Part shown: positions 1 through 64,000 of the stretch, in pieces
Layout of the letters: each line of letters begins with the position of its first letter
Position numbering within the stretch: the stretch's first letter is position 1
From: Ochromonas danica
Lineage: Eukaryota > Sar > Chrysophyceae > Chromulinales > Chromulinaceae
Assembly: GCA_015146655.1 (NCBI GenBank)
Contig: VKHL01000082.1
Coordinates: 61,413-125,412 of the forward strand
Length of the DNA stretch: 64,000 bases
Direction of reading: 5' to 3'
The notes under the pieces: generated by a model
The model's input: only the letters and a program-made list of their open reading frames with translations
Told to the model about the DNA's origin: nothing
The model's database searches: none
Program-made: the position numbers and the translations under genes

Positions 1-368
1 CTACTCCTTGCTCAAGTCTGCTGAGGAGAAGGACCAGCGCAGCACTTGAGTGGGTAGCAGCAGGAGGAGGTGATGATAGTGCTAGATGGTCTATCTCGTA
101 GTCAGCAGACAGTAAACTTGCTGTACTATCCTATACCAGTACTAGCCTACTACTGTAGTGCAATGTAGTGTAGCAATGTAGTGCAATGTAGTGTAGCTAC
201 ACTACAGTGTCTACAGTGTAGCGCAGTTAGTTTACATGTTGTGCTCTTGCATTATTATCATGTGTAAATGTGTAGCTAACTAACCAGTTAACTAACACTA
301 ACACTAACACTAACACTCTAAGCAAAGTAAACTACCTGCTATTATCTCAGATCAGATCTCATCCAACG
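1..368. other. Intergenic, short repeats and a palindrome
   Basis: No gene is seen. The stretch holds repeated tgtagtg/caatgtag words, a perfect 20-bp palindrome at 187-206, and a short run of the hexamer actaac around 290-317. The hexamer does not match a common telomere repeat. Confidence 0.5.
187..206. repeat. Perfect 20-bp palindrome
   Basis: The 20 bases centred on an agct core (tgtagtgt-agct-acactaca) equal their own reverse complement. It lies in gene-free DNA among related tgtagtg words, so it may be a by-product of local repeat shuffling rather than a protein site. Confidence 0.8.
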
Positions 369-896
369 TTAACAATCCTTCTCCTTCTCCTCATTGTTTG
401 GTAGTGTGGTGTTGTTATCAAGCAGTGCTGTATCGTCAAGCTTCCTCCTCTTCTTCTTCCTCTCTTCGTTCACTTTCATCATGCGCTCTCTTCTTCTTCT
501 TGTGACGTCTCTGTGATCGTCAGTGCGTGTGAGGAATGCTTCTGTTCTCTCTTCTTGACTGGTTTCCTCGCCTTTAAGGTAGACCATGATGCCATCATCA
601 CCTTGGTCACCACGAACATAACCTTCACAATCAAAATAATGTAAACTCATCACCACGCTATCTCCTCCTCCTCCTCCTCCTCCTCCTCCTCCTCCTGCTC
701 CAGCATGAGGTTTGTCGCCACGCAATATGACCGTGTCACCTGAATCAAATTGAAGCTCTTCACTCCTCGTTGATCCTTTAGTCTCCATGATCAGTCTGCT
801 ATTGTCTTCTAGGAATACAACGCATACGAAGCACTTCGCTGTGTGGATGGTTGGGATCGTAATCGTAGTGGCTGTCTCGAGCCAAGCATCCGCCAC
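369..896 (-). CDS. Hypothetical protein, possible cupin-like; 5' exons unresolved
   Basis: A minus-strand open frame ends at 369. The middle reads like a small beta-barrel domain (GDTVILRGDKPHAG, then an 11-Gly run, then SVVMSLHYFD). A G-D-x-x-H-A-G pattern followed by a histidine strand is seen in cupin-like folds, but this is only a resemblance. The C-terminus is very basic (RRRRERMMK, KKKRRK) and could be a nuclear signal. The frame opens on a GTG, so 896 is probably not the start. An upstream piece at 1000-1182 beginning MESIGRKVMV can be spliced to it or to an alternative frame. The exact exon structure is not settled. The poly-Gly run is a (CTC)n triplet array on the plus strand. Confidence 0.4.
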   Translation of the reverse strand: MADAWLETATTITIPTIHTAKCFVCVVFLEDNSRLIMETKGSTRSEELQFDSGDTVILRGDKPHAGAGGGGGGGGGGGDSVVMSLHYFDCEGYVRGDQGDDGIMVYLKGEETSQEERTEAFLTRTDDHRDVTRRRRERMMKVNEERKKKRRKLDDTALLDNNTTLPNNEEKEKDC

Positions 897-1182
897 TCTC
901 TGAGCACAGCATTGACATCGGAGATTGCGTCAGTCCATTGTGTGGATACAGACGCTGGAGAACCTCATTTGCTTCAGTTGAATGTCGGGGTCATCACCAC
1001 TACCTTTGTTGATGGCTTTGATGTTGTTGGATGTTGTCGTCATTCTTCATCATCATCACTCTTCTCTTTAATTCATCGATAATGGCTTGGCTTGGTGTCT
1101 TGATAGCTTTGCGAAGGACATAGAATTTTGTATAGAGTAGTGCTTTTCTTATTACCATAACCTTTCTTCCAATGGATTCCAT

Positions 1183-1488
1183 TCCACATAATAGAATAGT
1201 ATTTAGTACATGTACTAGATCTAGATCTACTTGTAGTTTGATTTATTTTGATTTGTTTTCATTTGATTTGACGGAAAATAGCATATTTTCGATTTTGGAG
1301 AGTTGAAACCCGCGATTTTGGACTTTTCCTCTCCATTTTTCCCCTTGACATGCGCGGGAAAATTGGTTTTCTTTTGGAAAAATGGAGAGGAAAAGTCCAA
1401 AAACACGGGTTTCAACTCTCCCAAGAGCTTCTTCCACATCATCACATGCATCATCATACAGTAGATGAATGATCTCGATGATCTCTAG
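1183..1488. other. Divergent intergenic region with a long hairpin
   Basis: This lies between the putative 5' end of the minus-strand gene and the start of the 1489 gene. It contains the inverted repeat at 1297-1421 and a tagatctagatcta palindromic run near 1219-1232. No coding potential is convincing. Confidence 0.5.
1297..1421. repeat. Inverted repeat, 46-bp arms, 33-bp loop
   Basis: The left arm (1297-1342) and the right arm (1376-1421) are reverse complements at 44 of 46 positions. Both start and end with ggagagttgaaacccg / atttttcc-type ends. The loop is 1343-1375. RNA from either strand would fold into a strong hairpin. It could be a foldback or MITE-like element or a transcribed hairpin. 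No target-site duplication or transposase is seen. Confidence 0.85.
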
Positions 1489-3414
1489 ATGTCGATGACG
1501 ATCTTCTTCTTCGGCTGGCAGAGAGACTTGCTTCGCTGTGTGTTGACAGAATGGCTGCAGTGGAAAGACATCTCTCAATGGGATATCGCCTGCTTGGGTA
1601 GCTGTCGGTCTGACTGGCTGCACCTCTTGGCAGGCATGACTTGGCGGTCTCTAGGAGAGGGAGGAGGAGGAGGAGGAGGAGGAGGAGGAGAGTCCCTGGA
1701 AGACAGCAGCAGGAGGAGGAGTTGGTATCGCTGGACACGTGATCGCTGTCTCTACTTGTCCGAGCTGTCTCTGTTTCAGACAGTGGAGGTGGAGGACGTT
1801 CTCTCTGCTGCTGCCGAGGACGCAATGGTCTGCCGGGCAGTGCGCTGTCTGCACCTTTCCTACGAGGAAGAGCAGGAGCAGGAGGGGGAGAGTATCTTCG
1901 TTGACAGAGTGTCGTCTCTGTTGGATCGATGCGTCAGTCTGGAGGAAGTGGTCCTCATCGATACCGCCTCACTAGTGCAGACCTTATCACCACCTCCTCC
2001 TCCTCCTCCTCCTCGTCATCATCATGGTCCGGTAGGTCTGAGAAGAGTGGCGGCCAATGGCAGCGCTGCCAGAGCCCTCGCCACGTCAGCGTCTTTCTTC
2101 TCGAGACACGCGGCCACTCTGCAAGACCTCGCGCTACTGCTTGACGATGACGACGATGGCCAACAGACCGCGTCAGTCTTCTTCGCTCACCTGAAGAGAG
2201 AAGGCATTCGTCTCCGCACCTTGACCTTGTCATGCCCTGGCCTCCTCCTCCTCCTCCCCCTCCTCCTGCACCACCTCTCCTCGCATGGCATGGCTCTGCA
2301 AGATCTCTCTCTCGCAGGTCAGACCCATCGTGACGATGGTGACATGGCTGTGACAGTGACGGGAGAGCTGCTGGTCTCTCTGCTTGGCTGCTGCCCTGCC
2401 TTGCAGTCTCTGGAGGTCTACCGCTGCTCTGTGTGCTACCTCGCAGTGCTGCCCTGCCTCTTCTCTCTCCTTCTACCCAACACTAGCCTGCGATCTCTTC
2501 GTCTAGATGGTCTGCTGCTGACTGTGTGCGAGAAGCGAAAGCAGGTGGTCTTCTCTCTGAATACGTCCTCAGCACTGCCTCGCAGCTGTTGGGAGAACTG
2601 CCTCTCCTCCTCCTCCTCCTCCTCCTCCTCCTCCTCCTCCTCCTGTTCCTGTTCCTCCTCCTCCTCCTGTTCCTCACTCCTCTTGGGTGATGACTATACA
2701 CTGGGGTTTGCTGCTTCGCATCTGCGGCACGATCAAGTCTCTGTCATCGTGGAGAAGCTGTGCTCTTGTCTGGAGAGCTTTGTGGTAGAGGAGGAGGAGG
2801 AGGTGGGGGACGAGGCGATCGAAGAGGTCGTGAGAAGATGTCCTCGGCTGGCTAGTCTCAGAGTGAGCGGGAGGTGTTCCCTGCTGACTGATCGGACCCT
2901 GGCAGCTATCGCTTGCTTCAGACCCAGCTTGACGGAGCTAGACCTTCTGAGCCAGACCAGCTGCTTCACAGGCCAGGGGCTGAGGGAGATGCTGGCTGCT
3001 TGCACTGCGCTAGTCAACTTGTCCATCCGCTCTGAGGAGGTTGGCATTATTCGGGAAGTGGCGAGGCTGCCTAGACTGCGCGGCTTCTCTCTCTTCCTGC
3101 AGAGCGGGGAGGCGGAGGAGGTGGCCAGGGTACTGCTGGATGACGACGAACATGACGAGGTGACGTGGCCGTGGGGTCTAGTTGAAGGAAAGATCAATCT
3201 TCGGGGAGTGAGTCGGTTCTCTCTGTCTCGAAAGTGTGTGTTGTCTGCTGAGGTCTACCCGAGGAGGAGGTGCGGGGGTGGTGTAGTCTATCTCACTCTA
3301 CCTCCCTCTGTCTCTCTCTCTCTCAATGGCACTTCGATGAGACTGTTCTTGCATGAGACTGTTCTTGTTTCCTTCTCATCAACAGGTGGTAGCATTAGGC
3401 CAGCGCTGTCATAA
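1489..3414 (+). CDS. F-box-like / leucine-rich repeat protein
   Basis: The product is 641 aa from one exon. The N-terminus has an F-box-like or BTB-like helical pattern (VLTEWLQWKDISQWDIA, about residues 18-34). This motif precedes LRRs in many protist proteins. The rest has irregular leucine-rich segments (LRTLTLSC, LQSLEVYRCS, LRSLRLDG, LASLRVSGR, LTELDLLSQ, LVNLSIRS), spaced like cysteine-containing LRRs of substrate-recognition subunits. Triplet expansions give Gly, Pro and a 13-Ser run in the coding sequence. A likely role is an adaptor for an SCF-type ubiquitin ligase, by inference only. MSMT at 1489 is the first in-frame methionine. A later start would cut into the first domain. Confidence 0.75.
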   Translation: MSMTIFFFGWQRDLLRCVLTEWLQWKDISQWDIACLGSCRSDWLHLLAGMTWRSLGEGGGGGGGGGGESLEDSSRRRSWYRWTRDRCLYLSELSLFQTVEVEDVLSAAAEDAMVCRAVRCLHLSYEEEQEQEGESIFVDRVSSLLDRCVSLEEVVLIDTASLVQTLSPPPPPPPPRHHHGPVGLRRVAANGSAARALATSASFFSRHAATLQDLALLLDDDDDGQQTASVFFAHLKREGIRLRTLTLSCPGLLLLLPLLLHHLSSHGMALQDLSLAGQTHRDDGDMAVTVTGELLVSLLGCCPALQSLEVYRCSVCYLAVLPCLFSLLLPNTSLRSLRLDGLLLTVCEKRKQVVFSLNTSSALPRSCWENCLSSSSSSSSSSSSSCSCSSSSSCSSLLLGDDYTLGFAASHLRHDQVSVIVEKLCSCLESFVVEEEEEVGDEAIEEVVRRCPRLASLRVSGRCSLLTDRTLAAIACFRPSLTELDLLSQTSCFTGQGLREMLAACTALVNLSIRSEEVGIIREVARLPRLRGFSLFLQSGEAEEVARVLLDDDEHDEVTWPWGLVEGKINLRGVSRFSLSRKCVLSAEVYPRRRCGGGVVYLTLPPSVSLSLNGTSMRLFLHETVLVSFSSTGGSIRPALS

Positions 3415-3432
3415 CTCAGCACAGATGTACAG

Positions 3433-3454
3433 TATACAGTACATGTACTGTATA
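3433..3454. repeat. Perfect 22-bp AT-rich palindrome
   Basis: The sequence tatacagtaca/tgtactgtata equals its own reverse complement. It starts 19 bp after the stop of the LRR gene, so it may sit in the 3' UTR and fold in RNA. More tgtatata words follow to about 3515. Confidence 0.8.
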
Positions 3455-3698
3455 TAGTCTAGATAATGTGTATAGATGCTGTATATTAATGTACTATATA
3501 TAAATGGTGTATATAGATAACATACCATTTTAGCTCAGATTGTAGCTCTTGTTACACTATTACACTATTCCATACTGTAATTACACTATTCCACATTCCA
3601 CAAGGTGAAATTATTATCTTGCGAGGGGTGCTGTATGGTGGCAAGCAGAGCTGCTGGTTTTGGTGAAAAGGTCAAGAAGTGAAGACCATCGAGATATC

Positions 3699-4049
3699 AT
3701 GCAGCTTCCCAAGCATAAGTTAGCCAAACAAGCTGCCTCCAAGGCTACAAAACGCACTCCCAAGCATCAAAAGAGTGAGAAAAAGAGAGAGGAGGCGGAG
3801 ACAATGGAGGTCCCAGCTGACCAGCCCAGCGCATCCACCCATTCGGAAGAAATGAAGGAAGAGGAAGGACAAGAAGAGCAAGTAAATAGACTCCCCACTA
3901 AGTTGAAGTCTAAGGAGGAGAAGGAGGCTATTCGTGCTCTACGAATGGCCAAGAACAGGCGCAACAATCTCTACAAGGTGCGCAATGCCAACATTTCAGC
4001 CAAGAATGGCCCTCGAGCTGTGAACCACGTCTCCATCATAAGGCTATAG
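3699..4049 (+). CDS. Small basic/acidic hypothetical protein
   Basis: The product is 116 aa from ATG 3699. The open frame runs back to a stop at 3606 without another ATG, so either this ATG is used or an upstream exon joins, for example at the cag ending near 3647. The N-terminal third is lysine-rich (KHKLAKQAASKATKR). The middle is Glu-rich. The C-terminus (ALRMAKNRRNNLYKVRN) is a basic helix, and its third codon positions look like those of real genes here. I do not recognise the family. A nuclear or nucleolar protein is plausible from composition. Confidence 0.5.
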   Translation: MQLPKHKLAKQAASKATKRTPKHQKSEKKREEAETMEVPADQPSASTHSEEMKEEEGQEEQVNRLPTKLKSKEEKEAIRALRMAKNRRNNLYKVRNANISAKNGPRAVNHVSIIRL

Positions 4050-4241
4050 AGAAGAGAGTGTCAGGAAGGTTGTGGTCATCCGATCTCTTCCTCTTGTCTC
4101 TCAAAATAGTCTGCCGTGTATGTATGTTCAGAGAATGTTGATTGTACTTTGAGAAATGATTGTGTTCCGAGAGAGATCTGTTCCTCTTTATCATCATTCT
4201 TATTATTGTTTTCTTAATAGCTAAGCATGCCTAGGTCATCT

Positions 4242-4941
4242 TCACGTTTCAGCTACTTCCGAGAATATCGACTTGATAAGTGGCAAATAGCTGCACAGGT
4301 CGCAAAGACGGCCGCAAGAGAGAATCCTGTAATGAGAGCTCTGTCCATGTTGAGAAAGAGGTGCCTTATGTTCCTCCTGAAAGCCGCGGAACAGTTTGTC
4401 TATGACAACATGAAATCAATCATAAGCCAGACTCAGGAAAGGGGCTGTGGACTCTCACCTCAGCTTTGCTGGTCTCGGAGTTGATCACGTCGAAAAAGTC
4501 TCCAATGTCAAAGAAAACAATATCATCTTCGAGTGGTGAGGAGCTGCAAGCGTTCACGAACTTGACCAGAGTTCTTCCATAATGCTCGATATTCACCTCG
4601 GGCTTGGTGTGAAGATGTTCATGGGCGAAGATCTCAGAGATGTTTTTCATGATGAAAGGAAGCGTGTTGAACAGTCCGTACTCAATGAGAAGGGGATGGG
4701 AGGTCACGTTGCCAACTGCTAGATCAAATCCGGGTTTGGTTCCATCGAAAGTGATTTCCACCATGGGGCTTGTATGCGATGCGTAGTATTCCACGGCAGG
4801 AGCATGTTTAAGGAATTGGCCCATAAAGGCAATGTAATGCTCAAAGTAATAGGCAGTAGGCAGAGTGGAAGGGAGGTCATCGGGGTCGTTGTCAGTCTCC
4901 ATCAGACCTCTCAGCAAGATGAGCAAGCCAATGAAGATCAT
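4242..4941 (-). CDS. Hypothetical secreted or membrane-anchored protein
   Basis: The main exon (4459-4941) begins with a hydrophobic signal or anchor (MIFIGLLILLRGL), followed by a balanced sequence with strong C/G third positions (YYFEHYIAFMGQFL, IEHYGRTLVKFVNA, IGDFFDVIN). The apparent stop lies beyond a GTGAG donor at 4458. A short intron leads to a last exon. Two acceptors fit, ending either in ...EVAET (stop at 4242) or ...QVDILGSS in another frame. I favour splicing but cannot pick the acceptor. An extra 5' exon within about 5030-5190 (minus) would also join in phase (…QAKRVF + NRLRQR…). The family is not recognised. The plus strand is open here too, so expression data are needed. Confidence 0.5.
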
Positions 4942-5125
4942 GTAGAGAGAGAGAGAGATTCGCTGACGCAGCCTGTTCTAACTTCAACAACGCAAGACTG
5001 AAAGATACGCTCAGCGGACGAAGTGGTGTGGGACTAGTCCCTTCTTCCTGCCCTTTAACATCACAAAAACGCGCTTTGCCTGTAAAAACGTCTTTTCAAT
5101 AAACCAAGGAGCATCCATCTCCATA

Positions 5126-5654
5126 ATGATGAACAGGAAGTGGACAATGCCTCCTTGGCATCCATTGCAGTCGCTGGGTGAGAGGTGAAAGCACTGTGAA
5201 GAGACATCTCTCCACCCCTCCTTCCCCTCCCACTCCTCCTCCTCCTCCTCCTTCTTCTTCCTTCTCCTCTTCCTCGTCATCATGGTCAGCTTCAGCTTCT
5301 AGTGTGTGGTCCCACGTCGTCTTGTTCTACTACTCCCCTCGCTTTATTAAGTTAACGACCGCTGCCTTCGCTGGGCTGGGTGTGGTCTTGGCGGAAGTCG
5401 CGCACAGCGAGCTGACCGAGTCCCGCGCTGCTGCAGGAGGAGAAGCAGAAGGGCTGTGGGAGAAATGGTCCGAACGGTTGAGCCTCTACTCGATCTTCTC
5501 CTTTTGCTTCGCCTTCACTGGCTTCTACCTGCACCTCCTCCTGCCCCTCCTACTCGTCCTATGCCCCACCCTCTACCTTGCCAACGAATTGGCGGGGGAG
5601 AAGAAGGAAGAAGATGATAAGATGCAGGGAGATGCTTCGGATCCTCCAAGGTGA
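5126..5654 (+). CDS. Hypothetical multi-pass membrane protein
   Basis: Exons 5126-5177 and 5290-5650 are joined by a 112-nt intron (gtgagagg … pyrimidine tract … gtcag) that keeps phase. The second exon has strong coding third positions and two or three hydrophobic segments (VVLFYYSPRFIKLTTAAFAG, GVVLAEV; YSIFSFCFAFTGFYLHLLLP; LLLVLCPTLYLANELAG), then an acidic, Lys-rich tail. The stop at 5652-5654 lies inside a GTGAG donor. A real 3' exon may therefore follow, for example 6545-6563, after an intron holding the minisatellite. The layout loosely recalls LMBR1-type membrane proteins, but this is weak. The start is uncertain because the frame is open further upstream. Confidence 0.45.
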
Positions 5655-5701
5655 GAGAGAAATGCGCTACTATATAGCACAGCATAGCATTGCTAGTCTA
5701 G

Positions 5702-6292
5702 CTGTTCAATACTGTACTACACATTGTGTGCTAGTCAATACTGTACTACACATTGTGTGCTAGTCAATACTGTACAACACATTGTGTGCTAGTCAATACT
5801 GTACAACACATTGTGTGCTAGTTAATACTGTACTGCACATTGTGTGCCAGTCAATACTGTACTACACATTGTGTGCTAGTCAATACTGTACTACACATTG
5901 TGTGCTAGTCAATACTGTACTACACATTGTGTGCTAGTCAATACTGTACAACACATTGTGTGCTAGTCAATACTGTACTACACATTGTGTGCTAGTCAAT
6001 ACTGTACTACACATTGTGTGCTAGTCAATACTGTACAACACATTGTGTGCTAGTCAATACTGTACTACACATTGTGTGCTAGTCAATACTGTACTACACA
6101 TTGTGTGCTAGTCAATACTGTACAACACATTGTGTGCTAGTCAATACTGTACTACACATTGTGTGCTAGTCAATACTGTACTACACATTGTGTGCTAGTC
6201 AATACTGTACAACACATTGTGTGCTAGTCAATACTGTACTACACATTGTGTGCTAGTCAATACTGTACTACACATTGTGTGCTAGTCAATAA
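5702..6292. repeat. 29-bp minisatellite, about 20 copies, with an 87-bp higher-order unit
   Basis: The monomer reads ctagtcaatactgtactaca + cattgtgtg (29 bp). Two main variants differ at one base (tactaca = T, tacaaca = A). From about copy 7 onward the order is T-T-A repeated to the end of the array, so the true period there is 87 bp. Copies at the left edge carry extra changes. It lies just after the 5126 gene, and perhaps inside its last intron. Confidence 0.95.
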
Positions 6293-6758
6293 TGGCATAG
6301 AGAAGCTAAGACAATGATAACGAGGATGGTCTACTGGTCCAGGAGTATGAAACACATGGACCTACTGTAGCTTCTAATAGTTATACTAGTCTAGCATTAT
6401 CATCGTCATGTGAGGGTTGATACATTAATAAGAGAAGAACAGTCTTTAATCCACTCCTTCCCTATCCTACCTCTACCCTATCCTATTCAAACCTACTACT
6501 ACCACCTTACCTTACACTACCACCACCCCACCTCCATCTGCCAGCAACAAGGCGATGGCCTAACAGCTCGCGGTGTAGTGCATCGACGAGTGGCACGCGG
6601 CGTTAGAGGAAGTCTCCAACAGAATGCCCAGAAGACAGCTATCAATACCAACAACGCGCACACAGCACAAGGTGGGCCTGACATCCCATCCTGTGTGTCT
6701 CGTGCCAAGTGAATGTGTTAGTCTGTGAGGGCAGGCGGCGTGGCTGGTCTGCCCGGGA
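6293..6758. other. Intergenic or intronic, no clear gene
   Basis: A plus-strand frame at 6410-6712 is Gln/Asn-rich at its end but has no recognisable domain. A ccatctgccag acceptor at 6544 could be the 3' splice site for the 5126 gene. Otherwise this is the 3' flank of CEP44. Confidence 0.4.
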
Positions 6759-8134
6759 CTATAAGAGACCTTTCTCCTGCAGGGCGTTCTCCAGCACTTT
6801 GATGCGGTTGTTCAGCAAAGTGAACTCCGCGTCCACAGCTGCGACCAACTTGTTAATAATAAACTCATGCCTCTGGAGATGCAAGCAAGGCAGGCAGTGA
6901 GTGAGGGGTTGCTGGGAAGAGAGGGGAGGCTCACCTCGGACACTTGCTGGATGGCCTCGCGCACTTTCCTCTCAATCAGAGAGTCCACTTCGACCACTTG
7001 CTCCACGGAGAGAAAGGTTTTGTTGGGGTTCTCACTATTGCGGTCCACTGCTCCTCCTATCCACAACACCAATGCACACACGTTAGCCTCTACTTCCACA
7101 AGGTGTTCTCCGAGGGAGAGGAGGGAGGTGGTGAAGGCTACCCGGACCTGGAGGGTCTTCTCTGCTACCCGATGGTGTGCGCCGAGGAGTTGTCGTCGTA
7201 CCACGGGCATTGCCATTAGCGGGAGACTTGAGGCTTCGAGAAGGAGACGGAGGCGGAGGGGTGGTCAAAGAGGCCATGTCAAGAGACCGATTGCTGAAAG
7301 CGCCATTGGCTGGCAAAGGGGAGGCCGCAGGAGCAGGAGCAGGAGGAGAGGGAGGGAAGGCCATGCCCTCGTCCATCTCGCTGCTCATCGTGGCATAGAA
7401 GTGGTCGCCCACTCGATCATCTAGAAAGGGTGTGGAGGAAGAGGAGGGCGTGGTAGCAGTCGCGGGCTTGTAGCGCCCCCGAGGAGGTGCAGAAGACGAC
7501 CTCTGCGACCCCGAGCCATCCCCTCCTCCGTCCTGGGAGGAGGCGCCCAAGACGATCCTCTCGTTAATCTGGGAGATCACGTGATTGGGCACTACGAACT
7601 TGACCTTGTTGGGCGAGTAGACCACGTGGCGGTCAGTCTGCGCCACGTACTCGGCCAGCTTGGTCAGCAGCTGCAGCTTGTGATTGGCGAAGCCCTGGAC
7701 ACCAGCACACACACACAGAGAGACAGACAGGCAGACAGACACACACAGGCACATACAGACAGACAGACAGACAGACAGACACAGACAGGCAGACAGTGTG
7801 TGAGGCAGTGTGTGGTAGGCAGGCAGGCAGGGGACTAGCTCACCATGGAGAAGAACTGGTCCACGGAGATGGGCGAGCTGTGCCGCAGCGTGTCTCGCAG
7901 CAGATCGAAGGCGGACACCACCACTTTGCGGTCACTGATATGACTCGCACAGCCGCGCAGGAGCAGCTGCTTCATCACCACCGTGGAGGTGCTAAAGAGT
8001 AATTTGCGCATGAGGGCGACGATGGGCAGGGGATTGCCTCGTTTGATCTCGTCGAAGTCGTCGATCACGATGATGGAGAGCTTCCGCAGCGCTCGCTCGA
8101 GCTTGTTGAAGTAGTTGTTGATATCAGCCGACAT
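6759..8134 (-). CDS. CEP44: CEP44-domain centrosomal protein
   Basis: Four exons (8134-7844, 7694-7202, 7161-6935, 6872-6759) give 374 aa. The N-terminal ~140 residues match the CEP44 domain: NKLERALRKL, GNPLPIVALMRKLL, FDLLRDTLRH, then GFANHKLQLLTKLAEYV across the first intron. In animals CEP44 binds the centriole wall and microtubules. A similar role at basal bodies is inferred. The middle is Pro/Ser-rich and disordered. The C-terminal ~70 residues form a coiled coil (VLENALQEKG). Intron 1 (149 nt) is filled with acag/gacagg microsatellite. Intron 2 is only 40 nt, and it is needed to keep the frame (…GNAR-EKTLQ…). The start matches the usual family N-terminus. Confidence 0.85.
7709..7832. 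repeat. (ACAG)n-type microsatellite in CEP44 intron 1
   Basis: Most of the 149-nt intron is cacaca, gacagacagg and aggcaggc repeats. The splice ends (gtgagcta … gtccag on the minus strand) stay free of the array. Confidence 0.85.
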
Positions 8135-8542
8135 GCCGCTATCTGTCTGTCCCTCAGTCTGTCTGTCTCTCTGTCCCTCTGTCTCTCACCTCTTCTGACC
8201 TCTTCTGTCTCTCTTCGGCCAAGAAGATCTCGAGCAGCTGCTGTCAGTGAATTGATCCCGCAGCAGAGGGAGAGAGAAGCAAAAGCTGTTTCTCCGCCAG
8301 AAACACGTTATCGTTAACTTAAGATGATTTCGATTGATGAGGTATTCTAGTGGATAATGTATTATTGTGTATATTACATCGCGTTATTCCGGAGTAATTA
8401 GTTGATATTGCACATGGTCTGGAAAGGAATTGCAATGGTAGCAAGTTCAGGACTACACATGGTATAACTTAGACTACAACTTCACTATGTACACACACAG
8501 AGCAGAGGGTGCAATGCAATGCAGGCTGAGGAGCAGTCAGGT
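8135..8542. other. Intergenic between NSE4 3' end and CEP44 5' end
   Basis: Both flanking genes are on the minus strand. A gtctgtct-rich tract covers about 8146-8220, next to the CEP44 start, and the word tcgttaacttaag lies at 8311-8323. No gene is seen. Confidence 0.5.
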
Positions 8543-9829
8543 TCAAGACCTCCTCTTCCTGCCACCAGCCTTGCGACCTCTACCACTACCTTTCCGAGCC
8601 ACCACCACCTCCTCCTCCTCCTCCTGCTCTTCCCTCTCTTCATCACCCACTGCTTCACTATCATTGTCATCGTCTTCTTCACCTTCGCTGCCTTCATCGC
8701 CAGGAGAGGATCTCTTCCGCTTCATGGGGGTCCTCTGTCTGTTAGCCTTGTCTCTCTGGGAGAGAAGCTCTGCTTGGGCGACGGAGTCGCTGGCGTCGTA
8801 GAGCGGGTCGCGCCTGTCCAGCAGCTGATGAAGGTCTTCTCCATCCCCTCCCTGAGAGCGAAGCAGCTCAGATGCCTCGCGAAGATCCTTCATGCTAATA
8901 GACAGAACCTGGTCCACACAAAGTGGTCATCGCCATCGCCGTCAGTCAATCAGGGAAGGGGGGGGGGCTGTGGGAGGTCATACCATTTGCTTCTTGCTCT
9001 CTTTGTCAAGCACGTCGAGGTTGTGAGGAATCGCAGCGACAGGCAGACCTGATCCCTTGTCCAAGCCTGCCACCACGCGCTTTTCCTGCACAAATCATAT
9101 CACATGCTCAGCTACAGTACATGGTACAGTCATGGAAGGACTCACTTTGAGCGCGAAGGCAAAGTCGAAGAGGTTCTCCACGGACTGCACAGGGTTGGTG
9201 GGGTGGAGCAGCAGGCCAAGCAGGTCGAAGCTCTGCCCCTCGGAGCCGATCTCTCCCAGCACCTTCAAGAGAGTGTTGAGCCGCTCGTTCGTGGCCTCGT
9301 CCTCCTCGTCACGAGGACCGGTCAAGGTCTGCGGCTTGGCCAGTTGCTCCTCGGATATCTGGGACTTGGCGCGGCGCTGTATTGGTTTGCGTGTCTTGGC
9401 CTCGCGCAGCAGCGGCCCGGCCATCGTGAGGCAGAGGGGCGGCCGGTCGAAGAGCTTGCCGAGAGAGCGGCCCAGAGCGCACCAGTCGAGCTGCTCGCAG
9501 CGCTCAGAGGGGAAGAGGTCGTGTCCTCTCGTCACGACGAGGTCGAAGTCCAATCGCGAGGCGAAGCGCGCCAGTCCCGCGGCCTGCGCCTTGACCACCT
9601 TGGACAGGTCCTTCAGCCCCGACACGTCCAGGGTGAGCTCTCGCGTGTGGTCGACATGGTCCACGAGGTTGTTCAAGCTAGTCTTGGCCATGTGGAACTT
9701 CTCGGACAGCGGGTCCACCATCTCCGTCATGTTGGCCTGCAGATAGTCCACCACATTCTTGATCTCTCGGCGAAGAAGGCGGCGCTTCTCAATGCCCTTC
9801 TCCTCTTCCTCCTCAGAATTATAGTCCAT
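8543..9829 (-). CDS. NSE4: SMC5/6 complex kleisin subunit NSE4
   Basis: Three exons (9829-9146, 9085-8984, 8908-8543) give 383 aa. The N-terminal helix region (RRLLRREIKNVVDYLQ, LSEKFHMAKTSLNNLVDHVDHTREL) fits the Nse4 domain that binds the SMC6 neck. The C-terminal winged-helix part has the family pattern of CLTMAGPLLRE, then LLKVLGEIG, NPVQSVENLFDFAFALK, and finally VLSISMKDLREA. NSE4 bridges the SMC5 and SMC6 heads in a nuclear complex for recombination and replication-fork repair. An unusual acidic/basic tail (EGEEDDDNDSE … GRGRKAGGRKRR) follows the conserved core and looks like a nuclear localisation or DNA-contact tail. The ATG is at the conserved N-terminus. Confidence 0.9.
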
Positions 9830-10166
9830 CCTCTCAGTCAGTCCTTGCTATATATAGTATGATTGTGTCTATACTAGATATAGTAAGTGAAATCATCAAG
9901 TCGTTAACTTAAGACAGAAGTTGTTAACTTAAAATATTTCAAAAAGGTGTTTTCAGGAAAATGGGAGATTCGTAAGTTCGTGTTTGGGTTAAGAAGAAGA
10001 AGAAGTCACGTCAGCAGCCCTCGCCAACTCAACCCACTGGAACTCTCTGACTGACTGACTGACTGACTCATCACTGGCTGACTCACTGGTTGTTCTGTTC
10101 TGTTCCAATCCTGTTCATCATTCCATCCCAGCCCTGTGCCACTGAGAGAGAGGAAGAGAACGAGCC
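9830..10166. promoter_or_regulatory. Divergent promoter region NSE4 / hydrolase
   Basis: This 337-bp region separates two divergently transcribed genes. It carries gttaacttaa twice (tcgttaacttaag 9901-9913; ttgttaacttaaa 9921-9933) spaced 20 bp apart, and a ctgactgactgactgact run near 10050-10068. Confidence 0.4.
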
Positions 10167-11300
10167 ATGGACCTGCTCCTGCTCTTCTGCCTCGCTCTGT
10201 CCTCTTGTCTGTCCTGCTCTACTACGCAGGCGATGAAACTTGGAGAGCGTTTGTCTTTCCACTTTCAACACTCTTTGGGATCCTTTGAGACGAAGTTCCA
10301 GCACTTCCCTGCCTCGTCACCCGCCCTTTCCGCTTCTTCCTCTCCCCAGCCGCCCATCCTCTGCATCCACGGCTTCGGGGGCAATGCCGACCACTTCCGA
10401 AAGAACATGCCCTACCTTGCCGCACAGGGCCATGCTAGCTATGCTATCGACCTTCTAGGCTATGGCTATGGGGACAAGCCCTCTCCTCGCCCTCACGGGG
10501 TGAACAGGCTGTACAACTTCGACACCTGGTCTGACCAGGTCTGCGCCTTCATGGAGGAGGTCATGGTACAAGCCCACGGCCACCGCCAGGAGGCTGCCAT
10601 CCTGGTGTGCAACTCGATTGGCTGTATCGTGGGCTTGCAAGCGGCGATCAAGCGGCCAGACCTCATCCAAGGTCTCGTGCTCATGAACATCTCCCTGCGC
10701 CTCCTGCACGAGAAGAAGCAGAACGGCCTGGAGCGACTCTTCGTGCCTCCCTTGCAATCCCTGCTGAGAGAGACTGTCTTGGGCAGACTCTTCTTCCAGC
10801 AAGTCGCGCAGGCTGAGACTGTGCGCAAGATTCTCGATGTAGCCTACAATGTGGAGAAGACCAAGCAGCCTGTGGACGAGGAGACCTTGAGAGCCATCCT
10901 GCAGCCTGGACAAGACCCTCGAGCTGCGGAGGTCTTCTTGGACTTCATCTCGTACAGCAGTGGGCCGCTACCAGAAGATCTCCTGCCCCACTGCCCGGTC
11001 TCTGTGCGTCTCTTGTGGGGGGAGGATGATTTGTGGGAACCCGTGGAGATCGCTGAGAGACTCTTTCGAGGACACGCTTGTCTGGAGTCCTTCCATCGCC
11101 TGCGGGGCGCGGGCCACTGCCCCATGGACCAGGTGCCCGATGAGGTCAACGAGCAGATCTTGCAGTTCGCAAAGTCAGTGCAGAGGCCGTCGTCTCGGTC
11201 TGTCTGGTGGTTGCCTGCCTCCTTTGGCAAGGGATGGAGACGCAGCAGCAGCAGCAGCAGTAGTAGTTCATCGGAGATGCTGATGAAGTCTCCCGCCTAG
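10167..11300 (+). CDS. Alpha/beta hydrolase, secretory or plastid-targeted
   Basis: Single exon, 377 aa. A hydrophobic N-terminus (MDLLLLFCLALSSCLSC) is a good signal peptide and could be the first part of a plastid leader. The fold is clear: oxyanion loop IHGFGG at 67-72, AIDLLGYGYG at 93-102, nucleophile elbow CNSIGC with Ser150, acid in WGEDD at about 287-288, and base His317 in GAGHCPMD. The elbow has Cys/Asn-Ser-x-Gly rather than the common Gly-x-Ser-x-Gly. The closest overall style is the plant/algal chloroplast hydrolase group that includes chlorophyll dephytylase and pheophytinase, but the substrate cannot be told from sequence. A 10-Ser run near the C-terminus comes from a (AGC)n array. 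Confidence 0.85.
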   Translation: MDLLLLFCLALSSCLSCSTTQAMKLGERLSFHFQHSLGSFETKFQHFPASSPALSASSSPQPPILCIHGFGGNADHFRKNMPYLAAQGHASYAIDLLGYGYGDKPSPRPHGVNRLYNFDTWSDQVCAFMEEVMVQAHGHRQEAAILVCNSIGCIVGLQAAIKRPDLIQGLVLMNISLRLLHEKKQNGLERLFVPPLQSLLRETVLGRLFFQQVAQAETVRKILDVAYNVEKTKQPVDEETLRAILQPGQDPRAAEVFLDFISYSSGPLPEDLLPHCPVSVRLLWGEDDLWEPVEIAERLFRGHACLESFHRLRGAGHCPMDQVPDEVNEQILQFAKSVQRPSSRSVWWLPASFGKGWRRSSSSSSSSSSEMLMKSPA

Positions 11301-11892
11301 ACGATGGGAGGAGGAGTGAGGCAATAGCTCTCATCCCATAACCTCCTCGCAGTGTGCAGTTATCTGTTGTTATACCAGGTTTGACAGTCCACTAGAATCG
11401 GTGAAGCGGTGATGGTCAATGAGTGCCTGACCACCTGCTCACTCGCAGCACAATGTCAGATGGAAGTTGTGCTGCTGGCTATTCTGTCTTCGACGTCGAG
11501 TTTGCTTTTCTTAATAATTGAGACCAGAGCCTTCCCTGGAAGTAATGCTTGGAAGAGTGAATGAGCGAGGTGAGATAGAAGTTTGCATCTCTCCACGTGT
11601 TTGTTCGCCTTTTTGTGTTTGTCAGTCTAACTGCATGGGGTGGGTGGGTTAGCACTCTCTCTGCTGTGACCCTGCCTACCTGCCCATAGAAGATTTCTGA
11701 TTGTATACATTGCACTCTTTCTCTCCTCTCTTTCTTAACTATTCTTGAACGATGGTATTTTGCATTAGACTAGTAATACTTAAGCTAGTTGGTGACATGG
11801 TACTGTACATAGTGTAAGTTAATGTTCCATGGAATAGTTGTGTTTCCATGGAAATCTTGGCGTTCCCATTCTTCTCATTTCCAGCAAAGAAG
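11301..11892. other. Intergenic with twin palindromes near the next gene
   Basis: No gene is seen. Two copies of the palindrome ttccatggaa (11825-11834 and 11844-11853, 19 bp apart) lie 40-70 bp before the likely ATG at 11893. The second contains an in-frame ATG (11848). Confidence 0.5.
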
Positions 11893-13301
11893 ATGAAGAC
11901 GAGGTTGCTGTGCTTGCTATTCATTGCCTTTTGCACTTCCTCTACCTCCTTTCTTCATCCTTCCGTCCCTGTTTCCTCTCTGTGTCACCGTCAGTGCAGG
12001 GAGGGCATCGCTATGAAGAGCTGCGGGCGGGAGGGGCCCAGCGAGCAGAAAGTGAAGGTGGGCAGTCTTGTCGCAGCTGCTGCCCTCTGCCTCTCCTCCT
12101 TCCTGCCACTGGGGCCTGCTAGTGGCTACGATCTCCCACCTCTGCATGCTGCAGTGCGTCCCTTGGCTTACTCAGTGGAGGCCAGTGAGCCGCCTTGCCT
12201 CGTGCCTCGCTCGAGAGAAGCGGGCGAAGCCTCGATGCTGCGCAACCTCGCCTCCAAGGCCAAAGTGGTTCTGTTGGGTGACCATGGCGGCTCCTCTGAA
12301 GAGGACAGTGTGCTGGAGGAGCGGATGCTGGCTCGGCTGGCCAGAGAGCGCGGGTCTCGCCCTTTGAGGGTCATGCTCTTCCAGGACGAGGTGCTCTGCT
12401 GCCTCCCTTTGCCTGCTCTGTCTACCTGTCTTATGACTAACAGCTTCTTTGATGACTCCAGGCAACTCTGATGACTCAGGCTGATCGACTGCAGAAGGCT
12501 GTTGGAGTGCCTGTGGAGGCGGTCAGTCTGTCAGGTGAGCCCCTCCTCCTCCTCCTCGCTCTCCCTGACCTCGCTTAAATAATTCACGATATGATAGCAT
12601 TGGGCTCGGAGACGTTGCAAGCAGAGCAGCAGGAAGAGGAGCGAATCATTCAGCAGCTGCCGCAGTACCAGGACTACGAGCAAGAGGTAGGCAGGCGTCT
12701 CCCGTGTCTCCATCTACACCCAGTGATGTCAACTGCTAATGCTCCTCAGGTATTGGACGAACAATTTGAACGAAAGCAGCCAAGTAATGAGAAAGTGTCG
12801 CGCTTCCGTGAGGAGGCGAGAGTGCGTCAGCAATTGATCGCTCAAAAGATCAGCAACGCCTACCTGCAGGACCCTGCCCACCCGCTCGTTGTCGCCATCC
12901 TTCCTCTGGAAGATGTCGAGTTTGGATATGGAGTGCGGTTGCGAGTATTGCATAAGGTCCTAGGAGACGACATCGCAGGAGGAGAGATTGGAGCAGGTGG
13001 TGTGTACTCGATGATCGCCAACCCCACAGCCGCGGACACATTCTCACAGCTCGTGGGCCTGAAACTTTCACTAAACTTCCACCACGATCTCTTCTACGTT
13101 GAAGAAAAAGGTCTGAAGATTCCCGGCCCGGAAGTCTTGGCTAGCTACGGCATCGGCGAGAGCAGCAACAGCAACCGCCTGGCGGACTACATCTACTTCA
13201 CGCAGTCGCCCTCCATCAAGCTGCTGATTCATCTCAAGAACCCCGTCGACCGCGAGGGCAGCAAGCCGCCGGGAGAAGATTCCGTTCTGGGCGTTTTCTA
13301 G
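11893..13301 (+). CDS. ChaN/Tiki-like protein, thylakoid lumen
   Basis: Four exons (11893-12390, 12462-12534, 12598-12686, 12750-13301) give 403 aa. The leader has three parts: signal peptide (MKTRLLCLLFIAFCTSS), a transit peptide starting at a phenylalanine (TSFLHP), and a second hydrophobic segment ending in an Ala-type site (VAAAALCLSSFLPLGPASG). This is the layout of a lumen protein in a secondary plastid. The mature part has AKVVLLGDHGGSSEED…LEERMLARLA near the start and HPLVVAILPLEDVEFGYGV later, resembling the ChaN/DUF399 haem-uptake (Tiki) fold. The usual catalytic residues are not all evident, so function is uncertain. ATG 11848 is an in-frame alternative that would add 15 residues before the signal peptide. 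Confidence 0.7.
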
Positions 13302-13632
13302 GCAAGGTTGAAGTAGTCTACTTTAGTAGCAAGCAGTTCGAATAAATCGCAATAGAACCTTATTCTCAATCCTAGGCGTTGAGAGCTGAGGGAGTATGAT
13401 CGAATGATTAGTTATTGACTACTCAAACAGTAACCAACCAGTAGTTGTCTTCACTGGTGATAAAGAGCCATCAAATCACAAATGTACAGTAACGAGCAAC
13501 AAACTAAAGAGAACAATTTCTGCATCAGAAAAAGATCACAAGCACACACAAGAAAATTTACAAACGGTGTAGAGTATAAGAGCAAGATGCAAGGTGTGAG
13601 TAAATCAAACGCACTCAACGACTCTGTAGCCA
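13302..13632. other. Convergent 3' flanks
   Basis: This is gene-free DNA between two converging genes. It is AT-richer than its neighbours. No terminator-like or repeat structure is seen. Confidence 0.5.
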
Positions 13633-16570
13633 CTATTGAGGTATTATTTGGCTTCTTCCTTCTTCCTCTCTATCTTCTTCTCCAGAAAGCTCGGCAGTAT
13701 CATCGCACCCATCATCGTCTTCATCATCATTGCTTTCATCGTCCGTCACCATTGCCTCTTCTACTTCTTCTGTAGAGAGCTTGTGGCCATCTCCACCTTC
13801 GTTCATCGAGAGCAAGCCATTCGTGTTAGAAGAGCTATTATGGATCGCGAGGTCAACGACCTTGTCCAGTATTCCCCCTCCTTCCCCTTTAACCAAATCA
13901 GATGGCAAACCATTAATTCCAATATTTATCGACTTTGGTTTATTAATCGACGAAAGCGTCCCAGGCTGCAATGTCTCAATAGACACGACGCCATCAGCGT
14001 CGCCACCTGTATCACGAGACGTAGTTACCATACTACCGTCTCGCATAGATTCTTTTTCCATGACGAGGCGAAGTTTGTGTCGCATCGAAGGCAGAGTCGA
14101 AAATACTGCAAGGCAAGATTTCCCGTGATCCTCAAGTGACTGACCATTGGAGAATATAGAATATATGTCTTCATAAACAGTGCCAATGAATGGATTACTT
14201 TCTCCATCATTTACTGGCGAACTACGTTTCTCAGGCAGATCTGAGGTGGTGCAAGAGTTCGAAGATATGCGCGTCTTCATCTGATCAAAGTTCTATAACA
14301 AGTGACACAGCAATTAGGACAAGCATGAAACCTACAGTGCAGATGCTGCTACCTTGACAGCTTGAGCGGCATAATCGTCAGAAAAGGAAAATTGAGTGGA
14401 ATGGAAACGAACCACGAAAATGCCCAACTCCACATAGTACTCGAAAGGACAAGAATAAAAGCCAAAATGGATCGGCAATCTCACCAGGGAGTGATAATTA
14501 CCTATTTCCACAAGACAACATTACCTTGTAATAACATAATGGAAGGCAACTGCTTACCAATCTTCATCAAGTATTCCAGGTGCAGAGGGGCATCTGATAT
14601 AAGCAAAGAAATTTCAAAAATCCACAAAGCCTATCCAAAAGAAGAAAACATCAGAAAACAATGGCTAACATAGATGGCAGCGAAACTCATCTGCAACCAC
14701 TATACCTCATAAATATCATTGCTGTTGCGCGAAAACTTGCGCTTCTGCGATTGAAAAGTATTCAGTTGTACACGGTAACGATAATTCGACAGAACATCGA
14801 CACCTTTGAGAGAAATGTAATATCCTTCTCCCTCCGATGAGTTGCGAGGAGTCACAGAAGTCAACGTGCAAATAGATTTAGTCGCGGAATTCGCCACTAG
14901 TTGAGGAGATACCGAATTGGGTGTGGATTGCGTGCTATAGAAGCGACTGACACGACCATGGAGAGGAAATTCCTCCGTCTGCACAACACAGTACAATATG
15001 ATTACTCACAAGAGCGATGCATCATCAGACCTTTGAGTACCTTAATAAAGACACGAAAACGCTTGCGATTCTTCTTTTGGCGGCGAGCAACAGTGATTCC
15101 ATCGCCTTTTCCATCAACCTTAAAGTATATAGCACATTCATCAAACATTCATCACATCATTTATGGAAAAGAAGGAAGATAAACGTACGATAACAGCATC
15201 ATCATCATCGACTCGTCGTCTTCGAGGGCCCTTAACTACTTCGCCATCTGCTCGTCCTTCTCCAGCGATACCTTGACTGCTCTTGACCAAATCGAACTTT
15301 CTTACACCAACGTTACCGTTTCCTGCAAATGCGCCGCCGTTCGAATCACTACTGCTACGCGGTGCTTCATAATGCTTGGATGCGACGGAGTTTACAATGG
15401 GTCGATTGTCTAAGGCGAGGCCAGGGAGTAAAAATGGGTAAAACGGACTATGGGGAACTTCTACTCCTCGATTGTGAGGCCAGCTGCCCACTCGTTCAAT
15501 AGCGGCCAACTGCTCCGTTTCGTTGGTAGGAAGGGGAGGCAAGGAAGGCAGAGCTCCAGGAGTGGGCTTAGCTGCTGCTGCTGCAGCTGCTGCTGCTATA
15601 TCAGCTTTGCTTCTGCGACCTAAGCACAAAGTCATTCGTAAAAATATAATTTGTGAAGCAAATACAAGCGGTCAGAAGCGTCAAGGGAATAAGCCAACAC
15701 GGCTGAAAGAATGATGCCTTCCATATGACTCAAGCCAAACTCTGCACAGCAAGATAACTAAGATTGATATCATGAACAAAGTCAATTACCTCTTTTCTTT
15801 GGCACAGCTTCTTCTCCAGTCAATAGTGCCCAAGGACGCTTGCAGCCAGTCTCGCCAGGCTGTCCCAAGTTTGCCTGCTCAATAAGCGAGGAGCCAGGAG
15901 GGAAGGCAGGCGCAGGGTTCTTAGGAGGCCTTCCAGGGCGAGCAGCAAAGCGCACAGTGGATTGGAGCAATTCCGAGTCGTCTTTGAGGACGCCGGCAGC
16001 AATCAACTCCACTTTCAAGCTAACAAAGGCCTTCTGCAGCATGGAAGCCAATTCCACCGGCTCAACCAACTCCAAAAGCTCTTCAAACTCTCCATTAGGA
16101 CTCCCATCTTGAGAGAAGATGAACTCTTCGAGCAGATCTTGCGCATGCATGGGCACATAGAGAAGGAGGAAAGCCTGAGCGATGATCATGAAATAGGGGC
16201 TGGGAGAGGAGGACGATGAGCTGCCTGAGGTCGTCTTGAGTGCAGGCTTGAGAGATGAAGAGGCTCTATCGGTAAGAGGCGAAGGTGTTTGACTAGCTCG
16301 CAGACACAGTCCCCTCATGAAGAGCGCGTCTGTGGCGAGGGGGTGGAAGCCATTCACGGGATAGTACCCCGCTTGATTACTTCTTTGCCAGTTAATCCAC
16401 TCTTGAAGAATGGTCTTGGCATCATTAAAGGCGTTGACCAAAAGGAAGTCGCCATCATCCTCACTGTATCCCTGCAAGAAGCGCAGGGAGTAGGAGCCAG
16501 GATAGGAATAAATGCGACGACAGAGATCCCAAGGGAAGTCTGGCGCGATCAATTGTGATGGGAAAGGCAT
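13633..16570 (-). CDS. Hypothetical nuclear protein with AT-hook-like motif
   Basis: Seven exons (16570-15790, 15619-15189, 15118-15041, 14978-14706, 14630-14558, 14501-14353, 14292-13633) give 814 aa. Every junction keeps phase. The N-terminal ~190 residues look like a globular helical domain (PWDLCRRIYSYPGSYSLRFL, AKTILQEWINWQR). Next come RPGRPPKNP (AT-hook core GRP, about 214-222), a 9-Ala run, a basic patch (RRQKKNRKRFRVF) and a beta-rich middle (YRYRVQLNTFQ, FGFYSCPFEYYVELGIF). The C-terminus is acidic and Ser-rich. I do not recognise the family. Chromatin or DNA association is an inference from the AT-hook-like and basic segments. It shares a 239-bp divergent promoter with pyruvate kinase. 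Confidence 0.8.
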
Positions 16571-16809
16571 GGAGACCAGCGAGGAGAGGCCAAGGCGACG
16601 GCTGGGAGCGATCTTTTCACTTTCTTTTCACTTGGGCCAGAGTGGCGGTGCTAGTCCCCGAAGGAGAGGCAGAACGCCAAGGACCCAATCAAAACGGAAA
16701 AGCCGCCTTTGTAGAAAGTCGACTTTGCTAGGAGAGATGTGAAGTTAAGCCTGCTCTCTCTCATTCCTGGCGAAGAAGATCATCATCATCGTCGTCATCA
16801 TCTTCTTCC

Positions 16810-18600
16810 ATGGTGTGTTCCTCGCTGCTTTTCGCGGTCGTCCTGGGCCTGCTTTACTCTTCTAGTCAAGGTTAGTGCATCCATGCCATGAATTGGTAGA
16901 GAGTTGCTTCACAGTGAAGGTTCTCTGTAGCGCTTCAACTGCACCATGCAAGTGCACGAGGTCTTCGCAGCGCCTCGTGGGGTCGGCAGAGGACGACCTC
17001 TCTCGGCACCACCGTGGTCGACCAGCAGGCCATCAAAGAGGCCCTTGGCATCACCGTCCACCCTCGGCGCTTCCTCAAGGCCACCAAGCAGGTCGCCACG
17101 GTGGGCCCCGCTTGCGCCACCTTCGAGCAGCTAGAGAAGCTCTTCCTCTCCGGCGCAGACGTCTTCCGCCTCAACTTTTCTCATGGAGAGCACTCTGAGA
17201 AGACGAAGTTTATCGAGCTCATCCGCGCCGTGGAGAGGAAGTACCGTCACCCCATCACCGTGCTGGCTGACCTGCAGGGCCCCAAGCTGCGCGTTGGTGT
17301 CTTCGAGAAAGACAGAGTCACTCTGAAGGAAGGGCAGAAGTTCTCCTTCGATCTGAGCAGCACTCCAGGCAGCGACCAGCGCGTGCAGCTGCCTCACCCC
17401 GAGATCCTGCACACCCTCCGCGCTGGAGACGTGCTGCTGCTGGACGACGGCAAGCTGCGCATGAAAGTGCTCGACACCACCATGAACCTCGAGGTGCACG
17501 AGAATGCTGCGGAGGGATCAGTCCTCTGCGAGGTGGTGGTGGGCGGCGTGCTGTCCAACAAGAAGGGCGTCAACACTCCCTCCATCATCCTGCCCATCTC
17601 GCCACTCACGCCCAAAGACCGCGCCGACTTGTCATTCATCCTCACCCAGGATGTGGACTGGGTCGCCTTGTCCTTCGTGCAGAGGCCAGAGGACATGCGC
17701 GAGTTCCGCGAGCTGGCCGGCGGGCGAGTGAAGCTGATGGCCAAGCTGGAGAAACCCTCCGCCCTGCGCTATCTGGACGAGATCGTCGACCTGTCCGACG
17801 GAGTTATGGTGGCGCGCGGAGATCTTGGCGTGGAGATGCCCCCCTGGGAGGTGCCCGTGCTGCAGCGGCGCATCGTGGAGACGTGCAAACACCTCGCCAA
17901 GCCCGTCATCGTGGCCACGCAGATGATGGAGAGCATGATCGAGAGTCCTTCTTGCACGCGCGCCGAGGCGTCAGACTGCGCCACTGCCATCTACGAGTCC
18001 TCCGACGCCGTCATGCTCTCCGCGGAGAGCGCCGTGGGTAAGTACCCCGTGGAGAGCGTGACCATGCAGCAGAACGTCATCAACTTCGTGGAGACCGACG
18101 ACGTCTTCCGCCTCTCCCTGGACCGCTTCGCCAGCGAGGTGGACGTGTTGTGCGCGAAGGACTCCACGACGACGGCCATCACTCTGGCGGCGAGGCAGGT
18201 GGCGGACATCTCCAAGAGCAAGGCCATCGTGGCCTTCACCTCCTCCGGCGGCACGGCCTTGCGCATGGCCAAGCTGAGGCCCAAAGTGCCCATCGTGGCG
18301 GTGTGCCAAGATGAGCGCATCGCCAGGCAGCTCGCGTTGGTCTGGGGCGTCTACCCGGTGGTGGTGGAGAGACACCAGGGAGAGTTCGTGGTGGCGAGAG
18401 AGATCGAGAAGATCTGCAACATCCTGGCGGACAAGGGCTTCTCGGACAGAGCCAAGGACAGCTTCACGGTGACTGCGGGACTGCCCTGGGGCATGCCAGG
18501 CACCACGAATATCATTCGCGTCTGCTCGGCGGCAGGGCCCAACCATTGGCTGGACCAAGAGACAGGACAGCTCACTGAGTTCCCCATCTCAGACTCCTAG
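16810..18600 (+). CDS. PYK: Pyruvate kinase, plastid-targeted
   Basis: Two exons (16810-16870, 16931-18600) give 576 aa. Exon 1 codes for a signal peptide (MVCSSLLFAVVLGLLYSSSQ). Exon 2 starts with a basic, Ser/Arg-rich transit-like stretch before the enzyme (about residue 50 on). It converts phosphoenolpyruvate and ADP to pyruvate and ATP. Visible motifs are TKQVATVGPA, FRLNFSHG, LADLQGPKLRVG, AKLEK (catalytic Lys near 290), MVARGDLGVEMP (about 312-323), ATQMMESM, TRAEASDCATAIYESSDAVMLS and the C-terminal allosteric domain. The first exon is easy to miss, and leaving it out would wrongly make this a cytosolic enzyme. The coding region is markedly GC-rich. Confidence 0.92.
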
Positions 18601-18926
18601 TTCCTCCTTCCCCCCACCATCCTCTCAACCCATCCACTAACTGCTAGATAGTAATAATAGGTCAACAATTTGACCATCACTTGTCACTTATTAACCTCAA
18701 GCTAACAGTTTATTAGTCAACTGCCTATTGTGCCACACTAGTCCCTCAAGTGTGTTGTTTACTATTATTGTACTGCGTGTTGTTGGCTTCCTCTTCCCCC
18801 TCATCACAATAATAGTTCTCTCTCTGTCTCTCTGTCTCTGTGTTAGTCTAGGTATCACATTCACTTACTCTAATTAGCTGCTCTTCTTATTCTCCCAGCC
18901 CAGTGGGATAGACGAGACGAGTCGAG
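18601..18926. other. Intergenic between pyruvate kinase and GST
   Basis: Both genes run on the plus strand. A tctctctgtctctctgtctc tract lies at about 18819-18840. No gene is seen. Confidence 0.5.
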
Positions 18927-19990
18927 ATGGGTCTGACGTCTTCTTCTTCAAGCGAAGAGGAGCACTGGGAGCAGCCCTCCGAGAAGCACGAGGCCACGCT
19001 GTACTACTTCGCAGGCCGCGGGCTGGCCGATCAGCTGCGCTGGCTGCTGGCCGCGGGGAACACGTCCTTCACCCAGAAGATCATCTCGCAGCGCATGCAC
19101 TTCGAGCGCATGGCTCGGCGCCAGCTCCCCTTCGGCCAGCTGCCTCTGCTGCAGATCGACGGCCTCGAGCTCGTGCAGTGCCAGGCCTGCCTGCGCTACC
19201 TCGCCAGACGCGCACACATCGCCGGGCGCACCCCCGAGGAGGTGCTCAAGTGTGACATGATCGCTGAGGCTATTCGAGACTTGCTGGCCTTGTTGACCAC
19301 TGCACCGTTCAAGAGAACAGCTGCTACCCCTCCTCCTCCTCCTCCTCCTACCCCTGATACCTCCTCCTCCTCCTCCTCCAATGTGAGGTCTGCAGAGGAG
19401 TTGAAGGCAGCGCAGGAGGAGTGGAAGAGTCACCTGCAGACTATGCGGGAGAGGTTCGACTTCGTGGCGGGGCGCTTCGAGGCCGTGCTAGCCGCTAACC
19501 TCCGCCACCGCCCCTCCTCCTCCTCCTCCAGCACTGCTACTGCTACTACTCCTTCCTCTGTGCACCCCATCGCAGACATCGCGGCCTACAACGCACTGCC
19601 TGGGCAGGTCTTCCTCGTGGGCAAGGGGCTGACCTACGCTGACGTGCTCGCCGCACACCTCACTACCTGGTAACCTCCTCCTCCTCCTCCTCCTCCTCCT
19701 AGGTGATGTCTGAATGCCATGGTATGATATGCTTGTCAGGTTTGTGGAGGAGTGTGGCCCGGATCTCTTGAAGGACAAGCCTTTGCTAGTGCAGCTGCAG
19801 AACCAGGTACATCCTCCTCCTCCTCCTCCTCCTCCTCCTGCTATTACTGTTGCTGTCTAACTCATGGTTGTGTCTGCAGGTGATTTCTTTGCCCGGAGTG
19901 AAGGCATTTATCACCTCGAAGCTCTTCTACCCCATTGGCGACCAAACCTTCTGCGATCAAGTGCGGCGAGTGCTGGACAGACCCATCTAA
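18927..19990 (+). CDS. Glutathione S-transferase (sigma/alpha/mu-like)
   Basis: Three exons (18927-19669, 19740-19806, 19880-19990) give 306 aa. The N-terminal thioredoxin fold begins TLYYFAGRGLADQLRWLL (the catalytic Tyr of such GSTs is in this strand), with LPFGQLPLLQIDG (cis-Pro) and the glutathione-binding QCQACLRYLAR. Usual GSTs have QS at this site; here it is QC. The C-terminal helical domain ends VISLPGVKAFI. The length exceeds the normal ~205 residues because Pro/Ser-rich triplet expansions (about 132-155 and 193-208) are inserted in the helical domain. No targeting signal is seen, so it is likely cytosolic. Both introns, and the 3' flank, hold (CTC)n arrays right after the exon ends. 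Confidence 0.88.
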
Positions 19991-20018
19991 CCTCCTCCTC
20001 CTCCTCCTCCTCCTCCTC
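19670..20018. repeat. Three (CTC)n arrays in GST introns and 3' flank
   Basis: The arrays are at about 19674-19700, 19811-19839 and 19991-20018. Each follows immediately after an exon end (gtaacctcctcc, gtacatcctcc, taacctcctcc). The same triplet makes the Ser/Pro runs inside the GST exons. Confidence 0.85.
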
Positions 20019-20620
20019 CTACCTGCTGGTAGTATCCATTCGCATAGTGGGGCAGTGTTGTAGGGCTTGTGTGCATATGGTAATAGCTATAGAGTGTATC
20101 CCTTTCCTCCTCCACCTCCTCCTCGCCAGCTTTATAGGGTTAGTCTAGAGTCCAGAGGATGTGCTAGTTTGATTGATGCGGGGGGCACAGTACTGTAGGG
20201 TGCAGAGTACTACCCCACCTTACCCTATCCTACATACCCTATAGTGAAGTGCACAGGGTAGGGTGGTACACACTCTATACAAAAGGGTACTACAGACTGC
20301 ATGGGATGGTAGTGTCGAGTTGTTAAGAGAGAAGAAGAGTGAAGGAGAAGACCATTAGAAGAGTTATTAACCAAGTTGTTGTATACAGGCCGTGAGGCGG
20401 GCAGGGCTAATAAGACAGAATGTAATGTATACACATGTGCACCATCGCCGAGAGAAGGCGAACAGCAGAGCGAGACATAGTAGTAGTATGTTGTAAGGAA
20501 AGCTGTCTGCCTTGCTGTTCTGTTCTGCTCGGCGAACTAGTGAGCACGTACAGCACGACTGGAGGAGAAGCACGGGGTGGTAGGTAGTAGCGGGTATGTG
20601 GTGGTGGAGGAGGAGGAGGC
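19991..20620. other. Convergent intergenic region
   Basis: Between the 3' ends of the GST and the kinase. After the (CTC)n array there are taccctatcctac-type words near 20211-20270. No gene, RNA or mobile element is recognised. Confidence 0.5.
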
Positions 20621-21298
20621 CTAGTGCGCGGTATTCACAGTCGAGGTAGTCTGAATAGAAGAGTCGCTATTCTGCTTGGCCACGTCGCTGCCGGCCAGCT
20701 GGCTGTTACTTGACGCCACAAGCGTTTGTCTTCGAGGAGGGCCGAGGTTGGACAGCAGGAAAGGGTGGCGCAGCGCCTCTCTCGCCGTGATGCGATCCCT
20801 GACACACAAAGAAGCACAACAGCAAATCAGCATCTCAACGTGATGACAAGGCAAGGTAATGCAAAGAAAGAGCTTACTTGGGGTTCTTGTTCAGCAAAGA
20901 GGTGATGAGGTTCTTGGCATCTTCCGTCAGTTTGCTCCAGACGGTGGGGTTCACCTTGAGATCGGCTTGGATGGTTGATCGAATGATCTCGTTGTGATCG
21001 TCTCCGTCGAAGGGTAGCTTGCCGCAGAGCAACAGGAAGAGAATGACTCCCACAGACCACAGGTCGGCCTCTTTGCCGTAGCCTTGCATAGTGAGCACCT
21101 CCTATCATTCACAATTCGTCACGAAAGTCGTTAACTCTCAGACGAAGCTAACAGTAGCAGCAGAAGAGTGAAAGGAAATGTACCGGCGCGACATAGGAAA
21201 GAGTTCCACAGGCAGCGTCCATCTTCTCTTTAGGAAGAATCATCTTGGAGAGACCGAAATCAGCAATCTTGAGGTCCTCAAGCTCTTCTCCGCAAAGA

Positions 21299-21333
<35 letters not shown>

Positions 21334-23620
21334 CAGATCGTGTAGGTAGGCGACACTCTCCAGAAGAGGACGCATGAGCTTGGCCGCCTCCATTTCGGTG
21401 AAGCGTGGCCGGCCCACAATGCGCTCGAAGAGTTCGCCGCCTTTGAGCATCTCCATCACAATGTAGATGTGTGACTTTGTCTCGTAGAGACCCATCATCT
21501 ACAGCACAGGACAGCACAATCCAAGCGATGAGTTAGTCTCATCACAATAGTTAGCACATTGATAGTAGCTAACCTTGATAATATTGGGATGGTTCACTAG
21601 TTTCAGCACAGCGATCTCAGTACGCAAGAGAGACTTTTCTTCGGGCTCGATGGTAGCCTTGTCTGTAACGCAAACGATACGGTGAGAATAACAACCATCA
21701 TCCTCGTCAAATAAGCGCGGAGTGTGTCACCGATGATCTTGACAGCGCAGTGCACGCCAGTCAGCTTGTTCACGCACTCGCAGACCACAGAGAAGCGACC
21801 GCGTCCTAACTCCTTGCCTATCACGTAGTCGTCCTCGATGGGCACCACGTGAGCAGCGTGCTGCAGAGCCACCACCCAATGCTCTCTCTGCAATCACAGT
21901 AACATAAGCCCACAGGCACCAACAACAGACAGCGCTAGCCTCTTACCTCTTCCTCAGACTTGGTATAGAGAACACGTTTATCATGGCGATGGTGGTCTCC
22001 AGTGCAGAGATCTTGGTGAGTGATCTCCAGACCGAAGAATCCCTTCATTTCCATCTCGGGCTCGCGCAGACGATCAATAATCGACCCAGTGAGGAAGACT
22101 ACACCCTTAGGTCGAAGATCAGCTTGACGACCATAGTAATACATGCAGTTCCCCGAGAGCAGGCAGAAGCGCTTCGTGAGGGTGTGGAAGAGAGATTTGC
22201 CTTTCTTCCACAGGAATCCTTCCTTCGAGACTGCGGCGCGGTAGATCTCCGAGGGAGATCGCGGCAGTTGCAAGACAGAAGGATGGTTCATTGCATCGAG
22301 CAATGACAGCAAAGCAGATTTGAGTTCTCCGCTAGTTGTTAACTCCATCGCAGCCGCAAGGTGCACTGTACAGAGATGGATGGCATTAGATGATTTCAAT
22401 GGCATTCACCAAAGCAAGCACAAAAACTTACTTTTGACCTGCTCCTCGTTGTCCTCGGCCACGCTAGGCGCGGCGCTACTACCAGGTGCGGCAATCCCAG
22501 AGCCTGGGCCTGGAGTGGCGCCCGGCGTCGCATGGTAACCGGAGAAGGACTGGTTGCGGGAAATGGGCTGGCCAGCGAGAGAGGGGGACATCGAGCCATT
22601 CTCTACTGGTCTAGTGAGTCTGCGTGATCCAGTATTGAACGCGAACGCATCTTCTCCCATCATATGACGTGCAGATGTGGACATGCCCATTGGAGTTGGG
22701 GCAGCCGAGACCGCCCGCGAGAGTCGGCGGCATTGGGGAAGAGAGTCCTTCTTGTCCGTGTGTCTGGAGAGATCACGAGGTCCTGCATAAGGCAGGATGG
22801 ACTCGATGTAGTCCATAATGGTGGGATTGCGCTGGATCCACATCTTGAACTCCTCGTAGGTCAGTCGTCCCTCATGATTCAGATCGCACTCCGCGAAAGC
22901 ACGTTCGACCATCTCATGGTTAGTATACAAGTCCACCTCCTCGTATTCGATAAAGTGCTCGGCAGGCGGTAAGCCGTCGCCATAGATCGAGCCTTTCTCG
23001 CTATCAGACGCGTCCTGCAAATTACTCATCGAAGTTGTGCCCGGAAATGTTCCTGGTGGAGGTGTGGAAGGCGATCCAATGGGCCAAGAGGCAAAGACCC
23101 CATTTTGGAAGCGCGGGGTGAAGGCTTGTTTGGGGATGTGGTTGAGCAGAGTGGAGAGTTCTTGCTTCGACACCGTGTTATCGTGTGAGACATCGTACAT
23201 ATTGAAGATGAAGTGGATCTTGTCATCCGCAGTACCTCTAGAGAGTTAAAAGACAGCACGTGGCAAACAGTGAGATGGTCAGTTCTACCTCCTCGAGGTA
23301 GCAGTAGGCTAGCACACTAACCTGCACGCAGTGGCCAGGCCAATGATGAACTCTTCGAAGTCAATGTATCCCGTCTTTCGGCGATCAAACTGAGCGAAAA
23401 GACGTTCACCAAGGAGTCCATTTAAAGGGAAGTATTGTAAGAAGGTCTCCTTGTCAATGCCCTTGCCGTTGGAACGGTCCGCCAGGTCCTGCCAAGTCTT
23501 CTCCAATATGCAAATCTCGTCATCATCAAATTTCTGCGCTGCTAGTCTGCCTTCCTGACTATGGAAGGCATGATTTATTTGGGTATTGGATGTTCCACGA
23601 ATTAGTCCCAGAAGCTTCAT
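20621..23620 (-). CDS. EF-hand/PH-domain protein kinase (CDPK7-like)
   Basis: Eight exons (23620-23322, 23237-22432, 22365-21947, 21887-21731, 21662-21574, 21498-21184, 21101-20878, 20798-20621) give 828 aa. Order of domains: three EF-hands at about residues 83, 115 and 215 ([36 protein letters not shown]; the first lacks ideal ligands), a Ser/Pro-rich linker, a PH domain (about 395-505, [20 protein letters not shown]), then a Ser/Thr kinase ([38 protein letters not shown]). This is the reverse of plant CDPKs and matches the apicomplexan CDPK7 layout and similar stramenopile kinases. Calcium sensing at a phosphoinositide membrane is the likely role. All catalytic motifs are intact. Confidence 0.92.
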
Positions 23621-24707
23621 TTTTAAAGCGAGGGGAGAGAGTAACGCGCAAGAAAGACAACAGACTGCAACTTCCAAGAACTAGGAAATCAGATAAGGAA
23701 AGCTATTTCTAACAGTTCCTTCAGAAAATCCTTCTCCCAATGGAAGGTGAAAGAATCAGAAGCAGTCGAAGAAGAAGTGAGGAGGAGAGGGAAGGAGAGG
23801 AGGGAATGGAAGAAGAAGGAGACCAAGCAGGACAAGACAAGATGGCGCGGCAGTCAGTCAGTCAGTCAGTCAGTCAGTCAGTCAGTCAACAGCAGCACAG
23901 AGCACACACAGCACAGAGAGACAGACAGAAGCCAGCCAGACAGAGAGACAGACAGACAGACACGCTTACCTTACAGCAGACCTGTGCTGTATGGCATTGA
24001 GTGGTGGCTGTATGAGCACTCCGCAGAATCACCCGCAGCACCTCCTTCCTCCTCCTCCCAACAACGCTGAGACCTCAACCTCAGCCGTTGACAAGAATTG
24101 GGACCATTTAATGCGAATGTCAGATGTTTTGCATCATCTGTGCTCCTTTGCTTTTAATTGGCACAGTCTTCTGAGGACTCATTTTCCCTCCAAGGAAAAA
24201 GTCATTCATTCTCCACCACAACAAAGGAATTTTCGAAGTCTCTTCCCAAATCCAGCGAAAATCCGAAACTTCGGAAAGCGCTGCCTTGTCCGGGGTGGCA
24301 AATTCTCGCAGAAAAACAACAAACTTTGACACAAAACACGATCAAGTGAACACTTTGGCAGAAGGTGAGGCTTGCGGAGCGGATGGTGCAAGACTCAGCC
24401 TTAAATTTCTCCGCTACCATTTCTTACTGAGCAGTCAGTCAGTCAGTCAATCTGTCAGTCAGAAGCGCTGTCATTTCCAAAAGATTTTCTTTTCAACCTC
24501 GCAAACTTACAATCAAGACCAGTTTGGAAGTTTAGGGAAACAGCGAGCTCTAAATCACCTGTAGAAAGCAAGCAAGAATAGGATCCGTGTAGGTAGTCCA
24601 AAGATATTGGAAGATTGGGTCGGTAGGGCAGAAGACAGTGATCAAAAATAATCCTTAACAATCTACAGCAAGAAAAAAACACCAACTATATCTCATATTC
24701 CTACTCA
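23621..24707. other. Long intergenic region with (AGTC)n arrays
   Basis: No convincing gene. A purine-rich stretch (23740-23850) is followed by a cagt repeat at 23851-23888 and an agacagac-type run to about 23960. A second, shorter, interrupted agtc run is at 24432-24462. The rest is unremarkable. Confidence 0.55.
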
Positions 24708-26855
24708 TCAGGCCTGATTGTCGTCTGGAGCAGTGGCAGCGTCGGAAGCAGAAGAAGTACTCTTGGCGACATGCTTTTCGTAGAGCTCTTTCTGTTTCTG
24801 CCACTCCTTCTGCAGCTTCTTGAGAGCACTGTTGGATAGTGGTTTGCCTTCATTGTCGTGAGTTGGCAGACCTTGGCTATCGAAGGCTGAGTAGAGATTG
24901 CTCTGGTCGCGGAAAAGCATCTCAGGAGGAATGCGAGCCCGCGCCTCCTTCTCAGCAGCCTTTCGTGCGGCCTCTTCTTTCGCGGCTGCTTTGAGTGCAG
25001 CGGCTTCCTTCTTCAAATCACGCTCTCGCTTGAGCACAGCGGGATCGTCTAACTTCCAAACAGACTGATCACGGCCCTTATCCTCCAGACGCACGCCCAA
25101 CTCGGGAAGCAGATCGTCGCGCAGCTCATCAGCGAGCTGCAGAACACCCGTAGAGTCCTGAGCAAAGGCAGAAAGTCTAACACGCTGACGGAAGGTGGCG
25201 AGAATATCCAGGACAGGAGTGAGCACTGCCTCGCGAGAACTCTCCTGAGAAGGAAAATTGAAGACCAACAACTATTAAGTGACTGCAAAACAAAGAGAAG
25301 TAGAATTAGGGTGTGCTCTCACCTCGCCAGAAGCAGAGGAGGAAGAGGAATCCATAGGAAAGCCGATGTCAACACCAGCAGGAACAAGGCCAAAGGCCTT
25401 CAGGATAGAGGTGACGTAGCGAGCGACGCTGGTCAAGACAACTGTGCTGGCCGAGGCGATTCCGTCCATGAACTTGTTGCAAGTCTTGATCAGATCCAAT
25501 AGCACGGATATGGCCTTGGGAGTGTCGAAATCATCGCACAAAGCGGCAAAGACACGCTTCTGCGCGGCACGATAGGCTTCGAGCATCTCCTGGTCACTCT
25601 GTCCGATGTGCTGAGGGTGCTGGCCAAGCGCGTACTGGCGCAAGACAGCTTTCACATTGTGGAAGTACTCCACAAAGATCTTCTCCACAGCTAAGGCCTG
25701 CAGCATGGTACTATCTGAGTAGTCCATGGGGGCGTTGTACTTGTGCAGAGCGAAGAGGAAGCGCACTTGGCGAGGTGAATAAACGTCGAGTGCCTGACGG
25801 ATAGTGATGAAGTTCTTCAGAGACTTCGACATCTTCGAGCCCTAAATAAACAAAAGACAGCAACGTCAGGGCATGGCCGTCAGAGCGAGAGGGAGAGAGA
25901 GCTCCTCCACCTGAATGTTAAGATGGCCGGTGTGCAGCCAATAGTTCACCCATTGCCGACTGTTGCTGTAGGCTTCACTTTGCGCCAATTCATTTTCGTG
26001 ATGAGGGAACTTCAAGTCCACACCTCCAGCGTGAATATCCAAATTGTCAGTGGTGAGGGAGCGAGCCATAACGGAGCACTCGATGTGCCAGCCAGGTCTG
26101 CCCGGGCCCCAGGGAGACTCCCAAGAGGGCTCGCGCGCCTCTTTTGTCTTCTTCCACAAGACAAAGTCAGCGGCTGCACGCTTTTCCTCTCCCGATGTCA
26201 ACGCTCCCTCTCCCTCGGCAAGCAAGGCCGAGTTGCCCAATTGCTCAGGCATGAGCTTGCCATAGCGCCCTCCGCTCTCTTCGAAGGCCTGCACACTGAA
26301 GTAGACCGACCCTGCAGCCTCATAAGCGATGCCCTTCTTCACAAGGACATCAATAAAGTCAATAATCTCAGGGATGTATTCAGACACGCGCGTGCAAAGG
26401 TCTGGCAGCCGCACGGCGAGTCTGGCCATGTCGTCGAAAAACTCCTTCTCGTAGTGACTGGCCAGCTCACGGAAACCTATTCCTCGCTCAGCGCTACGGA
26501 TGATGATCTTGTCGTCGATATCGGTAATGTTCTGGCACTGCACGATCTGGTAGCCGAAGATGTCGGAGAAGATGCGGCGCAGGATGTCCAGGGAAATGTA
26601 AGTGCGCGCATGGCCCATGTGGGCCACGTCATACACGGTGGGGCCGCAGTGATACCAGTTGATGGTCTTGGGCTGCTTTGGGATGAAGCGCACTTTGCTG
26701 CGAGTGAGGGAGTTGTAGACAAAGAGCGGATAGAGCTGGTCCAAGACCTCCGTCGTGCAGCAAAAGGGCTGAGGCATCTTCCAATGATATCTCTGGCCAT
26801 TGGCGTTGGTGTTAGAAGGAGAAGACTCCTCCTCTTTCTTATCGTGTGAAGCCAT
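24708..26855 (-). CDS. CARS: Cysteinyl-tRNA synthetase
   Basis: Three exons (26855-25911, 25841-25323, 25244-24708) give 666 aa. It charges tRNA-Cys with cysteine. Class I motifs are visible: CGPTVYDVAHMGH with the HIGH-like HMGH at 79-82, and KMSKS at about 318-322. Zinc ligands are Cys70, the Cys of GWHIECS and the HHENE histidines. There is no hydrophobic leader, so this is probably the cytosolic enzyme. The eukaryotic-type C-terminus carries an Ala/Lys/Glu-rich helix (AAALKAAAKEEAARKAAEKEA) and a charged tail (KKLQKEWQKQKELYEKHV). The first methionine is used. It shares a short divergent promoter with the SDR gene. Confidence 0.95.
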
Positions 26856-26960
26856 GGGAAGTCTGAGCTACTGACTTGGAGAGAGTGCAGAGCTAATCAA
26901 AGCCACGATCCAAGATGATGAAGTCGCCACTCACCACTCGCTCACTCTCATACTCCATTT

Positions 26961-27104
26961 GTGTAATTGCTTAGCACTCGCTGAGGAAATGTGGGAAACC
27001 TCGTGAAAATGCACTATGGCATCAGTGTAATTGCTTTAGCAGATCGTTGAGGAAATGTAGGAAAACTTATGAAAATGCTTTATATAATTAGTGTAATTGC
27101 TTAG
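26961..27104. repeat. Degenerate ~65-bp tandem repeat in a divergent promoter
   Basis: Units start at 26961 (64 bp), 27025 (66 bp) and 27091 (partial). Each begins gtgtaattgctt and, in the full units, continues with tgaggaaatgt-ggaaa and atgaaaatgc-type words. The array sits between the start of cysteinyl-tRNA synthetase and the SDR start at 27163. Conserved blocks inside diverged units suggest a repeated regulatory module. Confidence 0.8.
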
Positions 27105-27162
27105 TTGGCCACCACCCAACCCAACACTACACAGGTCAGTCATCCCACTTTGAAGAAAAGCC

Positions 27163-28314
27163 ATGCTGCCCGTCGTCGCTTTCTCCTCGGCCGTAGTGGG
27201 CTATCTTGTAGCCTCCTTCTTTCTGAACCGCAAGGAAGTGGCTTATCCTCAGGAGTTGGTGGAGAAGTTCATCGCTGAGAGCGGTCTCTCTATTGAGGAT
27301 GCAGTGGTCGTGGTGACGGGGTCGACCTCTGGCCTGGGCCTCAGTCTTGCAACTGAGCTCTACAGGTGCGGCGCTACTGTGATAGTCGCTTCGCGCAATG
27401 GTAAGAAGTGCCAGAGCGTGGTGGAGGAGATTCGCGCGCAGCAGGCGCAGAGCCGCGGCCAGCTGGACAGCTTCGTGCTCGACCTCGTCGACCTCGACAC
27501 CGTCCAGCCCTTCGTCGACTGGTTTCAGTCCAAGTATGACCACCTCACCTTCCTCATCAACAACGCAGGCATCCACTACGGAGACAAGATCGTCGCCACG
27601 GGGCAGTCCATCGCGAGCCCCCAGGGATACGACGAGGCCTTCGCCACGAACTTTCTAGGACACTTCCTGCTCACAGAGAAGCTGCGGCCCATGATTAAGA
27701 AGGGTCGAATCCTCTCGATGTCCAGTAGCTATCACTACCAGTCAGATGGCCAGAATCTGAGACTTGGTGCTAATGGGGCGATGCCTCCCGCCGCGGACCC
27801 TTCCATCCCGGGCATGATGCATCGCAAGGAAGCCTATGCTATTACAAAGCTCGCCCAGATTCTCCACATGCGCTATCTTCAGCGTCAGTTGGAGGAAGCA
27901 GGTGTTCGGGATGTGAAGTGTCTGGCTGCCTGTCCGGGATGGGTGCGCACGAACATTTTGCCCTCCGGCCCATTGGGTTTCTTCTTGCGCACTTTTGCTT
28001 TCAGCCCACAGGCGGGTATTTTCAGCTCAATGCGTGCCCTGTTTGATAGTAGTTTGAACGGAGGAGAGTTTGTTTGCAACAACCAGGGCCCGCTGATTGG
28101 TCGCAAAGACTTCCCTTGGATCTCTTCGGTCATCACCCAGTGGGGCATCCGCGATCCTTTTGTCGACCTGGTCGCTCTGGTGATGGTCGTCACTCAGTAC
28201 TCGAGCTATGGGTGTAACATCCTGCCAGGCAGCCCGGAGAGCACTGACGTGGAGCTGGCTAACGAGCTCTGCACTTGGTCAGCTGCCGAGTTGAAGAGAA
28301 GAGGGTATCTCTGA
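27163..28314 (+). CDS. Short-chain dehydrogenase/reductase, membrane-anchored
   Basis: Single exon, 383 aa. An N-terminal hydrophobic segment (LPVVAFSSAVVGYLVASFF) looks like an ER-type anchor. The Rossmann motifs are complete: TGSTSGLG (52-59), NNAG (133-136), SMSSSY (Ser near 187-189), YAITK (Tyr225, Lys229) and the ACPGWVRTN loop. The style is that of retinol dehydrogenase / WWOX-like or protochlorophyllide-reductase-like SDRs. The sequence favours NADP(H) use (ASRNGKK after the second strand). The substrate is unknown. A second hydrophobic stretch (PLGFFLRTFAF) may contact the membrane. Confidence 0.88.
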   Translation: MLPVVAFSSAVVGYLVASFFLNRKEVAYPQELVEKFIAESGLSIEDAVVVVTGSTSGLGLSLATELYRCGATVIVASRNGKKCQSVVEEIRAQQAQSRGQLDSFVLDLVDLDTVQPFVDWFQSKYDHLTFLINNAGIHYGDKIVATGQSIASPQGYDEAFATNFLGHFLLTEKLRPMIKKGRILSMSSSYHYQSDGQNLRLGANGAMPPAADPSIPGMMHRKEAYAITKLAQILHMRYLQRQLEEAGVRDVKCLAACPGWVRTNILPSGPLGFFLRTFAFSPQAGIFSSMRALFDSSLNGGEFVCNNQGPLIGRKDFPWISSVITQWGIRDPFVDLVALVMVVTQYSSYGCNILPGSPESTDVELANELCTWSAAELKRRGYL

Positions 28315-28534
28315 GGCCAGTCAGCTGTCACATATTTGAGGCTGAACTATCAAAGATAATAATAGAGAGAAACAGTATGCTATCGTAACTATCACTAACT
28401 ATCAACGTATTCGAGATGATTAATTAGCCCTAACATTCTAATCGAGTAGTAATCAAGCAAAATCAATAAACCTCAATCAATACTAATCAAAGCGAAACAT
28501 TAATGGTAGTCTAATGATAAAATATCAAAAGAAG

Positions 28535-28608
28535 TGGTCGATCGGAGGCTCGAACTCAGGACCTTGGGTTTATTAGACCCACGCTCTAACCAACTGAGCT
28601 AAACGACC
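28535..28608 (-). tRNA. trnI-AAU: tRNA-Ile (anticodon AAU)
   Basis: On the minus strand the RNA begins GGTCGTTTAGCTCAGTTGG and has a D-arm, a 5-bp anticodon stem (TGGGT/ACCCA) around loop CTAATAA, and a TTCGAGC T-loop. Anticodon AAU (read as IAU) decodes AUU/AUC. There is no intron and CCA is not encoded. One mismatch occurs in the acceptor stem (T6-T67) and one in the T stem, so it is slightly degenerate. A run of T after the 3' end (aaaa at 28527-28530 on the plus strand) serves as a Pol III stop. The internal A box (TAGCTCAGTTGG) and B box (GAGTTCGAGCC, near consensus) are present. Confidence 0.93.
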
Positions 28609-28754
28609 ATATCACAAACTGCAAAATCGCGCAATAGAAATACAGGAAGTGAAAGATGGAATAAAGTTGGTCTTCTGATTTCCTCTTTTCAAGTTGGTTC
28701 ATTTATTGCCCTCCCTTGCATTGGCAATAGCATATTCTATTTTTTTCTGTTTCT

Positions 28755-29441
28755 ATGAGATCAATTTTGACTTGGATTATAGTGGTTCTTGCTTTGGCTG
28801 AGGTAGCCATTGCTTTGTTGCCAAATGGGCCTCTGCGGCTAGTGCCCAGCAAGACCTTGTCCAGCAGTCCGTCCACGCGACTGCTCGCCAACGACCAGCA
28901 AGCCTCAAGTCCCGAAGTAGACTTCAGTGACGACCCTGAGCTGCAAAGCTACATGAATGGCAGCAAAGACGTGCCGTGGAAAGGCAGCCGGCGGTCACTT
29001 GCGCGACGCAAGCAAGTCCCTCTGCCAGAATACACCCCCCAACAAGTGGTGCGCAAGTGCCTCGACGCCCTGCAGCTGAATGATGAGCCTCAGCTCGACC
29101 ACGGCTGTTGCGTTTTGCTGGAGTTCAAGTCCCCGCAGGGTTTGCTCGCGGAGAGCGGCCTGGACCCCGCAGGCTACGGACGCTTTCTGCGTAACTCAGA
29201 CTACTCCATTCTTCTGGATCACAACGAATCCGAGCTGGTAGGTAAGCCTAGTCCGAACACAGCGCCTGTAGAAGGTGAGCAGCAAGAGGAGGAGGGCAAG
29301 GCGAGAGAGCGAGTGGTGCAGCGGGTGCGAGTGCGCGGCTGGTCGGTTTACGGCAAGCGCGCAGAGACTGACTTCGACTTCCACCTCAGCAAGACGGACG
29401 ACTGCTGGCTCGTCGACGTCATTGTACTGGTTAAGCAGTAG
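28755..29441 (+). CDS. Plastid-targeted DUF4864-like protein
   Basis: Single exon, 228 aa. The leader is a signal peptide (MRSILTWIIVVLALAEVAIA) followed by a basic, Ser-rich transit-like segment (LLPNGPLRLVPSKTLSSSPSTR). The mature domain runs from TPQQVVRKCLDALQLNDEP to the end (…DDCWLVDVIVLVKQ). The pattern of an N-terminal helix pair, then GYGRFLRNSDYSILLDH, then two closing strands, resembles the DUF4864/NTF2-like proteins of bacteria and plastids. No catalytic residue can be assigned. A Glu-rich insert (EGEQQEEEGKARER) splits the fold. It is convergent with the IQ protein gene, with only 81 bp between stop codons. Confidence 0.72.
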   Translation: MRSILTWIIVVLALAEVAIALLPNGPLRLVPSKTLSSSPSTRLLANDQQASSPEVDFSDDPELQSYMNGSKDVPWKGSRRSLARRKQVPLPEYTPQQVVRKCLDALQLNDEPQLDHGCCVLLEFKSPQGLLAESGLDPAGYGRFLRNSDYSILLDHNESELVGKPSPNTAPVEGEQQEEEGKARERVVQRVRVRGWSVYGKRAETDFDFHLSKTDDCWLVDVIVLVKQ

Positions 29442-29522
29442 TCCATGCTTGTGTGCAAGGAATGAATCCCGAGCCATTGTGTTTAAAATGGAATCACGCT
29501 GCTTATTATTATGTTTGTTTCT

Positions 29523-32500
29523 TTATTTCGCAGATGGGATGCTGTTTCCTTCCAGGATGAGCGAGCTGGATTCTTCCAACAAACTGTCCATCTGTGATAG
29601 AGAACTTCCTTGCGCGCTAAAGAGTGAAGCCTCTGGCAGCTGACTGCTGCTGCCATTGACGAGCAGCTCAGGAATGATAACATCCACTGGCACTGCCAGG
29701 AAGAGCTTGGCAGAGCCATTGGCAATGTAGACCTCCGAGTTGGGAGCAACCACAGTGCCCAAACGGAAAGCGCAACGAGTGAGGATCTTTCCGGAGGGAA
29801 CGGAACGTCCAAAGCTCTTCGCGCCCTGCAGATAGGTTGCTTTGAAATCTTGCTCAGAAAGCGGTCCCGCGGCATAAATCCATTGGCCCTGAGAACGACA
29901 AGACAAGCAACACAATCAGAGTCAGTAAGACATGACAAGGCTTGTCGTGTTCCCAGCAAAGCGAGCGACTCACATCTTTGAGCACAAAATAGTAAATGGA
30001 GCCATTCGGTCCGAGGTACCAGCCCGTCTCTCCTAATAAATCACAAAACACGATCGAGTTAGAACAGACGCATTGGCAAAAGCTGCAGGCAGCTGTGGTC
30101 CAACCTTGCAAAGTATTCTCCATGGCGACGAGAACGCCCGTGTCATCTGCAAGTCGAGTCAACTTCAAGCGCTTCACTCTCTTCCGTGCAAGAAAGCCTC
30201 GAATGATGCTCGTCAACCGTATCAATCCACCGCGATGAGATTCTTTCACAAGCTGAGCCTTCTCAAGGAAGCCATGAAGAGCATCGCCTTTGTACTTTTC
30301 CTTGTAGAGAGCCAGTTCATTCCGAATAGCATCGAGTCCAAGCAGAGCCTGGCTGTACTCCTCCACGGCTAGCCGTTGCGACGAGAGTTGTGTTTGGAGA
30401 TCATTCACCTTCGCTTCCAATGTGGAGATGTAGGCATCACGTTCGACCAGGTCACTAAGCAAGGTATCAATTTGCAGACGCGTTGCTTGGATTGCCAGTC
30501 GATCAATGACGACGGGGCGCTTCTTGTCCGCCTCTGCTCCCATAGCAGTGCGATAATTCGCACAAGCCTGGTCGTGCATGAGAGTGGAAAGTGGTCCGCA
30601 GAGGAGAAGGAAGTCTTTATCATCCAGACAGAAGTAGAACAGTTGTCCGTCCGTGCTGTACCAGCCCGTTGATCCTTGTTTTGTGTCTCCATGAGCAAGC
30701 AAGATTCCTTGCTGAACGGCCAAATTCTCCGTGAGGAGTCGACGAACTTTCTGGCGACCCAAGAAACCTCGTGCAAGGCTCTGCACACGGACGGCTTGCT
30801 CGTCTGACACAGACTTCTTCTCACCTTCCTTTCCTTGAGCAACTTCTACCTCAGCCTTTGCCTCCACCTCCTCTGCTCCCCCTCCTCCTGGACTTGCTTC
30901 GTTCTCTTGCTCTTTCTCCTCACCTCCCTCTACTCGCTCCTCCACACTTGATATGCTAGACACGATCTTGGCCAATACATCTGACACCACATCTTCTTCT
31001 CTCTCTCCTCCCCCTTCCTCTTCTTTGTCTTCCTCTTCACCCTTTGACTCTTCTCCCAACAACCGCTTCGTCTTCTGCCGACCCAAGAAGCCACGCGCCA
31101 GAGATTGCATTTGCACCGCAGCCTTCTCTACCTCTCCTTCCTTTTGCCCCGCTTCACCAACGCCTTCATTCTGCATGTTGGCAGCAACATTGCCCTCTCT
31201 TGCAGCTTCTCCCTCACTCTCAATTCTCCCCACCATGGCTGACACCACCTCAGATACCACCTCCTCAGCCGAGGAAGCAACAGCTTCTTCTCCACTTCCC
31301 TCTCGTGGATGGTCAACATCATCTCCATTGCCACTCTGCCCACCCGAAGTCACCACAGCCTCCTCTGTTACCATTGCGACTGCCTCGGTGACATTTTCTG
31401 CATTTTCCACCTCTGTCTTTGCCTCCACCTCCACCCCATCTGCTCCTCCTCCTGGACTTGCTTCGTTCTCTTGCTCTTTCTCCTCACCTCCCTCTACTCG
31501 CTCCTCCACACTTGATATGCTAGACACGATCTTGGCCAATACATCTGACACCACATCTTCTTCTCTCTCTCCTCCCCCTTCCTCTTCTTTGTCTTCCTCT
31601 TCACCCTTTGACTCTTCTCCCAACAACCGCTTCGTCTTCTGCCGACCCAAGAAGCCACGCGCCAGAGATTGCATTTGTACCGCAGCCTTCTCTACCTCTC
31701 CTTCCGTTTGCTCCTCATTCACAGTTTGATCTGCCTTACCCTCAACTTCCTGGTGCTCAAGTTGCTCAGGTGGACGTTCTGTGGGTAGAGAGGTTTCGTT
31801 TCCTTCTACTTTGGATACGATTGCTCGCATTACCTCTGCCACTTTGTCCTCATCAGAAAGTGGCACAGACTCGTTAGGAACGGCAATTGTCACCGAGGCT
31901 TCCAGTTTACTCTCTCCCTCTCCAATATTATCGTGAACGACAGCATCAGCATTAGGTGACTGAGATTCAGTTGACTTCTCTGCCTTTGCCTCCACCTCCA
32001 CCCCATCTGCTCCTCCTCCTGGACTTGCTTCGTTCTCTTGCTCTTTCTCCTCACCTCCCTCTACTCGCTCCTCCACACTTGATATGCTAGACACGATCTT
32101 GGCCAATACATCTGACACCACATCTTCTTCTCTCTCTCCTCCCCCTTCCTCTTCTTTGTCTTCCTCTTCACCCTTTGACTCTTCTCCCAACAACCGCTTC
32201 GTCTTCTGCCGACCCAAGAAGCCACGCGCCAGAGATTGCATTTGCACCGCAGCCTTCTCTACCTCTCCTTCCTTTTGCCCCGCTTCACCAACGCCTTCAT
32301 TCTGCATGTTGGCAGCAACATTGCCCTCTCTTGCAGCTTCTCCCTCACTCTCAATTCTCCCCACCATGGCTGACACCACCTCAGATACCACCTCCTCAGC
32401 CGAGGAAGCAACAGCTTCTTCTCCACTTCCCTCTCGTGGATGGTCAACATCATCTCCATTGCCACTCTGCCCACCCGAAGTCACCACAGCCTCCTCTGTT

Positions 32501-34899
32501 ACCATTGCGACTGCCTCGGTGACATTTTCTGCATTTTCCACCTCTGTCTTTGCCTCCACCTCCACCCCATCTGCTCCTCCTCCTGGACTTGCTTCGTTCT
32601 CTTGCTCTTTCTCCTCACCTCCCTCTACTCGCTCCTCCACACTTGATATGCTAGACACGATCTTGGCCAATACATCTGACACCACATCTTCTTCTCTCTC
32701 TCCTCCCCCTTCCTCTTCTTTGTCTTCCTCTTCACCCTTTGACTCTTCTCCCAACAACCGCTTCGTCTTCTGCCGACCCAAGAAGCCACGCGCCAGAGAT
32801 TGCATTTGTACCGCAGCCTTCTCTACCTCTCCTTCCTTTTGCTCCTCATTAACAGTTTGGTGTTCTTCGGCATTTTGCACTTGCTGCTCTTGTCGAGGTG
32901 ATGACGATCTGTTGTGTTGTGCCACGTCGTCTCTTACTGCAGAGGCCGTTGTCGACCGCTTAGCAAGTGTTTCGAGGCTTGGCACAATCTTGAGAGGCAT
33001 TGTAGCCAGCCCTGAAGAAATGCTTTTCATCGCAACGTCTCTGGCCAGCAGCAGGTTAGGCGCAACTTCTTCCTCCACCACCTGCTCCTTCTGCTCCTCA
33101 TTACCTGCTCGATCTGATTCGAGCTGCACAATTTCAACAACCTGCTCTGAATTTTGCTCTTCTTTTTCTTCCTCAACGTGGAGATCAGAAGCCTCATTGA
33201 CCTCATCTTCTTGCAAAGGAGGCACGGTTAGCACTCCCACACTCTTTCTGCGGGAACGCGCAGCGACTTCTTGTGCTTCTGCTAGAAGCAATTGACAGTC
33301 CTGCAGCGCCTTTTCGCACATAACTTTCTCCCGCTGCACCTCCTGCAATTCTTCTAACAGCTGCTTTTGCACTGCTCTTTCCTGTTCCAGTTGCTGGCAG
33401 ATTTCTTTCTGCTGGTCCAGCAAGACCGTCTGCTCTTGCTCGAGCTCTCTCTGGCGGCTGAGCAAAGTCACTTGTTCCTGCTCAAGTTGCTGGAGGAGTT
33501 CTTTCTGTTCATTCAGCAGAGCATTTTGTCCCTCGTTGATCTGCTGTTTTTCGCGCATTGCTTCATTCAGTGCGAGTGAGAGTTCCGTTAGGCGAGTCAT
33601 CGAAAATGCGCTGAGGTCATCCAATTCTGTCCTCATTTCCGTCCAACCGCGATGCGCTTGTTGGACTTCTTCACGCAGTTTGAGCACGAGGTCGAAGCGT
33701 TCTTGTGAGATCTGCTGGGTATTTTGCAAAAGGCTCTGACAGGCCATTAACGAGGCATGCATGTCAGTATTAGCTTGCAATGCCACCCGTAGATCCTCTT
33801 TCGTCTCCTCTGCTATTTGTTCTGCCTCGCTCATCCGGCGCTGAGCGATTTCTATCAAACCAGCCTGTGCGGCGTCAACACTTGTCTGATGGGCCAAATA
33901 GTGGATCGCCTCTTGGGCAAAATCTCTCTTCAATTTTTCTATTTCTGCTTCTGCTTCTTGCCGAAGAACACTTTCTTGCTGAAGCAATTGCAACTCGTCG
34001 CGCAAACCTGCGATGACGGTCTCTTGAGAGGAGCGCAGGGCTTGCAGCTCCACTTGTGCCGCTTGCAGTGCATTCTCTGTTCCTTGCAGCTTCTTCTCAG
34101 TGTCTTCTCGAGAAGCAGTCTGAGCAGACAGTTCGGATTTCGTTTCTTGTAGAGTATGAGAAAGATCTTCTTTCTCTCTCTCTAATTGTTCGATTGTGTC
34201 TTTGGCTGAGCCCAGCTCATCCTGAGAAGACTCCAGCAAGGACTGAGTGTCCGCGAGAGAAGTCTCCAAGGAGCGGATTTCCCTCTTGAGGACAGCTAAG
34301 CGCTCTTGTTGTACCTCGATATCTTTGCTTCGCAGCAGTTGCGCCACAGTGGCCTGGAGAAGGAGAAGGCATTGCTGCAGATCTTTCTGGAAGCCTGCCA
34401 ACGTCCGCCAGATCTCGCTCTTCATGACCTTAAGCTCATCGCGGAAATGATGCATGGGATGGTGATAGAAGAAGAAGTTAAAGACCTTGTTCTTCCGCAC
34501 CATCTCGTCGAGGGAGGGTTGGGAGGGCAGGAGGGACCAGGCGGCCGCCTCGCGACTCTCTCGCGCCGCATCCAGCACAGGCCCCCACTCTTCCAGATCT
34601 ATCATATTCGCTGGAAGAGTCGCAGCCGTCTGACGAATGAACTCCTCCAGCCCATCAGCGCGGGTGAGGGAGATGGTCGCGTGAAGCAAGGAGGCCAGAG
34701 CTGCATAGACTTGGCCAGCTCTCTGGCCGTGGACCTTCACGTAGAGGTTTGTGGAAGCACTATTGCGCATCTCCTTGCCCTTCATCGTGGCGATCTCGTA
34801 AGAATCTTTCAGTTTGCGAAGGTTGTCGGGATTGACGTCATGGCGCAGGCGCAGCCCTTTCTGCTTCTGACTCACGCCACCATAACGATTTCCTTCCAT
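29523..34899 (-). CDS. Repetitive IQ-motif/coiled-coil protein
   Basis: Three exons (34899-30105, 30032-29974, 29888-29523) give 1739 aa; reading through without splicing would give a false C-terminus. The N-terminal ~180 residues are helical and globular (LYVKVHGQRAGQVYAALASL). Residues ~190-620 form a long coiled coil rich in Gln/Glu. A central acidic region has four near-identical IQ modules (VQMQSLARGFLGRQKTKRLL) plus a fifth, variant one (VRVQSLARGFLGRQKVRRLL). A sixth IQ-like site (IIRGFLARKRVKRL) is near the end. Two copies of a ~45-aa domain (TGWYSTDGQLFYFCLDD / TGWYLGPNGSIYYFVLKD … GPLS) each follow an IQ site. IQ motifs bind calmodulin, so a Ca2+-linked scaffold is likely. The family is not recognised. 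Confidence 0.85.
30850..32860. repeat. Nested direct duplication inside the IQ protein gene
   Basis: The anchor word gatatgctagacacg occurs at 30950, 31514, 32081 and 32645 (steps 564, 567, 564), so four short units A are present. Between the first pair and between the last pair lies the same B block (EAVVTSGGQSGNG…), giving a 1131-bp higher-order period. The two A-B-A blocks (about 30950-31700 and 32081-32831) are identical or nearly so. The middle spacer C (about 31725-31980) is unique. Confidence 0.9.
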
Positions 34900-35118
34900 T
34901 TCCTCAGTTCAATAGCGGTCCGACTTTCTAACAGCTTTTTATTCTCTAGAGTGCATGATAGGAAGACGTTGCTTGTTGTTTGTGAAATGATCGCTGCGCT
35001 GCTGTCCTTCTCCCCGGGCAGGGTCGAATGGCGAGTTGAAAGTCGATAATTTGCAGTTTCGAGGCGATGGAGGGGTGAAACGGTCTAAGGGGCGAAAGCA
35101 AAACAATCATTCCATCAC
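34900..35118. promoter_or_regulatory. Divergent promoter IQ protein / LRR protein
   Basis: This 219-bp gap separates two divergent start codons. No clear motif stands out. A gcgaaagcaaaacaatc stretch precedes the plus-strand ATG. Confidence 0.35.
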
Positions 35119-36449
35119 ATGGACAGTAAAGACGACCCAGAAGATTCAAAAGTTTCTCTCGTTGAATCATCAGATGAGAAGCTAGAGAGCAATGATCACC
35201 CTGAGGGGACGGAGGATCGACAGTTGCATCTCGTTCATCGCAAGTTGTCCACTTCGCCCTCCAGCACTGAGTCGGCACCTTTCCCGCCCAGCCTCGTGCC
35301 CGCCGTCATGAACTGCCTCCAGCTCCACCATCTAGTCTCTCTTGAACTAGTGGGTTCGAAGCTGCCACAGCGCTTGAAGGACAGGGATGTGATTGTCCTC
35401 AGCGAGACGCTCATCGCAGCCAACGTGCCTCTGCGAGAGCTGCGCCTGCCCTACCATGCCATCACAGGTGACCGAGAAGCCCTTCCTTCTTCCTCCTTGA
35501 CGAAGTGGCTGACCCATGGTGTGATGTAGATGTGGGTCTAGAAGAGATCTGCCGCCTGCTGCAGCCGTCGCTCTTCCAGACGGCCGACCGCCGCGGCCTC
35601 GAGCTTCTCGATTTAACTGGCAACGCTATCGAAGGAGGCTGTCTGCGACACACACCCCTCATGTCCAAGTACGACTGTCCTCTGACCTCTCTCAATCTGT
35701 CCTGCAACGCGCTCAGCGCGGAGGGCCGCGGGCAGGTCTCGCAGATGCTCAAGAGCAACCGCTCCCTGCGCCAAGTCTTCCTCAACTGCTGTGGATACGA
35801 TCTGAACGAGCTTATCAATTTGTTTACTTGTGCCAAGGAGGATGAGGCTTTGGAAAGGCTGGAGTTGGATCGGCCGCTGTTGACAGGCTGGCAGGATTTA
35901 TCTCTCGCCGTTAAGATGGCCGCCCTCGTCGCTTCAGCCCCGGCCCTCTCGGCTCTCTCGCTTCGCTATCACGAACTCTTTGATCACCACGCGAAGCTCC
36001 TAGCAGAAGCTTGTTTGAATGGTGGACCATCGCTGGTTTCCTTGAATCTGGAGGGAAACAAAATTGGAGTTATTGGAGCAGAAGCCCTCGCGTCAGCTCT
36101 GCTCGCTCGGCAGCAGCGTTCACTTGAGGTCCTTCGACTATCTTTCAACCACGTTTGTGATGATGGGGCAATCGCTCTGGCCCAAGCCATCGAGGGCCAG
36201 GCGACCAATTTGCGTGTGCTCACTCTCAAAAACAACAACATCGGCCCAGTGGGACTGACTGCCCTCGCTAACGCCTTGGATACCAGTGTGAATCTTCAGC
36301 AGCTTTTGCTCTTTGGCAATCATTTCGACAACGGGAACGGCCAGCATTTCCTCGATCTCATCCAGCGCCGCTTGGCCTATTCGGGTCTCAAGCTGGATAT
36401 CTCTGTCTATGTGGTCGATGGAGCCTACACTATTGCGGAGAAGTTGTGA
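35119..36449 (+). CDS. Ribonuclease-inhibitor-type LRR protein
   Basis: Two exons (35119-35467, 35530-36449) give 422 aa. The N-terminal ~50 residues are acidic and disordered. The remainder carries repeats of the RI/NLR type: LLDLTGNAIEGG, LTSLNLSCNALSAEG, LVSLNLEGNKIGVIGAEAL, LEVLRLSFNHVCDDGAIAL, LRVLTLKNNNIGPVGLTAL, LQQLLLFGNHF. Such horseshoes bind protein partners. There is no NACHT, kinase or membrane segment, so it is a stand-alone LRR protein. It is followed 174 bp later, on the same strand, by the ankyrin-Roc-COR gene. A functional link is only a guess. Confidence 0.85.
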
Positions 36450-36623
36450 ATAGCTGGGAAGCAATAAGACGAGCCGTAGCTTAGTGGAAGAGTTATTGTT
36501 GTTGTGTGATAGTCTAGACTTTAATTATCTCGTGGTAGAGGAAGGGGGTCCAAATAGCCAGAGTTTCAGAATTTGGCCAGTTAGGAAAGAACAGACTGGA
36601 CCAATCTTGACCGACACCATCTG

Positions 36624-39600
36624 ATGGACTTCCTATCTTTTCACTCTTCCATTAGCCGAGGAAGTGCCCTCTCGGAACTGGTCGCCTTTATCAATCGGCA
36701 GCCTCTGGCTGTGCGAGAGCGCGATGGCGACGGCCGCTTGCCACTCCATCTGGCGGCCGAGTACAACCGCAAGGATGTCTTCCTCTTCTTGCTCGAGAAG
36801 TATCCTTTAGGCGCTGCCTTGGCGGACAATCTGGGGCTTCTCCCCGCCCATTACCTTGCCAAGAGCTGCGGCGACGTCTCTCTCTTGGAGGCGGTGCTCC
36901 AAACGTCTCCCGACAGCATCAAGCAGAAGGATCAAGATGGCTGGCTACCGCTGCACCATGCCGCTAAGAGCAACAGCAGTGTGGAAGTGGTCAGTCTCCT
37001 CGTCAGAAGATATGCGGGGGGACTGTGTCAGCGCACGGCGAATGGTTCCCTGCCTCTGCACTGCGCGGCCCACCAGAACCGCGAGAGCACAGTGCTGCAC
37101 TTTCTCATCGACCAGTATCCCGAGGGACTGTGGGAGGTGGGGAAGCAAGGCATGCTTGCTCTGCACTACGCTGCGCGAAGCAACGGCTCCTCAGAGGTGC
37201 TGCTGTCTCTGCTAACAGCTTACCCGGCAGCTGCCGAGACACCCGATGAGGGTGGAAGGCTACCTATCCACCATTGCGTTCGTAATCCCGCTGCCTTGAC
37301 CTTACTCCCGCACCTCATTCATGCCAGTGACGAAGCAGTCCAAGCCACGGACAGCAACGGGTGGTTGCCTTTGCATTACGCGGCGCGCTTCACCTCCTCC
37401 ATTGCGCTCATTGACTACCTGCTCCAAGCTTACCCGGAGGCCGCAACGATTGGGGATGTTGAGGGCTGGCTGCCTCTCCATCACGCGGCCATGCAGGGGC
37501 TGGAAGTGGGACCTGTTCTACGCCTCGTCGATCACTGCCTGCACTCGGTGATCTACCCCGCACATTCAGCGGAGAAGATGGCCTATGAACTTGCCAGTCC
37601 TGGATCAGTGAAAGCAGACGCATTAAGACTGCTGCATCGAGCTCTCACGGACGACTATCCGCCGCGACTGCAGGCAGCACATCCTTTGCACGTTATAGGC
37701 GATAACTGCGCCGGCAAGACTGTTCTCGCCCATTGGCTCACAGAGAGAGGGACTGATCCCGGCTGGCTTATGGATCGGATGCATTCCGTGGACATGCAAC
37801 ACGGCCGCACTTCTTCGGGTGTGCATGTGACTCGTGCTGAGGAGGTGCTGGAAGAGACGTTGCTTGCCTTCGATCTGCCACAAGCTCGTCCTTGTCAGCA
37901 CTCTATGCTCTACCTCGTGCACGACTACTCCACCTCCTTGCTTCATCTTCCTCAGCACGTTGACTTACTCTTGCGACCCGGCTCCGTTTACCTCGTTGTG
38001 CTGCCACTGTATGACGTCGAAGGTCGTTCTCGTTACTCTCTTGCCGCGGTCAAAGCTCGCATGCACGCATGGTTAGCGCACTTGCGTGAAATTGCTGCTT
38101 TAGAGGGAAGAAATCACGTTCTTCCCGTTCTTTTGGTTGTGAATCCATTTCTTGGTCTTTCTGGCAGCTATACCCTCGAAGAAGCGACCGATGCCGCTCA
38201 GTTCCTGCTGCGCGAATTGCGGCGGTCATATAACGTTGCTATCTATCCGTCTCCTGATGAAGAAGGTGGCTCGGAGCAGGAGACAGAGGACTACAGCTCT
38301 TATGACCTGTTGCTGCTGGGCGGGGGCCCTGTGGTAGCTGACTTGCGAAGTCGCACCTCTACCCAAGGGGTGTTAGATAGTTTGCGTGCTGCAGTGTCTG
38401 CGGTCTTCACCTATACACTTTTCTCCCACTCTACGCAAGGTCAAAAGCTGATGGAGGAGCAGGACGAGTCACTTATGGTCCCGATGAGAACACTCTCTCC
38501 GTTGTACACTTTCGCGAGCAAGCTGTTGAACAGCTTGCGTCTCTCTGCATGCATGAAGTTTGGCGACTATATGCCTCTTCTGCGCAGTGCAGTGAACGCC
38601 TTCTGTTCCAACCAATTCCCTCCTCCACCTCCTGTCAATGCTGCTACTCCAAGTGGTGGTGTTGGCATGAGTGGGAGCAGCACACACAGCGGTAGTAGTG
38701 TGCACAGCACAGGAAGCGGGAGAGGTCGAGAGGCAATCGAAGTGGTGCAGGAGGTGCTCACGCGGTACTTATTCTCGCTCTTTCAAGACGGAGGAGAGTT
38801 GGTGGCATTGGCGCGATGCACTTCCTCAATGCATTACTTGACCTCTTTGTCCGCTTTCCTACCTCCTGCTACCATTGACAATCCTACTTCCCCCTTGGGC
38901 CTCCTCGATGTAGAGGTGGAGAGGGAGGAAGAAGTGCGGCTGGTGGGTACTTCCTTGCACCTCCTCGGTCGGAGTATCTATGGCGAAGTGAGTCAAGCGC
39001 TCTCTACCCTGGCGCATTCCCTTGGCGCTACTCGGTGTAGCATTGCAGCGATTCAAGCCCTCCCTCCCATCCACCTCCTCGCACTATCTCGACAAGAGGT
39101 GGTGAGTGTCTTGCTCCAGACTGGCTTGATTCTGCATTGCGATGGCGAGGATGTCTTCTTCAACCTTCCACCCGCTGATATGTTTTTGACTTCCAAGTTC
39201 CTCAAGACAATGAGCTTTGCTGAAGATGTGGGGGCAGTGGTACGTGGCGCTGTCGCTTTCTCCACCTCCCAGGAGGTGACAGCCAGTCACTCCATCTGCC
39301 GTCTCTACAGCTCAACCTCTCTCTCTGACACTACCTCTTCAGCACCTCCTCAGGAAGCGGGGTTGGGTAGCTGGTGGCTAAGGCAACACTTTGTGTTGCA
39401 TCTCTTGCACCTCCTTGCTCCGCGCACGCCCGAAGTGGTGGTCCCTCTCCGTGCGACATCTGAGGAGGCTCAAGATGGTGGTGTCCACCTGGTGCATCGC
39501 CTCCCCAATGGCGAGCGATTGGACATTTTGTTTCTTGCGATGGGGAAAGACAGCCTTTGGCTCTACCTCAGTGTCTCCTCCTTCTCTTCTTCTTTCTTGG

Positions 39601-41216
39601 AGCAAGAGAGTTGTCGCGCGCTCGCTTTGGGTACGTTGGCCAGGGTGCAACACCTTCTCGCCGACACGCTCTCTCTGTACCTGCCCCAGCTGGTCGAGTA
39701 CAGCTGCTCGAGCGGTCTCATCCCCCACTTCCTCCAGGCAGCGGCAGGAGAGGGAGGAGGCGCTGTAATCAATGAAGATCTTGTTTCGCTCGCAGAGCTG
39801 GAAGAGCGTTACTTGCTGGGCACTGCCAAAGAGGCGCAAGAGATAGCTGTGGGGCTGCTGGGGCTCTCACACCTCCCCCTTCCGTCTATTCCACCCCCAC
39901 CCCCTCCCCCTACCTTTCAGCCGCCGGTTGAATTAGAGGGCAAATGTGAAGAGGTAGTTCAACAAGAGCAGAAGACAGAAGAGGTGGTCGAGGTAGTCGA
40001 GGTGGTGGAGGAGCCCCAGAAGGACCCCTTCTTTGCGATTTCACCGGTACATGGACCAGTCAATAGCCTTGCTGCTTCTGAAGAGGCGTTCTCTCCCGAT
40101 CTGCTGGCTCGTGCACTCTTGGCCAGCCGTCTTCTGCCTCGCACCACCTCGGGCAGTTTGGATAAGGAGGAGGAGAGGCAGATCCGACAAGTGCTCGGTC
40201 GTGCTGTGCTGGCTTGTCTGCGCGGTCAGCGCCGACCAGCTGTAGGCAGCGGCCAACTAGTCTTAGTATCGCGTGCGAAGATGCGTTTCCTCGTTGACGA
40301 TGTGCTAGCACGGTATTATTGCTATTGCGAAGGACAGTTGGCTACTAACAACAACATTCCTCTCTATCCTCTCCTGAGACAGAGTGGGTCGTTACCGATG
40401 TACCTGCCCGTGCTACAAGAGGTGGTGGGCGAGGAATGCTCTCAATTGGGACACTACCGCTTACACCTCCTTTGCGGTGTCTGTCTTACTCCGGGCCGTG
40501 CCTATGACTTTCATACTCTACCGTCCTCCTCCTCCTCCTCCTCCTCTTGTTTACAAGATGATATCCTCGAAATGGTGGCGCCAACATTGCTAATACTGGA
40601 AGCCATGTTAAAATTGAAGAAGCCGCCCGCGCGTGCTCTGACGGTGGGTAGTCTGCTCCAGCCGGCCCTCGATCTGCTCCTCTTGCGTGCCTTGGAGACT
40701 TCAACAACCGCAAGCGCCAGCTCTGCCGCTCTGGGAGAGAGTACGACTGCTATCACGCGGGATGTCACACGTCTACAGCGACTGCAGCGCTCTCTCTTTG
40801 ACCTTATGCGTTCCTTCTTGCTTCCAATCGCCAATGATCACGACGGCGCTGGCAATGGCGGCAGGAAAAGGAGCAGAAGGAGGGTGCTGGGCGTGGGACG
40901 TGCGATTGTCGTAGCTGATCTCTTTGGCTACTGCCCTCCCGCCCTGCGCATCCCCGATAGCTATCAGATTGCTCGCCTGCATGCCATATTGCGGGATGAC
41001 TATCGCCTGGGCAGCGGTCTAACGCAGGGCCGTAGCCGTGGAGGACTTTCTGCCTGGCTGTGTGGCCCATCCACTACCACTTTCTCCTCCACCACCATCG
41101 ATACTGTATCCTCCTCGGAAGAAGAAAAGAAACTACTGAGTCATAGCTGTAGTGGTTGTTATGAACGCTTTCTCAAGAGAGGCGAAGACTGCCTTTCCTA
41201 CCGCGTCCTCTCCTAG
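36624..41216 (+). CDS. Ankyrin-repeat protein with degenerate Roc-COR (ROCO-like)
   Basis: A single 1530-aa open frame without introns. Residues ~20-310 hold about eight ankyrin repeats (GWLPLHHAAKSNSS-type). A P-loop (GDNCAGKT, about 357-364) opens a GTPase-like domain with GRTSSGVHVT, HDYSTS where Roc proteins have DxxG, YLVVLPLYD and VLLVVNPFL where NKxD would be. The G3 and G4 motifs are therefore degraded. A COR-like segment follows (VVSVLLQTGLILHCDGEDVFF, about 830-850). The remaining ~600 residues are helical with Pro/Glu and Ser runs and no kinase or TIR domain. ROCO proteins are dimeric signalling switches. Here nucleotide binding may persist with weak or no hydrolysis. Confidence 0.75.
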   Translation: MDFLSFHSSISRGSALSELVAFINRQPLAVRERDGDGRLPLHLAAEYNRKDVFLFLLEKYPLGAALADNLGLLPAHYLAKSCGDVSLLEAVLQTSPDSIKQKDQDGWLPLHHAAKSNSSVEVVSLLVRRYAGGLCQRTANGSLPLHCAAHQNRESTVLHFLIDQYPEGLWEVGKQGMLALHYAARSNGSSEVLLSLLTAYPAAAETPDEGGRLPIHHCVRNPAALTLLPHLIHASDEAVQATDSNGWLPLHYAARFTSSIALIDYLLQAYPEAATIGDVEGWLPLHHAAMQGLEVGPVLRLVDHCLHSVIYPAHSAEKMAYELASPGSVKADALRLLHRALTDDYPPRLQAAHPLHVIGDNCAGKTVLAHWLTERGTDPGWLMDRMHSVDMQHGRTSSGVHVTRAEEVLEETLLAFDLPQARPCQHSMLYLVHDYSTSLLHLPQHVDLLLRPGSVYLVVLPLYDVEGRSRYSLAAVKARMHAWLAHLREIAALEGRNHVLPVLLVVNPFLGLSGSYTLEEATDAAQFLLRELRRSYNVAIYPSPDEEGGSEQETEDYSSYDLLLLGGGPVVADLRSRTSTQGVLDSLRAAVSAVFTYTLFSHSTQGQKLMEEQDESLMVPMRTLSPLYTFASKLLNSLRLSACMKFGDYMPLLRSAVNAFCSNQFPPPPPVNAATPSGGVGMSGSSTHSGSSVHSTGSGRGREAIEVVQEVLTRYLFSLFQDGGELVALARCTSSMHYLTSLSAFLPPATIDNPTSPLGLLDVEVEREEEVRLVGTSLHLLGRSIYGEVSQALSTLAHSLGATRCSIAAIQALPPIHLLALSRQEVVSVLLQTGLILHCDGEDVFFNLPPADMFLTSKFLKTMSFAEDVGAVVRGAVAFSTSQEVTASHSICRLYSSTSLSDTTSSAPPQEAGLGSWWLRQHFVLHLLHLLAPRTPEVVVPLRATSEEAQDGGVHLVHRLPNGERLDILFLAMGKDSLWLYLSVSSFSSSFLEQESCRALALGTLARVQHLLADTLSLYLPQLVEYSCSSGLIPHFLQAAAGEGGGAVINEDLVSLAELEERYLLGTAKEAQEIAVGLLGLSHLPLPSIPPPPPPPTFQPPVELEGKCEEVVQQEQKTEEVVEVVEVVEEPQKDPFFAISPVHGPVNSLAASEEAFSPDLLARALLASRLLPRTTSGSLDKEEERQIRQVLGRAVLACLRGQRRPAVGSGQLVLVSRAKMRFLVDDVLARYYCYCEGQLATNNNIPLYPLLRQSGSLPMYLPVLQEVVGEECSQLGHYRLHLLCGVCLTPGRAYDFHTLPSSSSSSSSCLQDDILEMVAPTLLILEAMLKLKKPPARALTVGSLLQPALDLLLLRALETSTTASASSAALGESTTAITRDVTRLQRLQRSLFDLMRSFLLPIANDHDGAGNGGRKRSRRRVLGVGRAIVVADLFGYCPPALRIPDSYQIARLHAILRDDYRLGSGLTQGRSRGGLSAWLCGPSTTTFSSTTIDTVSSSEEEKKLLSHSCSGCYERFLKRGEDCLSYRVLS

Positions 41217-41486
41217 ATTGTCAAAATAAGAGTTCTCTATGCGTGAAAGGGTAGTTGTAAGGTCATATTTAGAACTTTTAATATCTCTTCCAGATTTTTC
41301 TGTTCGTTTGGAGCAGACTTTCAGTTTCTTGAAAATCGTCAGTTTTAACTCGCTTTTTCTTAGTTTCGCGGGGGCCCAGCTCGGTTTTCGAATGGCATGG
41401 CCAAGTTGGTCGAAAGAGTTTTTTGCCATCGCAGCCGATCGCCTCCTCGCCGAGTTGCCAACCCGCTTGGACGATCTGATCTCATC

Positions 41487-44400
41487 ATGTCGACTGCTCA
41501 TGGCCTCTTCTCCTGTGCACCTCCTTTCCTCTTCCTGTTCCTGTTCCTGTTCCTTCTCTTCCCTTCCTTCGGCTCTGCTGTCAAGACAAAGCCGTCCACG
41601 TCCAACGACAATGCGCACCTCACGACATCTGGCGTGATCGACACTTTCCTGATCAACATTTGTGTCTTCGTCGTGCTCATGGTCATCTTCGAGTACAATC
41701 GCTTCTACAAGCAGATCTACCTCAAACGCATGCAGAACAAGTTTAAGGTTGACCCCTCCTCCCCTTGCCAGGCGCAGCCTTTGCCTTTGCCCGCATCTCT
41801 TTAATCTGGCGACCATGTTTTGTCTAGAGCGCGGATCGAGTGCCTCCAACTCCTCCTGAACACTTCATGGGCTGGTTCTATGAGATCGCTCAAGTGAGTC
41901 CTTTACTTCCCTCACCTTGCCTTCTGAACCATCTGATTGTCGCTGTGTCACACTGCGATTCACTCTTCAGGTGTCAGAGACAGAAGTCTTGCGGATGGTG
42001 GGGCTGGATGCCTACATGTGCCTGCGCTTCATCGTCATCTGCTTCAAGTGAGTTCCTCTCCTTCTCCGCAAGTCCTCCTCGCGCTGACAACGACTTCTTC
42101 TCTCTTGATGATTTAACAGACTAGCCCTCTTCGTTACCTTCTGGGGAATGCTCGTGCTGCTGCCCGTCTACTCCACTGCCACGGAGGATGGCGAGTGGGA
42201 TCGGTAGGTCCACTTCATCCTCGTGCTTCTCGACTAGTTTTACGATTCATTCGTGCGCTGTTTGTTGCTGTTTAGTTATGCAATCTCGAACTTATTGGAG
42301 GGCGACCGCGGCATGCGCCCGCGACTCTGGGTCTCTGCTTTCTTTGGTTACATCTTTGCAGCTTACTTCTGCCAGCTGCTCTACCTCGAGTACAACAACT
42401 TCTCGGTGCGCAGGTTGCAATATCTCGTGCAAGCTGATCTTGATGGAGAGAACCTAGACCCTGACACGCCTCCACAGACGTATTTCACAGTGATGCTCGA
42501 GAATATTCCTTCAAATCTAAGGTGAGTAACATGGCAGGTTTCTGTTAGTGCTGTGAGTTAACATCCTGTCGACATCGAATCATATATATATGATAGATCT
42601 GCGCAAGCATTGCACAAGTTTTTCGATAAGATCTTTCCTGGAGAGGTCTATACGGTGGAAATCGCTCTGGATATCGCGGAATTGGATGCCATGAATGCTA
42701 AGCGCAAGCGGGTAAGTTGTTTCCATGTTTGCTGCGCTTCCCCTTCCCCTGACTGAAGATATCGCTTGCTAGTTGCGAGCAAAGCTCGAGCGAGCAGTGG
42801 CTCACTGGGAAGCCAAGAACGAGCGCCCTCTGGTCTATGCACGCTGTCAGCAGTATCTTTACCATGACGACTCTGAGGGCATCTTTGGCGAAGATAGCAT
42901 TTACGACTTCTTGGCGAAGCAATTGTCCTGGGAAAAGATGGGCTACGAGCTAGTGGACGCTATCCATTACTACACCGAGAAGCTGCAGCGCTACAATCGG
43001 GAGGTGTGTGAGCTGCAGAAGAAGTTCAACGAGTCGGCGGCTAATGCGGACGAAGATATGTTAAAGAAGATCCAAGAAGGCAACGACACTCGCGTTGCAG
43101 TCTTCTTTCAAAACCTTGGTAACCATGTCTTGGCCCTATCTCTTTCTTCGGCTTCCACTCATCGTTTGTGGTAATGTTGACATATGCACCAGGCGGTATG
43201 GCTTTAGAGATGGCGGGAGTGTCTTCTGAGCCCCCGCCATTGGGCGTCTCCGGCAAATATGACCGCCATGACGGAGAGAAGCGCCAAGGTGAGCTTCTTC
43301 CTTGTTTTAGCTGAAGATCACTAGACTCTTTTCATTCTCTTCGTTGTGATGCACACCATGTATAGGCTTCAAAATCGAGCGACTCTTCTTCGGCGGCGGA
43401 GGCACTCGTGTGACGCTGGACGCAGCTTTCGACAGGGAAACCCAACGTTTGGAGCAGATCGTAGCACACGAAGCACACGAAGCTCAAGAGGTTAAGCGTC
43501 GCATGTCTGATGCGAAGAAGAGCGAGGAGCAAGCAAGTCGTCTGCGCACTCTCTCAAGCCATGGCGCAGTCTTCAACACAAACCCTGCCGCTGCACTTCC
43601 CGCACCCGTCCCGGCACCTTCTCAGGCTATGCAAGCACGACCTTTCAAGGGTACAACCCACCCTGGTGTTTCTGAAGAAGAGAAAGAGGAGGGCGAAGGA
43701 AAAACTGTGGCGGCGGAAGGAGGATTGGATTCGTCAGTCCACTCTTTGGCGACCAATTCGACAGTCTCGGCAGCGCCACCTGTGCCGATACGCACAAACA
43801 TTCTTGAACAAGACGCAACGCTACGAGAGTGGATGCACAATTCCAATGTTGACTTCCATCGGGAGGAAATAGCGCTTTCAACGAAGCGCACGCCATCTCG
43901 CGCCCCGTCCATGTCCTCCTATTACCACCCCTCCCCCTCTAACAGCCAGCACGGTTATGACAATTCTCTTCCAGCTAATAATCGGCCCTTCTCGAGCTTC
44001 TACGATCGAAGCACGCGAGGCGGCTCAATTCTCGGCCACCCGACGGTTGCGGGCAGTCGAGAGCCTTCTTCTCATGGTCATGCACGGAGCGGTCCTCTAA
44101 GTTCTCTGGCTGCACAACTATTCTCCTCTCATGATGCTCACTCCGATGATCCTCATATCACTGGCAGTGCTGGCCCTGTGAGTTCTCCGTTGCACTCGAG
44201 CGAGGGGTCAGCCGTTCCACCACCTTCATCGTCATCTCCACCTCTGCGCATCGTTCAGGGTCTTCACGGACTGAACTCGCCCGCTCATAGTCTCCATGGA
44301 GGTAGCATGCATGGCCAAAGTCTGCATGGGAGCTTGCACGGTCCAAGTGTTCACGGGAGCATGCATGGTTCCCAAAATGGAAGTTTTTCCTACGACCACA

Positions 44401-46378
44401 GTGCGCTTCAGCCACAAAACCCACTCGATTTACATCATCGAACAGAGACTGGTGGTATCTCCACAGTACTACCTGTCCAGGCTCTGACAAATGAACAGCT
44501 CAACGAGTTGACGCTTCTTTCGATTGAAAAGGCCAAGCTGGCCACGAGGCAAGGGTGGCTGCAGACCAAGATCGCCGGCAGGTCAGTCAGTTGGTTTTAA
44601 CTCTTTGGCGAACTGCTAGGCGGTGACTGATTCTTGTTGTTTTAGCGGTGCATTGCGTGGAATTGTCGAAATTGAGCGTGCGATCGAAATGGTAATGCTG
44701 GGAGCGTATTATAAATACTCGTCGACCGCTTTCGTGACCTTTCAGTCGCGCGTGACGGAGTCGATTGCCCAGCAAATGCTTTTGTCTCACGATTCGATGG
44801 AAATCAATCACGCACCCAATCCCCATGAAATCATCTGGGACAATGTTGCTATTCCTAAAAGTCAGAATATCATGCGGCATTACATCACCAATGCAGGCAT
44901 TGTGGTGGGCTCCATCTTCTGGTCGAGTCTCGTTAACGATGTCAACTCCTTCGCGTCGTTCTTCCCATTGGCTTCCAGTCAACAGCAACTCGTCTCCGCT
45001 GCCCTCATGCTTGTGTTCCTGCTCATCTTGCCCTTCATCTTTGACTACCTTGCTCGTAACTACGAAGGCATGAAGCTAGAATCAGAGATTCAGAATTCCA
45101 TTATGACGCGCTATTTCTACTACCAGCTGATTAACGTCTATGTGACTGTGGGCTTCTCTTCTTCCAACCTCTGGGTCCAGGTACGACGAGTGGTCCTTCT
45201 TGGCGAATGATTTGCTGTGTGCTCATCTGCTTTGTTTGTCAGATTCTTGATGTCTTGCGCAAACCACAGACTCTGGTGGATATTATTGGTGGCCGCATGC
45301 CCGAGGTGTCCAAATACTTCTTCAACCTTCTTATCGTCAAGACTTTCACTGCTGTTCCCTTGGAAATGATCCGTCCTTGGCAATTGTCCACTATTCATCT
45401 CATGGGTAATTGTATGAATCGCCGCCAATGCACGCGACGAGACTTGCGCACTGGCGCCTTCTTTTCCTGGCCAATGCTCTACGGATGGATTTACCCGCAA
45501 TTGATGATGGTTCTCATGATCATGTTGACCTATTCCGTCATTACGCCGGTGCTTTCGCCGCTTTGTGCTCTCTTCTTCAGCTTTGCCTACATCATGTACA
45601 AATACCAGCTGCTCTACGTCTACATTAACGAGTACCAATCGGGTGGCTACATGTGGTACGCGGTGTTCAACCATGCGGTTATTGCTCTCATCTTTTCTTC
45701 CTGCACGCTCCTGGGCTATTTGTCTCTGCAACTCACGAATCGTGAGCTCTCCGGGCCTTTCTTCTTCATGTTGCCTTTGCCTTTCTGCCTCTTCTACTTC
45801 GGCAAATATACCGAAGCCAAGTTTAAGAAGCCTTCCATGGTAATGGACCTTTTATAAGATATCGCTTCATGTTCTCCTTTCTAACGTCGTTAATAATCAT
45901 GACTAGAATCTTTCTTATGGCTTCGCTCGCGAGTTGGACCATCGCAATGCAGAGCGCAAGACAGCAGGAAAGCAAACGCCTCACGACACTTTCACCAAGA
46001 CTTGCTACCGCCAGCCCTCCCTCACTGAAAGTCAGTCCTCTCCTTTGCTTTGCCGAATGCTTGCTTGTTAACAATGAATACTCTTGTGCAGCCGATGTGC
46101 TTCCTGAACCCTATCGCAACGACGGCAATTATGACATTCTCCACGCTCGCGACACGGGCGAAAAGGTTGTGATGGCTGATTGGAACCGTGCCAATCGCAA
46201 AGGTAGTCTTAGTCTAAATGTACACGAGCTCGTAGATGAGGGCGAGGAAGATCCGATCGTGCTGCAGGATTACTTCGAATCGGTGATCATCCCTCTTTCC
46301 AAGTTGCCCGATCCTGCAGACGTCGAAAGTCAACACACGAAAGAAGATACTCCTTTGGTCACTCGTGAGCGACGATAG
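41487..46378 (+). CDS. OSCA/CSC1-type mechanosensitive cation channel
   Basis: Thirteen exons (41487-41747, 41828-41893, 41971-42047, 42120-42203, 42276-42521, 42597-42711, 42773-43118, 43193-43288, 43366-44581, 44646-45180, 45243-45839, 45907-46030, 46092-46378) give 1349 aa. It matches the hyperosmolality-gated Ca2+ channel family: N-terminal TM helices, VSETEVLRMVGLDAYMCLRF, the RRM-like cytosolic domain (TYFTVMLENIPSNLRSAQAL) and the pore-lining C-terminal TM bundle (SFASFFPLASSQQQLVSAAL, ETLQ-like NCMNRRQC, FSWPMLYGWIYPQLMM). It starts with a cleavable-looking signal peptide. Exon 9 inserts ~370 extra cytosolic residues, ending in His/Gly/Ser repeats. It probably lies in the plasma membrane or a vacuole and responds to tension. 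Confidence 0.92.
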
Positions 46379-46849
46379 ATCGTGGAAGTGAACGCAAAGA
46401 GTTGCAGCTCTTAGTTGAAGGACAAGTCGACAGTCTAGATGGATAAGTTAGATGATTAGTTTTGTTTCTGAGTGTCACATTGTCAAATGATTCATTCCGA
46501 CTGCCAGCAGACGCAGTGATTGTTATAATTGGAAGTGTTGTCGAGTACGTTAATAATGGCGTAATTGAGTCTGTTGTTGTCTAGAAGAATTTGTTGTTCT
46601 TCCAAGAAGATCGTGAGGCTAGCTTAGTGTTACCATCGATACGATAGGGGGTGCTAGATAGGATATTGCAGTTGTCGGAAACCATACTACATATTCCGCA
46701 TTGTGATTAGAATAACAACGACAATATCAACAACAATTCAATAACAAGATGAATAATCACAATCAATAACATACAGTCGCATTGCGGAAAGAAAGAATCC
46801 ATTTGGCTGTTAAGCACTTCACCTCGTCTTGCAACACATTTGACAACAA
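46379..46849. other. Convergent intergenic region
   Basis: This lies between the OSCA and ABCC stop codons. It is AT-richer, with caataacaagatgaataatc-type low-complexity DNA at 46710-46770. No gene is seen. Confidence 0.5.
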
Positions 46850-49800
46850 TTAGTGCGCAGATTCCCTCAACATTTCCGCAAAGACTGATTGAGGATTCGT
46901 CAAGAGCTCCTTGGGATCACCGTACTCCAGAACCTGACCAGATCCTAAAACCAAGATTCTATCGAAATCGGCGATGGTTTGCAGCCTGTGAGCGATGGCC
47001 AACACGGTCGCCCCTTTCTGCTCCACTTCCTCGCGAAGAACTTTCTGGATAAGTTCGTCAGTGTAGGGATCGACTGCGCTAGTGCCCTCATCAACCACAA
47101 GAATCTTCGCCCGCCGCAGCAAAGCTCGTGCAATGCACAGCAGCTGTCTTTGCCCTTGACTCAAGTTCTCCCCGTTCTCTTTCACTTGATCTTGCAAGCC
47201 TTTGGGAAGAGCACGAATCATGTCGGCCAAGCAGACTTGCTCTAAAACCTTCCAAACCTCTTCGTCGGAGTAATAATCAAACGGATCCAGTTGAAATCGA
47301 ATGGTGCCAGTGAACAAGACAGGATCTTGCGGAATAATAGCCAAGGCAGATCGCAGTCGAGTTAATGGAATGGTCGCAATATCTCGTCCGTCAATCAGAA
47401 TTCTGCCGCCTGTGATCTCCACAATGCGAAACAGCGCCATCATCACGCTTGACTGCAATACAAAGCATCATTATTGGCATCATGAAGCAGTGGTTGTAGG
47501 AATGCGATGTGAATCACTTACCTTGCCCGCTCCTGTGCGGCCGCAGACGCCAATGCGTTGACCGCTTTGAATGTCGACATTCAATCCTCTTAGGACGGGA
47601 GGATTGTCTCGATATTGCATCCAAACGTCTTCGATCTTGATACTTCCTTTTTGAGGCCACAAAGGATCAACAGCTTCGTCGACTTTCTCCATCCCATCAT
47701 CAGCTTTAACTATTGTGTTCATTTCTTGTGGAATCGTCAGATATTCCAGCACTCTGTCTGTGCTGGTCATGTAGTTGATCACCTCGATGATCAGCTGGAC
47801 GCATCGTTGAAACAAAGCTGTCAGCTGCAAACCGTAGGAGAGAGCCAAGCCCAAGGCGATTGGAGACACCGTGTCTCGTAAGCAGACGCAAATCAAGGCG
47901 ATAACCAGCAAGACCGTGGCCGTCGACAGCTCCAGTCTCACAGTCATCCAACTCATACAAATCCATTGGTGAAACAACAATTTCTTGTTGGTATCCATGC
48001 GCCTTCGATGAGCCATCAGAAAGCGAGAAGTATCGCCAAATGCGCGAATCGTTTCGAGGCCTGCCAACGTCTCTGACAAAGAAGAATAGATTGGCGACCG
48101 AGATACCGCTTCCAGTCGCTTCAGGTCTCGCGAAGCTGAGGAGAAAAAGACATAAACTTTGTAGAAAAGAAGACCCATGGGAGCCAGTAAGATGGCGAAC
48201 CACGGAGACGCCCAAATACACAATCCGAAGACCGCGAAAACTTGAAACCAATTCACAATCAACTGCAAAAGGAACTCCGGAACATTCGAATCAACTGTTT
48301 CCATGTCTTTGGCGAATCGATTCAAGATAGCTCCAATGGTGTGAGTGTCGAAGAAAAGCGGAACGGGCGCCGCCAAAACCTTTCGGAGGATTTGCGCGTG
48401 CAAGACTCGGCTGGAGCGGACTGTGAAGAAGTTGAAGTAGACGGACCGCACAAGCGCGGAAAATATAAGAAGACCAAAGGAAGAGTAATACCATCTCTCG
48501 TAGTAATGCCGGGTGCGAAGGCCGTCATCCCAATAGGTGGCAACCTTAGCGAGAAGCAAGTCCACGGCAATGCGGAATAGCTGAGAGCCAGCGAAGACCA
48601 AGAACATGGACAGGATCATGAGGAAGCCCAGGAAGTAGAGCCAAGGCGTGTAAATGCTCTCGTTCGACTCTTTCTGCGAGATCGCATGCGAGCGATACAA
48701 AGGCGCCTCGAGAATCTTCGGAAGAGAGACCAAGGAGGCGGTGAAGTACTTGAGGAACGACATGGACAGACTGATTCCCGTGTCCGCCTTTTCCACTTTA
48801 ATCAACTTCCCGCCTTCGACCTTGACTGCAAGGGATGCTATTTCCTCCACTTTCTTCGGCTCTTGTCCTTGACCACTCAATAGAGCGATCGAGACCTCCG
48901 ACACTTCTGGCGTTGGTTCGATGCTGATTTCAGCCGAGTAGCGCTCCTCATCGCCAATTGTCTCCAGTTCGCTTTCATCGACGGCAGCAGAGTCTTCAGG
49001 CAATAACGCCACATCCTCTTCACTGACAGCTTTGCTTTCTTCTGCAAGACTTTTGCTTCCCTTTAAAGTTGGAGACAAGCCTGTGATCTTCGCCATGAGC
49101 TCTGAGTGATTAGTGAAGAGGTACTCAAAGGACCCATCGAGGACAATCCTTCCCTCATCAAGCACGATGATGCGATCGAACCGCCTCAGCAGATGCATGT
49201 GCGAGTTGAGCGCGATGATGCGCAACTTGTCTTGCAGCAAATCCAAGACGCCGTGCTGGAAGATATGGTTCCCTGTGTTTCCGTCAACAGCCGAGAAAGG
49301 GTCATCAAGGAGATAAATCTGTGAGCGGTAACGAGAGAAGAACGCTCTCGCCAAGGAGACGCGCGCCTTCTGCCCTCCAGACAAATTGATTCCTCTCTCT
49401 CCAATCTCCGTCTCGTCGCCATGGGATAGAATAGCGATATCGGAAGTCAAGGCTGCAGCTTGAATTGCGCGGCGATAATCTGATTCCTGTTGCATTGACA
49501 ATTCCTTCGCAGGAATCTCAAACAACACGTTCTGCTTCAGAGTTAAGTTTTGAATCCAAGGGGTTTGCGCACAGTATGCGATGGTGCCAACAGCATCTCT
49601 CTTTCCTCGAACAAGAGTCATCTCATTGAGAAAAGCCGAGAGCAAGGAGCTCTTACCGCAGCCGACTTGTCCCACGAGGGCGATCAACTCGTTGCCTTGC
49701 GCTTTGAACTGGATATTCCGCAAGGAAAACGTCTTTGACAAGAGCTCGTCAAGCTCATTGCTTTCAATATCAGCATGGCCATCATGGACGTGATCTTTTC

Positions 49801-51070
49801 TGGACGAACGCACGACTTGCAAGTCTTCCCAGCTGTAGGTCGCGTCCTCGAGAGTTATGCCGGGCAGTGGCGCCAAACATTTATTACCGTCTGACTCATG
49901 CAGGACGGGCAAACAAAAGAACGCATCCAAACGCTGAATGGAAACGAGTGCGTCATTGGCTGCTTTCAATCCCTGCGACAGAAGGTTGAAAGGGAATCGA
50001 GTGATATTCAAGAACGCCAGCATGCGGAAGATCTGCACGACAGACATGGGCTTATCGGCTCCGTAGAAAGCAGTCGCGAACATGATGATGGCAGCAACAG
50101 GCTGAGCGGCAAAGAGCACCTCTCTTAAATACCCTACCAGGTCGAGGTAAGCGTGCAATCTAGTCGTCTCCTTCTCGCGCACTTCTCGGATTCTCTCTTC
50201 TATCGCAGCCTCCCAAGCATACAGTTTGACGACGCGGATGGACTGCAGCAGCTCGTTAATGAGCTTCACTCGCTCGTCAGTCGAGCGCACCATCGCTCTT
50301 CTGTTCACGCCGATGAGAGCGGCGATGTGATTCTGCAGAGGCACCAGAACGCAAATGAAAGCCATGCCAGCCAAGGCAGCTTGGTATCCAATCTGAGTGA
50401 TGAGGATGATCATGACAACCACACAAACCAGCGGGCCGTGCCAGAGGTAATGGAAGAACTGCACGGCGAGGTTCAGCTTCTCCACGTCGATGGCGATCAA
50501 GTTCGTCGTCTGGCCGATCGTGTTCTTCAACCTCGCCGCCGTCGTGAGCTTCAGCGATTGTTCGTAGACAGCCATCATGACTCCAGCGCGCACTGCATCG
50601 CCCAGTCTTCTGAGCAGGTCGAAGACTCGACTGAGCAGCAGCGAGGAGCCGAAGGCCAAGGCGCCGAAGCCGATCGCGAAGCCAACCCCCCGGCCTATCC
50701 CACCTTCCCCGTTCTGGATGTAGCTGACAATCTCAGCAACCAGGAAAGGCTGACCCAGCTGCAGAAGGAAAAAGCCCAGCTGCATGATGCCCGCGACGAG
50801 GAGGCGATCGCCGAAGGCCGCGAAGAGCGCGAAGACGAAGGACGGTCTCCTCGCCGCCTCCTCGGCACGCTTGACCTCCTCCTGCCAGGCTTTCCAGAAA
50901 TTGCTGGTGTGATACTCCACAGTCTCGTGGCTGGGGCAGTCCCAAACGTCCGCTGGAGTCAGCGCGCGCTTGTTGGCCAACTCGATTAACGGATTTATCC
51001 ATCTGAGAAGGATGTCGAAGCAAGCTTTCGACTCAGGATGAGCTTGACCACCAACACGATTCGGATCCAT
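46850..51070 (-). CDS. ABCC (MRP-type) ABC transporter
   Basis: Two exons (51070-47522, 47452-46850) give 1383 aa. The frame is open 24 nt further, but ATG 51070 is the first methionine. Layout is TMD1-NBD1-TMD2-NBD2 without an extra TMD0, as in short MRPs. NBD1: Walker A GQVGCGKSS (about 470), signature LSGGQ, Walker B IYLLDDPFSAVD. NBD2: Walker A GRTGAGKSS split by the intron, signature LSQGQ, Walker B ILVVDEGTSAVD with the catalytic Glu. NBD1 has Asp at that place, the usual asymmetry of ABCC proteins, so NBD1 is the degenerate site. It probably exports organic anions or glutathione conjugates. The middle of this gene (49260-50261) recurs inverted at 62999-64000. Confidence 0.94.
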
Positions 51071-51344
51071 GGCCAAGACAAGGCAACCGCCCAATTTCGA
51101 TCAATTGATGGAATTTGGAATAATGGCTCAATTCCTGCCACTCCCTGCCCGGTAGTGAGCAACTTCTTAAGTTAACATCTTAACTGGGCAACTTCTTAAC
51201 CATTCCAGATCTCTAAATATCTATATCTCCAGATCTTTAGATTTCCAGATATCCAGACTGGACTGTAACGCCTTTGCCTGCATGCCCAATTTGATTGAAA
51301 TTCCTTCCATGTGGATCGTCGAGAGTGGGCCTGGAAGCTAAGCC
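51071..51344. promoter_or_regulatory. Divergent promoter ABCC / SFI1-like
   Basis: A 274-bp gap between divergent start codons. It holds cttaagttaac (51166-51176), the same core word seen upstream of CEP44 and NSE4, and repeats of atatc/ccagat (51208-51262). Confidence 0.4.
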
Positions 51345-54300
51345 ATGGACGAGAAGAAAGCCTTGACAACATTTCCTCGGATTTACAACTCGGCCGATGT
51401 GGTCATTCCGTCAGTGCCGAGGTGGGAGGATTCCTCGCTGGGCAGCGCCTCTCTGCGCACCGCCACGGCCTTGACATCGGTAGGCACCCCCCCCTGAGCC
51501 CTTCGCCTCTCTAACGAACTATTCTCAGAATCTAAAGGCTGATCAAGGCGGTGGCGGCAGCAGCAAAGGTGTCTATGCCAACGGAGCCTTGAGAGTGAAT
51601 CGCAAGGGCAAAGTCGTCTTAAGTCTCTTCGCGGACAACCCGATGGGGAGGAGCCTGCTGCCTTCTTCTTCCATGAGAACTCTCACTGACATCCTCCCCC
51701 CCTTGCCTCGCGTTGTCTCTCCGCAAATGGCCATCCATCGATCCTCCGGCGACCTCTCCGTCTCCGTGGCCAGCCAAGACGAAGCCGCCGACCCGCAGCC
51801 GCGCCTGCCAGCCAAGAAATACGCGCTTCGAGAGTCAATGGACTCTCTATGGGGCGGGAAGAGCGACACAATAGAGGCGCGCGAAGAGATCATGAGGTCG
51901 GAGCTGCAGGCCTTGGCGGAGGAACAAGAGCGCCGCCAACAAGCCATGCTGGAGGAACTCGAGCACCAACGAATGATGGCTGAGGCCCAGAATGAGGCAG
52001 AGTTCGCCAATGACTATGCCCGCGACTTCGACTATCGCCGCAGATTCCAAGGCCGCGGGCTGGGCAGCGAGGACTCGGAGGACAGCGGATTCGTCATCGG
52101 CTTGCAGGATTCTCTCACTCGGCTGGCAGCGAGCAAAGCGCGAGAGAAGCTCAGGAATCTGGCGATGTTTATCAACGGTCACACCAACAGAAAGATCCTC
52201 TCGTGCTGGAACATGATCGAGAGCCGCTTCAAGCAGTCGTCGGTGTTCAAGGTGGTCATGGTCACAGACTCGCAGGGCTTGCAGCATCCCATTCGACACA
52301 ACGCGCTCACTATCAGTGCGCTAGCCCGCATCTTGTGCTCATCTAGAGTGCGTCTAAGCCATGGAGAGCTGGCAGTGCTGCTAGATCGCGTGGAAATCGC
52401 GGAGAAAGATGTGCGGCTCGGCCTGCGCATTGCCGCCCTCAATGTAGTCATTCAGGTTTGCGCTGAGGCTGGATCAAACCAAGCAGCGACTTACCGCGAG
52501 CAGATGCTTGAGCTTCTGAAGAAGGAACACGCTTTAGTTAGCATCACGGAGTTGCGAGACGTCGTCTTTTCTTTGGACCCCATGGAGCGACTGCAGCAGG
52601 AAGAGGAAATTGCTGCCCGCAAGCAGGTCGAGGTGGCAGCTATGCTGGCAGAAAAGCGTAAAAAGGACGACTTCAAGCTAAAGCAAGAGCTCAGCCGCAA
52701 GAAGTTGATCGACGACTTCGAGAAGGTTTTGGACCAGCCGCAGCTGATGAAAAGAGTTTTCAATCGCATCTGCGCGGAGAACTTTCTCTTTGTAGTCGAT
52801 TTCGCGCGCACCACGGTCGCGAATTACTTCGACGAGCTTTCATCGAATGTTTCGCCAGACCTCGTCTTCTTCCTGGGCGTGGAGCATTTCCCTGAAGCCA
52901 TTCAAGATCGACTCAACGCGAAGATGAAGAGTCATCACAAAGACACGCACCCGAAGTTTCTCGACGTAGGAATGCTACGGCCGACTTCCCGAGGCAGTTC
53001 TTCTCGAAGCATGTTGACCTCGGACAGGGAGAGCGGTCCCTTCGGCGGTCACGCTTCTTCTCCTCCCAGCCTCAGTCGGTCTGAGAGCCAGCAGATATTT
53101 ATTGGAGCAGATGCCTCTCCACCCCCAAAGGAGAGGCCTGAATACGCTAGTATATTGTTCGACTATGAGGACTTCTCTGACATGCGCGTGGAGTCAGTGA
53201 CCAAGACCAAACTGGCCGGCAATCCAAGTGTTCTTGCTAGTCTTCGAGCCCTTGTCACGCTTGGAAAGACTTTTCCGCGTTTCTCCTTCCGCGACATGGT
53301 CGAAGTTCTGCATTTCATCGCAACATCGAAGATCAGTGCATATTTCCGCGGGTATCGCAAGCGCTGGAGGTATTCGGTGGCGCGGTTAAAGTGGAGGCGC
53401 ATCTTCCGCGGTCTGCGCGTCAAGTACTTCCGAGCGTGGGCAAGCATCGTCATACAGAGGCAGATCCTTCGTCGCTATTGCTTTCGAAAGGTCGTGGCGT
53501 GGTTCCACTACACTCAGCGCATGAAGGAGAGGCGAGAAGTCTTTCGGCTCTGCTTCTGGCCTTTCTTCGTGTGGCGGAAGTTCTCCAACGCGAGCGCTAC
53601 AGCGAGAGAAAAGGCGAAGTTCTTGACCACCCGCGTCTTGCCTACCCTAGCCACAATTCAGGTGTTTAACGCTTGGAAATCCTACAGCATGAAGGAGGTG
53701 CGAATGCGTCAGCTTTCTACAAACTTTCTTAAAGCCATGACAAGCAATCAATGCCATGCAAGTTTACTATTTTGGAAAAGTTGGGCGCATCAGCGACGAT
53801 TGATTCGCCAGGCTTGGCATCGCGCCGCCAAAGAGATGCGAAGGAAGATTTTGAGGCGGCTTACGCGCAGTCGATTCTTCATTTGGAGGATCTTCGTCTG
53901 GTATCGAAGAGAGATGAGACGACGTGTGGGAGAACTTTTCTATCATTTTCGCGAGACTTTAATGCCCAGAGCGAAGGTTTGGAAGAAGCTGAGCTACACG
54001 GAGAAGCGAATTTCCAGGAGCTTGAAAAGACGAAGTATGGATCAGAACCGCGTGACTGGCTCCTCGAAACGTTCTCGCAAAACAAAGAAGAGCACGTCTC
54101 AGGCGGAGTCTGGGGCTCGCAAGGACAGCGTCTCCAGCCAGGTCTCGCAGCGAAGTCAGAGTTCGCGACGATCTAGTCGTTCACGTGCGCAGGAAAATGA
54201 TGACGCCTCTGTAGCAAGCACCTTTTCTGTGGTTCTGTTTGACCCTTCGTTCAGATGGAAGTGCGATTTCAAGGCGTGGCTGGATGTGGACAGTGACGGA

Positions 54301-57300
54301 GAAGATGGCGAGGACGTGCCAGACTTGCTGATGGAGACTTATACCCATTCTAACCTCGCGCCTTTTCCCTCTTCAATCGACTTTCTGCCTTTCCTCCCCA
54401 TTTCAACCACGGAGAGCTGGGTGCTTCAGAGGCTGGCGAGCACTGCTGAGGGCTGGCGTTATCGGGAACTGTGGAACCTGTTGGATGCCGCCCTGCGCTT
54501 TCACCGTTATGCCTTTTTGGCTTTTAAAAATCTGCGCTTGTATGCATTAGTGAAGTCCAGAGTGAAGAAGTTTTGCAGAAAGCGGAGGATGCGCGCCCTG
54601 CGAGTTGTTTGGCTCACTTGGAAGGCTTACACATCTGCTGGGGGAGGCCCTCTGAGAAGTGGCAGTGCCGCCCCCAGCGAGGGCGAGATACTCTACTATC
54701 AAGTTCGCACACACATGAGTAGTAAACTGCTTCGAACAAGAAAGCTGGTGGAGGAGGTTAGCAAGCATTACAATCGCGAGGCAGAAAGTGACGACGAAGA
54801 AGAGGAAGAAAAGGTGTCGAGGCAAATGAGGAATCTCAATCTTCTGTCGGAAGAGAACGATGACGACTACTCTTACATTGAAGAGGAAAAGAAGAGAGCT
54901 AAGGAGCGAGCTTTGGAGTTGAAGCGGAGGAAAGAAAAGGCTGCTCTTCTCTATGGATCCTTCCAGCCTCCCAACCTTCTCGATCTGGACGAGAAAGATC
55001 GCATCCGCGAGTTGGCCATGGCCAAGAATATGCTGAAATACTCTGCCAACTTGAAAGTCTCTCTAAACGCTGCAGCCGCACAAGCACAGGTGCAACATGA
55101 TGACGCAGTGGCCAGGCGATTGCTCGTGAAGCAGATGGTACAAGAAGTGTTGGATGCAGAGAGTGGAGTGACCGACCGTGCTGTAAACAAGCAACAAGAA
55201 TATGCTTCCAAGTTCAAAGAACACGCAGCTAAGCATCTTCTCGACGTCTTGGCCAAAATCTACGAGGAAGTGCAAAAGAAACTCATCCAAGAGGAATCAA
55301 AGATCTATTTCCGCGCAATGCGCATGCCATTGCTCATCACACGGTCTAAGAAGATGCTCGCAAGGAAGAAGCTCAAGAATTATATCCGCTTGTGCAATCG
55401 ATTGCGAAGCTTGAATGAAAAGGCACCCTTTTATCACAAAATGCGCACTTTGTGGATAATCTTCAAACGCTGGACGCGTTTTATGTGCACGACCAAACTC
55501 TACGGCACGCCTGGCTTCAAGGCAATCGTCGATAGGAAGCTCCTGCTTCATCCAGATTTTCATAATCATCTTAAGCAAAGAGGATTTCTGGGTGCTTCAT
55601 ATTGCGACGATAAGACTCTCCAAAGCGCATTGTCTGACTTTCGTGTCCTTTTCAGTCGCTGGAAAACGTACACACAGGAGAAGGTCATGTTTCGCATTCT
55701 ATCCGATAAAGTGATCAAGGTGTTCAAGATGAAGCTGCTGCGTAAGTGTCTGTGGGCTCTGCGCACGGGTTTGAAGATTCAAGACTTCCGCCATCAAACA
55801 AATCAGGAACCCGCAAGCTTCCCTATCACGCGGATCTCGGCAGATATTGATCAGCTTGCCAAACGATTCTTGCCCTTGCGCAAGTATCAATTACCTAACG
55901 CTATCCAAAAGCGCAATCGAATGGTGATTCGCAGGATTAAAAACCTGGCTCTTGCTACCGAGACCTTCAAGTCCTTTCTCAACATCTTTATCGGCCAGAT
56001 CTCGTTGCGAATCAACACAGAACAGCGACTTCTACATGAAGCCTTTGAAGCGCGCGGAAGCCAAGATTTCGTGGATGTTGCGGCACCTCGAAAAGACGAC
56101 CCCATTGTGCCGCCTATTATGACCAAACTTGAAGGACGAACTTTCTTCGACCCGCAGCATCCAAATACCGTTATCCCTGCTGGATTCCGCTTGACTCGCG
56201 TTAAATGGGCCTTACAAAATACTGCAGCGGCAACTGTGGGCAATAAAGACAATGGATCGACCACGTCAATCATTCTGCTTGGCTGGCAACTCTATTGGAG
56301 TGCTGATGGCACTGCAGAGATCGAGTCGCCCCCTCGAGGCCAATGGCACAACGCAGGCTTCTCAATCCAGGAGACGGTGATTCCAAAGGAGGATTTCGTC
56401 ATTGGAGTGGAATATCTGTATGACGGTCCCACAATCGTGGGCATCAGGTTGAAGCTCTTCCATGGTGGATATACCAAATGGATTGGAGGCAAAACGTCTC
56501 TCTCCACGCTTTCAGTTCTTCTCAGTGCGGATAATGAAGCTATCTCGCCGAAGTTGCCATTTGAAGAGAATCGGCTGCTCGATCGAGATGAAGAAGCGCT
56601 GCCAGCTCTGCCATACCGAATGGTGATCGGATTCTCCGGGTTGTTACACAATAATCGCACAACTAATATTGGGCTCATTGTTCGCAAAATTCACAAGCAG
56701 AATATTTTCAGCTACTTCTGGATACAAGACGTTTTGGAGCGTGAGGCGGCCAAGCCTTCGAGTAGCGATCACCAGTCCTCTCTAGATCACAGCAGCGGCT
56801 TGCCAGGCGATGAAAGTTTAACTCTAGACAGCAGCACATCACAGCTGGACAATAATGGCCAAGTTGTTGCTGGGGAGAGTTCCAATGAACACGAGATTGG
56901 CGAGGAGATAGGTGAAGAAGACCAAGAGGGGGAAGATGTGGAGGACGAGGAGCAAGAAGAAGAGGAAGAAGAAGAAGATGGAGATGAAGCAAAGTCACAT
57001 CGAGATGGCGAAGAAGGAAGTAAAGATGGTAAAGACGGTGCCTCTGATCGAGATAAAACAGCTCAGCGGTCAGAAGCATCTCCGAGTGCCAGTGAGCGAC
57101 GGAACCAACGCATGTTGATACCTCGCATTGCACGCAAATTTGCGCGCTGGATGGAACAAGACGAAATGGTCGCGGAGACTCTCACTTCGTCAGAAAAGCA
57201 ATTCTTTGACATCTTGCGTATGCGGATGACAGAGTTAAGCAGCGCGAAGACCCGTGCTGACGAATTTGCTCGACGAGTTTGGACAAGTCGTGACGTTCGC

Positions 57301-58218
57301 AGCCATCCCACTTTGGCCAAGCTTGTCAACTTGCGCATAGTTGCACAACTCACGAGATGGTTCTTCAATGCAATCAGTCGACGACTCATTCCTTTTTGTA
57401 GCACGGAAAAGAGTGGACTGTACCTTTTCAAATTGAGTCGAAAGATGGAGAGCAAAGCGAAGATTTTCCAACGAAGAGCACGCAACAATCTCTTGCAAGC
57501 ACATAATTTAGAAACTTCTCGTCACAGTTGGGATGGCAAACCGGTGCTTGGACCCCAAGAGCGAACAGCTAAGCGCCAACTATTCCTCCAAGTAGCTGAG
57601 TTACGAGCAAATGCTTCAAAGCTTGAGAAAGAAGCCGAGCAAATAATGACCCAAGCAAAAGAAAATGAAGAAAAAGGCTTGCTCCTTCTGCCGCGAATCT
57701 CATTAAACTCTACTGTCTACAGCAACTTCAAAACAAAAATCGCGGCGGCGAGACATAAAGAAAGCCTTCTGGAACGAATGAGTTTGGATCAAATCAAGAA
57801 TGGCCTCTTTGGAAGCAACATGAAGGAGACTCTGCTCAACAAAGACCAAATGCAAGCTATTCACGCATCTTTGCGCGAACGAGTTGTTGCTGCTAAGGAC
57901 TCGACCAGTTTGCAACGACTTTTGGATGATGTTCTCGTAACAGAACGCATTTTGGCCGATAAAGACAAACAAGAGAAAAGGAAACAACAGATTCGACACA
58001 AAGTGGATCAATCGACCAAGCTTGGGCATTCCACTTTTCAAGCACGGCATAAAGGAATTGATCTTGCGACTGCAAAGCGTGCGATGAGCAGTAGTGAGGA
58101 TTTGTCAGCACTATCCAAAGCCAAAGCCTCTGCTCCTTCTCAAGGCAGAGTCAGGAAGCGAGTTCAACCAGGAGACAATGCGGTTAACTTCATGCCTACC
58201 TTGTCTTACAATAGATGA
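51345..58218 (+). CDS. SFI1-like giant centrin-binding-type protein
   Basis: Two exons (51345-51479, 51529-58218) give 2274 aa. Residues ~120-350 are helical. From ~600 there are irregular repeats in which a Trp ends a helix every 23-40 residues (FRAWASIVIQRQILRR, VWRKFSNASA, VFNAWKSYSMKE, FWKSWAHQRRL, VWLTWKAYTS, LFSRWKTYTQE, FKRWTRF). This is the pattern of Sfi1 centrin-binding repeats, so a basal-body/centriole fibre protein is inferred. Residues ~1530-1700 hold a separate beta-rich domain (ILLGWQLYWSADGTAEI, TIVGIRLKLFHGG) that loosely recalls lectin or jacalin sandwiches. An acidic stretch (EEDQEGEDVEDEEQEEE) and a charged helical end follow. An upstream exon carries the true ATG. Confidence 0.75.
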
Positions 58219-58886
58219 TGACTTCTTGTGTATGGTGTATGTTCTTATCGTGCAGATCATAAATATGTATGTAAATTTAATGATAACCGCTGTGGTAAAG
58301 AGCAAGAGCAAGAGGCAAGTCCAGGAGGAGGAGCAGATGAGGTGGAGGCAAAGGCAGAGGTGGAATGTTCACCAGCTCCAGCCGAAGCAGGGTCACTGAC
58401 TGCACACATCATATCATGTACAGAGTGTGCTTTTTTGACAACAGGCGCTCTGACCGCTGAAATGCCAGATTGGAAGGCGCGTTCAATACTGGCAAAGGTT
58501 ATCTAAGCAGCCTGTGATAATAGTCAGAACAATAAGACCGAATAATAAAAAGAGCATACCATAAACTTTCAGCGACTGGGACTGATCTATGTGCTCGCTA
58601 TGGGGAAAAGGGCTGAAGACTGGCTGACGTTGTTTAATCAACACTTGTATTAAGTTACTTACAGTAGGTGGGGTCGTGTATTTATTGAAAACAAGGATTC
58701 GACATGTTGGTTGGAGTTGGTAAGCATTTGAGTACTTGTGTGGAATCCATTCACTAATTTTCAACATGCTGTTGCGTGATGAAGTCCACACTACTCCTGA
58801 TATTGTTTCTTCTTTACATTCTCCGCAAGAAATGGGAAGAGCTGGGAGTATTTTATACTCGAATCGAACTTCAAAGCGCATAGTAT
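58219..58886. other. Convergent intergenic with a stray IQ-gene fragment
   Basis: This lies between the SFI1-like and HECT stop codons. It contains a 69-bp fragment related to the IQ protein gene at 58297-58365. The remainder shows no gene. Confidence 0.55.
58297..58365 (+). pseudogene. Fragment of the IQ-gene repeat unit
   Basis: The DNA reads aaagagcaagag…caagtccaggaggaggag…aggtggaggcaaaggcag. It codes for EASPGGGAD-EVEAKAEVE in one frame, matching the repeat of the 29523-34899 gene (EASPGGGADGVEVEAKAEV). Against that unit it has about three substitutions in the first 29 bp and a 6-bp deletion. No start, splice or flanking gene match is seen, so it is a transposed or copied scrap. Confidence 0.75.
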
Positions 58887-61800
58887 TCATGAAAGGTCAA
58901 AACCGGCACGGGAAGTGATGGCAGCGACCAGCCGTTCTCGTAGAACTTTCCGCGAAGAGTATGCAGGCAATTTAAGCAAGTTGAAACACGTGGATGCTGT
59001 CGGCAAGCGACCCTCTTCACCCTGGCAATCCACTCGCTGTATCGTAAAGGGTGGTCGCAGACCTCCAAAGCCAAGATTGGGTGGACGTGGGCAAGCTGTA
59101 ACAAAGCGTAGCAATAGCGCTCGCTCCTCTTCCGTCAATTCCTCCTGTACTATTGCCCAAAATCGACTAATCTGCGGATCGCCAGGCAAATAGCCCACAT
59201 AGGATGTGTTTGCGCGTAAGTCAGTCACATCAATCGCCGTTTCCGCTCCAGAAATAATGACTTGAAGTTCAGGAGTGCAAAACCAAGAGAAGACTTGCTG
59301 CGACTGGTTCATTACTTCATAGAAGCCCCTGTTCAAAACATAAGTCAGCCATGTGAAATCAGCGCAATGCAGTCAACGACAGCTTACCGCACAAAGGCTC
59401 TTGACTGAGCAGCAATACGATCATACAAATAATATTTGGCCACCAGATTAATATAGCGGAAACGATTGTGCAGTGTGACGGCCATATTCGCCCCTCCAGG
59501 CAATAGCTCCACATCTTTTCGTGCCTCCTTCTTCCTTGAATCTTCCACAATCTTGTGAATATCCCCCCCCTCGTCCTCAAACTCCTCCGTAACACTAAAA
59601 GTAAGACCCAAATCTTCAACTTGCGACTCATCTTGTGCATCCTTAAGATAGCGCAGACCCCGAGCAAGTTGTGGATCCAATGATGCCAACTCAGCAACAG
59701 GGTTCGCGAGATGAAAATCGCGAGTCTGTCGAAGGGACGAAAGAAAGAAAGAGGCAAACTGAAGATCCAAAGAGATATCTTCGATTAACGCCTTGGCCAG
59801 TAAACGACCCGCAAACAGATAAAGCTCTTCCACAAGGTCATTGTCGCCATGGAAAGAGCGCTGTCGGAATGCAGCTGGATGGGGGTAGATCAAGCCCTCG
59901 GTAGTGGAAGCAAAAAGTCCACGCGCAGAGCCAAAAATCTCTTGAACGGCGAGCACGATCCACTCTTTAAACAGACCTCCAGAATCTATACCTATCTCTT
60001 CACCTCCTTCGACGTTAATGAAGCGAATCATGAAGCGTTCACGCCACATCCGGCCGGTCATTTTCGAAGATGATAACGCAAAGAGACTATCTTCCAATAG
60101 GCGACTACGTCGAATGACCAATATCTTGCTGGCTGGACGATTTCTCGCAGGGCGATCATTATCTAATATACGGCGAAGAAGCAAGAGGCGGGAGTGGAAA
60201 GGAATGGAGAACGATAAGTGTGTCAGCATCATTGTCACTTTAGAAGAAACTTGAGACGATAAAGATGGATCTGCGAGTCCTAATAACTCCTTTTGGAAAC
60301 TAGCAGAAGAGCAACATGTGAGTGTGAATAGAGATGGTTGACTGAAAGGCCTCCTCGACCACCTCGAATAGCAATCACCTACAACGGTTTGCAACGTGCG
60401 AACTAAGCAGGCCGCCAGAAAGTCGGAGTCAATTCTATTGGTGGAGCTTTGATGGTAATGAAGGGACTGGGCGACCTCGAAGAGTGTTGGCATCTCTGCG
60501 AGGATGCGGCCCAGCATTTCCCGACAAAGTCGGAGGAGTTGGAGAAGCAGAGGTAGATGTAAGGGAAGCCGATCATCTTCACTGACCAAAAGCTGTACTG
60601 ATAAGGTGATCAGAAACAAATATAGATAGGTAAAAGAGACCGAATATGTCTGCTGATCAGCTTGAACACCAACAGAAAGGAGGCCGACAAGGTGCTCTTT
60701 GGGATCAAAGACCTTTATCATGCCATCTAAACCTCCTCTTTTTACTTCTCTCTCGAGGAGACAGAGCAAAAGATATGAAGGGAGAGAAGTGGAGAAGGTG
60801 AAGGCAATGAGAGCCTGCCAAGGACGTCCGCCGTGCACTGCTGCACCAGAATGAGCAGCGGCTGCAAACAATACCAGCCAAAGAGCTATCGCAGCTTCTG
60901 TCAAACCGTCCTGCTGAACAGTTGGTAAAACCATTTGTTCGAGAGTGGCCGCCTGGTTTGCAAGAGAATGAGAAGAGGAAGATATGCTTTTCTTCTTGCC
61001 TTTGAGCGACGAGAAATTTGTCCATAACCCGCGCAGCCCAGCCATTAGGTACCCAGTGAGCGACTCTTGTTCTGCTTGTTTGACTCGTTGATGTTTCAAG
61101 GCTTGTTGTACCATTTGTAAAGCTGAAGCATGTGTAATCGCTTCGCGCACCTCCTCTTGATCTGCAGGGAGTTCCCAGCGTTGCCACGCCTCCTCTGCGA
61201 CATTGAACTCTCTGCGAGCTATTCCACGACCTGCTGCGATCTCCATCAAGTAAACTATCAAGGAAAAACGATAAAGGCCTTGATGCGCTTGACAAGCTAG
61301 TGCTGCGGGCACTGCACTGGCTGTGAAACAAGCGCCTTGCGTCTGCCAAAGCACTCCTTCACTTCCACTGAGCAAGCCAGGAACAGGATAGCTCATTAAC
61401 AAAGAAGTAATCAGCTGTAACAGAGATTTTATCTTGTCCCTATCTGGGGACTGATTTCGCTCCACCAACAAAACCATAAACTGACAAAGATTGCCCAACA
61501 GCCAGTGGCCCGCAAACAGACCATTGCCCATTTCCAGGCCCAGTATTTGATCACAACTCCACGGTAAACTTGGTAAATCACCGCTTATACCTTCGAGAGA
61601 GGCCGCCAGCCCTGGTATGGTCCATAGCCGACAGTACTCTACAGAAGAGATGACCTTGTGTCGCACCAGAGCACACACCAATTGCCAAACGGCTCCAACT
61701 CCCGTGGAGTGCAAAGACCTCAGCTGCGCAAAGTTATTCACCTCTTTAAGGAGCTTAATCTTCGACCCTATCTCAGAGAAATGCTCATAGATAGCCCGAA

Positions 61801-62449
61801 ACAAGCCTCCTTCAACAAGAGCACGCGCCATTCCTGCAGACCCTTCATACATTCGAAGCAAAGTCCCAGCTAGGGACTCCACACTACCTCTTTCCAGTAG
61901 AGATGAGATATTGGTTAGCAGATAGAGCAGATAGGGGACAATAAGTGAAATCGGGAGGTCCTCGAGGAGGTTCTTCTGTGCGGAGGGTAACACAATGATC
62001 AACCAAAGTCGCTCGGCAACTGCTGCCTGGCTCAGTCGAGACAGCCGCTTCAACATCATAAAGGAGCGGAGAAGCGAGACACAAATCGCAGCTGGAGGGA
62101 CGAAAGGCTGCGTGACCCCCTGAGACCGCAGCAGTTGCCCAACTTTCTCCACGTCATCCAACTTCCTCTTCAAAGTGAGGGACAGAGAAGACAGAAATAG
62201 CCATCGTGCGCGATGGCCTCTCCAAAATGCTTGGAGCTTGGTGGCAACTGCAGCTTTTTCACGGAGTTCCTGGCGATGGAAACGTTCCTGTCGTGCCTTC
62301 TCGGCGATTTCTTCTCGCCCAGCTTTCACTTCTCCCTTGCTACCACCACCTCTCTTATTACCACTAGGAACGGCTGTACCGGAAGAAGTGGTCGAGGGTT
62401 GGCGCTTGGAGGAGGCTGGTTTTCTGAGGTCTTCCTTCGAGATGAACAT
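58887..62449 (-). CDS. HECT E3 ubiquitin ligase, UBE3B/UBE3C-like
   Basis: Two exons (62449-59388, 59328-58887) give 1167 aa. The N-terminus has the short IQ-type helix typical of UBE3B/C (ATKLQAFWRGHRARW). A long helical region follows. The HECT domain occupies roughly the last 390 residues, with IDSGGLFKEW, TTEGLIYPHPAA, FAGRLLAKALIED, LLRFVTACPRPPNLGF and the catalytic Cys (near 1135) in LPTASTCFNLLKLPAYSS. The C-terminus AGFDLS fits the conserved hydrophobic end. It forms a thioester with ubiquitin and transfers it to substrate; UBE3C/Hul5 relatives work at the proteasome. The 59-nt intron lies within the HECT N-lobe. Confidence 0.92.
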
Positions 62450-62998
62450 CCGTCAGACAAGAATCAGAATTGAAGAATGAACTCATTGCAGCTACTACTA
62501 GGGAAATACACATATTTCTAATGGAATTACACAAAACAGGAATCACTTCACACGAAACAAGAATCACTTCATATCATATGTGTTAATTTCTCGATACTGA
62601 TAGGGAATCTTTCTAATTCCTTTCACTTTACCTTTAAAAAGAACTCTGAGCCACTGTCATGCTATAGCGGAGGTTGGAGTGATCTTCGAATTAAAGACAG
62701 AGAGAAGCTGCAGGACGGACATTAATTAGTAGCCGCCCACCATTGGAGCCTGTTGGAAGAATCTTCAAGGAAATGAATTTATTATCTTAATAATATGAGG
62801 GAGTTAAGGGAACTATATCAGATGTTTGGAGATTTTCCAACAATAGCGACTAAGCCAAATCAATGAAACCACAACTACAGTACCACAACTAAAGTATCAC
62901 AAACTAACCCCAGAAGATGCTCTCGCCCCCTGAAAAGGGCCCAAGTTGCCTACATGACTTCCTAACTCTACTCCGTGAAGGTGGAGTGAATGCCACCC
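62450..62998. other. Intergenic, upstream of HECT gene, up to duplication edge
   Basis: No gene is seen. Short direct repeats occur at 62522-62575 (caggaatcacttcacac / caagaatcacttcatat) and near 62870-62903 (accacaacta). The edge of the inverted ABCC copy is at 62999. Confidence 0.5.
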
Positions 62999-64000
62999 CA
63001 TTAACGAGCTGCTGCAGTCCATCCGCGTCGTCAAACTGTATGCTTGGGAGGCTGCGATAGAAGAGAGAATCCGAGAAGTGCGCGAGAAGGAGACGACTAG
63101 ATTGCACGCTTACCTCGACCTGGTAGGGTATTTAAGAGAGGTGCTCTTTGCCGCTCAGCCTGTTGCTGCCATCATCATGTTCGCGACTGCTTTCTACGGA
63201 GCCGATAAGCCCATGTCTGTCGTGCAGATCTTCCGCATGCTGGCGTTCTTGAATATCACTCGATTCCCTTTCAACCTTCTGTCGCAGGGATTGAAAGCAG
63301 CCAATGACGCACTCGTTTCCATTCAGCGTTTGGATGCGTTCTTTTGTTTGCCCGTCCTGCATGAGTCAGACGGTAATAAATGTTTGGCGCCACTGCCCGG
63401 CATAACTCTCGAGGACGCGACCTACAGCTGGGAAGACTTGCAAGTCGTGCGTTCGTCCAGAAAAGATCACGTCCATGATGGCCATGCTGATATTGAAAGC
63501 AATGAGCTTGACGAGCTCTTGTCAAAGACGTTTTCCTTGCGGAATATCCAGTTCAAAGCGCAAGGCAACGAGTTGATCGCCCTCGTGGGACAAGTCGGCT
63601 GCGGTAAGAGCTCCTTGCTCTCGGCTTTTCTCAATGAGATGACTCTTGTTCGAGGAAAGAGAGATGCTGTTGGCACCATCGCATACTGTGCGCAAACCCC
63701 TTGGATTCAAAACTTAACTCTGAAGCAGAACGTGTTGTTTGAGATTCCTGCGAAGGAATTGTCAATGCAACAGGAATCAGATTATCGCCGCGCAATTCAA
63801 GCTGCAGCCTTGACTTCCGATATCGCTATTCTATCCCATGGCGACGAGACGGAGATTGGAGAGAGAGGAATCAATTTGTCTGGAGGGCAGAAGGCGCGCG
63901 TCTCCTTGGCGAGAGCGTTCTTCTCTCGTTACCGCTCACAGATTTATCTCCTTGATGACCCTTTCTCGGCTGTTGACGGAAACACAGGGAACCATATCTT
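62999..64000 (+). pseudogene. Truncated inverted copy of the ABCC transporter gene (runs off window)
   Basis: These 1002 bp are the reverse complement of 49260-50261 with no difference that I can find, including frame. They code for TMD1 loop residues (…LQSIRVVKLYAWEA…) through NBD1 Walker A, signature and Walker B. The copy begins abruptly inside a codon context that in the parent follows LINE; upstream DNA (62998 and before) is unrelated, with only the two bases ca shared at the joint. No start codon region or promoter is present, so as it stands it is a 5'-truncated gene. Its 3' extent lies beyond the window. Confidence 0.9.

Follow-up and report, generated by a model that had tools for sequence, protein, structure and literature searches.

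The window, by which we mean the whole stretch of 64,000 nucleotides from Ochromonas danica that was analysed (G000:C82:61413-125412), forms the terminal part of a contig of 125,412 bp (C82), and its base 64000 is the final base of that contig. In its last 17 kb, an ABCC transporter gene on the reverse strand is followed by two further genes and then by a second, incomplete ABCC segment in the opposite orientation, which runs into the contig end. The features of this region are as follows:

46850 to 51070, reverse strand: ABCC (MRP-type) transporter gene, apparently intact, with a large exon from the ATG at 51070 and a second exon
49260 to 50261, reverse strand: source segment within the ABCC gene, residues 278-612 of a 1204-aa ORF
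50262 to 62998: interval between the inverted copies, 12,737 bp
62998 to 62999: joint between unique sequence and the copy, with the geometry of one junction of a 50262-62998 inversion
62999 to 64000, forward strand: terminal copy, 333 open ABCC codons, cut by the contig end
64000: end of contig C82 (G000:C82:125412)

In the large ABCC ORF, Pfam domains were found for ABC_membrane (in two stretches) and ABC_tran, and the second exon, which carries most of the second nucleotide-binding domain, matched ABC_tran again; the short intron between the exons (approximately 47453-47521) was placed by eye from its GT..AG borders. With two transmembrane domains and two nucleotide-binding domains of the MRP type, the protein has the composition of an ABCC member, and its best solved relatives in the PDB are MRP4, MRP2, and MRP1. 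The interval between the inverted copies holds the 5' part of the ABCC gene, a 2209-aa ORF (51589-58218), a HECT gene, and an intergenic stretch. An earlier note on this DNA had named these genes as ABCC, SFI1-like, and HECT; Pfam confirmed the first and the third (the last HECT exon apparently lies at about 58.9-59.4 kb, judged by eye), and the SFI1-like label was not borne out, as Pfam gave no match for that ORF even at E≤10. Elsewhere in the window, a 1681-aa ORF with IQ motifs contains direct repeats (30841-32859), one of which is exact over 825 bp, and at 5706-6291 a 29-bp unit is repeated in tandem about 20 times, with 97% identity. The best solved relatives of a pyruvate kinase at 17014-18600 score far above the PKM entries; we take the top ones to be bacterial enzymes, the organism itself being eukaryotic.

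The inverted copy and its joint

In a sequence comparison within the window, the reverse complement of 49260-50261 matched 62999-64000 at 1002 of 1002 bases without a gap (333 of 333 residues at the protein level). This is a near-identical copy in opposite orientation, as a recent inverted segmental duplication would leave, and it bears out the inverted and identical copy of an ABCC segment that had been noticed before. The size of 1 kb given at that time is that of the part that is present, since the sequence stops with the contig and 1002 bp is only a lower limit; the left boundary of the duplicate is at 62998/62999, and its right boundary is beyond the contig end. Across the assembly to which the window belongs (31,187,593 bases in 337 contigs, from a eukaryote to judge by its genes and introns), a search located the segment at these two places only. 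Given the full identity and the two places, a chance origin of the pair is rejected, and a high-copy mobile element is unsupported by a repeat found at just two places in the assembly.

The copied part covers the last portion of the first transmembrane domain together with the first nucleotide-binding domain. Its reading frame stays open up to the contig end, and there is no in-frame ATG from the last upstream stop to the joint. Because it is devoid of a start codon and of the N-terminal 277 residues, the copied fragment would be expected, going by its sequence, to be non-functional as it stands.

Identity ends abruptly at the joint, and the flanks at this sole visible edge are unrelated. The bases directly before 62999 read GCCACCC at the junction as against GTGAAGCT at the source, with none in common at the edge itself. 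The 2-bp microhomology previously ascribed to the joint finds no support, as position 62998 is C whereas the aligned source base is T, and measuring a microhomology needs the original continuation past 62998, which is lost. A 7-base match (GAGTGAA) is found a short way upstream of the joint on both sides, with the register shifted. This match is weak evidence; when two 20-bp stretches were drawn at random 20,000 times, 241 draws shared a run of at least 7 bases, where draws less than 2 kb apart were skipped yet counted within the 20,000. For an RNA gene near the joint, Rfam gave no match at E≤0.1 in 62300-63100. About 325 bp upstream of the joint, at 62604-62673, lies an element some 70 bp long that is dispersed in the assembly, recurring at seven further places on other contigs (78-87% identity), and has no Rfam match; it may be what is left of a short mobile element.

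Contig ends and repeats in the assembly

The assembly looks like a short-read, k-mer-based one. Among the 47 contig ends that were inspected (27 + 20; one is the end of C82 and two are masked), four (C229, C68, C156, and C177) had been chosen on the strength of earlier search hits. At six of the 47 ends the contig begins or stops in a perfect microsatellite (71, 74, 76, 77, 79, and 82 bp), the 71-bp one continuing imperfectly. The first 77 bp at the start of C229 are common to the end of C81, after which the two diverge, and C156 has at least 77 but fewer than 100 initial bases in common with the end of C2. From these lengths we infer a k near 77 for the assembler, a value that is unproven because the terminal microsatellites are not all at least 77 bp long and because four ends (the end of C1 and the starts of C2, C10, and C150) reach longer imperfect low-complexity sequence. 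The start of C81 and the end of C68 (150,087 bp) stop within one exact 111-bp repeat, a further inverted copy of which (99%) lies 7.9 kb inside C81. The contigs are apparently sorted by length, the last and smallest one seen being 10,124 bp, and small partner contigs, of which none was seen, may have been filtered out of the assembly.

Where an exact repeat is too long for the library to span, a short-read assembly built from k-mers breaks off. In a comparison of 279,284 bases, with low-complexity repeats and seeds occurring more than five times left out, the 1002-bp repeat was the longest exact repeat found and it is terminal; the exact repeats inside contigs reach 825, 800, and 790 bp, which is as expected if longer repeats stop the assembler. 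The end of C82 resembles a contig end in an unresolved repeat of a k-mer assembly in that the contig includes the repeat and then stops, as do the start of C81 and the end of C68 at their 111 bp, and differs from it in that both copies are in one contig. In a pure k-mer graph, a path halts at 49260 only if the graph branches there, and such a branch would fit the second breakpoint of a discrete copy.

We then compare the C82 end with inverted repeats elsewhere. When six other contig ends were run against the whole assembly, an exact inverted copy of kilobase scale in the own contig was absent at all six, and weaker inverted matches within the same contig were present at three: the start of C81 (a 111-bp match at 99% that belongs to a dispersed family, plus one of 63 bp at 97%), the end of C50 (a match of about 940 bp at 77% with additional pieces, roughly 160 kb away), and the end of C2 (140 bp at 72%, on itself). 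The first 1000 bp of C81 carry a dispersed repeat family of about 110 bp along with neighbouring segments, found in both orientations across several contigs (C72, C68, C11, and C81). A coding-like stretch at the end of C50 contains tandem repeats, and arrays related to them occur on C138, C302, C180, and further contigs.

For 15 contigs, the first 10 kb were also compared with one another and each with itself, taking alignments of more than 100 bp. Inverted repeats within a contig appeared at the start of C81 (the 111 bp at 99%), in C83 (a pair of 1165 bp at 96.4%), and in C337 (a pair of 253 bp at 98.8%), so near-identical local inverted duplications occur inside contigs too. The second of these consists of two genes that are dienelactone-hydrolase-like (by eye):

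C83, 1818-2977 and 3189-4349, opposite orientations: inverted gene pair with 96.4% identity overall, a 790-bp block free of differences, and ends that have diverged

This pair looks like the result of gene conversion between inverted arms.

Origin of the terminal copy

The position of the copy at a contig end leaves two live readings, a recent duplication and a misassembly, and a polymorphic inversion comes third. The earlier note had listed these without a choice, together with ongoing gene conversion, for which there is no need: the flanks at the visible edge are unrelated, whereas the C83 pair has diverged ends that can still be aligned. We slightly favour a real duplication over a false join or a polymorphic inversion. 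The reading we tentatively put first, at a probability a little short of even, is that of a real and recent inverted duplication, truncated at its 5' end, where the assembly came to a stop. The exact pair, the short-read-like contig ends, and the other near-identical local duplications inside contigs count for it. The locus has in common with local inverted segmental duplications an exact copy in opposite orientation, in the same chromosome region, with a sharp joint; it differs in that one boundary is visible here and the other lies past the contig end. What counts against a duplication is that no contig was found to continue the copy at its far side: none besides C82 matched 48600-50900 in the whole-assembly search, an absence for which the dropping of small contigs could account. 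On this reading, a local inverted duplication would have placed a second, 5'-truncated ABCC segment of at least 1002 bp 12.7 kb away, in reverse, beside the HECT gene, and either template switching during replication or end joining may have been the mechanism. As the copies are still identical, the short-read assembler would have entered the second copy and halted there, leaving a joint that is physically real and a contig stop caused by the repeat.

Zero differences and the coincidence with the contig end are, nevertheless, also what a false join would give. It is quite possible that 1002 bp of the ABCC gene were attached in reverse to a true contig end at 62998, either via a chimeric template, a wrong graph step, or gap filling. 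The extension of the copy up to the last base of the contig and the lack of a following contig in our searches point the same way. If the DNA had been amplified with phi29, a displaced 3' end could have re-primed on the nearby opposite strand; in one study (PMC1855051), 406 of 475 phi29 chimeras were inverted, 337 of these spanning less than 10 kb and 69 more than 10 kb, which makes inverted local joins the commonest type of chimera there. Like those chimeras, the C82 end has two segments joined in inverted orientation with the interval skipped; most of those chimeras, however, span less than 10 kb, and the 12,737 bp here would fall into the rarer class (69 of the 406). Moreover, there is no sign that this DNA was amplified, and with one contig as long as 660 kb, a single-cell source is unlikely. 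A general contig-end fault of the assembly finds no support, as none of the six other ends searched carries an exact inverted copy of kilobase scale, and this too tells against a false join.

A polymorphic inversion, in which the 12,737-bp segment 50262-62998 would exist in both orientations (in two haplotypes or in a mixed culture), is in our estimate unlikely. The joint would then correspond to the inverted form's left junction as seen on the other strand, with the contig having walked between the two forms, and the ABCC gene would be broken in the inverted form. The join of 62998 (forward) to 50261 (reverse) has exactly the matching geometry, but the contig that would be expected to start with one interval end was not found among the stretches tested (62450-62998, 48600-50900, and 50262-52600), although small contigs may be missing. 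Save for the dispersed element (about 70 bp), no other contig matched the interval ends at 50262-52600 or 62450-62998.

An old inverted repeat held identical by gene conversion between its arms is very improbable. The C83 pair, with a 790-bp exact block in a longer diverged alignment, has the pattern expected of conversion, whereas at the C82 joint identity stops abruptly against unrelated flanks, with no diverged margin on the one side open to view. The description of the interval between the copies as foldback-capable stands as far as geometry goes, and no sign was seen that the interval acts; that real inverted arms let the 12.7 kb flip, so that cells of a eukaryote would carry an invertible nuclear switch turning the ABCC gene from intact to broken or re-joined and back, is scarcely credible, with geometry as its whole backing.

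Contig ends gather both unresolved real repeats and false joins, which calls for caution, and the terminal copy should be omitted from ABCC gene counts and inverted-repeat studies of this assembly until it is confirmed by reads. The recent inverted duplication, if real, would be an ordinary local duplication, and the pair is ordinary under either reading, duplication or assembly error.
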